Origin: Egicoccus sp. AB-alg6-2
GTDB lineage: Bacteria; Actinomycetota; Nitriliruptoria; Nitriliruptorales; Nitriliruptoraceae
Reading direction: 5' to 3'
Assembly: GCF_041821025.1 (NCBI RefSeq)
Contig: NZ_JBGUAY010000006.1
Span: 186,001 to 250,000, forward strand
Length of the DNA stretch: 64,000 nt
In this document: one piece after another, positions 1-64,000 of the stretch
Layout of the letters: each line of letters starts with the position of its first letter
Position numbering within the stretch: position 1 is the stretch's first letter
The notes under the pieces: model-generated
Told to the model about the DNA's origin: nothing
Database searches by the model: none
The model's input: the letters and a program-made list of their open reading frames with translations, nothing else
Made by a program: the position numbers and the translations under genes

Positions 1-1
1 T

Positions 2-1255
2 GAGGGGCGTGCCGACGCCGACCGGCGGGCCGACGCCGACAAGCGAACCGACGGCGACCGGCGTGCCGACGCCGACAAGCGGGCGGACGGCGACAAGCGG
101 GCGGACGCGGCCAAGGCCGACCGGGGCGCAGCGGGACGCGACCGTGCCGCTGCCGATGCCGAGTCGGCCGCCGGCACGCCGACGTCCATCGACGCGAAGG
201 CACTCGACGATCACGCCTGCGACTCCAACGAGTGGCACTTCGTGATCACGCGGGTCCGTGGCTTCGACGCGCCCGGTTCCATCACGGTGACCTGGGCCGA
301 CGGTGACACGCACACCGTCACCCTCGATCGCGTCACGGGCGGCGTCGCGCACTACACCACCACCTCCAACCTCGACTCGACCGTGACCTCGGCAACCGCC
401 TCGATCGACGGCGCATGGCGGGGACAGTTCAACCTGTCGCACGGCCCCTGCACCGGGGCACCGGGCAACGGTGGCATCGACGGTGAGGGCGACGACGAGA
501 ACGACACGGACGCCGACGGGATCGAGGACGGTGCCGAGGAGGACGAGACCGACGGCAACCGCGGCCGCTGGAACGTCCGTGCCCCGTTGTGCCACGCGAC
601 CGGCTCGGAGACCAACCCCTACGTGCTGATCACCGTGTCGCACCGCTCGATCGTCAAGGACGCCGGTCACGGCGGCCATGGCGACGACATCATCCCGCCC
701 TTCGCGTATCAGCCGCACCGTGGCGCCGAATCCGCGGTCTTCCCTGGCCTGAACTGGGACGCCGACGGCCAGGCGCTGTTCGAGGCGGGCTGTGTCCTCG
801 CCGACGACGCGATCGCGGACGAGGACGTCGAGGGCATCGGTGACAACGTGTCCGACGGCGGCGACACCACCGACGACGGCCTCGACGACGGGAACGTCGC
901 TGACGGTGACGACACCGACACGGGCAACGGCGGCGACACCGATGACGACGCCACCACTGGCGAGGACGACGTGGCCACCGGCGACGACGACGTCCTCGGC
1001 GTGGTCGTCGACGCCGACGAAACCACCGACGCCGACGGAGCCACCGACGCCGACGACGGGGTCGTGACCGTCGGCGACCAGACCGCTGCTGGCGACGCCG
1101 CCGGCACGGACACCGAGGTCCAGACCGCCCAGCTCTCCGGCGATTCGTCGTCCGGGGGCGTTCTGGCCATGACCGGCCTTCCCTTGGCAGCCCTGCTGAT
1201 CGCGGGTCTGCTGTCGGTGCTGGCCGGTGTCGGTCTGCTGCGTCGCCGCAGCTGA
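2..1255 (+). CDS. Wall-anchored acidic surface protein with CHAT-type Cys/His domain, LAXTG sorting signal (5' end outside window)
   Basis: The frame is open from the first bases, so the signal peptide and true start lie upstream; 417 residues are visible. The first 45 residues are hexapeptide repeats of the form xDxD(K/R)R. A beta-rich segment follows, then an acidic stretch with a thrombospondin-3-like DTDADGIEDG motif that suggests calcium binding. The Cys/His domain runs from CHAT (visible residues 197-200) through GHGGH and DIIPPF to a closing Cys at 264. A long Asp/Gly/Thr linker leads to LAMTG (visible residues 388-392), a hydrophobic helix and RRRS at the C-terminus. That is the LAXTG variant recognised by class E sortases of high-GC actinobacteria. 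It is a paralogue of the gene at 5368. Function beyond wall attachment is unknown. Confidence 0.85.
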   Translation, partial: EGRADADRRADADKRTDGDRRADADKRADGDKRADAAKADRGAAGRDRAAADAESAAGTPTSIDAKALDDHACDSNEWHFVITRVRGFDAPGSITVTWADGDTHTVTLDRVTGGVAHYTTTSNLDSTVTSATASIDGAWRGQFNLSHGPCTGAPGNGGIDGEGDDENDTDADGIEDGAEEDETDGNRGRWNVRAPLCHATGSETNPYVLITVSHRSIVKDAGHGGHGDDIIPPFAYQPHRGAESAVFPGLNWDADGQALFEAGCVLADDAIADEDVEGIGDNVSDGGDTTDDGLDDGNVADGDDTDTGNGGDTDDDATTGEDDVATGDDDVLGVVVDADETTDADGATDADDGVVTVGDQTAAGDAAGTDTEVQTAQLSGDSSSGGVLAMTGLPLAALLIAGLLSVLAGVGLLRRRS

Positions 1256-1269
1256 CCACTCTCGAGCAA

Positions 1270-1299
1270 GGGGGCGGGCCACTGTCCAGGCCCGCCCCC
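1270..1299 (+). terminator. Hairpin terminator after the first surface protein
   Basis: An 11-bp perfect GC stem (1270-1280 with 1289-1299) encloses an 8-base loop, 15 bases after the stop codon. No long T-tract follows, which is usual in high-GC actinobacteria. Confidence 0.7.
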
Positions 1300-1337
1300 T
1301 CCTCGTGCCCCGCGGCACGAGCCGCCATCGAACGCAC

Positions 1338-1384
1338 TTGTGCGGGTTACCCGGTCCGTAACCCTCGACCAACCCGCACGAATA
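1338..1384. repeat. Dispersed palindromic repeat, copy 1
   Basis: The arms TTGTGCGGGTT (1339-1349) and AACCCGCACGAA (1371-1382) are inverted around a 21-base centre. The centre contains a second inverted pair, GGTTAC/GTAACC. Related copies lie at 2440, 30820 and 57192. This copy sits 20 bp past the stop codon of the DUF559 gene, and copy 2 lies on that gene's other side. Confidence 0.8.
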
Positions 1385-1403
1385 GGGCGCGAGGCAGCCG
1401 CGA

Positions 1404-2372
1404 TCAGGGCCGATCCCGGCCGAGGTGGCGGCGAGACTGCTGGGTGACGACGTCCCGGACCAGCGCGAGGAACTCGTCCCAGCCCTCGTCGAGATCCTCG
1501 ACCGTCATCCGAAGCACGCGCCAGTCCTCGGGCAACCGGGCCAGTTGATTGCTGCGCCGGACGTCCGTGCGAAGTTGTGACCGCGTCGCATGGGCGAGCA
1601 TCGAGTCGACCTCGATGGCGAACCGGATGCCGGCGATACCGAGGTCGAGGTGGATCGTCACCCCGTCGCGACACAGCACCTCGATCTGTCCGACGTCGAG
1701 CGGGATGCCCTCGGCCACAAGCCGCTCGCGGACGTCCAGCTCCGGGGTGGAATCGGTGCGGCCGGCACCCTCGAGTCGCGTCAGCGCTTCGAGGACCTTG
1801 CGACGGCCGGGATAGCGCGGGTGTTCGAGCAGGTCGGATCGCACGTCGTCGAGGCGGAGGTGCCGGCGCTGGACCAGGTCGATCATCAGCGTCGTCAGCC
1901 GCGGCGCCGTCGCGATCCTGGCGAGGTCGCGCACGAGGGCGGCCGGCGCGACGACGGGCAACGCGAGCTCACCAATGGTTCGCAGCCGTGTGTCGTCGAA
2001 GCAGCGCGATCGCACCGGCCGATACCGGTTCTCGGCCGTCGGCTCGCGCACGAACGGCACGAGCACCTCGACGGCACTCGGCCAGCTGCGGTGAACGCCG
2101 TAGACAGCTGCCGCCGACCACCGGGTGAGCGCGGCCGCCTTCGGTGCGTCCGGGTCCCCGCCGCGGGCCCGCGCCACGGCTGCCAATGCCCAGTACCCAC
2201 CTGAGCGCGGGGTGCCCGGTGGTGCGACGACGTCGCGGTAGGGCCGCCACCACGCTTCGCGCTCCGCGCGTGCTCGCACGCTGGCCACGCTGAACCCGCT
2301 CAAGGCCGCGGCCACCCCGACATGCACGGGGCCGTGCTGTCGCTGGCAGTACTCGAACAGGTCGCGCCACAT
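1404..2372 (-). CDS. DUF559-type nuclease-like protein
   Basis: The product is 322 residues. The N-terminal half resembles the helical/winged regions of actinobacterial AbiEi-like and DUF559 proteins. The C-terminal part has the Vsr-like endonuclease fold signature of DUF559: a HLDLGIAG strand, then FAIEVDS, a run of basic residues, and a final DWRVLRMT strand. I chose the ATG at 2370-2372 because the protein family begins near there; upstream in-frame codons run through the palindromic repeat at 2440 and are low-complexity. It is a single gene with no partner toxin beside it. It is bracketed by two copies of a dispersed palindrome, which suggests it may move or be maintained as a cassette. 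Nuclease activity is inferred from the fold only. Confidence 0.75.
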   Translation of the reverse strand: MWRDLFEYCQRQHGPVHVGVAAALSGFSVASVRARAEREAWWRPYRDVVAPPGTPRSGGYWALAAVARARGGDPDAPKAAALTRWSAAAVYGVHRSWPSAVEVLVPFVREPTAENRYRPVRSRCFDDTRLRTIGELALPVVAPAALVRDLARIATAPRLTTLMIDLVQRRHLRLDDVRSDLLEHPRYPGRRKVLEALTRLEGAGRTDSTPELDVRERLVAEGIPLDVGQIEVLCRDGVTIHLDLGIAGIRFAIEVDSMLAHATRSQLRTDVRRSNQLARLPEDWRVLRMTVEDLDEGWDEFLALVRDVVTQQSRRHLGRDRP

Positions 2373-2439
2373 GTCGCGGACCGTGCCACCACGTCGACCG
2401 GCGGCGGCCACGGCTTGCCTCGACGCTGTGGAGGACGCA

Positions 2440-2487
2440 CTTGTGCGGGTCACCCGGTGGTTACACCCGGGGTAACCCGCACGAATC
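2440..2487. repeat. Dispersed palindromic repeat, copy 2
   Basis: The arms CTTGTGCGGGT (2440-2450) and AACCCGCACGAA (2474-2485) enclose a centre with CACCCGGTGG and ACACCCGGGGT. The flanks match copy 1 (GCACTTGTGCGGGT on the left, CCCGCACGAAT on the right) and the orientation is the same. It lies about 70 bp upstream of the DUF559 start codon. Confidence 0.8.
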
Positions 2488-2521
2488 GGGTTGGCGGCCT
2501 CGGGCGGGGGCGCGGCGAGGC

Positions 2522-2565
2522 GGTGGCGGGCGGGGAGCGTGGCGGTGGCGGGCGGGGAGCGTGGC
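2522..2565. repeat. 22-bp perfect tandem duplication
   Basis: Two identical 22-bp GC-rich units (2522-2543 and 2544-2565, each beginning GGTGGCGGGCGGGGAGCG) sit side by side in the intergenic region. This is probably replication slippage. Confidence 0.8.
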
Positions 2566-2623
2566 GCGTGGGGTTGCGTGCGAGGCCTGCGTCGGCGGCG
2601 CACAGGCCCACCGGCCGAAACGG

Positions 2624-2655
2624 GGAAGGCCCCGCTGCGAGCAGCGGGGCCTTCC
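2624..2655 (-). terminator. groEL terminator
   Basis: A 15-bp perfect stem (2624-2638 with 2641-2655, centred on the CGAG loop) lies 28 bp past the groEL stop codon. It reads as a strong GC hairpin in the direction of groEL transcription. Confidence 0.85.
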
Positions 2656-2683
2656 GGGTACTACGTGGTGCGTGTGGCTGGAC

Positions 2684-4357
<1,674 letters not shown>

Positions 4358-4666
4358 TCAGCCGATGACGGCGAGGATGTCGCGGGCGCTCAGGATCAGG
4401 TACTCCTGGCCCTCGACCTTGACCTCGGTGCCGCCGTACTTGCTGAACAGCACGGTGTCGCCGGCGGCGACGTCGAGCTGGATGACCTCGCCGGTCTGCT
4501 CCGAGCGCTTGCCCGGGCCGACGGCGACGACGGTCCCCTGCTGTGGCTTTTCCTTCGCGGTGTCCGGGATGACCAGACCACTTGCGGTGGTCTGCTCGCT
4601 CTCATCGAGCGTGACGAGGACCCGGTCCTCGAGAGGCTTGATCTTGACCTCGGTGGCGGTGGCCAA
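4358..4666 (-). CDS. groES: Co-chaperonin GroES (10 kDa)
   Basis: This heptameric lid caps GroEL. The protein has 102 residues with the conserved PLEDRVLV start, the flexible mobile loop ([12 protein letters not shown]) and the roof-loop region. The start codon is TTG at 4664-4666, preceded by GGAGG five bases upstream; no ATG fits the conserved N-terminus. It is the first gene of groES-groEL. A promoter and two CIRCE operators lie 150-215 bp upstream, so control by HrcA is expected. Confidence 0.97.
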
Positions 4667-4819
4667 TGTGCCCTCCCTAGGTCTGTCGGTGGGCGGTGAC
4701 GCAGCCTGCGTCCCGCGGAACGGATGAATGGGCGCGCCGGTCTCGACGCGGGTCCCGGTCCGGGTCCGACGCGACCGTCTGTGCGACGACCTCGCCGGTC
4801 ACCAGCGTTGCTTCCAACG

Positions 4820-4846
4820 CTGGCACTCCCGGATTCCGAGTGCCAG
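4820..4846 (-). promoter_or_regulatory. Second CIRCE operator (HrcA site)
   Basis: CTGGCACTC, nine bases, GAGTGCCAG: a perfect inverted repeat in CIRCE geometry (consensus TTAGCACTC-N9-GAGTGCTAA). It lies just downstream of the groES -10 box, at about +1 to +27. A further stem (CAGCGTTG ... CAACGCTG, 4803-4822) abuts it on the groES side. Confidence 0.85.
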
Positions 4847-4851
4847 AACCG

Positions 4852-4881
4852 AAGCTAGCACTCGCCCCCCGAGAGTGCAAC
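4852..4881 (-). promoter_or_regulatory. groES promoter overlapped by the first CIRCE operator
   Basis: On the minus strand there is a -35 TTGCAC (4875-4880), a 17-bp spacer and a -10 TAGCTT (4852-4857). CTAGCACTC-N9-GAGTGCAA (4855-4880) is a CIRCE element lying exactly between and over the two boxes, so HrcA binding would block RNA polymerase. Confidence 0.88.
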
Positions 4882-5276
4882 GGCGGCGGCAACGCCTTTG
4901 AGCCGGCGCGGCGCAAGCCCCCGGCGAGCCCGGGCGCACGCCCGTCCGGGGCGTTCGTCCCCGGCCATCGGCACCTTGCGTGCCGTCGGATGGACGGCGT
5001 CCATGCGTCGGCCGCGCGAATCGGTCGTGCGACCAAGGCCATCGTGCCGTGCTCTCCCTGTACGGACGATCGCCCGTGCCGCGGCCGCTGTACGTCCGAC
5101 GCCACGGCCGGGGTTGAGGTCGCAATCAAACCCACGTTGGGTTGGCCCCGTTGCGCTCGAGAGAGCGCGACACGCGATCACGAGATGATCACGGGGACGC
5201 ACAGACCTCTGGACCCAGCAACGGTCGCCCAGAGCCAGTAGCCGGAACCTGCGACGGGTTCCCGCTGCCGACTCGG

Positions 5277-5367
5277 GTCCAGAGCGAGCGAGTGGCGAGA
5301 CCGACCCCGGAACCGACCAGAGCGTCGGCTCCCCGGAGTCGACGCCCACGCTCGAGAGGTTCTGGAC
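5277..5367 (+). promoter_or_regulatory. Structured leader RNA (copy A) ending at the start codon
   Basis: GTCCAGA (5277-5283) pairs with TCTGGAC (5361-5367), the seven bases immediately before the ATG. Inside are a second stem (CGAGTG 5289-5294 with CAC/CTCG 5347-5354), a hairpin CCGAC/GTCGG (5313-5328) and a small hairpin CTCC/GGAG (5329-5338). The likely ribosome site AGAGG (5355-5359) lies between the two 3' arms. The first 41 bases match copy B at 8625 with one substitution and one indel, and the stems covary. This suggests translational control; I do not recognise the class. Confidence 0.7.
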
Positions 5368-7620
5368 ATGACGCAAACATTCCGCTGGAGGCACTCCGCC
5401 TCCCTGTTCGCGCTGATGGCGCTGGTGCTGGCGATGTTCGCCCCCGCCGCCGCCTTCGCGACGGACAGCGAAACCACCGACGCAGAGAACGAGGCCACGG
5501 AGTCGGCTGCTGAAGCTGAACAGGGGACAGCCGAGTCCGAGTCCTCGAACGACATGGCTTCCTCGACCACCGTCGAGGAAGATGGCACGACCGCCGAGAC
5601 CGAGGCCGACGCCACCACCGCAGCCGAAGCCACGATCACCGTGACCTTCGACTCGGGCGCGACCCGGACGGCCACCGCCACGCCGCAGGGGCAGAGTGCG
5701 ACCTACCTGTTCCAGGTCAGCGTCACGGATGCCGACACGGTCACCGCCGCCTCGGTTTCGCTCGACGGTGAGACCTACACCTGGACCGGCAACGGCTCCG
5801 ACCACGCCGAGTGTGCAACCGATGCGGGCGGCACCTGGCAGATCAACCTGACGTCGTCCAAGGTCGTCACCATCAGCCACGCCGACTGCGCCGGCGACGC
5901 CATCGTCGATGGCGATGAGAACGGCGATGACGGCAAGGAAGACGACGGTAAGGAAGACGACAACGGCGACAACGGCGACGACGGCGACAACGGCGACGAT
6001 GGCGAGACCGGCGGCGACCAGGTCGACGCCGACTACGGCGCCAACGACAACGTCGACATCTGCCACGCCACCTCGTCCGCGACCAACCCGTACAACGCGA
6101 TCTCGCCCAGTGTGAACAGCATCGTCAATGGCGAGGGTCACGGCGGGCACACCGGTCCCATCTTCGACGCCGCCACCATGACGAGCGGTGACACCTGGGG
6201 CGACATCATCCCCTCGTTCACCTACCTCGATGGCGATGAGGTCAAGACCTTCGATGGCGTGAACTGGCCCGCGGGCGCGGACATTCTCGCTGCCGACTGC
6301 GAGTTCGGCACAGAGGGCGATGACGGCGATGACGGTGACAACGGCGACAACGGCGACGGGGACACCGACGTCGACGCCGAACTGACCGTCACCACCTCGA
6401 TCGAGGGCGACGACATCTGCCTCGGCGACGAGGTCACCGTCACCATCGCCAACACCGGCGACATCGACCTCCACGTCACCGGCACGCTCACCCTCCCCAA
6501 CGGCACCGAGATGCCGCTGGTCTACGAGATCGTCGCTGGCGACTCGGCCGTCATCACCGACACCCCCAACCAGCTCGGTGACCACGTCATCGTCTGGCAC
6601 GTCACCGACCACGACGACCTCGACGGGGCCCTCACCATCACGGTGATCGACTGCGAGGACGAGGCACCCGTCGTCGACGACAGCATCGAGTTCACCGGCA
6701 CCACGACGGCGCTGGTTTGCATCGGCACCGACGTCAACCTCACGCTCGACGCCCTGATCGGTGTGGACGCGGACGCCACCTTCGCCGACCTCGAGCTCGC
6801 CTTCCTGGGCGACGCCGAGCTGCTGGCTGGCTACGGGTTCGACCTCGACGACCTCGGCTTCGACGAGGACGGCAACTTCAGCGCAACGCTGTCGAACCTG
6901 CCGCTCGGCGCGAACGTGTTCGACTACACGGTGAGCCTCGACGGCGAGGTCCTCCACACCGGTGCGATCACCATCACGGTCGTCACCTGCCCGCCGCCCG
7001 TCACCGAGCCGCCCGTGACCGAGCCCCCGACCCCGACGATCGCCGCGGACGTCGAGCTGGTCTGCCCCGACGGTGAGGCTGGTTTCGTGGTCACCACGAC
7101 CGGGACCGACCTCGACGCCACCGCCGGCAGCCTCGTGGTCGCCTACACCGGCGTGAACGACGCCTTCTGGTCCACCCCGCTGACCGTGGGTGACAACCTC
7201 ACGGTGGCGTGGCCGGTCGGCGCTGACGGCATGTTCCTCACCGAGTTCGCCGTCTGGGTCACCGTCGGCACGACCGCGAGCAACCTCGTCCTGGTCGACA
7301 CCGTCGGCTTCGAGTGTGACTTCGTCCTCGACGAGGGCGTCGACGCTCCGGGCACCGACGGCGGTACCGACACGGACGTCGACACCGACACGGACGTCGA
7401 CACCGACATTGGCGGCGATGACGTCACCCGCGACGACGACACCGACGTCGAGACCGTCGTGGTGACCACGCCCGACACGACCGTCACCGTCGACAGCGAC
7501 CGCGTCCTCGGCGTCTCCGGGGACCAGCTGGCCCGCACCGGCTTCTCCATGCTGGGGCTGCTGGCTGCTGGACTGCTCTCGCTGCTCACCGGTGCCGGTC
7601 TGTTGCGACGTCGCAGCTGA
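5368..7620 (+). CDS. Wall-anchored surface protein with CHAT-type Cys/His domain, LAXTG sorting signal
   Basis: This is a 750-residue secreted protein. A signal peptide (about 1-31, ending AAAFA) is followed by an Ala/Glu/Thr-rich stretch and a beta domain (about 88-175, similar to that of the first gene in the window). Next come an Asp/Gly repeat linker (180-220) and the Cys/His domain: CHAT 232-235, GHGGH 257-261, DIIPSF 279-284, GVNW 297-300, Cys 311. Several immunoglobulin/CARDB-like beta segments and a PPVTEPPVTEPPTPT spacer follow. After DTDVDTDTDVDTD repeats comes LARTG (721-725), a hydrophobic helix and RRRS. LARTG fits class E sortases. The start is fixed by the signal peptide and AGAGG eight bases upstream, inside the structured leader. 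Ligand or role is unknown. Confidence 0.88.
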   Translation: MTQTFRWRHSASLFALMALVLAMFAPAAAFATDSETTDAENEATESAAEAEQGTAESESSNDMASSTTVEEDGTTAETEADATTAAEATITVTFDSGATRTATATPQGQSATYLFQVSVTDADTVTAASVSLDGETYTWTGNGSDHAECATDAGGTWQINLTSSKVVTISHADCAGDAIVDGDENGDDGKEDDGKEDDNGDNGDDGDNGDDGETGGDQVDADYGANDNVDICHATSSATNPYNAISPSVNSIVNGEGHGGHTGPIFDAATMTSGDTWGDIIPSFTYLDGDEVKTFDGVNWPAGADILAADCEFGTEGDDGDDGDNGDNGDGDTDVDAELTVTTSIEGDDICLGDEVTVTIANTGDIDLHVTGTLTLPNGTEMPLVYEIVAGDSAVITDTPNQLGDHVIVWHVTDHDDLDGALTITVIDCEDEAPVVDDSIEFTGTTTALVCIGTDVNLTLDALIGVDADATFADLELAFLGDAELLAGYGFDLDDLGFDEDGNFSATLSNLPLGANVFDYTVSLDGEVLHTGAITITVVTCPPPVTEPPVTEPPTPTIAADVELVCPDGEAGFVVTTTGTDLDATAGSLVVAYTGVNDAFWSTPLTVGDNLTVAWPVGADGMFLTEFAVWVTVGTTASNLVLVDTVGFECDFVLDEGVDAPGTDGGTDTDVDTDTDVDTDIGGDDVTRDDDTDVETVVVTTPDTTVTVDSDRVLGVSGDQLARTGFSMLGLLAAGLLSLLTGAGLLRRRS

Positions 7621-7640
7621 CGCACTGAGGTAGCGCGCAG

Positions 7641-7666
7641 GTGGGGCGGCCTTCGGGCCGCCCCAC
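7641..7666 (+). terminator. Hairpin terminator after the LARTG protein
   Basis: An 11-bp perfect GC stem (7641-7651 with 7656-7666) is closed by a stable TTCG tetraloop, 20 bases past the stop codon. Confidence 0.85.
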
Positions 7667-7760
7667 TCGTGCGTGCGCTGTCGAGCAATCGAGAGTTCAC
7701 CGACGACAACCCGTGCCGGAGACGACATACTGCGCGTCGCTATCTACGGCATGGACATTC

Positions 7761-8354
7761 ATGACCTCCCCGCTCGAGACCTACGGGCACCTGGCCGCCG
7801 CGCCCGTCGTGGCCGACCGCGACACCGACGTCGCGCACTCCGTCACCGCGACCCTCGAGGCGGAGCCGGCCGAGGTCGGGGAACGGCTGCGCCGGGCGCG
7901 GCTCGCACGAGGTCTCTCACTGGCCGATGTCGAGCAGCGCAGTGCGGGCCGGCTCAACGCCGTTCTGGTGGCTTCGTACGAACAGGGGGGTAGAGCCGTC
8001 ACACTCCCCCGCCTCGGCGACCTGGCCGAGTTCTACGACCTGCCGGTCCACGAACTGCTGCCGTCCCAACCTCGGGGCGACCACGGGACGCCCGACGGTC
8101 CGGCAGCCGACCCGGCAGCCGTGACGCTGGACCTGGAGCGACTACCCGAGGATGCCGTCGACGGACTAGACCCGATAGCGCTTCGGGCCGTGGCGCGCTT
8201 CGCCGAGCACATCAACGAACGCCGTGGCAACCGGAGCGAGCGCGTCCTCACCGTGCGCGGTGACGACTTGCGAACGATCGCTGTAGCGGTCGGTCACGAA
8301 CCCGACGACCTCATCGATGCGCTGCGTCAGCTGGGCACGATCGTGTCCGATTGA
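7761..8354 (+). CDS. BldD-like transcriptional regulator (paralogue 1)
   Basis: This 197-residue protein has the BldD layout. An XRE-type helix-turn-helix covers about 39-101 (GLSLADVEQ ... ASYEQGGRAVTLPRL ... FYDLPVHELLP, close to Streptomyces BldD). A linker and a C-terminal domain (about 136-195) follow. In BldD that domain binds tetrameric c-di-GMP through RxD-x8-RxxD. Here the signature reads R155-G-N157, eight residues, R166-G-D-D169, so the first Asp is Asn and binding may be weakened. The ATG at 7761 adds about 36 residues before the usual BldD start and has no clear ribosome site, so a later start is possible. It lies between two surface-protein genes, suggesting local control. It is not the canonical bldD locus. 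Confidence 0.88.
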   Translation: MTSPLETYGHLAAAPVVADRDTDVAHSVTATLEAEPAEVGERLRRARLARGLSLADVEQRSAGRLNAVLVASYEQGGRAVTLPRLGDLAEFYDLPVHELLPSQPRGDHGTPDGPAADPAAVTLDLERLPEDAVDGLDPIALRAVARFAEHINERRGNRSERVLTVRGDDLRTIAVAVGHEPDDLIDALRQLGTIVSD

Positions 8355-8720
8355 CGGCCGAAACGACACTGCGTTAGCAACATCTAGCGCTGCGTTACGT
8401 CCAATGAGCCGCCCACGCGCAGTAGGCGCATGCGAGTGCCAGGCAAACCGGACATTTCGGCGAGTTTTCTCACGCCCTGCGCAGAACTCGCCCCTTTGTG
8501 TGAGGGAGTCGGCACGATTTTCCTGCTGCGGATCCCTCCACAGCAAACCGCGGTCAACAGTTTCGTGACCGCCGGGGCGCATTGACCTCTGGATTTTCAC
8601 GGTCGCCCGGGCACTCGTGCCCGAGTCCAGAGCGAGCTAGTGGCGAGACCGACCCGGAACCGACGTTTGCGTCGGTCCCCTCCCGCGGGGTCGGCGCACT
8701 AGTTCAAAGGGTTCTGGACC
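8355..8720. other. Intergenic region before the third surface protein
   Basis: Its 3' third is the structured leader copy B (8625-8719). Just before it is a 7-bp hairpin, CGGGCAC/GTGCCCG (8608-8623). I see no gene and no convincing promoter in the rest. Confidence 0.65.
8625..8719 (+). promoter_or_regulatory. Structured leader RNA (copy B) ending at the start codon
   Basis: GTCCAGA (8625-8631) pairs with TCTGGAC (8713-8719), one base before the ATG at 8721. CTAGTG (8637-8642) pairs with CACTAG (8697-8702). ACCGACG/CGTCGGT (8659-8676) forms a TTTG-loop hairpin and CCCC/GGGG (8677-8690) another. AAAGG (8706-8710) is the likely ribosome site, between the 3' arms as in copy A. The T-A versus G-C swap in the second stem between copies A and B is compensatory, which supports a real RNA structure. 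Confidence 0.7.
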
Positions 8721-10469
8721 ATGAGGGCACGATCTCGGCGAGCCTTGAGCCTCGCCACTCTTCTCGTCTTGATGCTGAGCGCAATGCTGCCGATGTCATC
8801 GCTGGCCGCGATGGCCGACGAAGAGCAGCCGGAGGCGAGCGAGGGCGACGCCGTCGTGGACGGGACTGAGGAGGACCTTGCCGCCGGACTGTCCGCCGCC
8901 TCGTTCGCGAACGACGACAAGGGCAAGGAGAAGGACGACAAGGACGTCGACACCAGCGACAGCATCACTGTCCTGGCCACGGAGAAGCACTGCACCGACC
9001 ATGACTCCACTTCCTACTGGAAGTCCGGATCGAGCCAGACGATCAACGGGGTGACGATCACCGTTTCCGGCAAGACGGTGACCGCCACCGGCGGTTCGGC
9101 GGAACTGTGCGTGAAGGGCGGGACCGACAACAGTGGTCGTCTCGCGCTGGCTGACGGCGCCTCCTACACCGTCACCTTCGAGAACGGGGGTGGCCAGAAC
9201 CCGAACATCAGCTACGTCGTCGTCTACAAGGTGACGCCGACCGTCACCCCGGACGGCGAAGACGAGGACGGCCCCCAGAAGGTGACGATCTGCCACGCAA
9301 CGGCAGCGGGCACCTACACCAGCAACTCGCTCCCGAAGTGGCAGATCTACGCGGCGGGCGGTCACAGCCACGGCAACGAGACCTCGGTCCACCCCGACGA
9401 CATCATCCCACCGTTTGCTGCAGGGAGTCACGGCGGACAGTCCTGGGGGGCGTTCGACGGATTCAACTGGACGCCTGCCGGCCAGCTCATTCACGGCAAC
9501 GGATGCGTCGACGACAGCACGGTCGTGACGCCGCCGTCGATCGTGCCGACCGCATCGTTCACTTCGGAGTGCGTCACCGAAGGCACCAACGCGAACACGC
9601 GCAAGGTCACGGCCACCCTCGACAACAACGTCTCGACCGACGGCAGCGTCGACAACGCCACCGTCGACTACCAGATCGTGCGCACCGACAGCGGCAGCGA
9701 CAGCGTGCTCGACACCGTGACCGTGCTCGCCGGCGCAACCGGCAGCTGGACCGGCTACGTACCCGACACTCAGACCTGGACGCTCAAGGTCGTCACCGGC
9801 TCCGGCGACGCCGCCACGTCCATCGCCAACGGCTCGTTCACTGGCAACTGCACGACCGGCGGCGACGAGAATCCGGTTCCGCCCGTTCCTCCGAGTCCGC
9901 CCGTACCTCCGGTACCGCCGGTGAAGACGCTCTCGGTCACGGGCAGCGAGGTCTGCCAGGACCTGGTCCCGAGCTTCGTGCTCACCATCTCCGGTGACAA
10001 CCTGACCGCCGATAGCGGGTCGGTCGAGCTGCGCAAGGTCGGCGGCACGGGCCTCGTCACCCACGACGTCGATCGGGGGCGGAACACCCTGCCCTGGCCG
10101 TCCGGTGGCGGGCTGAGCTGGGAAGCGGTCGCGGTCACGGTGAGCTTCGACGGCCTCACGGACTCCCTGACCCTCGACTACTCCGAGATCGAGGTGGAGT
10201 GCACCGAGGTCCTGCCCGAGGAGCCGGTGGACCAGGAGCCGACGCCGGTTGACCCGGTTGACCCGGACGACCCGGACGGGTCGGAGAACCCCCCGACGCC
10301 GGCGAAGCCCGTGGTGACCGACGACAAGGACGACGACGAGGTGCTGGGCGTCGTGCGCGACCGCAAGCTGCCGCGCACGGGCGCCTCGACGCTCGAACTG
10401 CTCGTCGGCGGACTCGCAGCGCTGGGCCTCGGCGGTCTGCTGCTGCGGCGACGGGAGCAGGACGCCTGA
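8721..10469 (+). CDS. Wall-anchored surface protein with CHAT-type Cys/His domain, LPXTG sorting signal
   Basis: This 582-residue secreted protein has a signal peptide of about 32 residues and a Lys/Asp-rich stretch. A first beta domain has Cys residues in EKHCTDHD and AELCVKGG. The Cys/His domain begins with CHAT (191-194), continues with GGHSHG, DIIPPF and DGFNW, and closes at Cys262. Further beta domains and a PPVPPSPPVPPVPP spacer precede an acidic Pro/Asp linker. LPRTG (550-554), a hydrophobic helix and RRREQDA end the protein, a canonical LPXTG signal. The start is set by the signal peptide and AAAGG ten bases upstream. It shares the leader of the gene at 5368 but a different sortase signal type. 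A terminator follows directly. Confidence 0.88.
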   Translation: MRARSRRALSLATLLVLMLSAMLPMSSLAAMADEEQPEASEGDAVVDGTEEDLAAGLSAASFANDDKGKEKDDKDVDTSDSITVLATEKHCTDHDSTSYWKSGSSQTINGVTITVSGKTVTATGGSAELCVKGGTDNSGRLALADGASYTVTFENGGGQNPNISYVVVYKVTPTVTPDGEDEDGPQKVTICHATAAGTYTSNSLPKWQIYAAGGHSHGNETSVHPDDIIPPFAAGSHGGQSWGAFDGFNWTPAGQLIHGNGCVDDSTVVTPPSIVPTASFTSECVTEGTNANTRKVTATLDNNVSTDGSVDNATVDYQIVRTDSGSDSVLDTVTVLAGATGSWTGYVPDTQTWTLKVVTGSGDAATSIANGSFTGNCTTGGDENPVPPVPPSPPVPPVPPVKTLSVTGSEVCQDLVPSFVLTISGDNLTADSGSVELRKVGGTGLVTHDVDRGRNTLPWPSGGGLSWEAVAVTVSFDGLTDSLTLDYSEIEVECTEVLPEEPVDQEPTPVDPVDPDDPDGSENPPTPAKPVVTDDKDDDEVLGVVRDRKLPRTGASTLELLVGGLAALGLGGLLLRRREQDA

Positions 10470-10479
10470 GCGGGCGGCC

Positions 10480-10508
10480 GGGCTCCGGGACACCACGTCC
10501 CGGAGCCC
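10480..10508 (+). terminator. Hairpin terminator after the LPRTG protein
   Basis: A 12-bp perfect stem (10480-10491 with 10497-10508) with a 5-base loop lies ten bases past the stop codon. Confidence 0.85.
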
Positions 10509-10577
10509 CGAGGCTCCCGTTTTCGTCGTCAAGCGCCTCTTCCGCACCGTGCGGAGCCGTGCCCCGTCGGAGCATTC

Positions 10578-11516
10578 GTGAGAAACGACCGCCCAAGGCC
10601 GTCGGTGACCACCCGGCTGCTCGTCCTGTCCGCCATGGCCCTGGCCATGACCACGCTGGCCGCCCCGGCACTCGCCCTGGACGGCGCGGATCAGTCTCCC
10701 TCCGCCACGGAGACGAGCGAAGACACGCATCGCACGACGGTTCTGCTCGATTCCGAAGACGTCGACGCCGTCGAGGAACCCTCGGCGGAGGCGCCTTCGG
10801 CGGACGGAACACCGGCGAGCGCAACGCCAGGCAGCGCAGCACCAGGAAGCGCGAAGTCGGCGGACACGACGCCGAGGAACGCGACGTCGCCGGAGACCTC
10901 GACCGATTCGGCGTGCGCCACGCTCGCCATCGTGCGGCCCGACGGCATCACCGGTGACGCACAGGCGGTCACGATCACGGCGCAGACCCTGGACGCGGAA
11001 CTCGCCGGCTGGAGCTTCGTCCAGTGGACGCTGGACCCGCTGGTTCGGGCCGACATGCTGGTGGTCGTCGGTCGTGACGGGTCTCGCACCGAGGTCCCCG
11101 CCACCGCGGGACATGCCGAAGCGGTCCTGGAACTGGTCGTGTGCGGGCATCGCGAGGGTCCGGCCGTTCCCGTCGACCCCGACGGCCCCGTCGAGGGCGA
11201 GGCACCGGTCGACGAGACCCCCGACCCGGACGGCGGCGAAGGTGACGGCAGCGGCGGCGAGGGCGACGACAGCGGCCCCACCCCGGACGGCACGCATGGC
11301 GGCAGTGCCGACGAGGACACCGCGGGAGGCAACGGGCACGGCGAGGAACTCCCGCGCACGGGCAGCTCCACCTCGACGGCATCCCTGACCATGCTCGGGC
11401 TCGCCAGCCTGCTCGTCGGCGCGCTGCTACTGCGTATTGGGGGGCCCGCGTGGCGTCCCCAGACGCCGGCCATCGAGAAGTCGGGCAGCACTTCCGCACG
11501 CGGAGATCGGCAATGA
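10578..11516 (+). CDS. Small LPXTG surface protein without the CHAT-type domain
   Basis: This 312-residue secreted protein uses a GTG start with GGAG five bases upstream. It has a signal peptide (about 1-33, ending ALALA), an Ala/Ser/Thr/Glu-rich low-complexity region, one compact beta domain (about 113-195, with two Cys, in DSACATL and VVCGHR), and an Asp/Gly/Glu linker. LPRTG (258-262) is followed by a hydrophobic helix. Unlike its neighbours, the tail after the helix is long (about 25 residues) and carries only one Arg at the membrane edge. That extra tail runs into the next gene: its TGA overlaps the ATG of the BldD-like gene (ATGA, 11513-11516). The pair is probably translationally coupled. 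Confidence 0.83.
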   Translation: MRNDRPRPSVTTRLLVLSAMALAMTTLAAPALALDGADQSPSATETSEDTHRTTVLLDSEDVDAVEEPSAEAPSADGTPASATPGSAAPGSAKSADTTPRNATSPETSTDSACATLAIVRPDGITGDAQAVTITAQTLDAELAGWSFVQWTLDPLVRADMLVVVGRDGSRTEVPATAGHAEAVLELVVCGHREGPAVPVDPDGPVEGEAPVDETPDPDGGEGDGSGGEGDDSGPTPDGTHGGSADEDTAGGNGHGEELPRTGSSTSTASLTMLGLASLLVGALLLRIGGPAWRPQTPAIEKSGSTSARGDRQ

Positions 11517-12259
11517 GCGAGCCTTCTCCCCTCGCCGGCGCCATCGGCAGCCGGCTCCGCCAGGTGCGTCGCCAGCAGGAGCTGTCCCTGGCCGACGTCG
11601 AGGAGCGCAGCCTGGGCGCCTGTAAGGCGGTCGCGCTGAGCGCCTACGAACGCGGGGTCCGCGGCGTCACGGTTGCTCGCCTTGCGCAGCTCGCCAGCCT
11701 CTACGAGGTGCCGGTGAGCACGCTGCTCGCACCCTCCCCGAAGGTCGCCCGGCCGATCGCTCAAGCTGCCGCGGCAGGAATGATCCCCGCTTCCGGCGCC
11801 CGCTCCGCGACCGCCGCGACCACCGCCGCGACCACCGAGGGGCCGGCCCCGGCAACCGCGGGGCCGACCGCGGCAACCGCGATGCAGAACCCGGCCGCAG
11901 CGGCGACGACTTCGAGGCCACGCCCGTCACGGTCGAGGCGCAGGACGCCGCTTGCGGCCAACGACGCGACCGCCGACGCGAACGGCCGGGGACGGACGCT
12001 GCGGTTGCAGGCACTCCTCGACATCGCCGCCGGCGACGGTTCCGACGCCGAGCTGCTTCGTGCCGTCGTCCGCTTCGTCGAGCACATCACCCAACGTCGC
12101 GGCGACCACAACGGCCGGGTCCTGACGCTCCGCGACGGCGACCTGACCACGATCGCGGTGGCGGTCGGTTGCCGGCTGCCCGAACTGCTCGAGGTGCTCG
12201 ATGCCCACGGGGTGACGTCCGCGGGCGTCCCGTCAGCCGGGGCGACCGCGCCGGCCTGA
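11513..12259 (+). CDS. BldD-like transcriptional regulator (paralogue 2)
   Basis: This 248-residue protein has the BldD layout. The XRE helix-turn-helix covers about 9-73 (LSLADVEERS, SAYERGVRGVTVARL, LYEVPVSTLL). The linker is unusually long and Ala/Thr/Pro-rich (about 80-160), with a basic patch RPRPSRSRRR. The C-terminal c-di-GMP-type domain covers about 163-235. The signature is complete: R196-G-D198, eight residues, R207-D-G-D210, matching RxD-x8-RxxD of BldD. GGAG lies seven bases before the ATG. It overlaps the upstream surface-protein gene by 4 bp, so the two are likely co-expressed. Targets are unknown; the neighbouring surface genes are the obvious candidates. Confidence 0.88.
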   Translation: MSEPSPLAGAIGSRLRQVRRQQELSLADVEERSLGACKAVALSAYERGVRGVTVARLAQLASLYEVPVSTLLAPSPKVARPIAQAAAAGMIPASGARSATAATTAATTEGPAPATAGPTAATAMQNPAAAATTSRPRPSRSRRRTPLAANDATADANGRGRTLRLQALLDIAAGDGSDAELLRAVVRFVEHITQRRGDHNGRVLTLRDGDLTTIAVAVGCRLPELLEVLDAHGVTSAGVPSAGATAPA

Positions 12260-12310
12260 CAGGACGCCGGTCGTCGACGGGACCGCCGTCGCCGAACCGC
12301 CGGCTTTCGC

Positions 12311-13156
12311 TCAGGAACGGACGGCGAGCCGCCACGCCTCGCGATCGACGAAGCCGGCCGCGAAGTAGGCGGCATGGGCGCCTGGGTTGTCGGCGCGCAC
12401 GTGGAGGCTGATGGGCCGGTGCTGCGGTCCCTCGGCCAGCGCGGCCCGAACCGCCGTCGCGACGGCCGCGCGCCCGAGCCCCTGCCCGCGCACCTCGGGC
12501 GCGGCCACGATCCCGGCCAGTTGCACCCCCCATCGGCGCGACGACACCGACCGTTCCAGCTTCAGGACGGGCCGCCCGATCGGTCCGACGCAGTACGCCA
12601 TGCCCTGTCGCACCGTGCTCTCCAGCCGCTGCCGGTAGCCGCGCCAGCCGACGCGGCCTGGATCGGGGCCGAAGCGGTCGTCGACGTGCAGCTGGACCGC
12701 CAGGTCGGCGAGCCCGTCGAGGTCGGCCGGCTCGGCCCGGCGCAGGCCGGGGTCGGGTAGCTCGGCGACGCCGGGGACGCGTTCGGGATCGACGACGAAG
12801 AAGCGCTGGTCGTGGACGACCAGGGCGGGGTCGGTCGGCGTGTTTCGCAGCACCGCGTCACCGGCCGCGACGTCGCCGACCAGCAGACGCCAGCGGCGGG
12901 CCGGACTGCCGGCGTCCTCGATGGCGCTGGCGTCACCGCACGGGACGACGAGGCGGTTCGGGAACACGACCGCCGCCGCCCATCGGTGATCGTCGGTGGC
13001 GAGCCGCACCTGGCCGACGCCCTGGGTCTCGATCACGGAGAGGGCGAACATGTGGCGCAGCCCGCCGCCGGCCTCGGACGGCCAGCCCTCGAGCCGGGAC
13101 ACGATCGTCTCGAGCTCGCCGGGTCCGGCCCGGCGCCACCGCAGTCGCCGCGGCAT
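12311..13156 (-). CDS. GNAT-family N-acetyltransferase, two-domain
   Basis: The product is 281 residues. The C-terminal half is a GNAT domain: VAAPEVRGQGLGRAA is the acetyl-CoA binding motif A, followed by a helix and a final strand with DNPGAHAAYFAAGF. The N-terminal half (about 1-130) is a separate beta-rich domain that resembles the degenerate first half of tandem GNATs. The ATG at 13154-13156 is chosen because the conserved region starts just after it. The gene follows tsaD in the same direction with a 52-bp gap. Substrate unknown. Confidence 0.8.
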   Translation of the reverse strand: MPRRLRWRRAGPGELETIVSRLEGWPSEAGGGLRHMFALSVIETQGVGQVRLATDDHRWAAAVVFPNRLVVPCGDASAIEDAGSPARRWRLLVGDVAAGDAVLRNTPTDPALVVHDQRFFVVDPERVPGVAELPDPGLRRAEPADLDGLADLAVQLHVDDRFGPDPGRVGWRGYRQRLESTVRQGMAYCVGPIGRPVLKLERSVSSRRWGVQLAGIVAAPEVRGQGLGRAAVATAVRAALAEGPQHRPISLHVRADNPGAHAAYFAAGFVDREAWRLAVRS

Positions 13157-13208
13157 CAGCGGCGCCTCCGGCGAGCCGGTCGTCGGCCCGCGCTCCCGTG
13201 CCCCACCA

Positions 13209-14216
13209 TCACCCGGCCAAGGGGAGGTTGGGGTCGACACCGAGGTCGAGGTCGGCGACCGTGCCCGCAGCGAGCAGGTTCGCCCCCGACGCCGCGACCA
13301 TGGCGCCGTTGTCGGTGCACAGCGGGATCGACGGCACGACCAGGCCGAGGCCCTCACGTTCGCAGGCGTCGGCGAACCGTGCCCGGAGGCGGCTGTTTGC
13401 CGCCACCCCGCCGGCCAGCACGACCCGCTCGAGCCCCTCGTCGCGGGCCGCCCGCAGCGTCTTGACGACCTGCACGTCGACGATGGCCTCCTGGAACGAC
13501 GCCGCCACGTCGGCGAGGTCCGGTTCCTGCCCGGCCGCCTCGAGCTTGCGCAGGTAGCGGATGACGGCCGTCTTCAGCCCCGACAACGACATGTCGTAGC
13601 TGTCGTCGTGCAGCATCGCGCGGGGGAAGTCGATCGCGGCCGGGTCGCCCTGCCGCGCGAGCCGATCGATCTCGGGACCGCCGGGGTAGCCCAGACCGAT
13701 GAAGCGGGCGATCTTGTCGAACGCCTCGCCGGCCGCGTCGTCGATGGTCGCACCGAGCTGCCGGAAACGACCGTCCGCCCCCATCGCCACGATCGAGGTG
13801 TGCCCACCGGACACCACCAGCGCGGCCAGCGGCGGTTCGAGCGCGCCGAACTCCAGCTGTGCCACCTCGACGTGGGCGCGCAGGTGGTTGACGCCGACCA
13901 GCGGCTTGTCATGGGCGAGCGCCAGGCCCTTCGCGGCGGACACGCCGACCAGCAGCGCCCCGATGAGCCCCGGGCCGGAGGTCACCGCGATCGCGTCCAT
14001 GTCGGACAGGCCGCATCCGGCCTCCACCAGCGCATGGTCGATGGTGGGCAGCAGTGCCTCGAGATGGGCGCGGGCCGCGACCTCGGGCACGACCCCGCCG
14101 TAGGGCGCATGGAGGTCGACCTGCGAGGCGATGACGTTGGCGCGCAGCGTGAAGCGGTCCTCGACGATGCCGACGGCGGTCTCGTCGCAGGAGGTCTCGA
14201 TGCCGAGCACCAGCAC
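13209..14216 (-). CDS. tsaD: tRNA N6-threonylcarbamoyladenosine transferase TsaD
   Basis: TsaD transfers the threonylcarbamoyl group to A37 of ANN-decoding tRNAs, in complex with TsaB and TsaE. The 335 residues are the normal length. The ASKHA-fold start [15 protein letters not shown], the metal-binding H111-x3-H115 (HLRAH), GGHTSIV and the C-terminal CTDNGAMVA are present. It follows rimI by one base in the tsaE-tsaB-rimI-tsaD cluster typical of actinobacteria. Confidence 0.97.
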
Positions 14217-14217
14217 G

Positions 14218-14730
14218 TCAGGACTCCTCGGTCCGCATCACCGGTCCCCGCTTCGGCAGGTCCCGCTTCCACATCAGCAGTGCGTCCTCGCCGTCGGGGT
14301 AGTAGCGCGGCCGGACTCCCTCGACGACGAACCCGAGCTGACGGTACAGCGACAGCGCGGCCTCGTTGGACCGCCGTACCTCCAGCGTGACGGCGGCCGC
14401 GCCCCGCGTGTGCAGCCGCCTGATGAGCTCGTCCACCAGCCGCGCGCCGACGCCCCGACGACGGTGGTCCGTGGCGACCGCGACGTCCAGCACGTGCCCC
14501 TCGTCCAACGCCAGCAGCCCTGCCGCGAACCCGACGATGAGGTGCGAGGTCACGGTGCGTGCGACGAGGCAGCACCGGTCGTCACGTCCGAGGTCGGCGT
14601 CGACCAGCCGGCGGGTCGAGTCGCCCAGCCCCGGAAGCGCGCGGACGGCGTCGGCGTCTGCGGGCATGGCGGGCACCACCTCGACGTCGTGGGGGAACGA
14701 GCCGTGGTCGCGGGCAGCGGCTGCGGTCAC
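14218..14730 (-). CDS. rimI: Ribosomal-protein-S18-alanine N-acetyltransferase-like GNAT protein
   Basis: This 170-residue GNAT protein sits between tsaB and tsaD, the standard position of rimI. Motif A is [15 protein letters not shown] and the C-terminal strand region is [13 protein letters not shown], as in RimI. The start is GTG at 14728-14730, overlapping the tsaB stop (GTGA), so the genes are coupled. The N-terminus before [14 protein letters not shown] is poorly conserved and a later ATG start is possible. The actual substrate may be broader than S18. Confidence 0.88.
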
Positions 14731-15440
14731 GGGGCCTCGCCGCCCTGCATCCGGCCGCGGGCCTCCCAGCCGATCTTCGCGTCCGCCTGCCGCAGGTAGA
14801 TCGGCAGCAGGTCCGTGGGCCGCTGGGTCTCCTCGCGCTCGAACCGGGGCAGGGCGAGCTCGGCGAGGTGGGCCGCGTCCGGCGTGGCGTCGAAGGTGTC
14901 GGCTGCCTCGATGCCGACGCCGCGCAGCTCGTCACGGGCGCGCGCGAGCCCGTCACCGATGACGAGGCAGTCCTCGCCGATCGCCTCGAGCTCGGCGGCC
15001 AGGTGCGCCGGCGTGCTCACCGCCAGCTCGCTCTGCCGTTGCACGCCGCCGGGCACCGCCCGGTACAGGGCCCAGAACAGCTCGCCGCGACGCGCGTCGA
15101 TCACGGCGCAGATCGGGCGACGGACGTGCCGTGCCTGGAACGCCACGACGTCGAGGCCGGACATCCCGACGACGGGCAGCTCGCTGGCGGCCGCGAACGC
15201 CTGGGCCGTCGCGATGCCCACCCGCAGCCCGGTGTAGAGGCCGGGGCCGAGGCCGACGGCGACCCCCGTGATCCGGTCCGCGGTGGTGCCGGCCTGTTCG
15301 AGGCAGAACCGCACCGCGGGGGCGACGAACTCGCCGTGCCGACGGGCGACGCCAAGCGACGCCGAGGCGAGCACGCCGTCGTTGCCGACCAGCGCGACCG
15401 ACGACTGACCGGTGGAGGTCTCCAGACCGAGTACGAGCAC
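14727..15440 (-). CDS. tsaB: tRNA t6A biosynthesis protein TsaB
   Basis: This inactive ASKHA paralogue of TsaD scaffolds the TsaB-TsaD-TsaE complex. The product is 237 residues. GLETSTGQSSVALV opens the fold, then RHGE, GLGPGLYTGLRVGIATAQ and the DARRGELFWALY region follow, all family hallmarks. It overlaps rimI by 4 bp and follows tsaE by six bases. Confidence 0.95.
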   Translation of the reverse strand: MLVLGLETSTGQSSVALVGNDGVLASASLGVARRHGEFVAPAVRFCLEQAGTTADRITGVAVGLGPGLYTGLRVGIATAQAFAAASELPVVGMSGLDVVAFQARHVRRPICAVIDARRGELFWALYRAVPGGVQRQSELAVSTPAHLAAELEAIGEDCLVIGDGLARARDELRGVGIEAADTFDATPDAAHLAELALPRFEREETQRPTDLLPIYLRQADAKIGWEARGRMQGGEAP

Positions 15441-15446
15441 GGCGGT

Positions 15447-15950
15447 TCAGCCTTCCTCGCGCCACGCGGCGCATGCGTCGGCGACGGCGGCCATCCGCCC
15501 GTCCCAGCTTGGACCGAGCCCCCGCAACCGCACCAACCGGTCCCCGTCGAGGTCGTCGTCGTCGGCGAGCGTGAGTTCGACGTCGAGCCGGTCGTCGGGC
15601 AACAGCGCGGAGATGGCGTCGCCCCACTCCACGAACGTGACCACGTCGGCAGCGAGCACCTCCTCGCCGAGGTCGAGCACGTCCTGCAAGGTGTCGAGCC
15701 GGTAGACGTCGCAGTGCACCACCGGGACGGGCGCATCGAGGTAGGTGCGCACGAGCGTGAAGGTGGGCGAGGTCACGCGGCCCTCGACACCGAGGCGGCG
15801 GGCGGCACCCTGCACGAAACAGGTCTTGCCGGCGCCGAGTTCGCCGCTGAGTGCGACGGCGTCACCGGGGCGCAGTGCCGTGGCGACCGCCGCCGCCAGC
15901 GCCCGGGTCTGCTCCGGGCCCGCGGAGCGCAACACCAGTTCGGACGGCAC
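15447..15950 (-). CDS. tsaE: tRNA t6A biosynthesis ATPase TsaE
   Basis: This small P-loop ATPase drives turnover of the t6A complex. The product is 167 residues. Walker A is GELGAGKT (36-43). The conserved VTSPTFTLVRTY switch and the HCDVYRL and VEWGD motifs are present. The start is GTG at 15948-15950. It is the first gene of the t6A cluster; a 173-bp gap separates it from the upstream glycosylase gene. Confidence 0.96.
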   Translation of the reverse strand: MPSELVLRSAGPEQTRALAAAVATALRPGDAVALSGELGAGKTCFVQGAARRLGVEGRVTSPTFTLVRTYLDAPVPVVHCDVYRLDTLQDVLDLGEEVLAADVVTFVEWGDAISALLPDDRLDVELTLADDDDLDGDRLVRLRGLGPSWDGRMAAVADACAAWREEG

Positions 15951-16123
15951 GTGGTTCTCCTGCCACCGGTTGCTGGTCGTTCGGCATGGCGTCCGGTGCG
16001 CCTCGGGGCGGGGGCGCGAAGGGCGGGAGGCGCGAGACGGCGCCAGCCACCCGAGGCGGTGGTGGGATCGGACGTGCTGACGTTACCCGAGACGCCGCGA
16101 TCGGGGCTCTGGTGCCTCGTGGA

Positions 16124-16792
16124 CTACGAGCCGACCGCTGGCCGGGCCCGTAGCTCCGCCATCGTCTGCGCCCCCGTCGGCAGACGGCCGTCGAGCACCG
16201 CCTTCGCCGCCGTGAGGTCACGACGGAGGGTCCCCGCGGCCTGCGGCACACCGCGCACGGCATCGGCGGGGTGGTAGGTGGGGATGACCGTCACGCCCTG
16301 CACGTCGAGGCGGTAGCCGGCGATGCGCTCGATGTTGACGGAGCGGCCCAACAGCACGCTGGCCGCGAACGAGCCCAGGGCCACGATCACCTCGGGCCGG
16401 ACCAGCTGCAACTGCGCACGGAAGTGCTGACCGCACGCCTCCAATTCGTCTGGTGTCGCGGCGCGGTCGTCGCCTGGCCGGCACTTGACCAGGGTCGTCA
16501 GATAAGCGTCCTGGCTGTCCAGCCCCGCCACCTGCATCGCGTGACCGAGCACGTTGCCCGTGCCGCCCGCGAACGGCTTGCCCTGCAGGTCCTCATGGCG
16601 CCGCGGCTTCGAGCCGACGATCATCAGCCGGGCCTCGAACGGCCCCTCCCCGACGACCGGCGTGGTTCGTCCGCCATGCAGCCCGCAGGCGGTGCAGGCG
16701 CGGATTGCGCGCTCCAGTTCGCGCCTGAGCCGGGCCGGCGTTGCGGCTGTCGGTGCCACCAGGTCACTGGCCACGCGCATCCCTCCCCACAT
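16124..16792 (-). CDS. Divergent family-4-type uracil-DNA glycosylase (altered active-site motifs)
   Basis: This 222-residue protein has the family-4 layout. Four Cys for an Fe-S cluster are in place (C33, C36, C104, C120), as are GEGPFEARLMIVG, HEDLQGKPFAGG, VKCRP, VIVALGSFAASVLLG and the terminal TYHPA (His174). However, the catalytic motif that normally reads GEAPG reads GSKPR (60-64). The usual TN before the VKCRP strand reads TT, and the NR after it reads DDR. Uracil excision may therefore be lost or its specificity changed. ATG at 16790-16792 or 16778-16780 both fit. The upstream region holds a palindrome array. Confidence 0.82.
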   Translation of the reverse strand: MWGGMRVASDLVAPTAATPARLRRELERAIRACTACGLHGGRTTPVVGEGPFEARLMIVGSKPRRHEDLQGKPFAGGTGNVLGHAMQVAGLDSQDAYLTTLVKCRPGDDRAATPDELEACGQHFRAQLQLVRPEVIVALGSFAASVLLGRSVNIERIAGYRLDVQGVTVIPTYHPADAVRGVPQAAGTLRRDLTAAKAVLDGRLPTGAQTMAELRARPAVGS

Positions 16793-17308
16793 CGGAAGGC
16801 GAAACGCCTCCTGATGCGCTCTGCTGACACGCTAGCGGCGGCGGAGCGGACCCCCCAACGACGGAACGATCAGCGCGCAGACGTCTCACCAGCCGCTCAC
16901 TCCAGCAAGCGACCGCTGACCCATGAGACCCGTTGCCCACGCACGGCCCCGCCCTGCCGCCCCGGCACGGCGTAGCCCCGCCCCCACCTTCGTGCCCCGG
17001 CACGAAAGGTGCACGCCGGCGTACCGGTCCGGGCCGCCCGCGAGTCAACTTTCGGCCTCGGGAACGAAAGGTGGCGGCGCCTGCGCGACCAGTCCCCCGC
17101 CCGGTCCCCACGTTCGGCAGGGGGCACGAAAGATTCCCGCGGCCGGCGAGGCCGACGCTGCCCGGAGCCTTGGCGGACCCCACGTTCGGCTCGGGGGCCG
17201 AACGTGGGCGGCGGGGTGGCCGGTGGGTGGCGGGGGTCGGTCGGTGGACGGCGCGGGTGGTTGGTGTGCGACGGCGGTGGTGCGTGGGCGGCGTGGAGTG
17301 GGTGGTGG
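16793..17308. other. Intergenic region with a palindrome array and a G-rich tract
   Basis: It holds the four-unit palindrome array (16984-17208). From about 17203 to 17308 the plus strand is strongly G-rich with several runs of three to five G, up to the P1-peptidase stop codon. I see no gene. Confidence 0.7.
16984..17208. repeat. Array of four palindromic units, about 62-bp period
   Basis: Each unit is a 26-31 bp imperfect palindrome with a TTCG(T/G)GCC ... GAA(A/C)G core. Units: 16984-17011 (CCTTCGTGCC/GGCACGAAAGG), 17046-17073 (AACTTTCG/CGAAAGGT), 17108-17134 (ACGTTCGGC ... GCACGAAAG) and 17178-17208 (CCCACGTTCGGC/GCCGAACGTGGG, perfect). Core spacing is 62, 62 and 72 bp, while the sequences between units are unrelated. 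The same core and period recur at 54551-54890. Confidence 0.8.
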
Positions 17309-18310
17309 TCAGTGGGGGTCGGCGAGACCGGGGAGGTCGCGGCGTCCGTGGGCGGCGAGGGGTCCGCGCCGGACGGCGTCCGCGACGGCCTCGGCGGCGA
17401 GGTGGGCGACGAGATCGACGGTCGCGTCGACGGTGCCGGTGGCGAGACAGAACAGCGCGTCACCGTCCGATTCGGTGTGCGCCGGTCGCAGCGACCGGGC
17501 GAGGCCGGAGTGGCCGAGGTCGGCGACCCGGTGCGCCTCGCGTTTCGTGAGCCTCGCGTTCGTGACGATGCATCCGATCACGGTGTTGCCGGTCGGCCCC
17601 TCCTCGGCCTTCCCGCCGGCGGCGGCGTCGCCGCCCGGCGGCTGACCTCCGGGCGATTCGTCGTCGGGCGTGCCGAGCGGGCGGCCGTGGGTCGGGAAGC
17701 GGGGCACCTCGTCGGCGACCCGGGCGCGGGCGACCCAGGTGCCGTCGTCCGCGACCACCTCGCCGACGGCGTTGTTGGCGACGATCGCACCGACCGTCAC
17801 GCCGGCCGCCGATCGGACCGCGACGCCCTGCCCACCGCGCCAGGCGTGCTCGAGGCCGGCCACCTTGGCCACCGTGCACCCCGCCCCGACTCCGACGCCA
17901 CCCTCCTGCGGGTCGTCGAGGCTGGCCGCCTCGCAAGCGGCGTATCCCTGGTCCGGGCCGGGCCGGGCAGCGCGGACCGCGACGGCCTCGTCGAGGACGA
18001 TCGCCGCCCCGACGATCGGGACGACGATCCCGCCACGCAGGGCGTAGCCGATCCCACGCTCTTCCAGCCAGCGCATCACGCCGTCGGCGGCCGCCAGTCC
18101 GAACGCCGACCCGCCGCTGAGCAGCACACCGTGGCACACCGTGACCTTGCCGGCCGGGCCGAGGGCGGCGGCCTCGCGGGTCCCCGGTGCGGCGCCGCGC
18201 ACGGCGATCGCCCCGATCGTGCCGGCCGGCGGCAGGATCACCGTGCACCCGGAGACGCCGTCCGGCGACGTCCACGTGCCGACCCGCACGCCCTCGATGC
18301 CGAGCGCCAT
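17309..18310 (-). CDS. P1-family (DmpA/NylC-type) self-processing peptidase or amidase
   Basis: This 333-residue N-terminal-nucleophile hydrolase belongs to the family of DmpA aminopeptidase, beta-peptidyl aminopeptidases and nylon oligomer hydrolase NylC. The GSAFGLAAADGVMRWL helix, GAGCTVAK and the processing region NTVIGCIVTNARLT are typical. By family analogy the chain cleaves itself between N242 and T243, and T243 is the nucleophile. A low-complexity Gly/Pro insert (about 214-238) lies just before that site. The start MALGIEG at 18308-18310 overlaps the stop of the last micro-ORF (TGATG), with GGGGG seven bases upstream. Substrate unknown. Confidence 0.87.
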   Translation of the reverse strand: MALGIEGVRVGTWTSPDGVSGCTVILPPAGTIGAIAVRGAAPGTREAAALGPAGKVTVCHGVLLSGGSAFGLAAADGVMRWLEERGIGYALRGGIVVPIVGAAIVLDEAVAVRAARPGPDQGYAACEAASLDDPQEGGVGVGAGCTVAKVAGLEHAWRGGQGVAVRSAAGVTVGAIVANNAVGEVVADDGTWVARARVADEVPRFPTHGRPLGTPDDESPGGQPPGGDAAAGGKAEEGPTGNTVIGCIVTNARLTKREAHRVADLGHSGLARSLRPAHTESDGDALFCLATGTVDATVDLVAHLAAEAVADAVRRGPLAAHGRRDLPGLADPH

Positions 18311-18460
18311 CAGCGACCCCCGCCGGCGACGTCCCGGCCACGCTCCAGGACCAGCGCCATCAGCGACCCCCGCCGGCGACGTCCCGGCCACGCTCCAGGA
18401 CCAGCGCCATCAGCGACCCCCGCCGGCCCCGGCCCGGCCACGCTTCAGCCGCAGCGCCAT
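18310..18460 (-). repeat. Three 50-bp tandem units, each a 16-codon micro-ORF linked by TGATG
   Basis: On the minus strand the alr stop TGA (18462-18460) overlaps an ATG. Three micro-ORFs follow: 18460-18410, 18410-18360 and 18360-18310. Each encodes MAL(R/V)L(K/E)RGRxxAGGGR and ends in a TGA that shares its A with the next ATG. The last leads into the P1-peptidase ATG (18310). Each unit carries GGCGGGGGTCGC as ribosome site. Units 2 and 3 are identical; unit 1 differs at several bases. The period of 50 is not a multiple of three, so the units cannot be read as one protein. Confidence 0.85.
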
Positions 18461-19605
18461 CAGCGACTCCCGCCTGCGGCGCGGCCGTCGACGAGCGGCA
18501 CGCGCGGGAGCCGTGCCGTCAGCTGGGTCACGATCTCGTAGGTGATCGTGTCGGCGGCGGCCGCCCACTCCTCGACCCGGATCCGGTCGTCGCCCTGGTC
18601 CCCGATCAGAACCGCCTCGTCGCCGACGGCCACCTCGTCGTCACCGCACCACACGAGCAGCTGGTCCATGCAGACCGTCCCGGCGATGGGCCGGCGCACC
18701 CCGCCGACGAGGACCTCGGCGGCATTGGTCAGTGCCCGCGGCACCCCGTCGGCGTACCCCAACGGCAGGGTCGCCACCCAGCCGTCGGCGGGCGCCGACC
18801 AGCGGTGCCCGTAGGAGACGGCGGTCCCCGCAGGCACCCGCTTCACGAACGTCACCTCGGTCACCAGGCGCAGCGCCGGACGCAGCCCGAAGTCGGCGGC
18901 GTCGACGCCGACCGCCGGCGAGAGCCCGTACAGCGCGATGCCGGTGCGCACGAGCTCGCGGCGCGCGGCCGGGTACAACAGCGTGCCGGCGCTGTTGGCC
19001 GCATGGACCCAGACCGGGGCCGGCAGCCCCAGCTTCACGGCCCGGTCGAGGAAGCGGTCGAACGCCGCCAGTTGCACGTCGGTGACGTCGCGGTCCGGTT
19101 CGTCGGCGCAGGCGAGGTGGGTGAAGACGCCCTCGACGCGCAGGCCCTCGGCGGCGACGACCTGGCGCAGCCGGGCGTCCCAATCGGCCTCGGGCACGCC
19201 CACCCGTCCCATCCCCGTGTCGGCCTTGAGGTGCACGGGGACCGGCTCTCCGCGCCCCCGCCCGGCGGCGTCGATCGCCGCGATGAACGGCTCGCGGTAG
19301 ACCGTCGCGGTGAGGTTCGCGTCCAGCAGCGTGGGGATGGCGGCGACCGGCGGCTCGGCGAGGACGAGGATCGGCGCCTCGATGCCCGCACCGCGAAGGA
19401 CCAGCCCTTCCTCGACCAGCGCCACGGCCAACCACGCGGCACCGCCCTCCAGCGCCGCCCGTGCCACCTCGACGGCTCCGTGTCCGTATCCGTCCGCCTT
19501 GACGACGGCGCACACGGCGGCGCCAGCGAGCTCACCGAGGCGTGTCGCGTTGTGGCGGATGGCGGACAGGTCCACCTCGACGCGTGACGCGCGGAAGTCG
19601 TTCAC
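18460..19605 (-). CDS. alr: Alanine racemase
   Basis: This PLP enzyme converts L- to D-alanine for peptidoglycan. The product is 381 residues with the normal fold. The PLP lysine is K36 in VVKADGYGHG, the opposite catalytic base is Y265 in AVSYGHRW, and the TGMGRVG and CMDQ motifs are present. The start is GTG at 19603-19605, overlapping the nnrD stop (GTGA). The C-terminus GRAAGGSR resembles the end of the downstream micro-ORFs, which suggests those units arose by duplication of the alr/P1 junction. Part of a coupled glmS-nnrD-alr-P1 transcription unit. Confidence 0.96.
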   Translation of the reverse strand: MNDFRASRVEVDLSAIRHNATRLGELAGAAVCAVVKADGYGHGAVEVARAALEGGAAWLAVALVEEGLVLRGAGIEAPILVLAEPPVAAIPTLLDANLTATVYREPFIAAIDAAGRGRGEPVPVHLKADTGMGRVGVPEADWDARLRQVVAAEGLRVEGVFTHLACADEPDRDVTDVQLAAFDRFLDRAVKLGLPAPVWVHAANSAGTLLYPAARRELVRTGIALYGLSPAVGVDAADFGLRPALRLVTEVTFVKRVPAGTAVSYGHRWSAPADGWVATLPLGYADGVPRALTNAAEVLVGGVRRPIAGTVCMDQLLVWCGDDEVAVGDEAVLIGDQGDDRIRVEEWAAAADTITYEIVTQLTARLPRVPLVDGRAAGGSR

Positions 19606-21352
19606 GGGCGTTCCCCTGCGGCAACGGCCCCGTCGCCGGCCTCGGCGCGATGGGCGGGAGGCAGCGTGCGCACGCCCGGCGCCGCGGCACGCACCCGCTC
19701 GAGTTCCCCCAACACGGCGGGAAGGGCGTCGAGCAGGTCGACGGCCGTGGCACGCTGGGCCCGGTCACCGCCCGCACGCACCCCGGCGGCGGCGTGCCAC
19801 CACACCGCCTGCGCGACGCGACGCGGCACGTCGTCGTCGTCGGCCGCACCCGCGATCGCCGCGGCGACGATCCCGGCCAACACGTCCCCGGTCCCGCCGC
19901 TGCCGAGTGCCGGCCCCCCGTTCGGGGTCACCCACACCCGCCCGTCGGGCGCGGCGATCATCGTGCCCGGGCCCTTGGCGACCACCGTTGCGCGATAGCG
20001 GGCCGCAAGCTCGGGCACCCGGATCACCCGGTCGGCCCAGGCCTGCTCGCCGTCGCTCCCGCCCCCGATCCGTGCCAGTTCCCGCTCGTGCGGCGTCAGG
20101 ACCAAGGCGCCGCGGTGTTCGGCGAGGGCGTCGTTGTCGTCGCGGTGGACGTTGAGCGCGTCGGCGTCGAGCACCAGTCGGCGGGCGCCACGGCGCAGGT
20201 GGGCCACCACCGCGGCGGCGCCGTCGCCGTGACCGAGGCCGGGACCGGCCACCACGGCGTCGAACCCTTCGAGGTCGGGCAGGGCGTCGACCGCTTCCGG
20301 TGACAGCGCCCCGTCGTCGTCCACCGGCAGGCCACGCACCATCGCGGAGGGGTGGTGCACGGCGACCTCGGCGCGTACCGGTTCGGGCACCGCGACGGTG
20401 ACCAGCCCGGCACCGGCGGCCAGCGACCCGGCGCTGCACAGCGCCGCTGCTCCCGAGGTGCCGACGGCACCGGCGACGACCAGCACCGCCCCGCGTTCGC
20501 GCTTGTCCGCAGCGACGCCCAACGGCTCCGGGGCGGCGCCGTGCGCCGTCAACGCGGTCCAGGTCCCGGTGGGAGCCTCCCACCCGGGGCCGAGGTCGCC
20601 GACCACGACCTCGCCGGCGTGCGCGGCGCCCGGGTGCAGGAGCAGGCCGCGCTTGCGGGCTCCGAACGTCACGGTCAGGTCGGCGACGACCGCCCCGTCC
20701 GGGGCCGCCCCGTCGTCGGAACCGACCCCCGAGGGGACGTCGCACGCCACGATCGGAACGCCCGCCTGTCGGGCCCGCAGCAGCGCGGCCGCCGCCTCGC
20801 CGACCGCCCCACGCGGCGCGCCGGACACCCCGGTTCCGAGCAGGGCGTCGACCGCGACGTCACACCAGTCCAGGGCCGCCTCGAGGTCGTCGAGGTGCCA
20901 CGAGACCCGTCCCCCGGCGGCCACCCAGCGGTCGCGGTTGCCGCCGCTGGCCGCGGACACCTCGACGTCGGCCGGGTGCGACGCGACGATCCAGGCCTGC
21001 GCGCCGTGCGCCGCCAGTCGACGGGCGGCGACCCAGCCGTCACCACCGTTGTCGCCCTTGCCGACCAGGATCGCCACCCGCAGGCCGTACCCCCGGCCGG
21101 CCAGGCGCACGACGGCGCGCGCGAGGTGGCCCCCCGCCCGCTCCATCAGCCCGTCCCACGTGCCGCCTGCCGCCACGGCGGCCTCGTCGCCCGCACGCGC
21201 CCCGGCGGCATCCAGCAGCGGCACCTCCGCGACCTCGCCCGGAGACGGCGCCGCGACCGCACCCCGCAGCGGCACGTCGGTGACCGCGGACCAAACAGGC
21301 CCGACCGCGCCCGCCAGGGCAACGGCCGGGATCCCGCCGGGCGCGGGCCGGC

Positions 21353-21356
<4 letters not shown>
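19602..21356 (-). CDS. nnrD: Bifunctional NAD(P)HX epimerase / ADP-dependent NAD(P)HX dehydratase
   Basis: This enzyme repairs hydrated NADH and NADPH. The product is 584 residues in two domains. The N-terminal YjeF_N epimerase carries GKGDNGGDGWVAARRL (about 100-115) and ACDVPSGVGSDDG. The C-terminal ribokinase-like dehydratase carries the GSGGTGDVLAGIVAA ATP/ADP site. About 45 extra residues precede the usual start. The ATG overlaps the glmS stop (ATGA, 21353-21356) and its own stop overlaps alr, so the three genes are coupled. The position next to alr is conserved in actinobacteria. Confidence 0.94.
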
Positions 21357-23188
<1,832 letters not shown>

Positions 23189-23389
23189 TGCAGGCTCCTT
23201 CGCACGAGAACTCGCCCGTGCACGACGCACGACGCCGGCCCGAGGTTGCCGGGAGCGTAGCGCCGCCCTCCCCGCGCAGGCCGGGGCCGCAGGCCGTCGC
23301 CGGTCCCTGCTGCGCCAGGTGATCGGCAGCCGCCCGCGCACGGAAGGTCGCGGACTAGCCTCGATCGGACACGAGGGAACGGGTCGGCG

Positions 23390-24514
23390 GTGCGGGTGTT
23401 GGTGGCGGGCTGGGTCGGGTCGACCAACCTGGGCGACGAGCTGGTCTTCAGCGGCCTGCGGACCCTGCTCGCGCCGTACGGGGTCCAGGTGTCGGCGATC
23501 TCGGTCGACCCGCCGGCGACCCGCGCGGCCCACGGCGTCGGTGCCGTCGGCCACCTCGACGCCGCCCGGCTCCTGCGTGCCGTCGGCGAGGCCGACGCGG
23601 TCGTGTTCGGGGGCGGCGGCCTGGTGCAGGACGACTCCAGCGCGCTCAACCTGCCCTATCACCTCGCCCGGGTGGCACTCGCCCGGATGCGCGGGACGCC
23701 GTGGGCCGCCGTCGGACTGGGCGTCGGCGGCCTGGCCACGCGCGCAGCCCGAGGGCTGGTCCACGCCGCGCTGCAGGACAGCGTCGGGATCGCCGTCCGC
23801 GACGAGGACAGCCGCCGCCTGCTCGAGGAGGTCGGCGTGCCGGGAGCCGTCGTCGCCGCCGACCTCGCCTTCGCGCTCGCGGGCTCGGCGCCACCGTCGT
23901 CCGAGGAGGTGGCCGAGAACGGAGACGGGGAGGCGCAGCGGGACGGCGACCGGCTGGTGGTGTGTCTGCGCCCGTGGAGCAGCGGACACGCCCGTCTGCC
24001 GGCCGCGAGCCAGGCCGACACCACGCCCGACACCCACCTCGACGCCCTGGCGACGGCGCTGGACACTGCCGCGCAGCGGACCGGTCTGCCCGTCGAGTTC
24101 GTGGCCCTGCAGGCCGACCGCGACGACGCCGTCCACGAGCGGGTCGCCGCACGCATGACGACGCCGACGACGCGTTCGACGCCGACGCTGGCGGAGCTGC
24201 TGCCGACCGTCGCGCGGGCACGGGCAGTCGTGGCGATGCGCTACCACGGCGGGGTGGCGGCCACGCTGGCGGGCCGCCCGTCGGTGCTGATCGGCTACGC
24301 GCCGAAGGTCGACGCACTCGCCCACGAGCTGGGCGCCGGCGGCAAGGTGCTCGGCTGGGACCCGGCGGACCTGGCCGACGTGCCCGAGGCGCTGACCGCC
24401 GTCCTGCCCCACGCCCGGGCGGTCACGCGCACCCGCGCCGACCTGCAGGCACGGCAGGCCGGCAACCGGGAGGTGCTCGAGCGCCTGCTGCAGGCCGCCG
24501 ACCGCGCCCGCTGA
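23390..24514 (+). CDS. Polysaccharide pyruvyl transferase family protein (CsaB-like)
   Basis: This 374-residue protein of the PF04230 family adds ketal-linked pyruvate to wall polysaccharides. GSTNLGDELVFSGL, VFGGGGLVQD, the RDEDSRRLLEEVG region and the late MRYHGGVAATLAGRP motif are all hallmarks. It starts with GTG and is transcribed divergently from glmS. In Bacillus, CsaB pyruvylates the polymer that anchors SLH proteins. No SLH protein is seen here, so the acceptor is unknown, but a role in envelope glycans fits the neighbours. Confidence 0.86.
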   Translation: MRVLVAGWVGSTNLGDELVFSGLRTLLAPYGVQVSAISVDPPATRAAHGVGAVGHLDAARLLRAVGEADAVVFGGGGLVQDDSSALNLPYHLARVALARMRGTPWAAVGLGVGGLATRAARGLVHAALQDSVGIAVRDEDSRRLLEEVGVPGAVVAADLAFALAGSAPPSSEEVAENGDGEAQRDGDRLVVCLRPWSSGHARLPAASQADTTPDTHLDALATALDTAAQRTGLPVEFVALQADRDDAVHERVAARMTTPTTRSTPTLAELLPTVARARAVVAMRYHGGVAATLAGRPSVLIGYAPKVDALAHELGAGGKVLGWDPADLADVPEALTAVLPHARAVTRTRADLQARQAGNREVLERLLQAADRAR

Positions 24515-24549
24515 CACACGCGCCCGCTGAGGCCGCAGTCAGGCGTCGC

Positions 24550-25596
24550 CTACGAGGTGCCGAACGTCTCCAGGATGGCCGCGAAGTTCTCGAACAGGCG
24601 CTGCGGCGGCACCTTGTACCAGGCACCACCGAGGATGAGGTGGTCGATCCCGTGGCCGCCGGCACTGGCGGCGACCTGCCGCTCGAAGGCGTCGAGGCGG
24701 TCGCGGACCTCGTCGGGGGTGCCCGCGACGGCGTAGCGCTCGACCGCCTCGTCGGGCACCGCAGCGACCAGGGCATCGAGGTCGCGATCGGTGTCCTTCC
24801 ACACCTGGCGGAGCCGATCGGTCAGCGCCTCGTCCCCGTAGGAGGCGAACACGCCCTGGTAGTTGGGCGTGGTGCCGTAGAACGCGATCTGCTGCTTCGC
24901 CTCGCGCACCGCCACCGCCCGGTCGTCGGCGATGCACAGGATGACCCCCTGGCACACGGTGAACTCGCTGCGGTCGCGTCCGGCCTCGGACAGCGCCTCG
25001 CCCACCCGCGGCAGGACGTCGTCGACGAGATAGCGGTCGGAGGTGAACGGGTGTCCGAGCAGGCCGTCGGCATGCGTCGCGGCCGCCCGGGTCATCAGTG
25101 GACCGACCGCAGCGACGTAGACCCGGGGCAGGCGGCGATCGGCGGCGCGACCCTTCCCACCCAACCCGGGTCGCAGCACGCGGTAGATGTCGCCCTCGAA
25201 GGTGACGTCCTCGCCACGCTCCATCCGCCACGCGGTCTGCATCGCCTGGACGTACTCGGCCATGCGCTTGGCGGGTCGGTCGAAATCGGCCGAGAACCGC
25301 TCCTCGATGATGCGCTTCACCTGGCTGCCGAGACCCACCACGAACCGGTCCCCGGTGAGCTCGTTGAGGTCCCACGCCTCCATGGCGGTCACCACGGGCG
25401 AGCGCGGGAACGCGAGCGTGATGTTGGTCCCGATGTCGATGCGCTCGGTCACGCCGGCGAGGACCGTGGCCTGCACGGTCGCGTTCTGGCTCGTCTCGGA
25501 CACCCAGGCGGCGTCGAAGCCCCTCGCCTCGACCTGCTTGGCCAACTCGGGCAGGAAGGCATAGGGCCCTCCGAGTCCGATGCCGCGGCTCGCCAT
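24550..25596 (-). CDS. Luciferase-like (LLM) oxidoreductase, probably F420-dependent
   Basis: This 348-residue TIM-barrel flavin/F420 enzyme of the bacterial luciferase superfamily contains GIGLGGPYAFLPELAKQVEARGFDAAWVSE (read as consecutive parts), TERIDIGTNITLAF, DRFVVGLGS, and a C-terminal GTPDEVRDRL, which are typical of actinobacterial F420-dependent LLM proteins. The ATG at 25594-25596 is chosen because homology begins there. It converges with the pyruvyl transferase gene and is divergent from the diguanylate cyclase gene. Substrate unknown; use of F420 rather than FMN is inferred from lineage. Confidence 0.85.
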   Translation of the reverse strand: MASRGIGLGGPYAFLPELAKQVEARGFDAAWVSETSQNATVQATVLAGVTERIDIGTNITLAFPRSPVVTAMEAWDLNELTGDRFVVGLGSQVKRIIEERFSADFDRPAKRMAEYVQAMQTAWRMERGEDVTFEGDIYRVLRPGLGGKGRAADRRLPRVYVAAVGPLMTRAAATHADGLLGHPFTSDRYLVDDVLPRVGEALSEAGRDRSEFTVCQGVILCIADDRAVAVREAKQQIAFYGTTPNYQGVFASYGDEALTDRLRQVWKDTDRDLDALVAAVPDEAVERYAVAGTPDEVRDRLDAFERQVAASAGGHGIDHLILGGAWYKVPPQRLFENFAAILETFGTS

Positions 25597-25754
25597 CGTC
25601 CGTCCTGTCGTCGACGAGGTGGCGACGCTAGCCCGCGGCGGCGGCGACCCCGGTCTCCGGTCGCCGCAGATCCGTACCACGCGGTTTCCGCCCGAAGTTC
25701 CTACACCCGCGCCTGCCTCGGCCGACGGGTACGGCGACCGCCCCCGAGGATCCC

Positions 25755-27191
25755 GTGGCCGACCGCGCCTGGCTCGCAATCGTGTGCGTCGGTGCCACGC
25801 TGGCACTGACCCACTGGATGCTGCCTGCCGAACGGGTGGACACGGCCTACCTGGCCGTCGCCATCGGGGCCGCGGTGGTCCTGTGGCTCGCGGTGGCGAG
25901 CCGGCGGTTGGCGCGCCGGGTGTCGTGGGCGTTCCTCGCGGCGGGCGTCACCTCCGGGCTGGTCGGCGACCTGATCTGGGTCTTCTACAGCGCCAGGGGG
26001 ATCGAGCCGTTCCCCTCGCTGGCCGACGTCTTCTACCTCGGTGCCTACCCGCTGTACGCGACCGCGCTGTGGGGCCTCGGGCGCCGCGAACGGCTGGCGG
26101 ACCGCGCCGTGCTCGTCGATGCCGGCATCCTCGGCGTCGCCGGACTGGTGTTGAGCTGGGCCTACCTGCTGGCACCGCACGTGCACGACAGCGAGCTCAC
26201 GTCCTTCGAGCGCGCCGTGAGCGTCGCCTACCCCGTCGGCGACCTCCTGCTGCTGCCCGTGATCGCACGCCTGGTGTTCGTCCATGCGGCGCGGGTCCGT
26301 CCGCACCTGCTGGTCCTGTTCGCGATGCTGGTCATGCTCGTGGCCGATTCGGCCTTCGGCATCGGGGTGTTGAACGAGACCTACGTCGACGGCGGGCCGC
26401 TGGACGCGCTCTGGCTCGTCTCGTACGTGCTGATGGCCGCAGCCGCCTGGCACCCCGCGGCCGTCGACGAACCGCCGGCCCTGGACGTGACCGGCGAGGT
26501 CTCCCGCCGCCGCCTGCTCGCGCTGGCCGTCGCGACCCTGTTGGCGCCGGCGGTGCTGCTCTTGCACGACCCACCGAACAACTCGATCGGCTGGGTGGCG
26601 GGCGCGGCCTCGATGCTGCTGTTCGTGCTGGTGGTCGGTCGCATGGCGATGCTCGTCGACCAGGTCAACCTGCAGGCACGACAGTTGGAATCGCTGACCC
26701 GCACCGACCCGCTGACGGGCGCGGCCAATCGGCGGGCCCTCGACGAGAACCTCGACGCGGCCATCGCCCGGCTGGAGCGTGATGCACGACCGTTCGCGTT
26801 CGCCCTGCTCGACCTCGACCGCTTCAAGCTCTACAACGACACCAACGGCCACCTCGCGGGTGACGCGCTGCTGCGGGACGCGGTCGCCCGCTGGGCCACC
26901 GAACTCCGCGAGGTCGACCTGCTCGCCCGCTACGGCGGCGAGGAGTTCGCGGTCCTGCTTCCCGATGCCGACGCCGGCGCCGCGCGGGCGGCCGTCGAGC
27001 GGCTCCGTGCGGCCATGCCCGTCGGCGTGACCTGCTCGGCCGGCATCACCATCGCCGAGCCCGGCGCGACCCAGGACGACCTCGTCCGCGCCGCCGACCA
27101 CGCGCTGTACGTCGCCAAAGCGTCGGGGCGCGATCAGGCCGTACTCGCCACCGAGGCGTCGGGACATCCCGACGGCGCACCCGTCGCCTGA
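25755..27191 (+). CDS. Membrane-bound diguanylate cyclase (GGDEF domain)
   Basis: This 478-residue protein makes c-di-GMP from two GTP. Eight to ten predicted membrane helices fill about 5-300. A GGDEF domain (about 312-465) carries TDPLTGAANRRAL, DLDRFKLYND, and the active site GGEEF (394-398). The RxxD inhibitory site (R385-E-V-D388) sits exactly five residues before it, so product feedback is expected. No EAL domain. The start is GTG at 25755 with CGAGGA upstream. It is the only c-di-GMP enzyme in the window and could feed the BldD-like regulators 14 kb away; that link is inference. Confidence 0.92.
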   Translation: MADRAWLAIVCVGATLALTHWMLPAERVDTAYLAVAIGAAVVLWLAVASRRLARRVSWAFLAAGVTSGLVGDLIWVFYSARGIEPFPSLADVFYLGAYPLYATALWGLGRRERLADRAVLVDAGILGVAGLVLSWAYLLAPHVHDSELTSFERAVSVAYPVGDLLLLPVIARLVFVHAARVRPHLLVLFAMLVMLVADSAFGIGVLNETYVDGGPLDALWLVSYVLMAAAAWHPAAVDEPPALDVTGEVSRRRLLALAVATLLAPAVLLLHDPPNNSIGWVAGAASMLLFVLVVGRMAMLVDQVNLQARQLESLTRTDPLTGAANRRALDENLDAAIARLERDARPFAFALLDLDRFKLYNDTNGHLAGDALLRDAVARWATELREVDLLARYGGEEFAVLLPDADAGAARAAVERLRAAMPVGVTCSAGITIAEPGATQDDLVRAADHALYVAKASGRDQAVLATEASGHPDGAPVA

Positions 27192-27289
27192 CTCCCGGCC
27201 GGCACAGTATCGGCCATCGAACGTGGACGCATCGTCGTCGCGGGCGACGTCACGGAGGCGGCGGCCGCCCCCGCAGCACGGCGCAACGG

Positions 27290-28039
27290 TCAGCTGACGT
27301 CACCCACGACGCGGTAGTCGATCTCGACTTCGATCCGACCGTCGTCGAGCTCCACCTCGACGTCGATGCGGCGGTCGCCGTCGACGAGGTCGAACGAGAA
27401 CTCGTCGCCCTCCTCCTCGCGTTCGGCGACGTCCCAGCCGTCCGGCGCCTCGATCGAGGTGAGCGTGAGTGCGTCGCCGTCGGCCTCGAAGACGAAGCTG
27501 CCGCCGTCGGGAAGGTCGTAGGCACCCGCCTCGGCGTCGGTGCGGTCGTAGTTGATGTCGACCTCGATCCGTCCGTCGTCGAGCTCGACCTCGAAGTCCC
27601 AGGCTTCGCCGTCGCGGCGGAAGTCGACCTCGATCTCGTCGTCGTCCTCCTCCTCGACGATCGTCTCCCAGCCTTCGGCAGCGGTGTGGTCGAGCAGGAC
27701 GAGCGCCCCGTCCCGAACGTCCCAGGTGACCGTCCCGGCATCACCGACGGGCCACGTGCCGGGAACGGCCCGGCTGATGTCCACGAGGTCGCCGTCGGTG
27801 GCGGCGTCGGCGCGGTCGTCACCGGCGCCGTCGTCACCGGCCGCATCGTCACCGGCCGCGTCGTCACCGGCCGCGTCGTCGCCCGCCGCGTCCTCGCCCG
27901 TGGCGGCGTCGTCCGTGGTCGGCGCGTCTGTGGCCCCTTCGAGGTCCACGGCGTCGGAGCCGGCACGGTCGTCACCGTTGCAGCCGGCGATGAGCGCGGC
28001 GGTGACGAGGGCCGCGAGGAAGGAGGGAGGCGTGCGCAT
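27290..28039 (-). CDS. Acidic lipoprotein with a duplicated domain
   Basis: This 249-residue protein has a lipoprotein signal ending LIAGC (Cys20). A low-complexity Asp/Ala linker with AAGDD repeats (15-bp tandem units) follows. The rest contains two related segments. Each starts with a Trp in a GW(E/D) context, runs through a Glu/Asp-rich strand and ends in the nearly identical VELDDGRIEV(D/E)I(N/D)Y. I chose the ATG at 28037-28039, which gives a proper signal peptide; a longer start 15 codons upstream is unlikely. I do not recognise the domain. It converges with the diguanylate cyclase gene and lies downstream of glmM. Confidence 0.78.
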   Translation of the reverse strand: MRTPPSFLAALVTAALIAGCNGDDRAGSDAVDLEGATDAPTTDDAATGEDAAGDDAAGDDAAGDDAAGDDGAGDDRADAATDGDLVDISRAVPGTWPVGDAGTVTWDVRDGALVLLDHTAAEGWETIVEEEDDDEIEVDFRRDGEAWDFEVELDDGRIEVDINYDRTDAEAGAYDLPDGGSFVFEADGDALTLTSIEAPDGWDVAEREEEGDEFSFDLVDGDRRIDVEVELDDGRIEVEIDYRVVGDVS

Positions 28040-28173
28040 CGGATCGTCCTGGTCGAGGTCTCGGCCCCAACCGTACGAGTGCACCCTCGGGTCCGTCGCG
28101 GCCGGAGGGAGGTCCTGAGAAGACTCTCACGCAGCTCTCAGCAACGTGGCCCGCGGTGGACGGGCGGCGTCGG

Positions 28174-29514
28174 CTACAGCGTGAGGGCGTCGCGGACCGC
28201 GTCGGCGATGCGGTCGACCGCCGCCCGGGCGTCACCCTCGGACTCCGCCTCGGCCATCACGCGCACCAGCGGCTCGGTTCCCGAGGGCCGCAGCAGGACC
28301 CGGCCACCGGTGCCCAGCCGTTCCTCCTCGGCACGAACGACGTCCCAGACCGCGTCGCAGTCGGCCAGCCTGGACTTGTCCACGCCCTTGACGTTGACCA
28401 GCACCTGCGGCAACCGCGTCATGACCGTGGCCAGCTCACGCAGCGAGACGCCGGTGGAGCGCACGACCGACAACAGTCGCACCGCGGACAGGATCCCGTC
28501 GCCCGTGGTGGCATGGTCGAGGTCGATGAGGTGGCCGGACTGTTCGCCGCCGAGGTTGAGCCCCTGCTCACGCATCGCCTCGAGCACGTAGCGGTCCCCG
28601 ACCTTGGTCTCGACCACGTCGATGTGCAGGTCGTGCATGGCCCGCTTGAAGCCGAGGTTGGTCATGACCGTCGTCACCACGGTGTCCTGGGCCAGGGTCC
28701 CGTGGCGCTTGGCGTCGCGCGCGAGGATGGCCAGGATCACGTCGCCGTCCACCTCGCCGCCCTCGTGCGTGGCCGCGATGAGGCGGTCGGCGTCGCCGTC
28801 GTGGCTGATGCCGGCGTCGGCGTCGTGTTCGAGCACCGCGGCCGCGATCACCTCGGGGTAGGTCGAGCCGCAGTTGTCGTTGATGTTGGCGCCGTCGGGA
28901 CGGCAGTGCACGGTGATGACGTCCGCGCCCAGTTGCCGGTAGACCTGCGGGCCGACGTTGGAGGCGGCCCCGTTGGCGCCGTCCACCACGATGCGCAGGC
29001 CGCTGAGGTCGACGTCGGCGATCGAGGCGAGGTACTCGACGTAGCGGGCGACCGCGGCGTGGTCGCGCAGACGCCGACCGATGTCGGTGCTCAGCGGGCG
29101 TTCACCGCCGTCCTGGTCCACGAACTGCTCGAGCCGGTCCTCCTCGGCGTCGGTGAGCTTGTAGCCCTCGGGACCGAAGAACTTGATCCCGTTGTCGCCG
29201 ACCGGGTTGTGCGAGGCGCTGATCATGGCGCCGGCGGCGGCCGCCGAGCGTGCGGTGAGGTGGGCGACCGCGGGCGTCGGGAGCACGCCCACCGACACGG
29301 CGTCCCCTCCGGCGGAGGTGATGCCGGCGATCAGGGCCGACTCGAGCATCTCCCCCGACCAGCGCGGGTCCCGGCCGATCAGGATCGAGGGCCGTCGCGA
29401 GCCCTCCTCGCGCAGCACCGTGACCACCGCACGCCCGAGCGCGAGCGCGAGTTCGGGCGTCAGGTCGGCGTTGGCCTTGCCGCGCACCCCGTCGGTGCCG
29501 AAGATCGAACCCAC
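28174..29514 (-). CDS. glmM: Phosphoglucosamine mutase
   Basis: GlmM converts glucosamine-6-phosphate to glucosamine-1-phosphate on the way to UDP-GlcNAc. The product is 446 residues. GTDGVRG opens the protein, the phospho-serine is S101 in ISASHNP, the metal loop is DGDADR, and the C-terminal phosphate-binding loop is RPSGTEP. The start is GTG. It lies directly downstream of rplM-rpsI, as in most actinobacteria, with a 163-bp gap. Confidence 0.97.
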   Translation of the reverse strand: MGSIFGTDGVRGKANADLTPELALALGRAVVTVLREEGSRRPSILIGRDPRWSGEMLESALIAGITSAGGDAVSVGVLPTPAVAHLTARSAAAAGAMISASHNPVGDNGIKFFGPEGYKLTDAEEDRLEQFVDQDGGERPLSTDIGRRLRDHAAVARYVEYLASIADVDLSGLRIVVDGANGAASNVGPQVYRQLGADVITVHCRPDGANINDNCGSTYPEVIAAAVLEHDADAGISHDGDADRLIAATHEGGEVDGDVILAILARDAKRHGTLAQDTVVTTVMTNLGFKRAMHDLHIDVVETKVGDRYVLEAMREQGLNLGGEQSGHLIDLDHATTGDGILSAVRLLSVVRSTGVSLRELATVMTRLPQVLVNVKGVDKSRLADCDAVWDVVRAEEERLGTGGRVLLRPSGTEPLVRVMAEAESEGDARAAVDRIADAVRDALTL

Positions 29515-29677
29515 GATGTCGCAACTCCTCGGAAAACGTCTGCTCGGGCGAGCCTAGGACCCGCGGTCGTAACCGGGGCACGGCGACCGCTGCCCGTACG
29601 ACCGCCGCAGTCCGGCTCGCCAAACGCCGACGCCGCCCACGAGGGGCGGCGTCGCGTCGTTCGATGGACGGCCGGTG

Positions 29678-30067
<390 letters not shown>

Positions 30068-30081
30068 GCTGGAGTCGGTCC

Positions 30082-30516
30082 TCAGACGTGATCGGGCAGC
30101 GGCTTGGGCTGCTGCGCGGCGTGCGGGTGGTCAGCGCCGGCGTAGACCTTGAGCTTCTTGCCCATGGCGTTGCCGAGCTTGTTCTTGGGGAGCATGCCCT
30201 TGACGGCCTTCTCGACGACGTCGGTCGGCTTCTTCTCGAGCATGGTGGCGAACGGCACCGAGCGCAGACCGCCGGGGTAGCCCGAGTGGGCGTGGTAGAG
30301 CTTCTGCTCGGCCTTGCCGCCGGACAGCACGATCTTGTCCGCGTTGATCACGATGACGTGATCGCCCATGTCCATGTGGGGGGCGAAGGTCGGCTTGTGC
30401 TTGCCGCGCAGGACGGTGGCGATGCGGGTCGCGAGCCGACCGAGGGTCTGCCCCTCGGCGTCGACCACATACCAGTCGCGCGTGATGTCCTTGGCGCTGG
30501 GCGAGTAGGTGCGCAT
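30082..30516 (-). CDS. rplM: 50S ribosomal protein L13
   Basis: The product is 144 residues starting [20 protein letters not shown], with the conserved [14 protein letters not shown] and HSGYPGG motifs. I chose the ATG at 30514-30516 with GAGGA upstream. The leader from the predicted promoter is about 235 nt, long enough for autoregulation. Confidence 0.97.
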
Positions 30517-30759
30517 GTCGTCCTCGGTGGCCACGAATGCTCGACGCGTCGGGCGGGTAGCGATCGGTGGCGGTTGCTCGGTCGGTGCGGTTCGTTCGGC
30601 CTGGTGACGACGCCGGCCACACCACGAGGGGTGCTGGACGTCGAGGAGGTGCTCCGGCTGCCCGGTCGTGTGTGAGCGGGCGATCGGCCGGCGCGCATCT
30701 GGTCGAGCGCGAGTGCGGCCGAGCACGAACGTGCGGTCCACGCGGGACCGCGACTGGGA

Positions 30760-30788
30760 AGGGTACCGGCACCCGCCCGGAGCGGCAA
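30760..30788 (-). promoter_or_regulatory. Predicted promoter of rplM-rpsI
   Basis: On the minus strand: -35 TTGCCG (30783-30788), 17-bp spacer, -10 TACCCT (30760-30765). The boxes closely match those before infA, which supports a shared vegetative-sigma promoter type. Confidence 0.6.
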
Positions 30789-30819
30789 CCGGGCCCGGCC
30801 GAAGCCACCCCCCGGCCCC

Positions 30820-30867
30820 ATTTGTGCGGCCTACCCCGGGCGTGACCACGGCCTGACCCGCACAAAT
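30820..30867. repeat. Dispersed palindromic repeat, copy 3
   Basis: ATTTGTGCGG (30820-30829) and CCGCACAAAT (30858-30867) form a perfect 10-bp inverted repeat around a 28-base centre with CTACCCCGGGCG. The flanking ATTTGTG/CACAAAT matches copy 4 at 57192. Confidence 0.8.
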
Positions 30868-30870
30868 GCC

Positions 30871-30956
30871 GTCAGACACCGCGCCTGCCGTCCGACACCG
30901 CGCCTGCCGTCCGACACGGCGCCTGCGGTCAGACACCGCTGCGGTCAGACGCCGCG
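30871..30956. repeat. 19-bp tandem repeat beside the truA stop codon
   Basis: Three 19-bp units (starting 30871, 30890 and 30909), then a 16-bp unit at 30928 and a partial one at 30944. Consensus starts GTC(A/C)GACACCGCGCCTGC. The last partial unit covers the truA stop codon, so the final residues of TruA are encoded by repeat sequence. Confidence 0.8.
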
Positions 30957-31757
30957 TCGGCCTGCCAGGACGCCGGACGGGGGCGCAGCGGGCCAGCGGC
31001 GGCCGTAGCCGACGCCTTCCAGCGTCAGGCCCTGCGGCGGCGCGACCCGCCCTGCCCCCTGGCGTTCCCGCGACGCCAGCACCTGCCCGACCCACTCGGG
31101 CGGATGGCGGCGCCGGCCGACCTCGACCAGGCTGCCGACGATGCTGCGGACCTGGTTGTGGCAGAAGGCGTTGCCGTCGAGGCGGAAGTGCAGCAGGCCG
31201 TCGCCATCGCGCCGGATCGAGCACGTGTCGAGCCGACGGACCGTCGTGCGGCCGGGCACCTTCTTGCAGAACGCGGCGAAGTCGTGCTCGCCGACGAGCT
31301 GCCGCGCCGCGGCGCGCATGGCCGTCACCGACAACGGCTCGCGTACGTGCCAGCAGTCGTACCGCGCCAGGGGCGCGATCGTCGGCCGGTCGGCGACCCG
31401 GTACCGGTAGTTGCGGCGGGTGGCCGAGAACCGCGCGTGGAACGTCGCCGGCACCGTCCGCGCCGCCCAGATCGTGATGGCGGGGCCGACGAGGCGGTCG
31501 AGGCGGTCGCGGAACACCTCGAGGTCGTCCAGCGCCCGGTCGGTGCGGGCCACGGTGGGATCGAGGTCGAAATGCACGACCTGCGCCAGCGCGTGGACCC
31601 CTCGGTCCGTGCGTCCGGCGCAGGTCGCGTCGATCTGCTGCCCGAGGATCCGCCCGGCCGCCGCCTCCAGCGTGCCCTGCACGGTCACCTGGTCGGGCTG
31701 GCGGGCGAAGCCGGCGAACGGTGCGCCGTCGTAGGCGAGGTCGAGGCGCAGCCTCAC
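30945..31757 (-). CDS. truA: tRNA pseudouridine(38-40) synthase
   Basis: TruA isomerises uridines 38-40 in the anticodon arm. The product is about 270 residues from the GTG at 31755-31757, where [11 protein letters not shown] begins the family fold. GTG at 31787 or TTG at 31814 would add 10 or 19 residues. The catalytic Asp is in [10 protein letters not shown]; the RRNYRYR and [11 protein letters not shown] motifs are present. The C-terminal 20 residues after GVGYGRRW are not conserved and run into the 19-bp repeat. It follows rplQ as in other actinobacteria. Confidence 0.92.
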
Positions 31758-31818
31758 CGCCGCCGGCGACCCACCGTCCGCCGTCACCCCGAGTGCGGGG
31801 TGCGAATCGCTCAAGGGA

Positions 31819-32433
31819 CTACTTGTCGTCGTCGGCTTCGTCGTCCTCGGCCTCTTCGGGCGAGTCCACCGAGTCCGGCGAGTCCACCGAGTCGGGGGAG
31901 TCCGCCGACTCGGGCGACTGCGGCGACGCGGGAGCGTCCTCGTCGTCCTCGAGGTCGTAGTCGAGGACGGCCGTCCCGGCGCCACCGACCTCGGCGGCGC
32001 GGCGACGTCGGCGACCGAACAGGCCGCGCGAGCGGCTCAGCTTGGCCTCCTCGATGGCCTCCTCGCCCGACTCGACGCCCAGCTCGGTCAGCTCGACCAA
32101 CACCATCGTGGCGTTGTCGCCCTTGCGGGGCCCGAGCTTGAGCATCCGCGTGTAGCCGCCGTTGCGGTCGGCGAAGCGCGGCGCCACCTCTTCGAAGAGG
32201 TAGGCGACGACGTCACGGTCGTTGAGCTTTGCCAGCACCTGACGGCGGGCGTGCAGGTCACCCTGCTTCGCCTTGGTGATCAGACGCTCGGCGTACGGGC
32301 GCAGGGCACGGCCCTTGGCCTCGGTGGTCTTGATGCGACCGTGACGGAACAGGTCCTTGGCCAGGTTGGCCAGGATGTGCCGCTGGTGCGCTGAGCTGCC
32401 GCCGAGCCGGCGGCCGCGCTTGGGGGTCGGCAT
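31819..32433 (-). CDS. rplQ: 50S ribosomal protein L17 with a long acidic C-terminal tail
   Basis: The product is 204 residues. L17 proper ends near residue 121; family members are usually about 120 residues. The extension holds a basic patch ([11 protein letters not shown]) and then an acidic low-complexity tail with the repeat [17 protein letters not shown] and an Asp/Glu-rich end. ATG at 32431-32433 gives the canonical [17 protein letters not shown] start. It follows rpoA. Confidence 0.96.
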
Positions 32434-32476
32434 GATGTGCTCGCTTTCGAATGATGCGGTCGGGACGTCGGGGCGA

Positions 32477-33517
32477 TCACTCGCGCAGTGCGACACCCAG
32501 CTCGGTCAGCTTGTCCTTGACCTCGTCCACGGACTTGGAGCCGAAGTTGCGGATCTCGAGCAGGTCCTGCTCGGTGCGCTCCATCAGCTCGCCGACCGTG
32601 GCGACGCCCTCACGCTTGAGGCAGTTGTAGGACCGGACCGACAGGTCGAGGTCCTCGATCGCCATCTGCTTGATCGGGTCCGACCCGATCGAGGCCAGGG
32701 CCTCCTCGGGGGAGACCACGATGCCACCGGGGCCCGAGGTCTCGAACCCGGCGAACTGCTCGAACAGGCCCTTGAGGGTCTCGCCCGCGGACGACAGCGC
32801 CTGACCCGGCGTGAGCGAGCCGTCGGTCTCGACGTCGAGGACGAGCTTGTCGTAGTTGGTCATCTGCTCGACGCGGGTCGACTCGACGCGGTAGGCGACG
32901 CGCCGGATCGGGCTGAACACGCTGTCGATGGCGATGACGCCGATCGGGTCGTTGTTGCGCTTGTTCGCGTCCGAGGTGCGGTAGCCGCGACCACGCTCGA
33001 CGGTCAGGTACATCTCGAGGTGACCGTTGGCGTTGAGCGTCGCGATGTGGAGGTCCTCGTTGACGACCTCGACCTGCGACGGCGCGAAGATGTTCTCGGC
33101 CGTCAGGACACCGGGACCGTCACCGCCGAGGAAGATCTCGACCGGCTCGTCGGAGTCCGAGCGGACCACGAGGTCCTTGATGTTGAGGATGATGTCGGTG
33201 ACGTCCTCCTTGACGCCCTCGATGGCGGAGAACTCGTGCAGCACCGAGCCACCCTCGGGGCCGGCGGCCTGGGCGGAGGTGAAGCGGATGCGGGTCACCG
33301 CCGCGCCGGGCACCGAGCTCAGCAGGGTGCGACGCAGCGAGTTGCCGATGGTGTAGCCGAAGCCCGGCTCGAGCGGGTCGATGGTGAACCGCGAGCGCAG
33401 GCCCTCCTCGACGACCTGCTCGTCGAGGCGGGGGCGGTAGGCGATGAACGGCGATCCGCTGGGGGTCTCCCCCAGGCTGATGACGCCGTCCTCGTCGTAG
33501 AAACCGAAGTCCGACAC
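32477..33517 (-). CDS. rpoA: DNA-directed RNA polymerase alpha subunit
   Basis: The product is 346 residues. The N-terminal assembly domain has [15 protein letters not shown]. The C-terminal domain (about 265-335) binds promoter UP elements and activators, with [16 protein letters not shown] and [12 protein letters not shown]. The start is GTG at 33515-33517 with GAGGAG six bases upstream. It lies between rpsD and rplQ. Confidence 0.98.
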
Positions 33518-33730
33518 AGATACTCCTCGTATGGGTTTCGGTGGGGACCTCCCCCCACCACGCACCGCCCTCGTTCCGGGTCCATCGGCGGAGCGTCTCG
33601 CTGATCCGCGGTCCGGTGATCCCGGGCCGGTCCGCGGGTCGCCGCACGGGTGGTGGCGGCGACGTGGTCTGGCTGGACGCGCGCGAGCGGCGCGGCCGGC
33701 GGAAGTCGCCGACCACGCCGCGAGCGGGCG

Positions 33731-34336
33731 CTACTTCGAGTAGAGCTCGACGATGGCCTGTTCGTTGACCGGGGCGTCGATCTGCGCACGCACCGGGACG
33801 TCGACCACGGTGATCTTGAACTGGTTGGGGTCCGACTGCAGCCAGCCGGGGACCTCGCGCGACCCGAAGACCTCGAGCGAACCGATGATCGCCTGCGACT
33901 CGCGGGCGCGGTTGCGGATCTCGATCACGTCGCCGGGCTTGACCCGGTACGACGGGATGTTGGTGGCGCGGTTGTTCACCGTCACGTGCTTGTGGCTGGC
34001 GAGCTGACGCGACTCGGCGCGGGTGCGGCCGAAGCCGGCGCGGTAGAGCACGTTGTCGAGCCGCAGTTCGAGCAGGATCAGCAGGTTCTCGCCCGACAGG
34101 CCCGGCTGACGCGTGGCCTCGCGGTAGTAGCGGCGGAACTGCTTCTCGAGCACGCCGTAGTAGTAGCGGGCCTTCTGCTTCTCGCGGAGCTGGAGCAGGT
34201 ACTCCGACTCCTTGATGCGGCCGCGGCCGTGCTCACCCGGGGGGTAGGGGCGCTTCTCGAAGTTCTTGTCGTTGCCCTTGAGGTCGACGCCGAGGCGGCG
34301 TGACTTCTTCGTCATCGGGCCGGTGTAACGAGCCAT
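33731..34336 (-). CDS. rpsD: 30S ribosomal protein S4
   Basis: The product is 201 residues with the S4 RNA-binding domain (LDNVLYRAGF ... ASHKHVTVNN). The N-terminal zinc Cys of the C+ form are absent, so this is the zinc-free form. It sits between rpsK and rpoA as in actinobacteria. Confidence 0.98.
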   Translation of the reverse strand: MARYTGPMTKKSRRLGVDLKGNDKNFEKRPYPPGEHGRGRIKESEYLLQLREKQKARYYYGVLEKQFRRYYREATRQPGLSGENLLILLELRLDNVLYRAGFGRTRAESRQLASHKHVTVNNRATNIPSYRVKPGDVIEIRNRARESQAIIGSLEVFGSREVPGWLQSDPNQFKITVVDVPVRAQIDAPVNEQAIVELYSK

Positions 34337-34437
34337 GTGTTGGGGTTCCTTCCTCGGTCACCGCGAGTTGCCTCGAGGTGCCACGGGAACGCGTCACACC
34401 GGACGGTGTGCGCGTTCCTCCTCGCCCTGGGTCGAAC

Positions 34438-34827
34438 TCAGGTGCGACGGCGCTTGGGGGGCCGGCAGCCGTTGTGCGGCACGGGGGTGATGTCCTTGAT
34501 CGACGTCACCTCGATGCCTGCGGCGGCGAGGGTGCGGATAGCGGTCTCGCGACCAGCGCCAGGGCCTTTGCAGAGCACGTCGACCTTGCGCACGCCGTTG
34601 TCGACGGCAGCCTTGGTCGCCTGCTCGGCCGCGACCTGTGCGGCGAACGGCGTGGACTTGCGCGAGCCCTTGAAGCCCGCGTTGCCACCCGTCGACCACG
34701 ACAGGACGTTGCCCTGCTGATCGGTGAAGGTGATGATCGTGTTGTTGAAGGTCGCCTTGATGTGGCACTGGGCGTGCATCACATTCTTGCGCTCGCGCCG
34801 GCGACCGCGCTGCTTCTTCTGTGCCAT
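34438..34827 (-). CDS. rpsK: 30S ribosomal protein S11
   Basis: The product is 129 residues with the [13 protein letters not shown] and [12 protein letters not shown] motifs and the basic C-terminus [12 protein letters not shown]. It follows rpsM by 24 bp. Confidence 0.98.
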
Positions 34828-34851
34828 GTTGGAGCTACCTCGGTCGCTGGG

Positions 34852-35232
34852 TTACTTGCGCGTCGGCTTGCGGATGCCGCCGACGGTGCGCTTGGGGCCC
34901 TTGCGGCTACGCGCGTTGGTGTGGGTGCGCTGACCGCGGACCGGCAGGCCGAGACGGTGCCGGATGCCCTGGTAGGACCCGATTTCGATCTTGCGCTTGA
35001 TGTTGTTCGCGACCTCGCGACGCAGGTCACCCTCGACCCGGTACGCGTTCTCGATGTGCGCGCGCAGGCGCACGATCTCTTCTTCGGTCAGGTCACGGAC
35101 ACGGGTGTCGGGGTCGACCTCGGCCGCGGCCAGGGTCTCCTCGGCGCGGGTGCGTCCGACCCCGTAGATGTAGGTGAGTGCGATGACCACGCGCTTCTCG
35201 CGCGGGACGTCGACGCCAGCGATACGTGCCAT
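34852..35232 (-). CDS. rpsM: 30S ribosomal protein S13
   Basis: The product is 126 residues starting [15 protein letters not shown], with the [12 protein letters not shown] helix-hairpin-helix and the basic tail [20 protein letters not shown]. It follows rpmJ by 16 bp. Confidence 0.98.
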
Positions 35233-35248
35233 TGTTCGATCTCCTCCG

Positions 35249-35362
35249 TCAGCCCTGGCGCTGCTTGTGGCGCGGGTTCTCGCAGATCACGCGCACACTT
35301 CCACGGCGACGGATGATCTTGCACTTGTCGCACTGCTTCTTCACGGAAGGATGGACCTTCAC
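35249..35362 (-). CDS. rpmJ: 50S ribosomal protein L36
   Basis: This 37-residue protein begins at GTG (35360-35362) with GGAG six bases upstream and reads [20 protein letters not shown] and onward to HKQRQG. The zinc ligands Cys-x2-Cys, a third Cys and a His are present (C+ form). It sits between infA and rpsM, its standard place; it is easily missed because of its size and GTG start. Confidence 0.96.
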
Positions 35363-35590
35363 GTCTGACTCCTTCGGCTGTCCGCGACCCGGTTGGTCGT
35401 CGGCGGTGCGCGGCCTGCCTGCCTGGCACCGGGGCTGACGTCACTGGTCCCTCGGGGATCGAGGGTCGGCGACGGCCGGCCGATCTGTGTGGCGCGGGGA
35501 CCCGGGACGGGCCCCGTGCGTTGTGGTGCCCGTCCGTGGTGTGGGTCGTGTCCTGGCAGGGACACGCACCGGCGGAAGGGCGTGGTGCGG

Positions 35591-35812
35591 TTACTTGTAG
35601 CGGTAGGTGATCCGGCCACGGGACAGGTCGTAGGGAGAGAGTTCCACGACCACCTTGTCGCCCGGCAGGATGCGGATGTAGTGCATCCGCATCTTCCCGC
35701 TGATGTGGGCGAGCACGTTGTGGCCGTTCTCCAGCTCCACGCGGAACTGCGTGTTCGGGAGGGCCTCCGTGACGGTGCCCTCCACCTGGATGGACTCTTC
35801 CTTCTCTGCCAC
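35591..35812 (-). CDS. infA: Translation initiation factor IF-1
   Basis: The product is 73 residues, the usual length, with the OB-fold sequence [20 protein letters not shown] and a C-terminal GRITYRYK. It heads the infA-rpmJ-rpsM-rpsK-rpsD-rpoA-rplQ group. A 228-bp gap separates it from rpmJ, and a predicted promoter lies about 210 bp upstream. Confidence 0.98.
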
Positions 35813-36021
35813 GCCTTCTCCGGGTCGGTTCGTGGTGGTGCCCGGATCACCTGGCGGCGATCCGGCGTTCCCGTCCCAGGCACGCGCGAATTCGCGGGCT
35901 GGGAGGCGGGAAAGGTCCGGCAGCGGGGCGGTTCGAGACGTCGAGTTGCCGACGCGCCGGACGATCGATGGCTACCGCCCCGAGCACGGGGCGACGCCCT
36001 GCGCAGGCAGGACGTGTCCAC

Positions 36022-36051
36022 AGGGTACCCAGCCCGGGGCGGATCGGGCAA
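36022..36051 (-). promoter_or_regulatory. Predicted promoter of infA-rpmJ-rpsM-rpoA
   Basis: On the minus strand: -35 TTGCCC (36046-36051), 18-bp spacer, -10 TACCCT (36022-36027). It lies just inside or after the map stop codon region and leaves a leader of about 200 nt before infA. Confidence 0.6.
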
Positions 36052-36069
36052 CTGCGCCCGTCCGGGCGT

Positions 36070-36873
36070 TCACCAGCGCGGGACGTCGGCCCCGTCCAGG
36101 GTCGCCGGCTCGTCGCTGCGGGCGGTCAACACGCGCGGCCCGTCCTCGGTGATCGCGATCGTGTGCTCCCAGTGCGCCGACACCGACCCGTCCGCGGTGA
36201 CCACGGTCCAGCCGTCGTCGAGCGTCCGGGTTTCCTCGGTGCCGAGGTTGAACATCGGCTCGACCGCGATGACCCATCCGGGCGAGAGCTTCATGCCGCG
36301 TCCGGGTCGCCCGTAGTTGGGCACCGAGGGGTCCTCGTGCAGCGAGCGCCCGATGCCGTGGCCGACGTACTCGCGCACGACGCCGTAGCCGTGGTCGTCG
36401 GCGACGGCCTCGATCGCGGCGCCGATGTCGCCGAGGCGGTTGCCGTCACGGACGTGGCCGAGCCCACGCCACAGGGCGTTTCGGGTCTCGCGCACGAGCG
36501 CGGCGACCGCCGGGTCGACGGCGTCCTCGCCACCGACGATCAGCGTCGTGGCCGAGTCGCCGTGGAAGCCGTCGACGATCGCGCCGGCGTCGATCGAAAT
36601 CACGTCCCCCTCGTCGAGGACGACGTCCTTCGACGGGATGCCGTGCACGATCTGGTGGTTCTTCGAGGTGCACAGCGTGGCCGGAAAGCCGCGGTAGCCC
36701 TTGAAGGAGGGCACCGCCCCGTCGCCGACGACGATCTTCTCGGCGATGTGGTCGAGGTCGAGCGTGGTCATCCCCGGACGCAGCGCGGCCATCAGCTCCT
36801 CGTGGACCTTGGCCACCAGTGCCCCGGCGCGCGCCATCTTGTCGATGTCGGCCCTGGTCTTCTTGATGATCAT
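36070..36873 (-). CDS. map: Methionine aminopeptidase, type I
   Basis: This enzyme removes the initiator Met from nascent proteins. The product is 267 residues. The metal ligands are in GDVISIDAGAIVDGFHGDSA, GHGIGRSLHEDP, EPMFN and the late SAHWEHTIA motif. It lies 66 bp after adk and upstream of infA, the conserved actinobacterial order. Confidence 0.97.
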   Translation of the reverse strand: MIIKKTRADIDKMARAGALVAKVHEELMAALRPGMTTLDLDHIAEKIVVGDGAVPSFKGYRGFPATLCTSKNHQIVHGIPSKDVVLDEGDVISIDAGAIVDGFHGDSATTLIVGGEDAVDPAVAALVRETRNALWRGLGHVRDGNRLGDIGAAIEAVADDHGYGVVREYVGHGIGRSLHEDPSVPNYGRPGRGMKLSPGWVIAVEPMFNLGTEETRTLDDGWTVVTADGSVSAHWEHTIAITEDGPRVLTARSDEPATLDGADVPRW

Positions 36874-36939
36874 CGTCGGTCCCGCCCGCCGGCCCCAGTC
36901 GTCTCGCTCGCTGACGCTCGCTCGTTGCCTCGCCGTGGC

Positions 36940-37590
36940 TCAGGCGTGCTCACGGAGGATGGTGTCGATACGTCCGCCGACCTCGTCGACGGTGCCGACG
37001 GCCTCGACGTCGCGCAGCAGGCCGCGGCCCCAGTAGAACTCCTCGAGCGGCTCGGTCGAGCGCCGGTACACCTCGAGGCGGTTGAGCACCACGTCCTCGG
37101 CGTCGTCGTCACGCTGGACGAGCTTCCCACCGCACTTGTCGCACACCCCCGCGGCCTGTGGCGGGTCGTACGCCTCGTGGAAGACCGCACCGCAGCCGGT
37201 GCAGGTCCGACGACCCGTCAGGCGCTGGACGACCTCACGGGCGTCGACCACCATCCGCAGCACGACGTCGATCGGCTGGCCGCGCTCGATGAGCAGCCCC
37301 TCGAGCGCCTCGGCCTGTGGGACCGTGCGCGGGAACCCGTCGAACAGGAACCCGTTCTTGGCGTCGGCCTCGGCGAGGCGCTCGCCCATCATGCCCAGGA
37401 TCACGTCGTCGGGCACGAGGTCGCCCGCGTCCATGAACGACTTCGCCTTGCGGCCGAGCTCGGTCCCCTCGCGCACGTTGGCCCGCAGGATGTCACCCGT
37501 GGAGATGTGGGGGATGTCGTAGGCCTCGGCGATGCGGACGGCCTGGGTTCCCTTGCCGGCTCCCGGGGGTCCCAACAGGATCACGCGCAC
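36940..37590 (-). CDS. adk: Adenylate kinase
   Basis: It interconverts AMP, ATP and ADP. The product is 216 residues. The P-loop GPPGAGKGTQ is at the start, and the LID carries four Cys (CTGCGAVF ... CDKCGG), the zinc-binding form. FDGFPRT and the RLEVYRRSTEP region are present. The GTG at 37588-37590 places the P-loop at the usual distance from the N-terminus. It follows secY. Confidence 0.97.
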   Translation of the reverse strand: MRVILLGPPGAGKGTQAVRIAEAYDIPHISTGDILRANVREGTELGRKAKSFMDAGDLVPDDVILGMMGERLAEADAKNGFLFDGFPRTVPQAEALEGLLIERGQPIDVVLRMVVDAREVVQRLTGRRTCTGCGAVFHEAYDPPQAAGVCDKCGGKLVQRDDDAEDVVLNRLEVYRRSTEPLEEFYWGRGLLRDVEAVGTVDEVGGRIDTILREHA

Positions 37591-37663
37591 GTTCGGTCCT
37601 CTCGTGGAAGTGTCCGTGGCGGCGAGTCTCCCATCCGGGAGCACGCGCCACCAAGCCGCGCGA

Positions 37664-38962
37664 TCAGCGCAGGAAGCCCTCGTAGTTGCGCTGCATCAGC
37701 TGCGACTCGACCTGCTGCATCGTCTGCAGCGCGACACCCACCATGATCAGCAGGCTGACGCCACCGAGCGGGAACGCGGTCACGTTGCCGACCGCAAGCA
37801 GCACGAACGGCAGCACCGCCACCGCGGCGAGGTACAGCGAGCCCGGCAGGGTGATGCGCGTGAGCACCCGGTCGAGGTACTCCGCGGTCTGCCGGCCCGG
37901 CCGGATGCCCGGGATGAAGCCGCCGTAGCGCTTCATGTTGTCGGCGACCTCGACGGGGTTGAACGCGATCGCCGTGTAGAAGTAGGCGAAGAAGATCGTC
38001 AGCGCCGCGAACGTCAGGATGTAGAACCAGTGCGCGGCGTCGGCGAGGTAGACCTCGGTCCACGCCTGCATGCGCTGCGAGCCCGACACGTTGGCGATCA
38101 GGCCCGGCAGGTACATCAGCGACGAGGCGAAGATGACCGGGATGACGCCGGACTGGTTCACCTTCAGCGGGATGTAGGTCGACTGGCCGCCGTAGCTGCG
38201 GCGGCCGACCTGGCGGCGGGCGTACTGCACGGGGATGCGGCGCTGACCCATCTCCATGAACACCACGGCCACGGTGAGGAACACGCCCATGAGCAGCACG
38301 CCGGCCACCCATTCCCAGCCCTCGAACGGCGACTCGAGCTGCTTCTCGGCCTGGAGGGCGTACAGCTGCGAGGGGAACTGGCTGATGATCGAGACGTAGA
38401 TCAGCAGCGACATGCCGTTGCCGATGCCGCGCTGGGTGATGAGCTCACCGAGCCACATGATCAGGCCGGTCCCGGCGGTCAGCGTCAGCACCATCAGGAT
38501 GATCGTGCCGGTGCCCGCCCCCGGCATCACGTTCACCCCGAACGCGGTGCCGTTTCGCGCCAGGGTCACCAGGGTCGTGGACTGCAGCAGCGCGAGACCG
38601 ATGGTGATGTAGCGCGTGTACTGGGTGATCTTCTTGCGGCCCTGCTCGCCTTCGCGCTGGAGCGCCTCGAGCTTGGGGATCACCACGGCCAGCAGCTGCA
38701 TGATGATGCTGGCGGTGATGTAGGGCATGATCCCGAGCGAGAACACCGCCATCTGCTGCAGCGCGCCACCGGCGAACAGGTTGATGATGCCGACGATGCC
38801 GCCCGCGCCCGCGCCGGCCACGGCGTCGCGCAGCAGGTCGATCTCGACCCCGGGGACCGGGATCCAGCCGCCGAGGCGGTAGATGGCGATGATCCCCAGC
38901 GTGAACAGCAGCTTGCGCCGCAGGTCGGGGATCTTGAAGGCGTTGACGAACGCTCGGAGCAT
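37664..38962 (-). CDS. secY: Protein translocase subunit SecY
   Basis: This channel-forming subunit of the SecYEG translocon exports proteins such as the surface proteins in this window. The product is 432 residues with ten predicted membrane helices. GTNVMPG-like and RRIPVQYARR cytosolic loop motifs, and FNPVEVADNMKRYGGFIPGIRPG, are typical. It follows rplO after a 232-bp gap in which I see no gene. Confidence 0.97.
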   Translation of the reverse strand: MLRAFVNAFKIPDLRRKLLFTLGIIAIYRLGGWIPVPGVEIDLLRDAVAGAGAGGIVGIINLFAGGALQQMAVFSLGIMPYITASIIMQLLAVVIPKLEALQREGEQGRKKITQYTRYITIGLALLQSTTLVTLARNGTAFGVNVMPGAGTGTIILMVLTLTAGTGLIMWLGELITQRGIGNGMSLLIYVSIISQFPSQLYALQAEKQLESPFEGWEWVAGVLLMGVFLTVAVVFMEMGQRRIPVQYARRQVGRRSYGGQSTYIPLKVNQSGVIPVIFASSLMYLPGLIANVSGSQRMQAWTEVYLADAAHWFYILTFAALTIFFAYFYTAIAFNPVEVADNMKRYGGFIPGIRPGRQTAEYLDRVLTRITLPGSLYLAAVAVLPFVLLAVGNVTAFPLGGVSLLIMVGVALQTMQQVESQLMQRNYEGFLR

Positions 38963-39194
38963 GAGGTCCTCGGGGGTGCTTCTGGAGACCCGGGGCGAAG
39001 GGGTGGCCGCGACGTGGACGTCGCTCCCCCGGGCGTCACGCGCCGGACGCGGTCGCGCGGCACGATGCTATCGGTTGTGGTGACCGGCGCCCCCTCGCAA
39101 CGAACCGCCGGGGCCGCGAGGCGCGTGGGTCCGGTTGCCCGGAGCCCGTGGGCCTCGCCGCCGCCGGCGGCTCGTGGTGCGTGGGACGCAGGCG

Positions 39195-39635
39195 TCAGTC
39201 GCGGACGGTGCCGCCGGCTGCGCTGATCTTGTCGCGCGCGGTGCCGGTCAGGGCGTCGACGTCGACCGTCAGCGCCTTGGTGAGGTCACCGTGGCCGAGG
39301 ATCTTGACGGGACGCTTCTTCTTGACCAGGCCCTTGGCGGTCAGCGACGCGACCGTGACCTCGTCGCCGGCCTCGAAGAACTCCTCGAGGCGCGAGACGT
39401 TGACGACCGCGTACTCGACCTTGTTGGGGTTGTTGAACCCGGGGCGCTTGGGCTGGCGACGGATCAGGGGCATCTGGCCGCCCTCGAACCCGGCCGGCAC
39501 CGTGCCGCGCGCGCCGGTGCCCTTGGTGCCACGGCCGGCGGTCTTGCCGCCACGGCCACGGTCACCACGGGCGACGCGCTTCTTGTCGGTCTTCGCGCCC
39601 TCGGAGGGCTTGAGGTGGTGCAGCTTGATGGTCAT
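39195..39635 (-). CDS. rplO: 50S ribosomal protein L15
   Basis: The product is 146 residues starting [20 protein letters not shown], with the Gly-rich [18 protein letters not shown] segment and [21 protein letters not shown] at 39633-39635 is the canonical start. It follows rpmD by two bases. Confidence 0.97.
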
Positions 39636-39637
39636 GT

Positions 39638-39859
39638 TCAGACCTTCCCTGCCTGCGTGTTCGGCTCCGCCGCGTCCACGACTTCCCACGACACGAGGTG
39701 GGGCACCTTGCGGAGCATCCCACGGATCTCCGGCCGGTCCGGCTGCTCGACGGTGTGGCGGATGCGCTTGAGGCCCAGGGACCGCACGGTGGCGCGCTGG
39801 TCCTGGGTGCGGCCGATGACCGACCGTGTCTGGGTGATGCGCAGCATCTTCTCAGCCAT
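39638..39859 (-). CDS. rpmD: 50S ribosomal protein L30
   Basis: The product is 73 residues with the [11 protein letters not shown] start and [13 protein letters not shown] motif. The C-terminal 15 residues (ending EPNTQAGKV) are a short extension. ATG overlaps the rpsE stop as TGATG, indicating coupling. Confidence 0.96.
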
Positions 39860-40461
39860 CACTTCCCACCCTGTCGCATGGTCTCGAGCATCTTCTTCGG
39901 GGCCACGTCCTCGACCGCCTTGTCACGCAGGGTGGCGATCTCGTGGGCCGAGCGCTGGCTCTTGAGGCCCTCGATCGTGGCGTGCACGACGTTGATCGGG
40001 TTCGCGGTGCCCAGTGACTTGGCGAGCAGGTCGTGGATGCCGGCGGCTTCGATCACCGCGCGCACCGGACCACCGGCGATGACCCCGGTACCCGGCGCGG
40101 CCGGCTTCAGCATGACCTGGCCGGCACCGGCGCGACCCACGACGGGGTGCACGATGGTGTTGCCGACCATCGGGACCTTGAAGAAGTTCTTCTTGGCCTC
40201 TTCGACGCCCTTCTGGATCGCCGACTGGACTTCCTTGGCCTTGCCGTGTCCGACACCGACCATGCCCTTGCCGTCGCCGACGACCACGAGCGCGGTGAAC
40301 TGGAACCGGCGACCGCCCTTGACGACCTTGGCGACACGGTTGATCGCGACGACGCGCTCGTCGTACTGCTCGCGCTCCTGCTCACGACCACGACCGCGAC
40401 GGTCGCCCTGGCCGCGACCACCGCGTCCCGGACCGCCGCCTCCACGGTTGTTGGCTGCCAT
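39859..40461 (-). CDS. rpsE: 30S ribosomal protein S5
   Basis: The product is 200 residues. An extended N-terminus rich in Gly and Arg (about 1-28) precedes the conserved [17 protein letters not shown] domain; [12 protein letters not shown] is in the C-terminal half. Confidence 0.98.
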
Positions 40462-40502
40462 TGGTTGACTCCTTTTTGCCCCGGTCGAACCGGGGAGACC
40501 TG

Positions 40503-40862
40503 TCAGAACTCGAGCCCCGCCTCGCGGGCGCCCTCGGCGAGGGCCGCAACACGACCGGCGTAGCGGTTGCCGCCGCGATCGAAGACGCAGGTCGAGATGC
40601 CGGCGTCCTTGGCGCGCTGACCGACGAGCGTGCCGACCTGCTTGGCGACGCCGACCTTGGCGTCGTCACCCTTCGACACGTCCGCCTCCAGCGAGGACGC
40701 CGCGGCCACGGTGTGACCGTTGACGTCGTCGATGAGCTGGGCGTAGATGTGGCTGTTGCTGCGGTACACGGACAGGCGCGGCCGGTCGGCCGTTCCCCGT
40801 ACGTGCTTGCGGATGCGCTTCTGCCGGCGTTGGCGGGCGAGGCGCTTCTTGCTCGCGTCCAT
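40503..40862 (-). CDS. rplR: 50S ribosomal protein L18
   Basis: The product is 119 residues, binding 5S rRNA with L5. [18 protein letters not shown] and [12 protein letters not shown] are present. ATG at 40860-40862 gives the standard start [13 protein letters not shown]. Confidence 0.97.
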
Positions 40863-41005
40863 GAAGGTCTTCTCCTCCTCGTGCAGCCACCGGGGACCTG
40901 GTCGGTTCCAGAAGGTGGCCACGAGCCCGCCCCTCTCGCTCTCGGTCGAGGGGCCGGGCGGCGGCGCCGGCTCGCGGCACCGCTGGCGGTCGGTTTGGTG
41001 GTGGG

Positions 41006-41548
41006 CTAGCGGCCTGCGGCCTTCCCGGCCTTGCGGCGGATGTGCTCGCCCTCGTACTTGATGCCCTTGCCCTTGTAGGGCTCGGGGGGCCTGACCTTGC
41101 GGATGTTGGCAGCGATCTGGCCGACCAGCACCTTGTCGATGCCGCTCACCGTGATGCGGGTGGGAGCGGGCACCTCGATCGAGATCCCCTCGGGTGCCTC
41201 GATGGTGACCGGGTGGCTGTAGCCGACCTGCAACTCGACGTCGGAACCCTTCGACGCGGCGCGGTAGCCGACGCCGACGAGCTCGAGCGACTTGCTGTAG
41301 CCGGTGGTGACACCCTCGACCATGTTGGCGATCAGGGTACGCACCAGGCCGTGACGCGAACGCTCGGTCCGCGACTCGCCGTTGCGGGTGACCACGACCG
41401 CGCCGTCGTCGTCACGCGACAGCGTGACGCCCTCGGGCATGGTGCGGGTCAGTTCGCCCCTGGGACCCTTGACGGTGACGCTCAACCCACTGAGGGAGAC
41501 GTCGACGCCGTCGGGGACCGGGACGGGAAGCTTGCCAATGCGGGACAT
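41006..41548 (-). CDS. rplF: 50S ribosomal protein L6
   Basis: The product is 180 residues starting [15 protein letters not shown], with GPRGEL in the first repeat and the C-terminal [16 protein letters not shown] signature. Confidence 0.98.
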
Positions 41549-41556
41549 GGGATCTC

Positions 41557-41955
41557 CTACCAGACGTAGGCGATGACCTCGCCGCCCTTGCCCTCTTTAC
41601 GGGCAGTGCGGTCGGTCATCAGGCCGGCGTTGGTGGACAGGATCGCGACACCGAGGCCGCCCAGGACGCGGGGGATCTCGTCCTTCTTCACGTACACGCG
41701 CAGACCGGGCTTCGAGATGCGACGCAGGCCCGCGATGACGCGCTCACGGTTGGGGCCGTACTTCATCTTGATGGTCAGGTTGGGCTGGGGGGTCGCGTCG
41801 TCGAGCGACCAACCGGTGATGTAGCCCTCCTGCTCGAGGATCCGGGCGACGTTCACCTTGATCTTCGACGAGGGCATGGTGGTCGTGTCGTGGTACGCGA
41901 TCGACGCGTTCCGGACACGCGTGAGCATGTCCGCCACTGGGTCGGTCATCGTCAT
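41557..41955 (-). CDS. rpsH: 30S ribosomal protein S8
   Basis: The product is 132 residues starting [17 protein letters not shown], with [19 protein letters not shown] and the C-terminal [15 protein letters not shown] lies seven bases before the ATG at 41953-41955. A gap with three hairpins separates it from rpsN. Confidence 0.97.
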
Positions 41956-42063
41956 GAAGTTGCTCCTTGGGGTTCCCGGGACGCGTCCCGGCACTTCCCG
42001 TGTCTGTCACCCGCGAAGCGGGTGATGTTCTTTGACCTGGCTCTGCACTCGAGCTTGCCTTGG

Positions 42064-42136
42064 CCCCTGAACTTCGGGGGCCTGCGGGGGCAGAGCCCCC
42101 GCATCCGGGGGCCTGCGGGGGGCGGAGCCCCCCGCA
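42064..42136 (-). repeat. Three consecutive hairpins between rpsN and rpsH
   Basis: CCCC/GGGG (42064-42079) is followed by TGCGGGGGC-AGA-GCCCCCGCA (42083-42103) and TGCGGGGGGC-GGA-GCCCCCCGCA (42114-42136). The last two are near-identical units 31-33 bp apart. They lie inside the spc operon transcript, where a terminator is not expected, so processing or partial attenuation is likely. Confidence 0.75.
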
Positions 42137-42140
42137 TCAA

Positions 42141-42326
42141 CTACCAGGACGCCTTCTTGATGCCGGGCAGTTCGCCGGCGTGGGCCATCTCGCGGAAACA
42201 GACGCGGCAGAGACGGAAGCGCTTGAACACCGCGCGCGGACGGCCGCACCGCTCGCAGCGCGTGTAGTTCTGCACGCCGTACTTCATGCCGCGCTTCTGC
42301 TGCGCGATCTTCGACTTCTTCGCCAT
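42141..42326 (-). CDS. rpsN: 30S ribosomal protein S14, zinc-binding type Z
   Basis: The product is 61 residues with two Cys-x2-Cys knuckles (CERC, CRVC) binding zinc, and the C-terminal [11 protein letters not shown] signature. It follows rplE by 11 bp. Confidence 0.98.
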
Positions 42327-42337
42327 GACTGGGGTCC

Positions 42338-42937
42338 TTAGCCTTGGGTGTCGCGGACGAACGGGAAGCCGTAGGCGTCGAGGAACGCGCGGCCGTGCTC
42401 GTCGTTGTCGGCGGTGGTGACGATGGTGATGTCCATGCCACGCACGGCGTCGATCTGGTCGTAGTCGATCTCGGAGAACACCAGCTGCTCGGTGAGCCCG
42501 AACGTGTAGTTGCCGTTGCCGTCGAAGGCGGTCGCCTTGAGGCCGCGGAAGTCACGGATACGCGGCAGGGCGACCGACAGCAGGCGGTCGAAGAACTCCC
42601 ACATGCGGTCACCGCGGAGGGTGACCTTGACGCCGATGGGCATGCCCTCGCGCAGCTTGAAGGCGGCGATCGACTTGCGGGCGCGGTTCACGCGGGGCTT
42701 CTGCCCGGTGATGGTCTGCAGGTCGCGGATCGCGCCCTCGAGCGCCTTGGAGTCGTTGACCGCCTCGCCGAGACCGACGTTGACGACGATCTTCTCGAGG
42801 TTGGGCACGCGCATGGCGTTGACGCCGAGCTGCTCGAGCAGCTGCGGACGGATCTCGTCGAGGTAACGCTGCTTGAGGCGCGGCGTGACCTTGGCGGTCG
42901 CCGCCGCGGGGGCGGTCGTGGTCTCGGTGTCGCTCAT
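42338..42937 (-). CDS. rplE: 50S ribosomal protein L5
   Basis: The product is 199 residues. A short Thr/Ala-rich N-terminal extension (about 1-17) precedes [15 protein letters not shown]. The [21 protein letters not shown] and [17 protein letters not shown] motifs are intact. ATG at 42935-42937. Confidence 0.97.
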
Positions 42938-43091
42938 CGGAAGGGTCTTCCTCGTTCGTCGCGGCCGACTCGGCCGCACCACCGGGTCGTTCTCGGGCGT
43001 GGTGCCCGGATGTGGTGGTGTGGCGCCGATCCCGCTGCCTCATCAGGCCGGGCCGGCTCGCGGTGTGTGGTTGCTGGTCGTGCCGAGTGGC

Positions 43092-43421
43092 TCAGAAGGT
43101 GGCGTCGCACTTCTTGCAGACGCGGACCTTGCTGCGCCGGTCGCCCTCGTTCTCGTAGCGGTAGCCGACGCGGGTCGGCTGGTCGCACGAGGGGCAGATC
43201 GGCAACACGTTGGAGATGTGGATCGCGGCCTCGGTCTCGATGATGCCGCCCTCCTGGGCGCCACCACGCTGGCTCTGGATCCGCTGGTGCTTCTTGACGT
43301 AGTTGCGGCCCTCGACCAGCACGCGGTCGCGGTCGGTGAACACCTTGATGACGCGCCCTGAGGTGCCCGCGTCCTTGCCGGCGATCACCTGGACCTGGTC
43401 GTCCTTGCGAATACGGCGCAT
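43092..43421 (-). CDS. rplX: 50S ribosomal protein L24, zinc-ribbon form
   Basis: The product is 109 residues. The KOW motif VQVIAGKDAGTSGRVIKV is followed by GGIIETEAAIHISNV. The C-terminus carries two Cys-x2-Cys pairs (CPSC, CKKC), the zinc-binding variant. It follows rplN by two bases. A 154-bp gap to rplE holds nothing I recognise. Confidence 0.97.
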   Translation of the reverse strand: MRRIRKDDQVQVIAGKDAGTSGRVIKVFTDRDRVLVEGRNYVKKHQRIQSQRGGAQEGGIIETEAAIHISNVLPICPSCDQPTRVGYRYENEGDRRSKVRVCKKCDATF

Positions 43422-43423
43422 GG

Positions 43424-43792
43424 CTACAGAACCTCCGGCGCGAGCGAGATGATCCGCATGAACTTGCTGTCGCGCAGCTCGCGGGCGACGGGACCGAAGA
43501 TGCGGGTCCCGCGCGGGCTGCCGTCGGGGCGGATGATCACGCACGCGTTGTCGTCGAATCGGACATACGAGCCGTCCGGCCGCCGGCGCTCCTTGCTGGT
43601 GCGCACGACCACGCAGCGGACGACCTCGCCCTTCTTGACGTTGGACTGGGGGATCGCGTTCTTGACGGTGCCGACGAAGACGTCACCGACCGACGCGTAG
43701 CGCCGCCCGGACCCGCCGAGCACCCGGATGCACAGCACTTCGCGTGCTCCCGAGTTGTCCGCGACCTTCAGCCGCGATTCCTGCTGGATCAT
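43424..43792 (-). CDS. rplN: 50S ribosomal protein L14
   Basis: The product is 122 residues, the usual length, with [17 protein letters not shown] and the C-terminal [19 protein letters not shown]. Confidence 0.98.
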
Positions 43793-43905
43793 GATGCGTC
43801 TCTCTGCGGTTCGCCCCCGGCGGGGGACGTTCTACGGATGTCGTCACGGGCGGCGTGGTTGGCGCTCGACGGCGCCGGCACGGCGACGCCGCCGTGACGA
43901 CGGGA

Positions 43906-44175
43906 TCACTTGGCGCGTTCGATGACCTCGGCCAGGCGCCAGCGCTTCAGCTTCGACAGCGGCCGGGTCTCGATGATGCGGACCGTGTCGCCGAGGTTGG
44001 CGTCGTTGGTCTCGTCGTGGACGTGGTACTTCTTCGACGACTTCATCGTCTTGCCGTACAGCGGGTGGGTGGTCCGCCGGTCGACGCGCACGACGATGGT
44101 CTTGTCCTGCACGTCGGACACGACGACGCCCTGGCGCTCTTTTCGGGTGGTGCTGCGCTCGGTGGTGTCTGCCAT
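43906..44175 (-). CDS. rpsQ: 30S ribosomal protein S17
   Basis: The product is 89 residues with an OB fold: [20 protein letters not shown] and [20 protein letters not shown]. It follows rpmC by five bases. Confidence 0.98.
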
Positions 44176-44180
44176 GGGTA

Positions 44181-44396
44181 TCAGGCCTCGGTGTCACGTG
44201 CGGCGGCGATCTCGCGCTCCCGCATCACGGTAAGGATGCGCGCGATCTCGCGCTTGACGGTGTTGATCCGACGGGGATCGTCGAGCTGGCCGGTCACGAC
44301 CTGGAACCGGAGGTTGAACAGCTCCTCCTTGTTCTCGGTCAGTGCCTGACGCAACTCGTCGTCGGGAAGTTCTCGCAGCTCGGTCGCGGTGCTCAC
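44181..44396 (-). CDS. rpmC: 50S ribosomal protein L29
   Basis: The product is 71 residues, all-helical, with [16 protein letters not shown] and [14 protein letters not shown]. The start is GTG, overlapping the rplP stop (GTGA). Confidence 0.97.
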
Positions 44397-44815
44397 TCGC
44401 CGCCCTCCTCGCGCTTGACGAACTTGGTCTTGACGGGGAGCTTGTGCGACGCCTTGCGCATGGCCTCGCGGGCCAGCTCCTCGGAGACGCCGGACAGCTC
44501 GAACATGATCCGGCCGGGCTTGACCGCCGCGACCCAGTGGTCGGGCGAGCCCTTGCCCGAACCCATGCGGGTCTCGAGCGGCTTCCGGGTGATGGAACGG
44601 TCGGGGAAGATCGTGATCCGCACCTTGCCGCCACGCTTGATGGCGCGCGTGATGGCGATACGGGCGGACTCGATCTGCCGTGCGGTGATCCAGCCCGGCG
44701 TGGTCGCCATCAGGCCGTAGTCACCCACGTAGACCTGGGTGTGGCCCTTGGACAGGCCCTTGAGCGGGCGCGGCCGGTGCTGCTTGCGGTGCTTGACGCG
44801 CTTGGGAGCGAGCAT
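44393..44815 (-). CDS. rplP: 50S ribosomal protein L16
   Basis: The product is 140 residues with the [15 protein letters not shown] start and GRVRIT-like [16 protein letters not shown] and [16 protein letters not shown] motifs. The ATG overlaps the rpsC stop by one base (TGATG). Confidence 0.98.
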
Positions 44816-45978
44816 CAGCTCTCCCCTTCCTTGCCGGCCTCGTCGTCCCCGGCCGGCGCCGGGGTGTCCCCGGCCTGCTCGACGTCGGTGACGGACGTGG
44901 ACGGCTTGTCGGTGTCGGCCTCGGCGTTGGCGCCCTCGGGCGAGCCGGCCGGGACCGCGTCGGTCGGTGCCGTCTCGTCACCGGGGGTGACGTCGGCTTC
45001 GGTGATGCTGTCGACGGCCATCGGGCCCGACTGCGGGGGCAGCGACTCGGTGGTGGCCTGCTCGACGTCGCTCTTCGGCGTCTCGCCGGCCTCGGTCACG
45101 CTGGCCGGGGTGGTGTGCCCCGGGCCGCCCGGCGTCGCGGGCGAGCCCGCGGTGTCGGAGGTGTCGGAGGGGGTCTGCTCGGCAGGAGCCTTGGTGGGCT
45201 GCTGGCGCGAGCCGACGCCGGTGACCTTCTTGGCGACGCTGGCGGCCTTGCGGGCCGACTTGCGGCGACCCGGACGGTCGTCGACGGGACGGCCCTCGGC
45301 CAGGGCCTTGGCCCGGTCCATGGCCCGCTGTGCCTCGGCCTCTTCGCCGGAGCCGATCTGCTCACCGGTGTAGACCCAGACCTTGACGCCGATGCGGCCG
45401 TAGGTCGTGCGAGCCTCGTCGAAGCCGTAGTCGACCTTGGCGCGCAGCGTGTGCAGCGGCACGCGGCCCTCGCGGTACCACTCGGTCCGGCTCATCTCGG
45501 CGCCGCCGAGACGACCCGCGACCTGGATGCGGATGCCCTTGGCACCGGCCTTCATGGCCGACTGCACGGCGCGCCGCATGGCACGACGGAACGAGACGCG
45601 GCCGCGCAGCTGCTCGGCGACGTTGAACGCCACGACCTGCGCGTCGAGCTCGGGGTTCTTGATCTCGATGATGTTGAGCTTGACCTTCTTGGAGGTCAGC
45701 TTCTCGAGATCGGCCCGGATCGCGTCGGCCTCGGCACCGCGGCGACCGATGACGATGCCGGGACGCGCCGCCTGGACACTGACCTCGACGTTGTCACGGG
45801 TACGGGTGATGTCGATGCGGCTGATGCCGGCGTGACGCACGCGCTGGCGGACGTACTTGCGCACCCGGTCGTCCTCGTGGAGGTACGCGGCGTATTCCTT
45901 CTTGTCCGCGATCCACTTGGACTTCCAGTCGGTGGTGACACCGAGGCGGAAGCCGTAGGGGTTGACCTTCTGACCCAT
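44815..45978 (-). CDS. rpsC: 30S ribosomal protein S3 with a long acidic C-terminal tail
   Basis: The product is 387 residues. The S3 body (KH domain with [18 protein letters not shown], then the C-terminal domain with [20 protein letters not shown]) ends near residue 215; actinobacterial S3 is usually 250-280 residues. The extra part is a basic stretch (about 240-262) followed by about 115 residues of disordered Thr/Pro/Asp/Glu sequence with the related segments [16 protein letters not shown] and [14 protein letters not shown]. Confidence 0.96.
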
Positions 45979-45979
45979 G

Positions 45980-46336
45980 TCAGTTCTCCTCCGCGGGCGA
46001 CACCACGACGGTGATGTGGCTCGTCCGCTTGCGGATGCGATAGGCGCGACCGAGGGCGCGCGGCTGGAAGCGCTTGAGGGTCGGGCCCTCGTCCGCGAAC
46101 GCGGTGTGCACGACGAGGTCCTCGGCGTCGAGGCCGTCGTTGTTCTCGGCGTTCGCGATCGCCGAATTGAGGACCTTCAGCAGCGGCGCGGCGGCAGCGA
46201 CCTTGTCCGTGAAGGACAGGATGCGCTGCGCCTCGTGCACCGGCTGGCCCACGATGAGCGGCGTCAGCTGGCGGACCTTGTACGGCGAGACCCGCACGTA
46301 CTTGGCGGTCGCCTTGACCTTGGTGATCATCTTCAT
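45980..46336 (-). CDS. rplV: 50S ribosomal protein L22
   Basis: The product is 118 residues: [20 protein letters not shown] at the start, and the tunnel-lining hairpin region with [20 protein letters not shown]. One base separates it from rpsC. Confidence 0.98.
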
Positions 46337-46362
46337 TCCTTCACGCCCGAGGGCGACGACTC

Positions 46363-46650
46363 CTACCGGCGCTTCTTGGCGGCCTGCTTCTCACCAGCGC
46401 CGCCCCACTTGACGGCACGGGTCGGGGCGAATTCGCCCAGCTTGTGGCCCACCATGGACTCCGAGATGAAGACCGGCACGTGCTTGCGGCCGTCGTGCAC
46501 CGCGATCGTGTGGCCGACCATCTCGGGGAAGATCGTGGATCGACGCGACCAGGTCTTGATGACGCGCTTGTCGCCCGCTTCGTTCTGTGCGTCCACCTTC
46601 TTCATGAGGTGGTCGTCGACGAAGGGACCCTTCTTCAGGCTGCGGGGCAT
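46363..46650 (-). CDS. rpsS: 30S ribosomal protein S19
   Basis: The product is 95 residues starting [15 protein letters not shown], with [20 protein letters not shown] and [11 protein letters not shown]. Confidence 0.98.
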
Positions 46651-46653
46651 AGG

Positions 46654-47487
46654 TCAGCGCCTCCGGTTCTTGCCGCGACGGCGGATGATGTATTGGTCGG
46701 ATGCCTTCTTGCCCTTGCGGGTACGGCGCTCGGGGTTGCCCCACGGGTCGACCGGGTGCCGGCCGCCGGAGGTCTTGCCCTCACCACCACCGAGGGGGTG
46801 GTCGACCGGGTTCATGGCGACACCGCGGGTCTGGGGACGCACGCCGCGCCAACGGGTCTTGCCGGCCTTGCCGTGGTTGATCAGCTCGTGCTCTTCGTTG
46901 CCGACCGCACCGATCGATGCGCGGCAACGGGCGTCGACCAGGCGGATCTCACCGGAGGGCAGCCGCAGCGCGGCCATCTTGCCCTCCTTGGCGAGCAGCT
47001 GGATCGAGGTGCCCGCCGAGCGACCCATCTTGGCGCCACCACCCGGTCGCAGTTCCACCGCGTGCACGGTGGTACCGACGGGGATGTTGGCCAGCGGCAG
47101 GGCGTTGCCGGTCTTGATGTCGGCACCCGGGCCTGACTCGACCAGCGCACCGACCACGAGGTTCTTCGGCGCCAGGATGTAGCGCTTCTCACCGTCGTGG
47201 TAGTGCAGCAGGGCGATACGCGCGGAGCGGTTGGGGTCGTACTCGACCGCCGCGACCGTCGCGGGTACGCCGTCCTTGTTGCGTCGGAAGTCGATGACAC
47301 GGTACTTGCGCTTGTGCCCCCCGCCGCGGTGGCGGCTGGTGATGCGACCGTGGGTGTTACGGCCGGCCTTCTTGGGCAGCGGCGCAAGCAGCGAACGCTC
47401 GGGCGACGACTTCGTGACAGTGCCGAAGTCGCTCACCGAAGCGCCGCGTCGTGCGGGCGACGTCGGCTTGAACTTACGAATGGCCAT
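46654..47487 (-). CDS. rplB: 50S ribosomal protein L2
   Basis: The product is 277 residues with the [16 protein letters not shown] motif and the peptidyl-transferase-proximal [16 protein letters not shown], whose His is essential. It follows rplW by 36 bp. Confidence 0.98.
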
Positions 47488-47523
47488 GTTGGAAAACCTC
47501 GTTGGAGGTCGCTCGGGACGGGC

Positions 47524-47814
47524 TCAGAGCCCGGCCTCGAAGAGTTCGATCTCGTCACCCGGCGCCAGCGTCACGATGGCGCGCTTGGTGTCGGGACGCT
47601 TGCCGACGATCCAGCCGCGGCGCTTCTTCTTGCCGGGCCGGTTCAACGTGTTCACGCTCAGGACCGTGACGTCGAAGATGGTCTCGATCGCCTGCTTGAT
47701 CTCGGTCTTGTTGGTGCGCGGGTCCACGATGAAGGTGTACTTGTTCTCGTCGAGCAGGCCGTAGGTCTTCTCGGAGATCACGGGGCGCAGGATGATGTCG
47801 CGGGGGTCCTTCAT
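47524..47814 (-). CDS. rplW: 50S ribosomal protein L23
   Basis: The product is 96 residues: [38 protein letters not shown] and [17 protein letters not shown] overlaps the rplD stop (ATGA, 47811-47814). Confidence 0.97.
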
Positions 47815-48476
47815 GCCTCTGCCTCCTCGGTGGACTCGCTGCTCGTGCTCGCGAGCCGGCCGGTGCCGATGAGCGCGATCGCCGCCTCGTCGATCACCAC
47901 GGTGTCGCTGTTGAGCACGTCGTAGGTGTTGAGCTGGTCGACCGTGAGCGTGTGGATGCGCTCGACGTTGCGCAGCGACAGCTGCGTTGCCTGGTGACGG
48001 TCGGCGAGCACGACGAGCACCTTGCCCTCGGCCAGGCCGAGCGCGCCGAGCGCGGCGAGCGCGTCCTTGGTCTTCGGGGCGTCGAACTGCAGTCCGCGCA
48101 CGACGTGGAGCAGGTCGTTGTTGACCCGGTCGGTCAGTGCCGAACGCAGCGCGGAGCGCTTGAGCTTCTTGTTGACCCGGACCGACCAGTCGCTGGGGGT
48201 ACGCCCGTGGGCGACACCACCGCCGACCCACTGCGGCGAGCGGATCGAGCCCTGACGGGCGCGGCCGGTGCCCTTCTGGCGCCAGGGCTTGGCGCCACCA
48301 CCGGCGACCTCACCGCGGGTCTTGGTCTTGTGGGTGCCCTGACGGGCGGCGGCGAGCTGGGCCGTGACGACCTGGTGCATCACGTGCACCTTGACCTCGC
48401 CCTCGAACCACTCGGCGGGCAGGTCGATGGTGTCGACCTTGTTGCCCTGCAGGTCCTTGACGTCTACGGAAGCCAT
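47811..48476 (-). CDS. rplD: 50S ribosomal protein L4
   Basis: The product is 221 residues. The extended tunnel loop has [20 protein letters not shown] and [22 protein letters not shown] short acidic C-terminal end ([12 protein letters not shown]) is extra. It overlaps rplC by one base. Confidence 0.98.
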
Positions 48477-49126
48477 CAGGCCTCACCGCCCTTCCGCGCC
48501 TTGACCGCCGACTTGATGAACACGACCCCGCCGTCCGAGCCGGGCAGCGCGCCCTTGACCAGGATCAGGTTGTGCTCGGTGTCGACGTCCACGACCTCGA
48601 GGTTTTGCACGGTGACGCGTTCGCCACCCATGCGGCCCGCCATGCGCTGGCCCTTGAAGGTGCGCCCCGGGGTCGAGGCGTTGCCGACCGAGCCCGGGTG
48701 GCGGTTCTTCTTCTTGACGCCGTGACCGTCGCCCATGCCGCGGAAGTTGTGCCGCTTCATGACACCGGCGTAGCCCTTGCCCTTGCTGGTGCCGGTCACG
48801 TCGATGACGTCACCCTTGGCGAAGGTGTCGACGCCGATGCTGGTGCCGACCTCGGGCAGTTCGTCGCCGTTGGTGAGGCGCAGCTCGGCGAGCACGCGGG
48901 CGCTGTCCACGCTCGCCTTGGCGAGGTGGCCGGCCATCGGCTTGTTGGTGTGCTTGCGGGTGCCATAGGCGAGCTGGACCGCGACGTAGCCGTCGGTCTC
49001 GGTCGTCTTGACCTGGGTCACGGTGTTGGGATCGGCCTGGACCACGGTGACGGGGACGATCCTGTTGTCCTCGTCGAATACCTGGGTCATGCCGAGCTTG
49101 GTCCCCAAGATGCCCTTGGAAGCCAT
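48476..49126 (-). CDS. rplC: 50S ribosomal protein L3
   Basis: The product is 216 residues with GILGTKLGMTQVFDED and GTSKGKGYAGVMKRHNFRG. The Gln target of PrmB methylation is replaced in the local motif; the MAGRMGGERVTVQNL region is intact. Confidence 0.97.
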   Translation of the reverse strand: MASKGILGTKLGMTQVFDEDNRIVPVTVVQADPNTVTQVKTTETDGYVAVQLAYGTRKHTNKPMAGHLAKASVDSARVLAELRLTNGDELPEVGTSIGVDTFAKGDVIDVTGTSKGKGYAGVMKRHNFRGMGDGHGVKKKNRHPGSVGNASTPGRTFKGQRMAGRMGGERVTVQNLEVVDVDTEHNLILVKGALPGSDGGVVFIKSAVKARKGGEA

Positions 49127-49236
49127 GAGTGGCGTCTCCTACCAGTTGGCCGTCATGCGGCTCGTGCGAGTGGTGTGCAACGGCGTCGCAGCGAGTCCGT
49201 AGCGGACGGCGATGTTCGTGCTCGGGCGGTGACGCC

Positions 49237-49548
49237 CTAGAGCTTGATCTCGATGTCCACGCCGGCCGGCAGCGAGAGGCCCATCAGCTTGTCGATGGTC
49301 TTCTGCGTCGGCTGGTGGATGTCGATGAGGCGCTTGTGGGTGCGCATCTCGAAGTGCTCGCGCGAGTCCTTGTACTTGTGGGGCGAGCGGATGACCGCCC
49401 ACACGTTGCGCTCGGTCGGCAACGGGACCGGCCCGGTGACGTGCGCCCCGGTCGCCTCGACCGTGTCCACGATCTCGCGCGCGGAACGGTCCAGGACCTC
49501 GTGGTCGTACGCCTTCAGGCGAATCCGGATCTTCTGATCAGCAGCCAT
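49237..49548 (-). CDS. rpsJ: 30S ribosomal protein S10
   Basis: The product is 103 residues with [17 protein letters not shown] and [23 protein letters not shown] (transcription-antitermination partner of NusB in other bacteria). It heads the S10 operon; the leader upstream contains a long hairpin after tuf. Confidence 0.98.
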
Positions 49549-49672
49549 GTCTCATCTTCTTCGTCTCCACCTGAAATCACGAGGCCGTGAGATGCCCAGC
49601 AACCCGGTGGTTCGGCTGGTCTTTGTCAAGTACGTCGGTCACTGCCCTCGAGGAGGGCGTCTGGTCTGCGAG

Positions 49673-49757
49673 CCGGATCGCGGAGGGTGTCCTCCGTAGG
49701 GAGCCATGGAGGGCGGGCGGGTACGGCTCCCGAAGGAGGACACCCGGAGCGATCCGG
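49673..49757 (-). terminator. Long near-perfect hairpin between tuf and rpsJ
   Basis: Arms at 49673-49705 and 49726-49757 pair over about 30 bp: CCGGATCG with CGATCCGG, GGGTGTCCTCC with GGAGGACACCC and GGGAGCC with GGCTCCC. It lies 17 bases after the tuf stop codon. There is no T-tract on the rpsJ side, so it could terminate tuf or be an RNase III-type processing site that separates the two transcripts. Confidence 0.75.
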
Positions 49758-49773
49758 CGGGAAGTACCAGTTC

Positions 49774-50961
49774 TTACTTGAGGATCTTGGTGACGCGGCC
49801 AGCACCAACGGTGCGGCCACCCTCACGGATGGCGAACTTCAGACCCTCGTCCATCGCGATCGGCTGGATCAACTCCACCGTCATCTCGGTGTTGTCACCC
49901 GGCATCACCATCTCCACACCATCAGGCAACGTGACCGCACCGGTCACATCCGTGGTCCGGAAATAGAACTGCGGCCGATAGTTGTTGAAGAACGGCGTGT
50001 GACGGCCACCCTCTTCCTTGGACAGGATGTACACCTGCGCCTCGAAATCGGTGTGCGGCGTGATCGAACCCGGCGCAGCGAGCACCTGACCCCGCTCCAC
50101 ATCCTCCTTCTTGGTCCCACGCAACAACACACCCACGTTGTCGCCCGCCATGCCCTCATCGAGCAACTTGCGGAACATCTCCACACCGGTCACCGTCGTC
50201 GACGTGGTGTCCTTGAGACCGATGATCTCGATCGTGTCACCCACGTTGACCTTGCCACCCTCGATCCGACCCGTGACCACCGTGCCACGACCCGTGATCG
50301 AAAACACATCCTCGATCGGCATGATGAACGGCTTGTCCAACGCCCGCTCGGGCTCGACGAAGAACTCGTCGACCGCACCCATCAACTCCATGATCGCCGA
50401 CTCGTACGCCTCATCACCCTCGAGCGCACGCAGAGCCGACACCCGAACCACCGGCGTGTCATCACCCGGGAAATCGTAGGAATCGAGGAGCTCACGCACC
50501 TCCATCTCCACCAGCTCGAGCAACTCCTCATCATCGACCATGTCGACCTTGTTGAGCGCCACGATCAACTTGGGCACCCCAACCTGACGCGCCAACAACA
50601 CATGCTCACGCGTCTGCGGCATCGGACCATCCGCCGCCGACACCACCAGGATCGCCCCATCCATCTGCGCCGCACCCGTGATCATGTTCTTCACATAATC
50701 GGCGTGCCCGGGAGCATCCACATGCGCATAGTGACGCGCATCGGTCTCATACTCCACATGCGACACATTGATCGTGATCCCACGCTCACGCTCCTCAGGC
50801 GCCTTGTCGATCGCATCAAACGCCATCGACTGCACATTCGGATTGTGCTTGTGCAACACATTCGTGATCGCCGCCGTCAACGTCGTCTTCCCATGATCGA
50901 CGTGACCAATCGTGCCGATATTCATGTGCGGCTTGGTCCGCTCGAACTTCTCCTTGGCCAT
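49774..50961 (-). CDS. tuf: Elongation factor Tu
   Basis: This GTPase delivers aminoacyl-tRNA to the ribosome. The product is 395 residues. G-motifs [17 protein letters not shown] and NKVDM are intact, with three standard domains and the ending GRVTKIL-K. It lies 87 bp after fusA. Codon use is odd: through most of the gene GTG, TTG, GGT, CGG and GAT are much favoured, whereas fusA and the ribosomal genes favour C-ending codons. The last 15-20 codons return to the local pattern. This hints at replacement of the gene by recombination. Confidence 0.98.
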
Positions 50962-51048
50962 CGTGGGCCCTCCTGGTGGTAGCAGCCGGGGATGCCGGCG
51001 GGTGGGACGTCTGGGTGTCGTGGTCGAAACCGGGTCGTCAGGTCGGGG

Positions 51049-53169
<2,121 letters not shown>

Positions 53170-53311
53170 CGTCGTCGCTTCCTGATCTCGTCGTTGGATC
53201 GCTGCGTCTCGTGGGTCGCCGTCCCCCGGGGATGCCCCGGAGGACGGCGGTCGCGCGTGCGTGTGGGTGCGGGAGTCGGGACGGGCGGGCCCAGCGGGTG
53301 GGCCCGTCACG

Positions 53312-53785
53312 TCACCAGCGGTAGTGGGCGAAGGCGCGGTTGGCCTCGGCCATCTTGTGGGTGTCCTCGCGGCGCTTGACCGCGGCGCCGATGCCGTTGG
53401 AGGCATCGAGCAGCTCGCCGGCGAGGCGCTCGGACATGGTGTGCTCACGGCGGATGCGGGCGTAGCCCACGACCCAGCGCAGGGCCAGCGTGGTCGAGCG
53501 GGCCGGCCGGACCTCGATGGGCACCTGGTAGGTGGCACCACCGACGCGGCGGGACTTGACCTCGAGCTGGGGCTTGACGTTCTCGATCGCGCGCTTGAGC
53601 ACGGAGATCGGGTCGCCGCCCTGGGTGCGGTTGCCGATGTTGGCGAGCGCGTCGTAGACGATGCGCTCGGCGACCGAGCGCTTGCCGTCGCGCATGATGC
53701 GGTTGGTCAGCTGCGTGACCAGCACCGACCCGTACTTCGGGTCCGGCGTGATCTTGCGGCGGCCGGGGGAACCCTTGCGAGGCAT
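53312..53785 (-). CDS. rpsG: 30S ribosomal protein S7
   Basis: The product is 157 residues with the [19 protein letters not shown] start and [24 protein letters not shown]. One base separates it from rpsL. Confidence 0.98.
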
Positions 53786-53786
53786 G

Positions 53787-54158
53787 TCAGCCCTCCTTCT
53801 TCACGCCGTAGCGGGACCGCGACTGCTTGCGGTCGCGCACCGGGGCGGCGTCGAGCGTGCCGCGGATGACCTTGTAACGGACACCCGGCAGGTCCTTCAC
53901 ACGACCGCCGCGCACGAGCACCATCGAGTGCTCCTGCAGGTTGTGGCCCTCACCCGGGATGTAGGCCGTGACCTCGATGCCGGAGGTCAGCCGAACACGG
54001 CAGACCTTGCGGAGTGCCGAGTTCGGCTTCTTCGGGGTGGTGGTGTAGACGCGCGTGCAGACGCCGCGACGCTGTGGCGATCCCTTGAGCGCCAGCGTCT
54101 TGTTCTTCTTCGCCTTGGACGTGCGGCCCTTGCGCACCAGCTGCTGGATGGTGGGCAT
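53787..54158 (-). CDS. rpsL: 30S ribosomal protein S12
   Basis: The product is 123 residues, decoding-centre protein. The two streptomycin-related segments [14 protein letters not shown] and [12 protein letters not shown] have wild-type residues. ATG at 54156-54158 gives the canonical [12 protein letters not shown]. It is the first gene of the str operon with a leader of about 315 nt. Confidence 0.98.
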
Positions 54159-54482
54159 GCCTGGGGTTCTCCGTTCCGTGGCCGGGCGCATTCGCTTGCG
54201 CGCGGCGCACCGGGCGGCGAGCGGATGGCTCGCCTCGGTCGTCGTCGGGATGGGTCGGGGGATGCGCGGTGTCCGCGGTCGTCGGCCGCGCCGACGCGCT
54301 GGTTCGCACGTCGCGGGCCCGGTTGGTGACACCGCCGCCGGGGCGGACGGTCCGGCCCACGGGGCCGGGCGTTCCGCTGGTGGTGACTGCATCCGGGGCA
54401 GCGCATCTGCGCGTCGAGAGGAGATCGGCGCAAACAGCGCCCGGACGCACGTCGGAAAGAGACCTTCCCGACGAGGACCAGC

Positions 54483-54512
54483 ACGGTACCGGCCCGGCGC
54501 AGGAGGTGTCAA
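54483..54512 (-). promoter_or_regulatory. Predicted promoter of the str operon (rpsL)
   Basis: On the minus strand: a consensus -35 TTGACA (54507-54512), 18-bp spacer, -10 TACCGT (54483-54488). It reads toward rpsL and lies 39 bp from the end of the palindrome array. Confidence 0.75.
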
Positions 54513-54550
54513 CCCGCCCCTCCTCCCCCAACTGACGGCCCGCTTGGGGT

Positions 54551-54890
54551 CGGTTCTCGTGCCCCGCGCCGAAAATGGGGACGGCAGACGGTGTCGTCGG
54601 CCGCCAGCGTGCCGGTTTTCGTGCCGGGCGCCGAAAGTGGGACCACTGGCGGCGCAGTCGGCCCGCGGCCTGCCGGTTTTCGTGCCGGGCGCCGAAAAGG
54701 GGACCACTGGCGGCGCAGTCGGCCCGCGGCGTGCCGGTTTTCGTGCCGGGCGCCGAAAGTGGGACCACTGGCGGCACAGTCCGCCCGCGGCCTGCCGATT
54801 TTCGTGCCCCGCGCCGAAAATGGGGACTGCAGGTGGTGTCGTCGGCCGCCAGCGTGCCGGTTCTCGTGCTCCCGGCCGAAAGTGGGCGGC
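54551..54890. repeat. Six-unit palindrome array, 61-62 bp period
   Basis: The cores (T)TTTCGTGCC(C/G)(C/G)GCGCCGAAA start at about 54554, 54616, 54677, 54738, 54799 and 54861; spacing is 62, 61, 61, 61, 62. Between units 2, 3 and 4 the intervening sequence (GGGACCACTGGCGGCGCAGT and on) is nearly identical; units 1 and 5 carry a second, related version. The core and period match the array at 16984. Confidence 0.85.
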
Positions 54891-55086
54891 GGTGGGCGTC
54901 AGAACGTCGGCGGGGACGCGGGGGTTCCCGTCGCTGGCGCGCTTTGCGTCTCCTGCGTCTTGGACGGCCGCCCGGCCACCCACCCTTCGACCTCGAACCC
55001 GGCCGGTCCGCCATGGTCGCGGCGGTGCGGGGTCGTGTTTCCTGTTCGGACCAAAGCTTCACCGCCCCTGACCACAGGAGAGATCC

Positions 55087-55311
55087 ATGAAGCGCACCAT
55101 GATGCAGAAGCTGACCATCGCCGCCAGCGCCTCGGCGCTCGCCTTCGGTGCCGTCGCGTGCCAGGTCGAAGACGGCGAGGGTCTTGATCCGGCCCAGGAA
55201 GATCCGCTCCTCGATGACGGCCTGACCGACGACGGCCTCGGCGACGACACCATGGGCGACGACCCGATGGGTGACGACGCCATGGAAGACGACACCCTGG
55301 GTGACAGCTGA
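55087..55311 (+). CDS. Small acidic secreted protein, probable lipoprotein
   Basis: This 74-residue protein starts with a Lys/Arg-containing signal sequence and ends it at GAVAC (Cys25), a weak lipobox. The mature part is almost entirely Asp/Gly/Leu/Met in repeats such as DDGLTDDGLGDDTMGDD. GGAGAG lies upstream of the ATG. I do not recognise the family; similar Asp-rich short lipoproteins are common near envelope genes. It is followed by a terminator and then the metalloprotease gene in the same direction. Confidence 0.75.
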   Translation: MKRTMMQKLTIAASASALAFGAVACQVEDGEGLDPAQEDPLLDDGLTDDGLGDDTMGDDPMGDDAMEDDTLGDS

Positions 55312-55349
55312 GCGAACCGTGCGGACGCCAGCCGTCCGCATGATCGTCT

Positions 55350-55379
55350 GGGAGGGTCGCGCCACGGCGCGACCCTCCC
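55350..55379 (+). terminator. Hairpin terminator after the small secreted protein
   Basis: A 14-bp perfect GC stem (55350-55363 with 55366-55379) has a tight loop. A smaller hairpin GCGGACG/CGTCCGC (55321-55339) precedes it. Confidence 0.8.
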
Positions 55380-55410
55380 GCATGTCACCGGCCCGTAGCC
55401 TGCAACCCTG

Positions 55411-57150
55411 ATGAGCGACCACCCGTTGGAGCGTCCGGACCGCGACCCACGGTCGCGTGGCCGCCGGCTGCTCGCGGCCCTCGTGATCGTGGTGTTCGCG
55501 CTGGCGCACCTCGCCTTCGTCGTCGCCACGCCGCTGGCCGGCGGCCCACGTACCCCGGTCGCCTCCTACGCGGCGGCCGAGCGGTGGACGCCGTCGCCGC
55601 CGCTGCGCGATGCGCGGTTCGCGACTTTCCCGTTCGTGGCGGCGGACGGCTCGACGGGCCTGTGGGTGCTGCCGAGTTCCGCCGTGCCGCTGCAGTTCGT
55701 CGTCGAGCGCGAGGTGATCGAACGCTTCGGCGACGACGAGGTCCGCGCGGCCGTCGAGGTCTGGAACGACACGCCGGGCTCGCGCTTCGGGGCGACCGTG
55801 ACCCGGATGGTGGACGCCGGCGTCGACGAGCGACGCCGGGACAACGTCAACCGCATCTTCATGGACCGGCGCTCGTGCGGCGGCCGCTACCTCGCCCGTG
55901 CCCACATGTGGCCCGGCGAGGCCGTCGCGCGTGACGGGGTGATCGCCCGCTACGTCAACGAGGTCGACCTCGGGCTGTGCGACCGGCTGCGTCCCGAGCA
56001 GCTGGCCAACGTGGTCCGCCACGAGCTCGGGCACATCGCCGGCCTCGATCACCTGTGCGACGAGGACGAGGACTGCTGGGACCCCGCCTTCGCGCCCGAC
56101 AACACCTGCCGCATCATGAGCCCGCGCGCGCACCCCTGCCAGGAGGTGAGCTCCGGCGACCTCGATGGACTGGTGCACCTGCACCCGAGGCTGCCACGGG
56201 CGAGCGGCAGCGACGGCCGCAGCACCTCGGCCTCCGTGGCGTTCGCCACCCATCCGACACCGCGGTCCGCGATGACGGTGGTGATCTCGCCCTATGACGC
56301 CGAGCCCGCGTTCCGCATCGCGGCGGCCACGCTGGCCGGTCACCTCGGCGCCCCACACATCCTGGTCGACGAGGACTGCACCGCCGGCCCCGACGGGCGG
56401 GCGCTGGACCGGGTCCTGACGGTCGCCGGTCGCACGCTCGCGGTCGGTCCGGTGGCGCCCAACTGCCTCGGCACGCTGCGTGGCGCCTGGGCCGCGGAGG
56501 TCGAGGAGTTGCCGACGACGGCAGCCGCGGAGGATCGGGTCGTCGAGGTCCTGCGCGAACGCGGCGAACCGCCCGAGCAGTTGTTCGTCGCCTCCCTCGG
56601 GGCGCCGTCGCGTGGAACGCCGGTTGCCGCGGTGGCCGCCACGGCGGCGGTCGCGCTGGGGGCGCCACTGACCTTCGTGGCCGACCAGGAGGACGCGGCC
56701 CAGGCGCAACGCCTCCTGGACGCCAACCCCGAGATCCGGCAGGTGGTCCTGGTCGCTGACACGGCGTCGGCGGGCCTACGCGTCGTGCTCGCACTGAGCG
56801 GGGACGGCGTCACGGTGCGCCGGATCAGTGCGTCGGACGCGCCGGCCGCGGCCGAGGCACTGGCAGTCGCCCCGGGGCTGGCGCTCCCGCGCCCGTTGCC
56901 GGCGGTGATCGCCTCGACGGACCATCCCGAGCACACCATTCCGGCGATCTCGCTGGCGGCGGCGTTCGGCGGTCTGCTGGTCCCGGTCGAGTCGCCGCTA
57001 CGGGACGCCCACGTGGGGCTTCTGCGCGACCACGTCGACGACGGCGCCATCGTCGGCGGCCGCAACGCCATCACGACCGAACGTCAGATGGCCCTGTCGC
57101 GCCTGGTCGACGGCGACACCTCTGACCTCGACGTCCTCGTCTCGCGCTAG
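55411..57150 (+). CDS. Membrane-anchored matrixin-like zinc metalloprotease with a CW_binding_2-like C-terminus
   Basis: This 579-residue protein has one N-terminal membrane helix (about 20-40), then an extracytoplasmic protease domain (about 70-255). The zinc motif HELGHIAGLDH (204-214) and the Met-turn CRIMSP (M236) are those of metzincins of the matrixin type. The C-terminal half (about 270-575) has repeated segments of the form VASxxxPxHTxPAxSLAAAxGGLLVPV and IVGGRNAITTERQ, read here as separate short motifs. They resemble the PF04122 cell-wall-binding repeat 2. It probably acts at the cell surface. Substrate unknown; wall-anchored proteins are candidates. Confidence 0.85.
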   Translation: MSDHPLERPDRDPRSRGRRLLAALVIVVFALAHLAFVVATPLAGGPRTPVASYAAAERWTPSPPLRDARFATFPFVAADGSTGLWVLPSSAVPLQFVVEREVIERFGDDEVRAAVEVWNDTPGSRFGATVTRMVDAGVDERRRDNVNRIFMDRRSCGGRYLARAHMWPGEAVARDGVIARYVNEVDLGLCDRLRPEQLANVVRHELGHIAGLDHLCDEDEDCWDPAFAPDNTCRIMSPRAHPCQEVSSGDLDGLVHLHPRLPRASGSDGRSTSASVAFATHPTPRSAMTVVISPYDAEPAFRIAAATLAGHLGAPHILVDEDCTAGPDGRALDRVLTVAGRTLAVGPVAPNCLGTLRGAWAAEVEELPTTAAAEDRVVEVLRERGEPPEQLFVASLGAPSRGTPVAAVAATAAVALGAPLTFVADQEDAAQAQRLLDANPEIRQVVLVADTASAGLRVVLALSGDGVTVRRISASDAPAAAEALAVAPGLALPRPLPAVIASTDHPEHTIPAISLAAAFGGLLVPVESPLRDAHVGLLRDHVDDGAIVGGRNAITTERQMALSRLVDGDTSDLDVLVSR

Positions 57151-57191
57151 CGGTTCGTCCGCTGCGGGAACGATGAGGACGAGCGAGCGGT

Positions 57192-57239
57192 ATTTGTGCG
57201 GGTCAGCCGCTGGTTACGCCCGCGGAAACCCGCACAAAT
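57192..57239. repeat. Dispersed palindromic repeat, copy 4
   Basis: ATTTGTGCGGGT (57192-57203) and ACCCGCACAAAT (57228-57239) form a perfect 12-bp inverted repeat around a 24-base centre containing GGTTACGCCCGCGG. This is the best-preserved copy. It lies between the metalloprotease stop and the rpoC terminator, in a convergent intergenic region. Confidence 0.85.
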
Positions 57240-57261
57240 GCAGTCTCCGGGGCCAACGAAG

Positions 57262-57289
57262 GGAGGGCGCCCCCTACGGGGCGCCCTCC
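57262..57289 (-). terminator. rpoC terminator
   Basis: A 12-bp perfect stem GGAGGGCGCCCC (57262-57273) with GGGGCGCCCTCC (57278-57289) has loop CTAC, 20 bases past the rpoC stop codon. It may also serve the convergent metalloprotease gene. Confidence 0.85.
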
Positions 57290-57308
57290 GACGTGCGTGC
57301 GACTTCCG

Positions 57309-61295
<3,987 letters not shown>

Positions 61296-61407
61296 CGTGG
61301 GACGTCCTCCCTACTTCATAGAGCCCGACGCCTGAAGTGGCGACCAGGGCGCGGTCCCGCAGGACCGCTTACGTATCGATGTCAACCGACTCCGAAGCGG
61401 AGCGGTA

Positions 61408-61510
61408 GCTGGTGGGTGGTGACCGATGTTCCGAACCGGGCCGACTTGCGCAGGTCCCGAAGGGACCGAGCACTCGGAGGCCCGGGCGGAACTCGGCATC
61501 ACCCACCAGC
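61408..61510 (-). ncRNA. Nested hairpin RNA element in the rpoB-rpoC spacer
   Basis: In the transcript, CACCCACCAGC/GCTGGTGGGTG (61500-61510 with 61408-61418) form a perfect 11-bp stem that continues through CGGAACTCGG/CCGATGTTCCG. An inner stem GGCCCGG/CCGGGCC (61479-61485 with 61436-61442) encloses hairpins CCGAG/CTCGG (61466-61477) and GGTCCC/GGGACC (61453-61467, GAA loop). Two more hairpins follow toward rpoC (61390-61402 and 61351-61368). It begins 13 bases after the rpoB stop codon. Processing or attenuation are possible roles. Confidence 0.65.
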
Positions 61511-61522
61511 GGAGAAAACCAA

Positions 61523-64000
<2,478 letters not shown>

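Follow-up and report, generated by a model that had tools for sequence, protein, structure and literature searches.

The locus and its genes

The 64,000-nucleotide stretch analysed here (the window) belongs to a member of the Nitriliruptoraceae (Actinomycetota). Two of its genes, those for surface proteins A and B, are each preceded by a structured leader (Table 1). Protein B matches the LPXTG_anchor model TIGR01167 with 24 bits (cut-off 15.9) and falls just under the cut-off of 20 for PF00746 (19.8 bits); the tail of protein A had no match among curated families. The genome encodes four sortases. Four surface-type genes were identified in this one stretch (1-1255, 5368-7620, 8721-10469 and 10578-11516), and the first three have in common an ICHAT...GHGGH...DIIPPF-like segment with no Pfam match. 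For the gene that ends at 1255, the start (GTG at L116 1218, or another close by) lies outside the window on its upstream side, and no riboswitch match was found.

Between the genes for proteins A and B lies a gene for a BldD-like regulator, the real start of which may be ATG 7763, and a second BldD-like regulator is encoded at 11450-12259. BldD of Streptomyces is a c-di-GMP-binding regulator, with RXD-X8-RXXD as its c-di-GMP signature (PMC4151990). Both neighbouring regulators share its BldD-like_C domain, and the second has the complete signature. The regulator between the riboswitch genes, in contrast, reads RGN-X8-RGDD, with RGN for RXD, the Asp being replaced by Asn. The order of riboswitch-surface gene, BldD-like gene and riboswitch-surface gene is also found in two other species of the genus (three in total), and the signature is complete in the syntenic G001 and G003 proteins.

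Table 1. Coordinates of the leaders, their structural elements and the adjacent genes in the window
Feature	Position	Strand	Basis
c-di-GMP-II-GAG aptamer, copy 1	5186..5315	+	cmscan RF03169, alignment
Copy 1 stem P1	~5192-5196/5305-5309	+	RF03169 alignment
Copy 1 stem P2a	5198-5200/5288-5290	+	RF03169 alignment
Copy 1 stem P2	5207-5214/5277-5284	+	RF03169 alignment
Copy 1 P2 5' arm, CUCUGGAC = CTCTGGAC, competes with pre-AUG arm	5207..5214	+	alignment, sequence
Copy 1 pseudoknot	5222-5229/5294-5303	+	RF03169 alignment
Leader 1, aptamer 3' half and expression platform, anti-aptamer hairpin	5277..5367	+	-48.0 kcal/mol, z -4.47
Ribosome-site-like CGAGAG(G), mostly in bulge of anti-aptamer hairpin	5353..5358	+	sequence, fold
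Pre-AUG arm GUUCUGGAC, pairs with P2 3' arm, abuts ATG 5368	5359..5367	+	sequence, fold
Surface protein A, 750 aa, signal-peptide-like N terminus, LARTG, hydrophobic stretch and RRR tail	5368..7620	+	ORF
BldD-like regulator (HTH and BldD-like_C)	7641..8354	+	PF21179, E 9.3e-12
c-di-GMP-II-GAG aptamer, copy 2	8566..8663	+	cmscan RF03169
Copy 2 stem P2	8587-8594/8625-8632	+	cmscan RF03169
Copy 2 P2 5' arm CTCTGGAT	8587-8594	+	alignment, sequence
Copy 2 pseudoknot	8600-8607/8642-8651	+	cmscan RF03169
Leader 2, aptamer 3' half and expression platform, anti-aptamer hairpin	8625..8719	+	-53.3 kcal/mol, z -4.62
Pre-AUG arm GUUCUGGAC, one base before ATG 8721	8711..8719	+	sequence
Surface protein B, 582 aa, signal-peptide-like N terminus, LPRTG anchor	8721..10469	+	ORF, TIGR01167

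Riboswitch aptamers in both leaders

A covariance search against Rfam with cmscan identified RF03169, the c-di-GMP-II-GAG aptamer, at both copies (65.2 bits, E 2.5e-11 for copy 1; 58 bits, E 1.7e-9 for copy 2), far above the gathering threshold of 40. The preliminary description of this DNA had seen no match to a c-di-GMP motif, which is incorrect. The agreement in sequence and structure extends over all 86 model positions (1-86) in each copy, including the conserved core GAGCNAGUGGCGAGACCG and its pseudoknot partner CGGUCGCC; only the third P2a pair of copy 2 (C8578/U8638) is broken in the aptamer fold. Both aptamers lie directly 5' of, and on the same (+) strand as, the ORFs starting at 5368 and 8721. 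Matches to microRNA and snoRNA families in the region were far under their cut-offs and mostly on GC-rich coding repeats, and were taken as chance.

The elements had earlier been delimited as 5277-5367 and 8625-8719. The repeat and the hairpin are real, but the aptamer begins about 90 nt (copy 1) or 60 nt (copy 2) further upstream, and these segments are the aptamer 3' half plus the expression platform. What had been recognized is the alternative fold that sequesters the ribosome site; what had been missed is the aptamer 5' half, with the P2 arm that vies for that strand. The 41-base block shared by the 5' ends is indeed present twice, the copies differing by a substitution (G5290 versus U8638) and a single-base indel. 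The GTCCAGA/TCTGGAC arms are located at 5277/5361 and 8625/8713, the 3' arm abutting the start codon, as had been claimed, in copy 1 (ATG 5368) but not in copy 2, where one C (8720) precedes ATG 8721. The base-pair change said to keep the second stem paired was also found, as G5290-C5349 versus U8638-A8701 in the minimum-energy register.

A third RF03169 copy of the same genome (L003; contig C6, 989-1074, minus strand) precedes a gene for a secreted protein, and has an AA bulge and a U before the pseudoknot. Leaders of this type carry CCUUCCC immediately 3' of P1, able to pair with the likely ribosome site GGGAAGG, and repeat the P1 3' arm CACACC right before the AUG, as is also seen in L048, L054, L060, L067 and L070. 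Locus L022 has two RF03169 aptamers, one with an AA and one with an AG bulge, separated by 107 nt ahead of a single secreted protein; this pair is possibly a tandem riboswitch.

An anti-aptamer hairpin before the start codon

The P2 3' arm (GUCCAGAG; GTCCAGAG) has two exclusive partners, i.e. the P2 5' arm in the aptamer (CUCUGGAC/U; CTCTGGAC at 5207-5214, CTCTGGAT at 8587-8594 in copy 2) or UUCUGGAC before the AUG in the ribosome-site hairpin, which is the normal layout of a riboswitch expression platform. The pre-AUG strand TTCTGGAC is a near second copy of the P2 5' arm. The alternative fold pairs the P2 3' arm and core (GAGCGAGUGGCG / GAGCUAGUGGCG) with the 20-30 nt preceding the AUG and leaves the purine-rich ribosome site in a bulge. 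None of 200 dinucleotide shuffles was as stable as the leader in either copy. A 7-base complement equally near the start was found for 42 of the 1126 ATGs in the window and is thus not rare alone, so that the long hairpin in two copies is the part exceeding chance. The earlier proposal of a translational riboswitch-type leader thus has good support. A terminator scan found no terminator-like hairpin with a U-run in either leader, the sole site being at 8448-8460, upstream of aptamer 2, and a sigma-70 promoter scan found no promoter. The Rfam model covers only the aptamer, the AUG-abutting anti-aptamer hairpin lying outside it, and no description of this platform was found among the papers searched.

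With the ligand left out and the pseudoknot treated as unpaired, opening the ribosome site (-16 to +3) is predicted to cost 10.9 kcal/mol in copy 1 and 18.7 kcal/mol in copy 2, but 5.6 and 4.4 kcal/mol, respectively, once the aptamer is imposed. Copy 1 was not freer in the aptamer state when 40 nt of coding sequence were kept and only local unpairedness was counted. Models without pseudoknot and ligand put the aptamer about 11 kcal/mol above the unconstrained fold in copy 1 and about 26 kcal/mol above it in copy 2. The pseudoknot helix, worth about -10 kcal/mol as a duplex, would cut this difference by about 10 kcal/mol; as the hairpin of copy 2 would still be favoured, co-transcriptional folding, in which the aptamer forms first, would have to settle the switching at least in this copy.

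Occurrence and complementarity in relatives

Of 101 related genomes, 44 have RF03169 matches, as do 25 of 35 from the family Nitriliruptoraceae. Nearly all downstream ORFs have signal-peptide-like starts, 60-90 nt past the core, a count somewhat biased by the use of hydrophobicity as one criterion for choosing starts. A scan of named genomes gave no match to the exact P2 3' arm plus core of the window; a looser core pattern found 25 loci, mostly in Nitriliruptoraceae MAGs.

Complementarity between aptamer and pre-start sequence was assessed in 45 GC-rich loci with an AG bulge, by comparing own with swapped pre-start sequences in 5000 permutations. The P2 3' arm and core pair better with the last 30 nt before their own start (mean -23.5 versus -21.6 kcal/mol when swapped; z -4.5, p<0.0002, 0 of 5000 permutations as good), and still do so in the 39 loci left when the window's genus is taken out (z -2.8, p 0.003), these p-values being approximate since the loci are related to one another and the permutations are uncorrected for kinship. 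For the P1/pseudoknot strand against positions -60 to -20, z was -4.2 with and -4.3 without the window's genus. L004 and L036 retain the pre-AUG GGUUCUGGA despite a different P2 sequence, and its perfect complement, within GGGUCCAGAACCC, sits in the P2 loop region and not in the P2 arm. The pre-AUG strand thus appears to keep touching the aptamer in another way, possibly as a loop-to-leader contact.

Covariation of the hairpin pairs is by itself weak support, since the five closest homologues show a single two-sided change in 32 pairs (5290/5349 versus 8638/8701; 98% of cells paired), which is not above column shuffles. The U of copy 2 breaks a P2a pair of the aptamer yet preserves the hairpin pair, a hint, from a single event, that the hairpin is under selection. 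R1, a covariance model built on this hairpin, found both copies in their own genome and reached other genera (L004, L034, L017, L036), although such matches are not independent evidence because R1 contains the aptamer 3' half.

The ligand

The most likely ligand is c-di-GMP, the label carried by the Rfam name. The genome encodes 24 GGDEF domains, the kind found in enzymes for c-di-GMP synthesis, and one DAC domain. Within the family, the RNA occurs in 25 of the 29 GGDEF-bearing genomes and in none of the six GGDEF-free ones (four from one genus, two from another), a split with a hypergeometric probability of about 1e-4 if the genomes were independent, which they are not. A GGDEF domain is also encoded at 26703-27137 (+), about 16 kb downstream of the riboswitch genes.

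The GAG of the family name presumably refers to the GAG trinucleotide at the bulge; GAA-bearing members such as L003 also score best with RF03169. Canonical c-di-GMP-II aptamers have an AA bulge with U, whereas those of the window have an AG bulge with C: C precedes the pseudoknot, and G takes the second bulge position, where class II members otherwise have U and A. These two positions change together: C is found with AG in 41 loci and U with AA, CA or TA in 17, with only two clear exceptions, of U with AG, among the aligned relatives.

Proposed mechanism and alternative explanations

We consider it highly probable that both leaders are c-di-GMP-II-type riboswitches (Rfam c-di-GMP-II-GAG) with a translational platform, through which c-di-GMP raises the two surface proteins. 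Without ligand, the P2 3' arm GUCCAGAG and the following core would pair with the 20-30 nt before the AUG, holding the ribosome site inside or beside the long hairpin. Binding of the ligand, most likely c-di-GMP, would stabilize the aptamer fold, in which the upstream CUCUGGAC(U) takes the P2 3' arm, so that UUCUGGAC before the AUG is freed and translation can start. Rising c-di-GMP would then turn on two surface proteins with LPXTG-like tails. The match to the aptamer family, the mutually exclusive pairing, the complementarity in relatives, the gene context and the association with GGDEF are observed; the identity of the ligand, the ON direction, and translational rather than transcriptional control are inferred.

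By analogy, the closest functional parallel to these genes is CD2831 of Clostridioides difficile, a substrate of sortase whose level c-di-GMP increases by way of a type II riboswitch (PMC4591827). There, a related aptamer of the canonical c-di-GMP-II family (RF01786), Cdi2_3, likewise precedes a sortase-anchored surface protein (PMC4591827), but the control reported is transcriptional, whereas the leaders of the window have no terminator and a predicted translational platform.

The linked change at the presumed ligand site raises the question whether the same architecture, in its GAG variant, senses another cyclic dinucleotide, e.g. 3',3'-cGAMP. In class II structures, one of the guanines of c-di-GMP is held by a U-A pair near the co-changing site. 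Weinberg et al. (2017, PNAS; cited in PMC9481103) reportedly proposed that c-di-GMP-II variants may recognize other signals. However, a swap of C-G for U-A can preserve geometry, the BldD-like neighbours point to c-di-GMP, and the surface-protein targets match those of c-di-GMP-II elements elsewhere. That the RNA tracks GGDEF genes fits any GGDEF product, although it disfavours c-di-AMP in spite of the DAC domain. We regard a different dinucleotide as unlikely, and equally so the wider proposal that the GAG aptamers of the Nitriliruptoraceae have moved their specificity to another GGDEF-made dinucleotide while an anti-aptamer platform engaging a whole aptamer half turns surface proteins on.

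It seems less probable still that the ligand turns expression off, the bound aptamer hiding the ribosome site and the long hairpin being a mere intermediate or stability element. In static folds with more coding sequence, the ribosome site of copy 1 is indeed not fully open once the aptamer has formed, but the same strand is contested by the aptamer and the ribosome-site hairpin, and in both copies the aptamer state makes opening of this site cheaper, not dearer. The stability and repetition of the hairpin could also be explained by an autoregulatory protein-binding site or a plain mRNA-stability hairpin, acting without a small-molecule ligand. A complete riboswitch aptamer with conserved core and pseudoknot in both copies, and its presence in those 25 family genomes ahead of otherwise different secreted proteins, make this very improbable.

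Significance

The leaders are a known kind of riboswitch in new hosts and not a new RNA class, with a clear platform that probably acts as a translational ON switch. In an actinobacterial order that has received little study, they tie an RNA sensor of the c-di-GMP-II type to surface proteins with LPXTG-like tails, in genes that adjoin BldD-like regulators, whose founding member binds c-di-GMP. Short, natural and with a plain switch geometry, the two leaders lend themselves to tests of the ligand preference of the GAG variant. Although the class is known, this ligand question and the two-sensor locus are testable points.

Follow-up and report, generated by a model that had tools for sequence, protein, structure and literature searches.

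A tandem array of TGATG-coupled micro-ORFs between alr and an S58 peptidase gene in Egicoccus probably acts as a relay that does little harm

Overlapping stop and start codons are a known means of tying the translation of one gene to that of the next. In overlapping gene pairs, coupling was strict in 13 of 14 published tests, and the contribution of the SD ranged from essential to nil (PMC6728339). Mycobacterial repeats called MIRUs contain a small ORF, tied to its neighbors by overlapping stop and start codons, and a review suggests that, thanks to such coupling, a MIRU may be inserted while expression changes little (PMC12548453). Between senX3 and regX3, MIRU units of 77 and 53 bp lie in tandem and their make-up varies between strains; the same intergenic region has promoter activity, as described there (PMC4213456), which cautions that similar arrays may exert effects through transcription. 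Here we describe a chain of coupled micro-ORFs in Egicoccus sp. AB-alg6-2. Our literature search, which covered mostly non-subscription journals, found no description of this locus or of junction-born chains.

We analyzed a 64,000-nt stretch of the genome, called the window below. Within it, alr and an S58 peptidase gene form an operon-like row on the minus strand, separated by three tandem 50-bp units (18462-18313). The features are as follows.

18460..19605, minus strand: alr, alanine racemase (381 aa); its TGA at 18462-18460 overlaps the ATG of micro-ORF 1
18410..18460, minus strand: micro-ORF 1, encoding MALRLKRGRAGAGGGR and a stop; GGCGGGAGTCGC precedes it, at the alr end
18360..18410, minus strand: micro-ORF 2, encoding MALVLERGRDVAGGGR and a stop; GGCGGGGGTCGC precedes it
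18310..18360, minus strand: micro-ORF 3, encoding MALVLERGRDVAGGGR and a stop; its DNA is the same as that of unit 2
17309..18310, minus strand: S58 (P1-type) peptidase, 333 aa; its ATG at 18310 overlaps the last TGA
18303..18478, minus strand: the 50-bp tandem array in full, with the partial copies that extend into alr and into the peptidase gene; TRF score 289

The alr product matched PF01168, PF00842 and TIGR00492, and the gene downstream of the array matched Peptidase_S58 (PF03576), with a MAL start that is common to most relatives read. A preliminary description of this DNA had reported three 16-codon micro-ORFs chained by TGATG, each with its own ribosome site, and had suggested that they probably arose by duplication; our analysis confirmed the chain and supported a tandem duplication. 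TGATG occurs at 18462, 18412, 18362 and 18312 on the minus strand with exact 50-nt spacing, at all four junctions the A that ends the stop is also the first letter of the following start (an overlap of -1 nt), and each unit is an ORF of 16 sense codons plus TGA. TRF indicated a period of 50, 3.5 copies and 92% matches, making the array the second strongest in the TRF table of the window; chance would be very far from producing such a repeat, and its tandem near-identical units would fit a VNTR. Units 2 and 3 are identical; unit 1 departs from them at 7 positions out of 50, which sit in 4 codons and alter the residue in all 4. The encoded peptides are short, Arg/Gly-rich and constant in length.

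Other repeats were observed in the window. A 61-bp tandem array of 5.5 copies lies at 54551-54886 (motif TTTCGTGCC...GCCGAAA), and similar GGCACGAAA and GTTCGGC/GCCGAAC palindromic pieces occur at 16999-17200, past the peptidase gene. Tandem repeats of 19 bp (TGCCGTCAGACACCGCGCC) are found at 30867-30955. The segment at 50380-50533 recurs about 22 kb off on the same contig (C6:258378-258531) and by eye resembles a duplicated tuf gene.

At each junction of the array we found a GGGGGT or GGGAGT stretch whose anti-SD pairing was -9.8 kcal/mol at three sites and -8.3 kcal/mol at the alr/unit-1 site. Among 2,200 positions in the operon region these energies rank in the best 7% and 15%, respectively; SD strength is good, yet unexceptional at about 80% GC. 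The lack of a recognizable promoter near the peptidase gene, implied by the preliminary description, was borne out: a sigma-70 scan of 17000-19900 gave 0 sites (expected mean 0.0), and TA dinucleotides were absent from the 229 nt upstream of the peptidase ATG, as was TANNNT from the 390 nt upstream of it. A promoter belonging to the peptidase gene was rejected on this consensus scan, which leaves room for other promoter types to act. RNA structure and Rfam elements were likewise rejected as explanations, as the fold of the array was average for its composition (z -0.03) and 16800-19700 contained no Rfam match. The 7 positions that distinguish unit 1 from unit 2 all lie in the middle 24 nt, leaving SD and start untouched. 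This clustering, which would count against the reading favored below, corresponds to a fraction of 0.05 counted per site, which is borderline, or 0.29 with adjacent changes taken as one event, and among random variants with 7 substitutions 42% also retain TGATG and the frame. We judged any constraint acting at the ribosome site to be borderline or absent, and constraint on peptide, RNA fold and substitution pattern is not significant.

The idea that the unit was born from the alr/peptidase junction stood for its two ends and not for its middle. The first 10 nt equal the peptidase start (10/10 nt) and the last 16 nt match the alr end at 13-14 of 16 nt, with a shuffle fraction of 0.003-0.008 when the last 30 nt are taken on the alr side. 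No source in either flanking gene could be traced for the 24 nt in the middle (shuffle fractions 0.14-0.76), which would count against a local junction duplication. A genome search found no second copy of the array; the next best match was 32 nt at 84% (E 0.008). We propose that the TGATG junction linking alr to the S58 peptidase gene underwent tandem duplication on more than one occasion. Reading of a copy would begin at the duplicated peptidase ATG, run into the duplicated end of alr and stop at the copied TGA, which would overlap the next ATG, and the SD would have been duplicated along with the unit. Each copy would be a coupled stop-start ORF because the duplicated length of 50 is 2 mod 3.

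We duplicated in silico every 20-120 bp segment across ten real TGATG junctions of relatives. Duplications of 2 mod 3 length yielded a self-coupled micro-ORF in 22,117 of 22,207 cases, and those of other lengths gave a chain in 0 of 44,263. The copied ATG would read the downstream-gene frame first and, at 2 mod 3, then the upstream-gene frame as far as the copied TGA; both stretches stay open because both are coding frames. It follows from this simulated phase rule that about one third of tandem duplications across a TGATG junction must yield a chain complete with SDs, ATGs and TGAs, and the same arithmetic should hold for -4 overlaps. The form of the chain needs no special cause and is less remarkable than its appearance. 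The phase rule is a needed null model for claims about micro-ORFs, given that a third of duplications resemble designed relays, and the array shows how a single step, the duplication of a gene junction, may produce a chain of coupled tiny genes.

The comparison with relatives proposed in the preliminary description was carried out on 61 genomes, of which 50 encode the peptidase, Egicoccus sp. AB-alg6-2 included as the one genome of its species. The peptidase start was read in 41 of the 49 others; the remaining eight were cut by a contig end, matched paralogue-like sequence only, or lay outside the set read. TGATG was present at the peptidase start in 16 of the 41, and alr lay directly upstream in nine (L002, L003, L005, L009, L014, L022, L023, L030, L123), with L014 as an example of the junction without units (alr-TGATG-peptidase). 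In L002 and L003, the genus sisters that could be read, ordinary gaps of 85 and 40 nt precede the ATG and units are absent; in a third sister the contig ends inside the gene. Neither the 50-bp unit nor the micro-peptide was found in any of the 41 relatives read, so the conserved peptide of a regulatory leader is not seen here. A contig-level search returned distant relatives only, 39-47% identical on the best segment, and the chain was present in 0 of the 79 readable (of 80). The repeated-15-mer flag was also raised in L025, L060 and L122, which had no TGATG chains there.

Related duplications were seen elsewhere. In L123, from another family of the same class, the start of the orthologous peptidase gene carries an imperfect duplication of 14 bp (1500-1545), which produces ATG GCG CCC GGC TGA TG, that is, MAPG and a stop, a 4-codon TGATG-coupled ORF 40 nt past the alr stop. 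Its core match of 14/16 was the best of 41 loci, the next best among the other 40 being 12, and the duplication is independent of the Egicoccus array. A scan for SD-ATGA pairs matched 10 of 296 genomes of the phylum and revealed two chains. At L203 (1990-2060) three 5-codon ORFs (MRREL and a stop) are joined by ATGA with a period of 14, and a fourth overruns the start of a phosphorylase-superfamily gene; at L204 (2115-2232) two 14-codon ATGA-joined ORFs, built from repeats 20 and 21 bp long that add up to a composite period of 41, lead into a short-chain dehydrogenase gene. Both chains precede genes unrelated to the S58 peptidase gene. The periods of the chain cases, 50 in Egicoccus, 14 in L123 and L203 and the composite 41 in L204, are all 2 mod 3. 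A second scan of the 296 genomes (7 matched) turned up L212 (1586-1660), where a real ATGA junction is duplicated with a period of 24 (0 mod 3), giving in-frame repeated starts and no chain.

An unbiased scan for SD-ATG pairs, in which no stop was demanded, matched 49 of the 296 genomes, and five loci were judged by eye to be exact tandem copies (periods 24, 45, 24, 41 and 27). Four of these were viewed: three had no gene start at the repeat within the stretch, and the fourth was L212. SD-TGATG triples occurred in 8 of 396 genomes; beyond the Egicoccus array, regular spacings were 39, 24, 24 (3+21) and 7, and two further matches are not repeats. GGAG-TGATG pair patterns were found in 1/66 and 2/66 genomes, none tandem by eye, and these are weak negatives in that the patterns miss the Egicoccus array itself. 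Another of the SD-TGATG triple matches, in G016 (L182, 1490-1565), is a TGATG-rich region with 17-nt spacing (2 mod 3), several 5-codon ORFs and no clear gene start. Selection on phase was unsupported statistically: chains recur, yet other phases occur, as in L212. The parallel cases in L123, L203 and L204 could mean that selection favors such chains, which we count against a nearly neutral reading of the array. A broader proposal is that in actinobacteria arrays of self-coupled micro-ORFs have arisen repeatedly through tandem duplication of start sites, forming a general, locally born and copy-number-variable class that is kept because 2 mod 3 preserves or sets the coupling, with MIRUs as a mobile form; we consider this doubtful.

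The explanation we favor, with rather better than even confidence, is that a coupled junction was tandemly duplicated with its ribosome hand-over intact, creating a lineage-specific and nearly neutral relay that would alter the output of the peptidase little or moderately. Ribosomes leaving alr would be passed from micro-ORF to micro-ORF and then to the peptidase gene, and other ribosomes may initiate afresh at the last SD; both routes can serve the peptidase because each stop adjoins a start and each start has an SD. We infer micro-ORF translation, reinitiation and near-neutrality alike from the sequence, and near-neutrality is preferred because no promoter was found, the fold is average and no significant constraint was detected. 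The preliminary description had instead proposed a translational damper tunable by copy number, in which each hand-over loses ribosomes and the number of units sets peptidase output. This was not supported, and we regard it as unlikely: there are indeed four hand-overs in series, the identity of units 2 and 3 would permit slippage and a promoter-like site was not found nearby, but the SD at every junction makes fresh initiation at the last ATG possible and there is no sign of constraint. If arrays do set output, copy number would offer a simple and evolvable way to tune translation within operons.

Other origins and roles seem less probable still. Many relatives carry a further gene between alr and the peptidase gene, an alpha/beta hydrolase in both loci tested, and the units might be remnants of such a gene, its stop overlapping the peptidase ATG. 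When the micro-peptide was aligned locally with 22 upstream-gene tails, the top score was equalled or exceeded by 2.8% of shuffles for units 2/3 and by 7.8% for unit 1, but the match is to a tail rich in Gly, the set of 22 may include tails of non-hydrolase genes, the gene is missing in both readable genus sisters too, and the MAL start fits the peptidase. With shuffle fractions of 0.028 and 0.078 over the 22 tails we set a hydrolase origin aside as weak, and consider it very unlikely. Regulation through the encoded peptide, as a leader or by arrest, would suit short Arg/Gly-rich peptides of constant length; the change of 4/16 residues between unit 1 and units 2/3, the absence of the peptide in the 41 relatives, the fold z of -0.03 and the lack of an Rfam match in 16800-19700 make it highly improbable. 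There is similarly a very slight chance that the peptidase starts at an upstream in-frame GTG (18391), from which the frame is open, and that the array is its 5' coding end; against this, the relatives use MAL-type starts, and what lies upstream of them is in most cases unrelated. An assembly artefact that collapsed or expanded the repeat might be suspected from the identity of units 2 and 3 in a single assembly of 24 contigs, and would be most surprising: at least two real copies exist because unit 1 differs and both flanks are intact. Together, these considerations suggest that the array is probably a mostly harmless relay, not a proven control device.

Set beside described systems, the array resembles termination-reinitiation pairs of the ATGA/TGATG type in its TGATG with internal SD (within the accessible part of PMC6728339), combining overlapping stop and start codons with an SD upstream of each downstream start (-8.3 to -9.8 kcal/mol). 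In such pairs the upstream partner is a gene, whereas here duplicated 16-codon ORFs stand in series. The bicistronic-design leaders of biotechnology also use a short ORF to deliver ribosomes to the next gene, as far as the available text covers them (PMC12548453); the Egicoccus array is natural, tandem and inside an operon. Like MIRUs, it has a small ORF within a short repeat whose ends overlap neighboring start and stop codons, and its 50 bp, like the 77 and 53 bp reported for MIRUs in the accessible sources, is 2 mod 3. MIRUs are apparently mobile and occupy many loci, whereas the array was found at one locus in the genome. Their overlaps are of -4 nt (ATGA type), in contrast to -1 nt (TGATG) at all four junctions here, and the ends of the Egicoccus unit, unlike those of a MIRU, would derive from the local junction. 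Compared by description, MIRUs appear to be the closest known system, and the Egicoccus array would work alike as a single-locus, locally derived counterpart.
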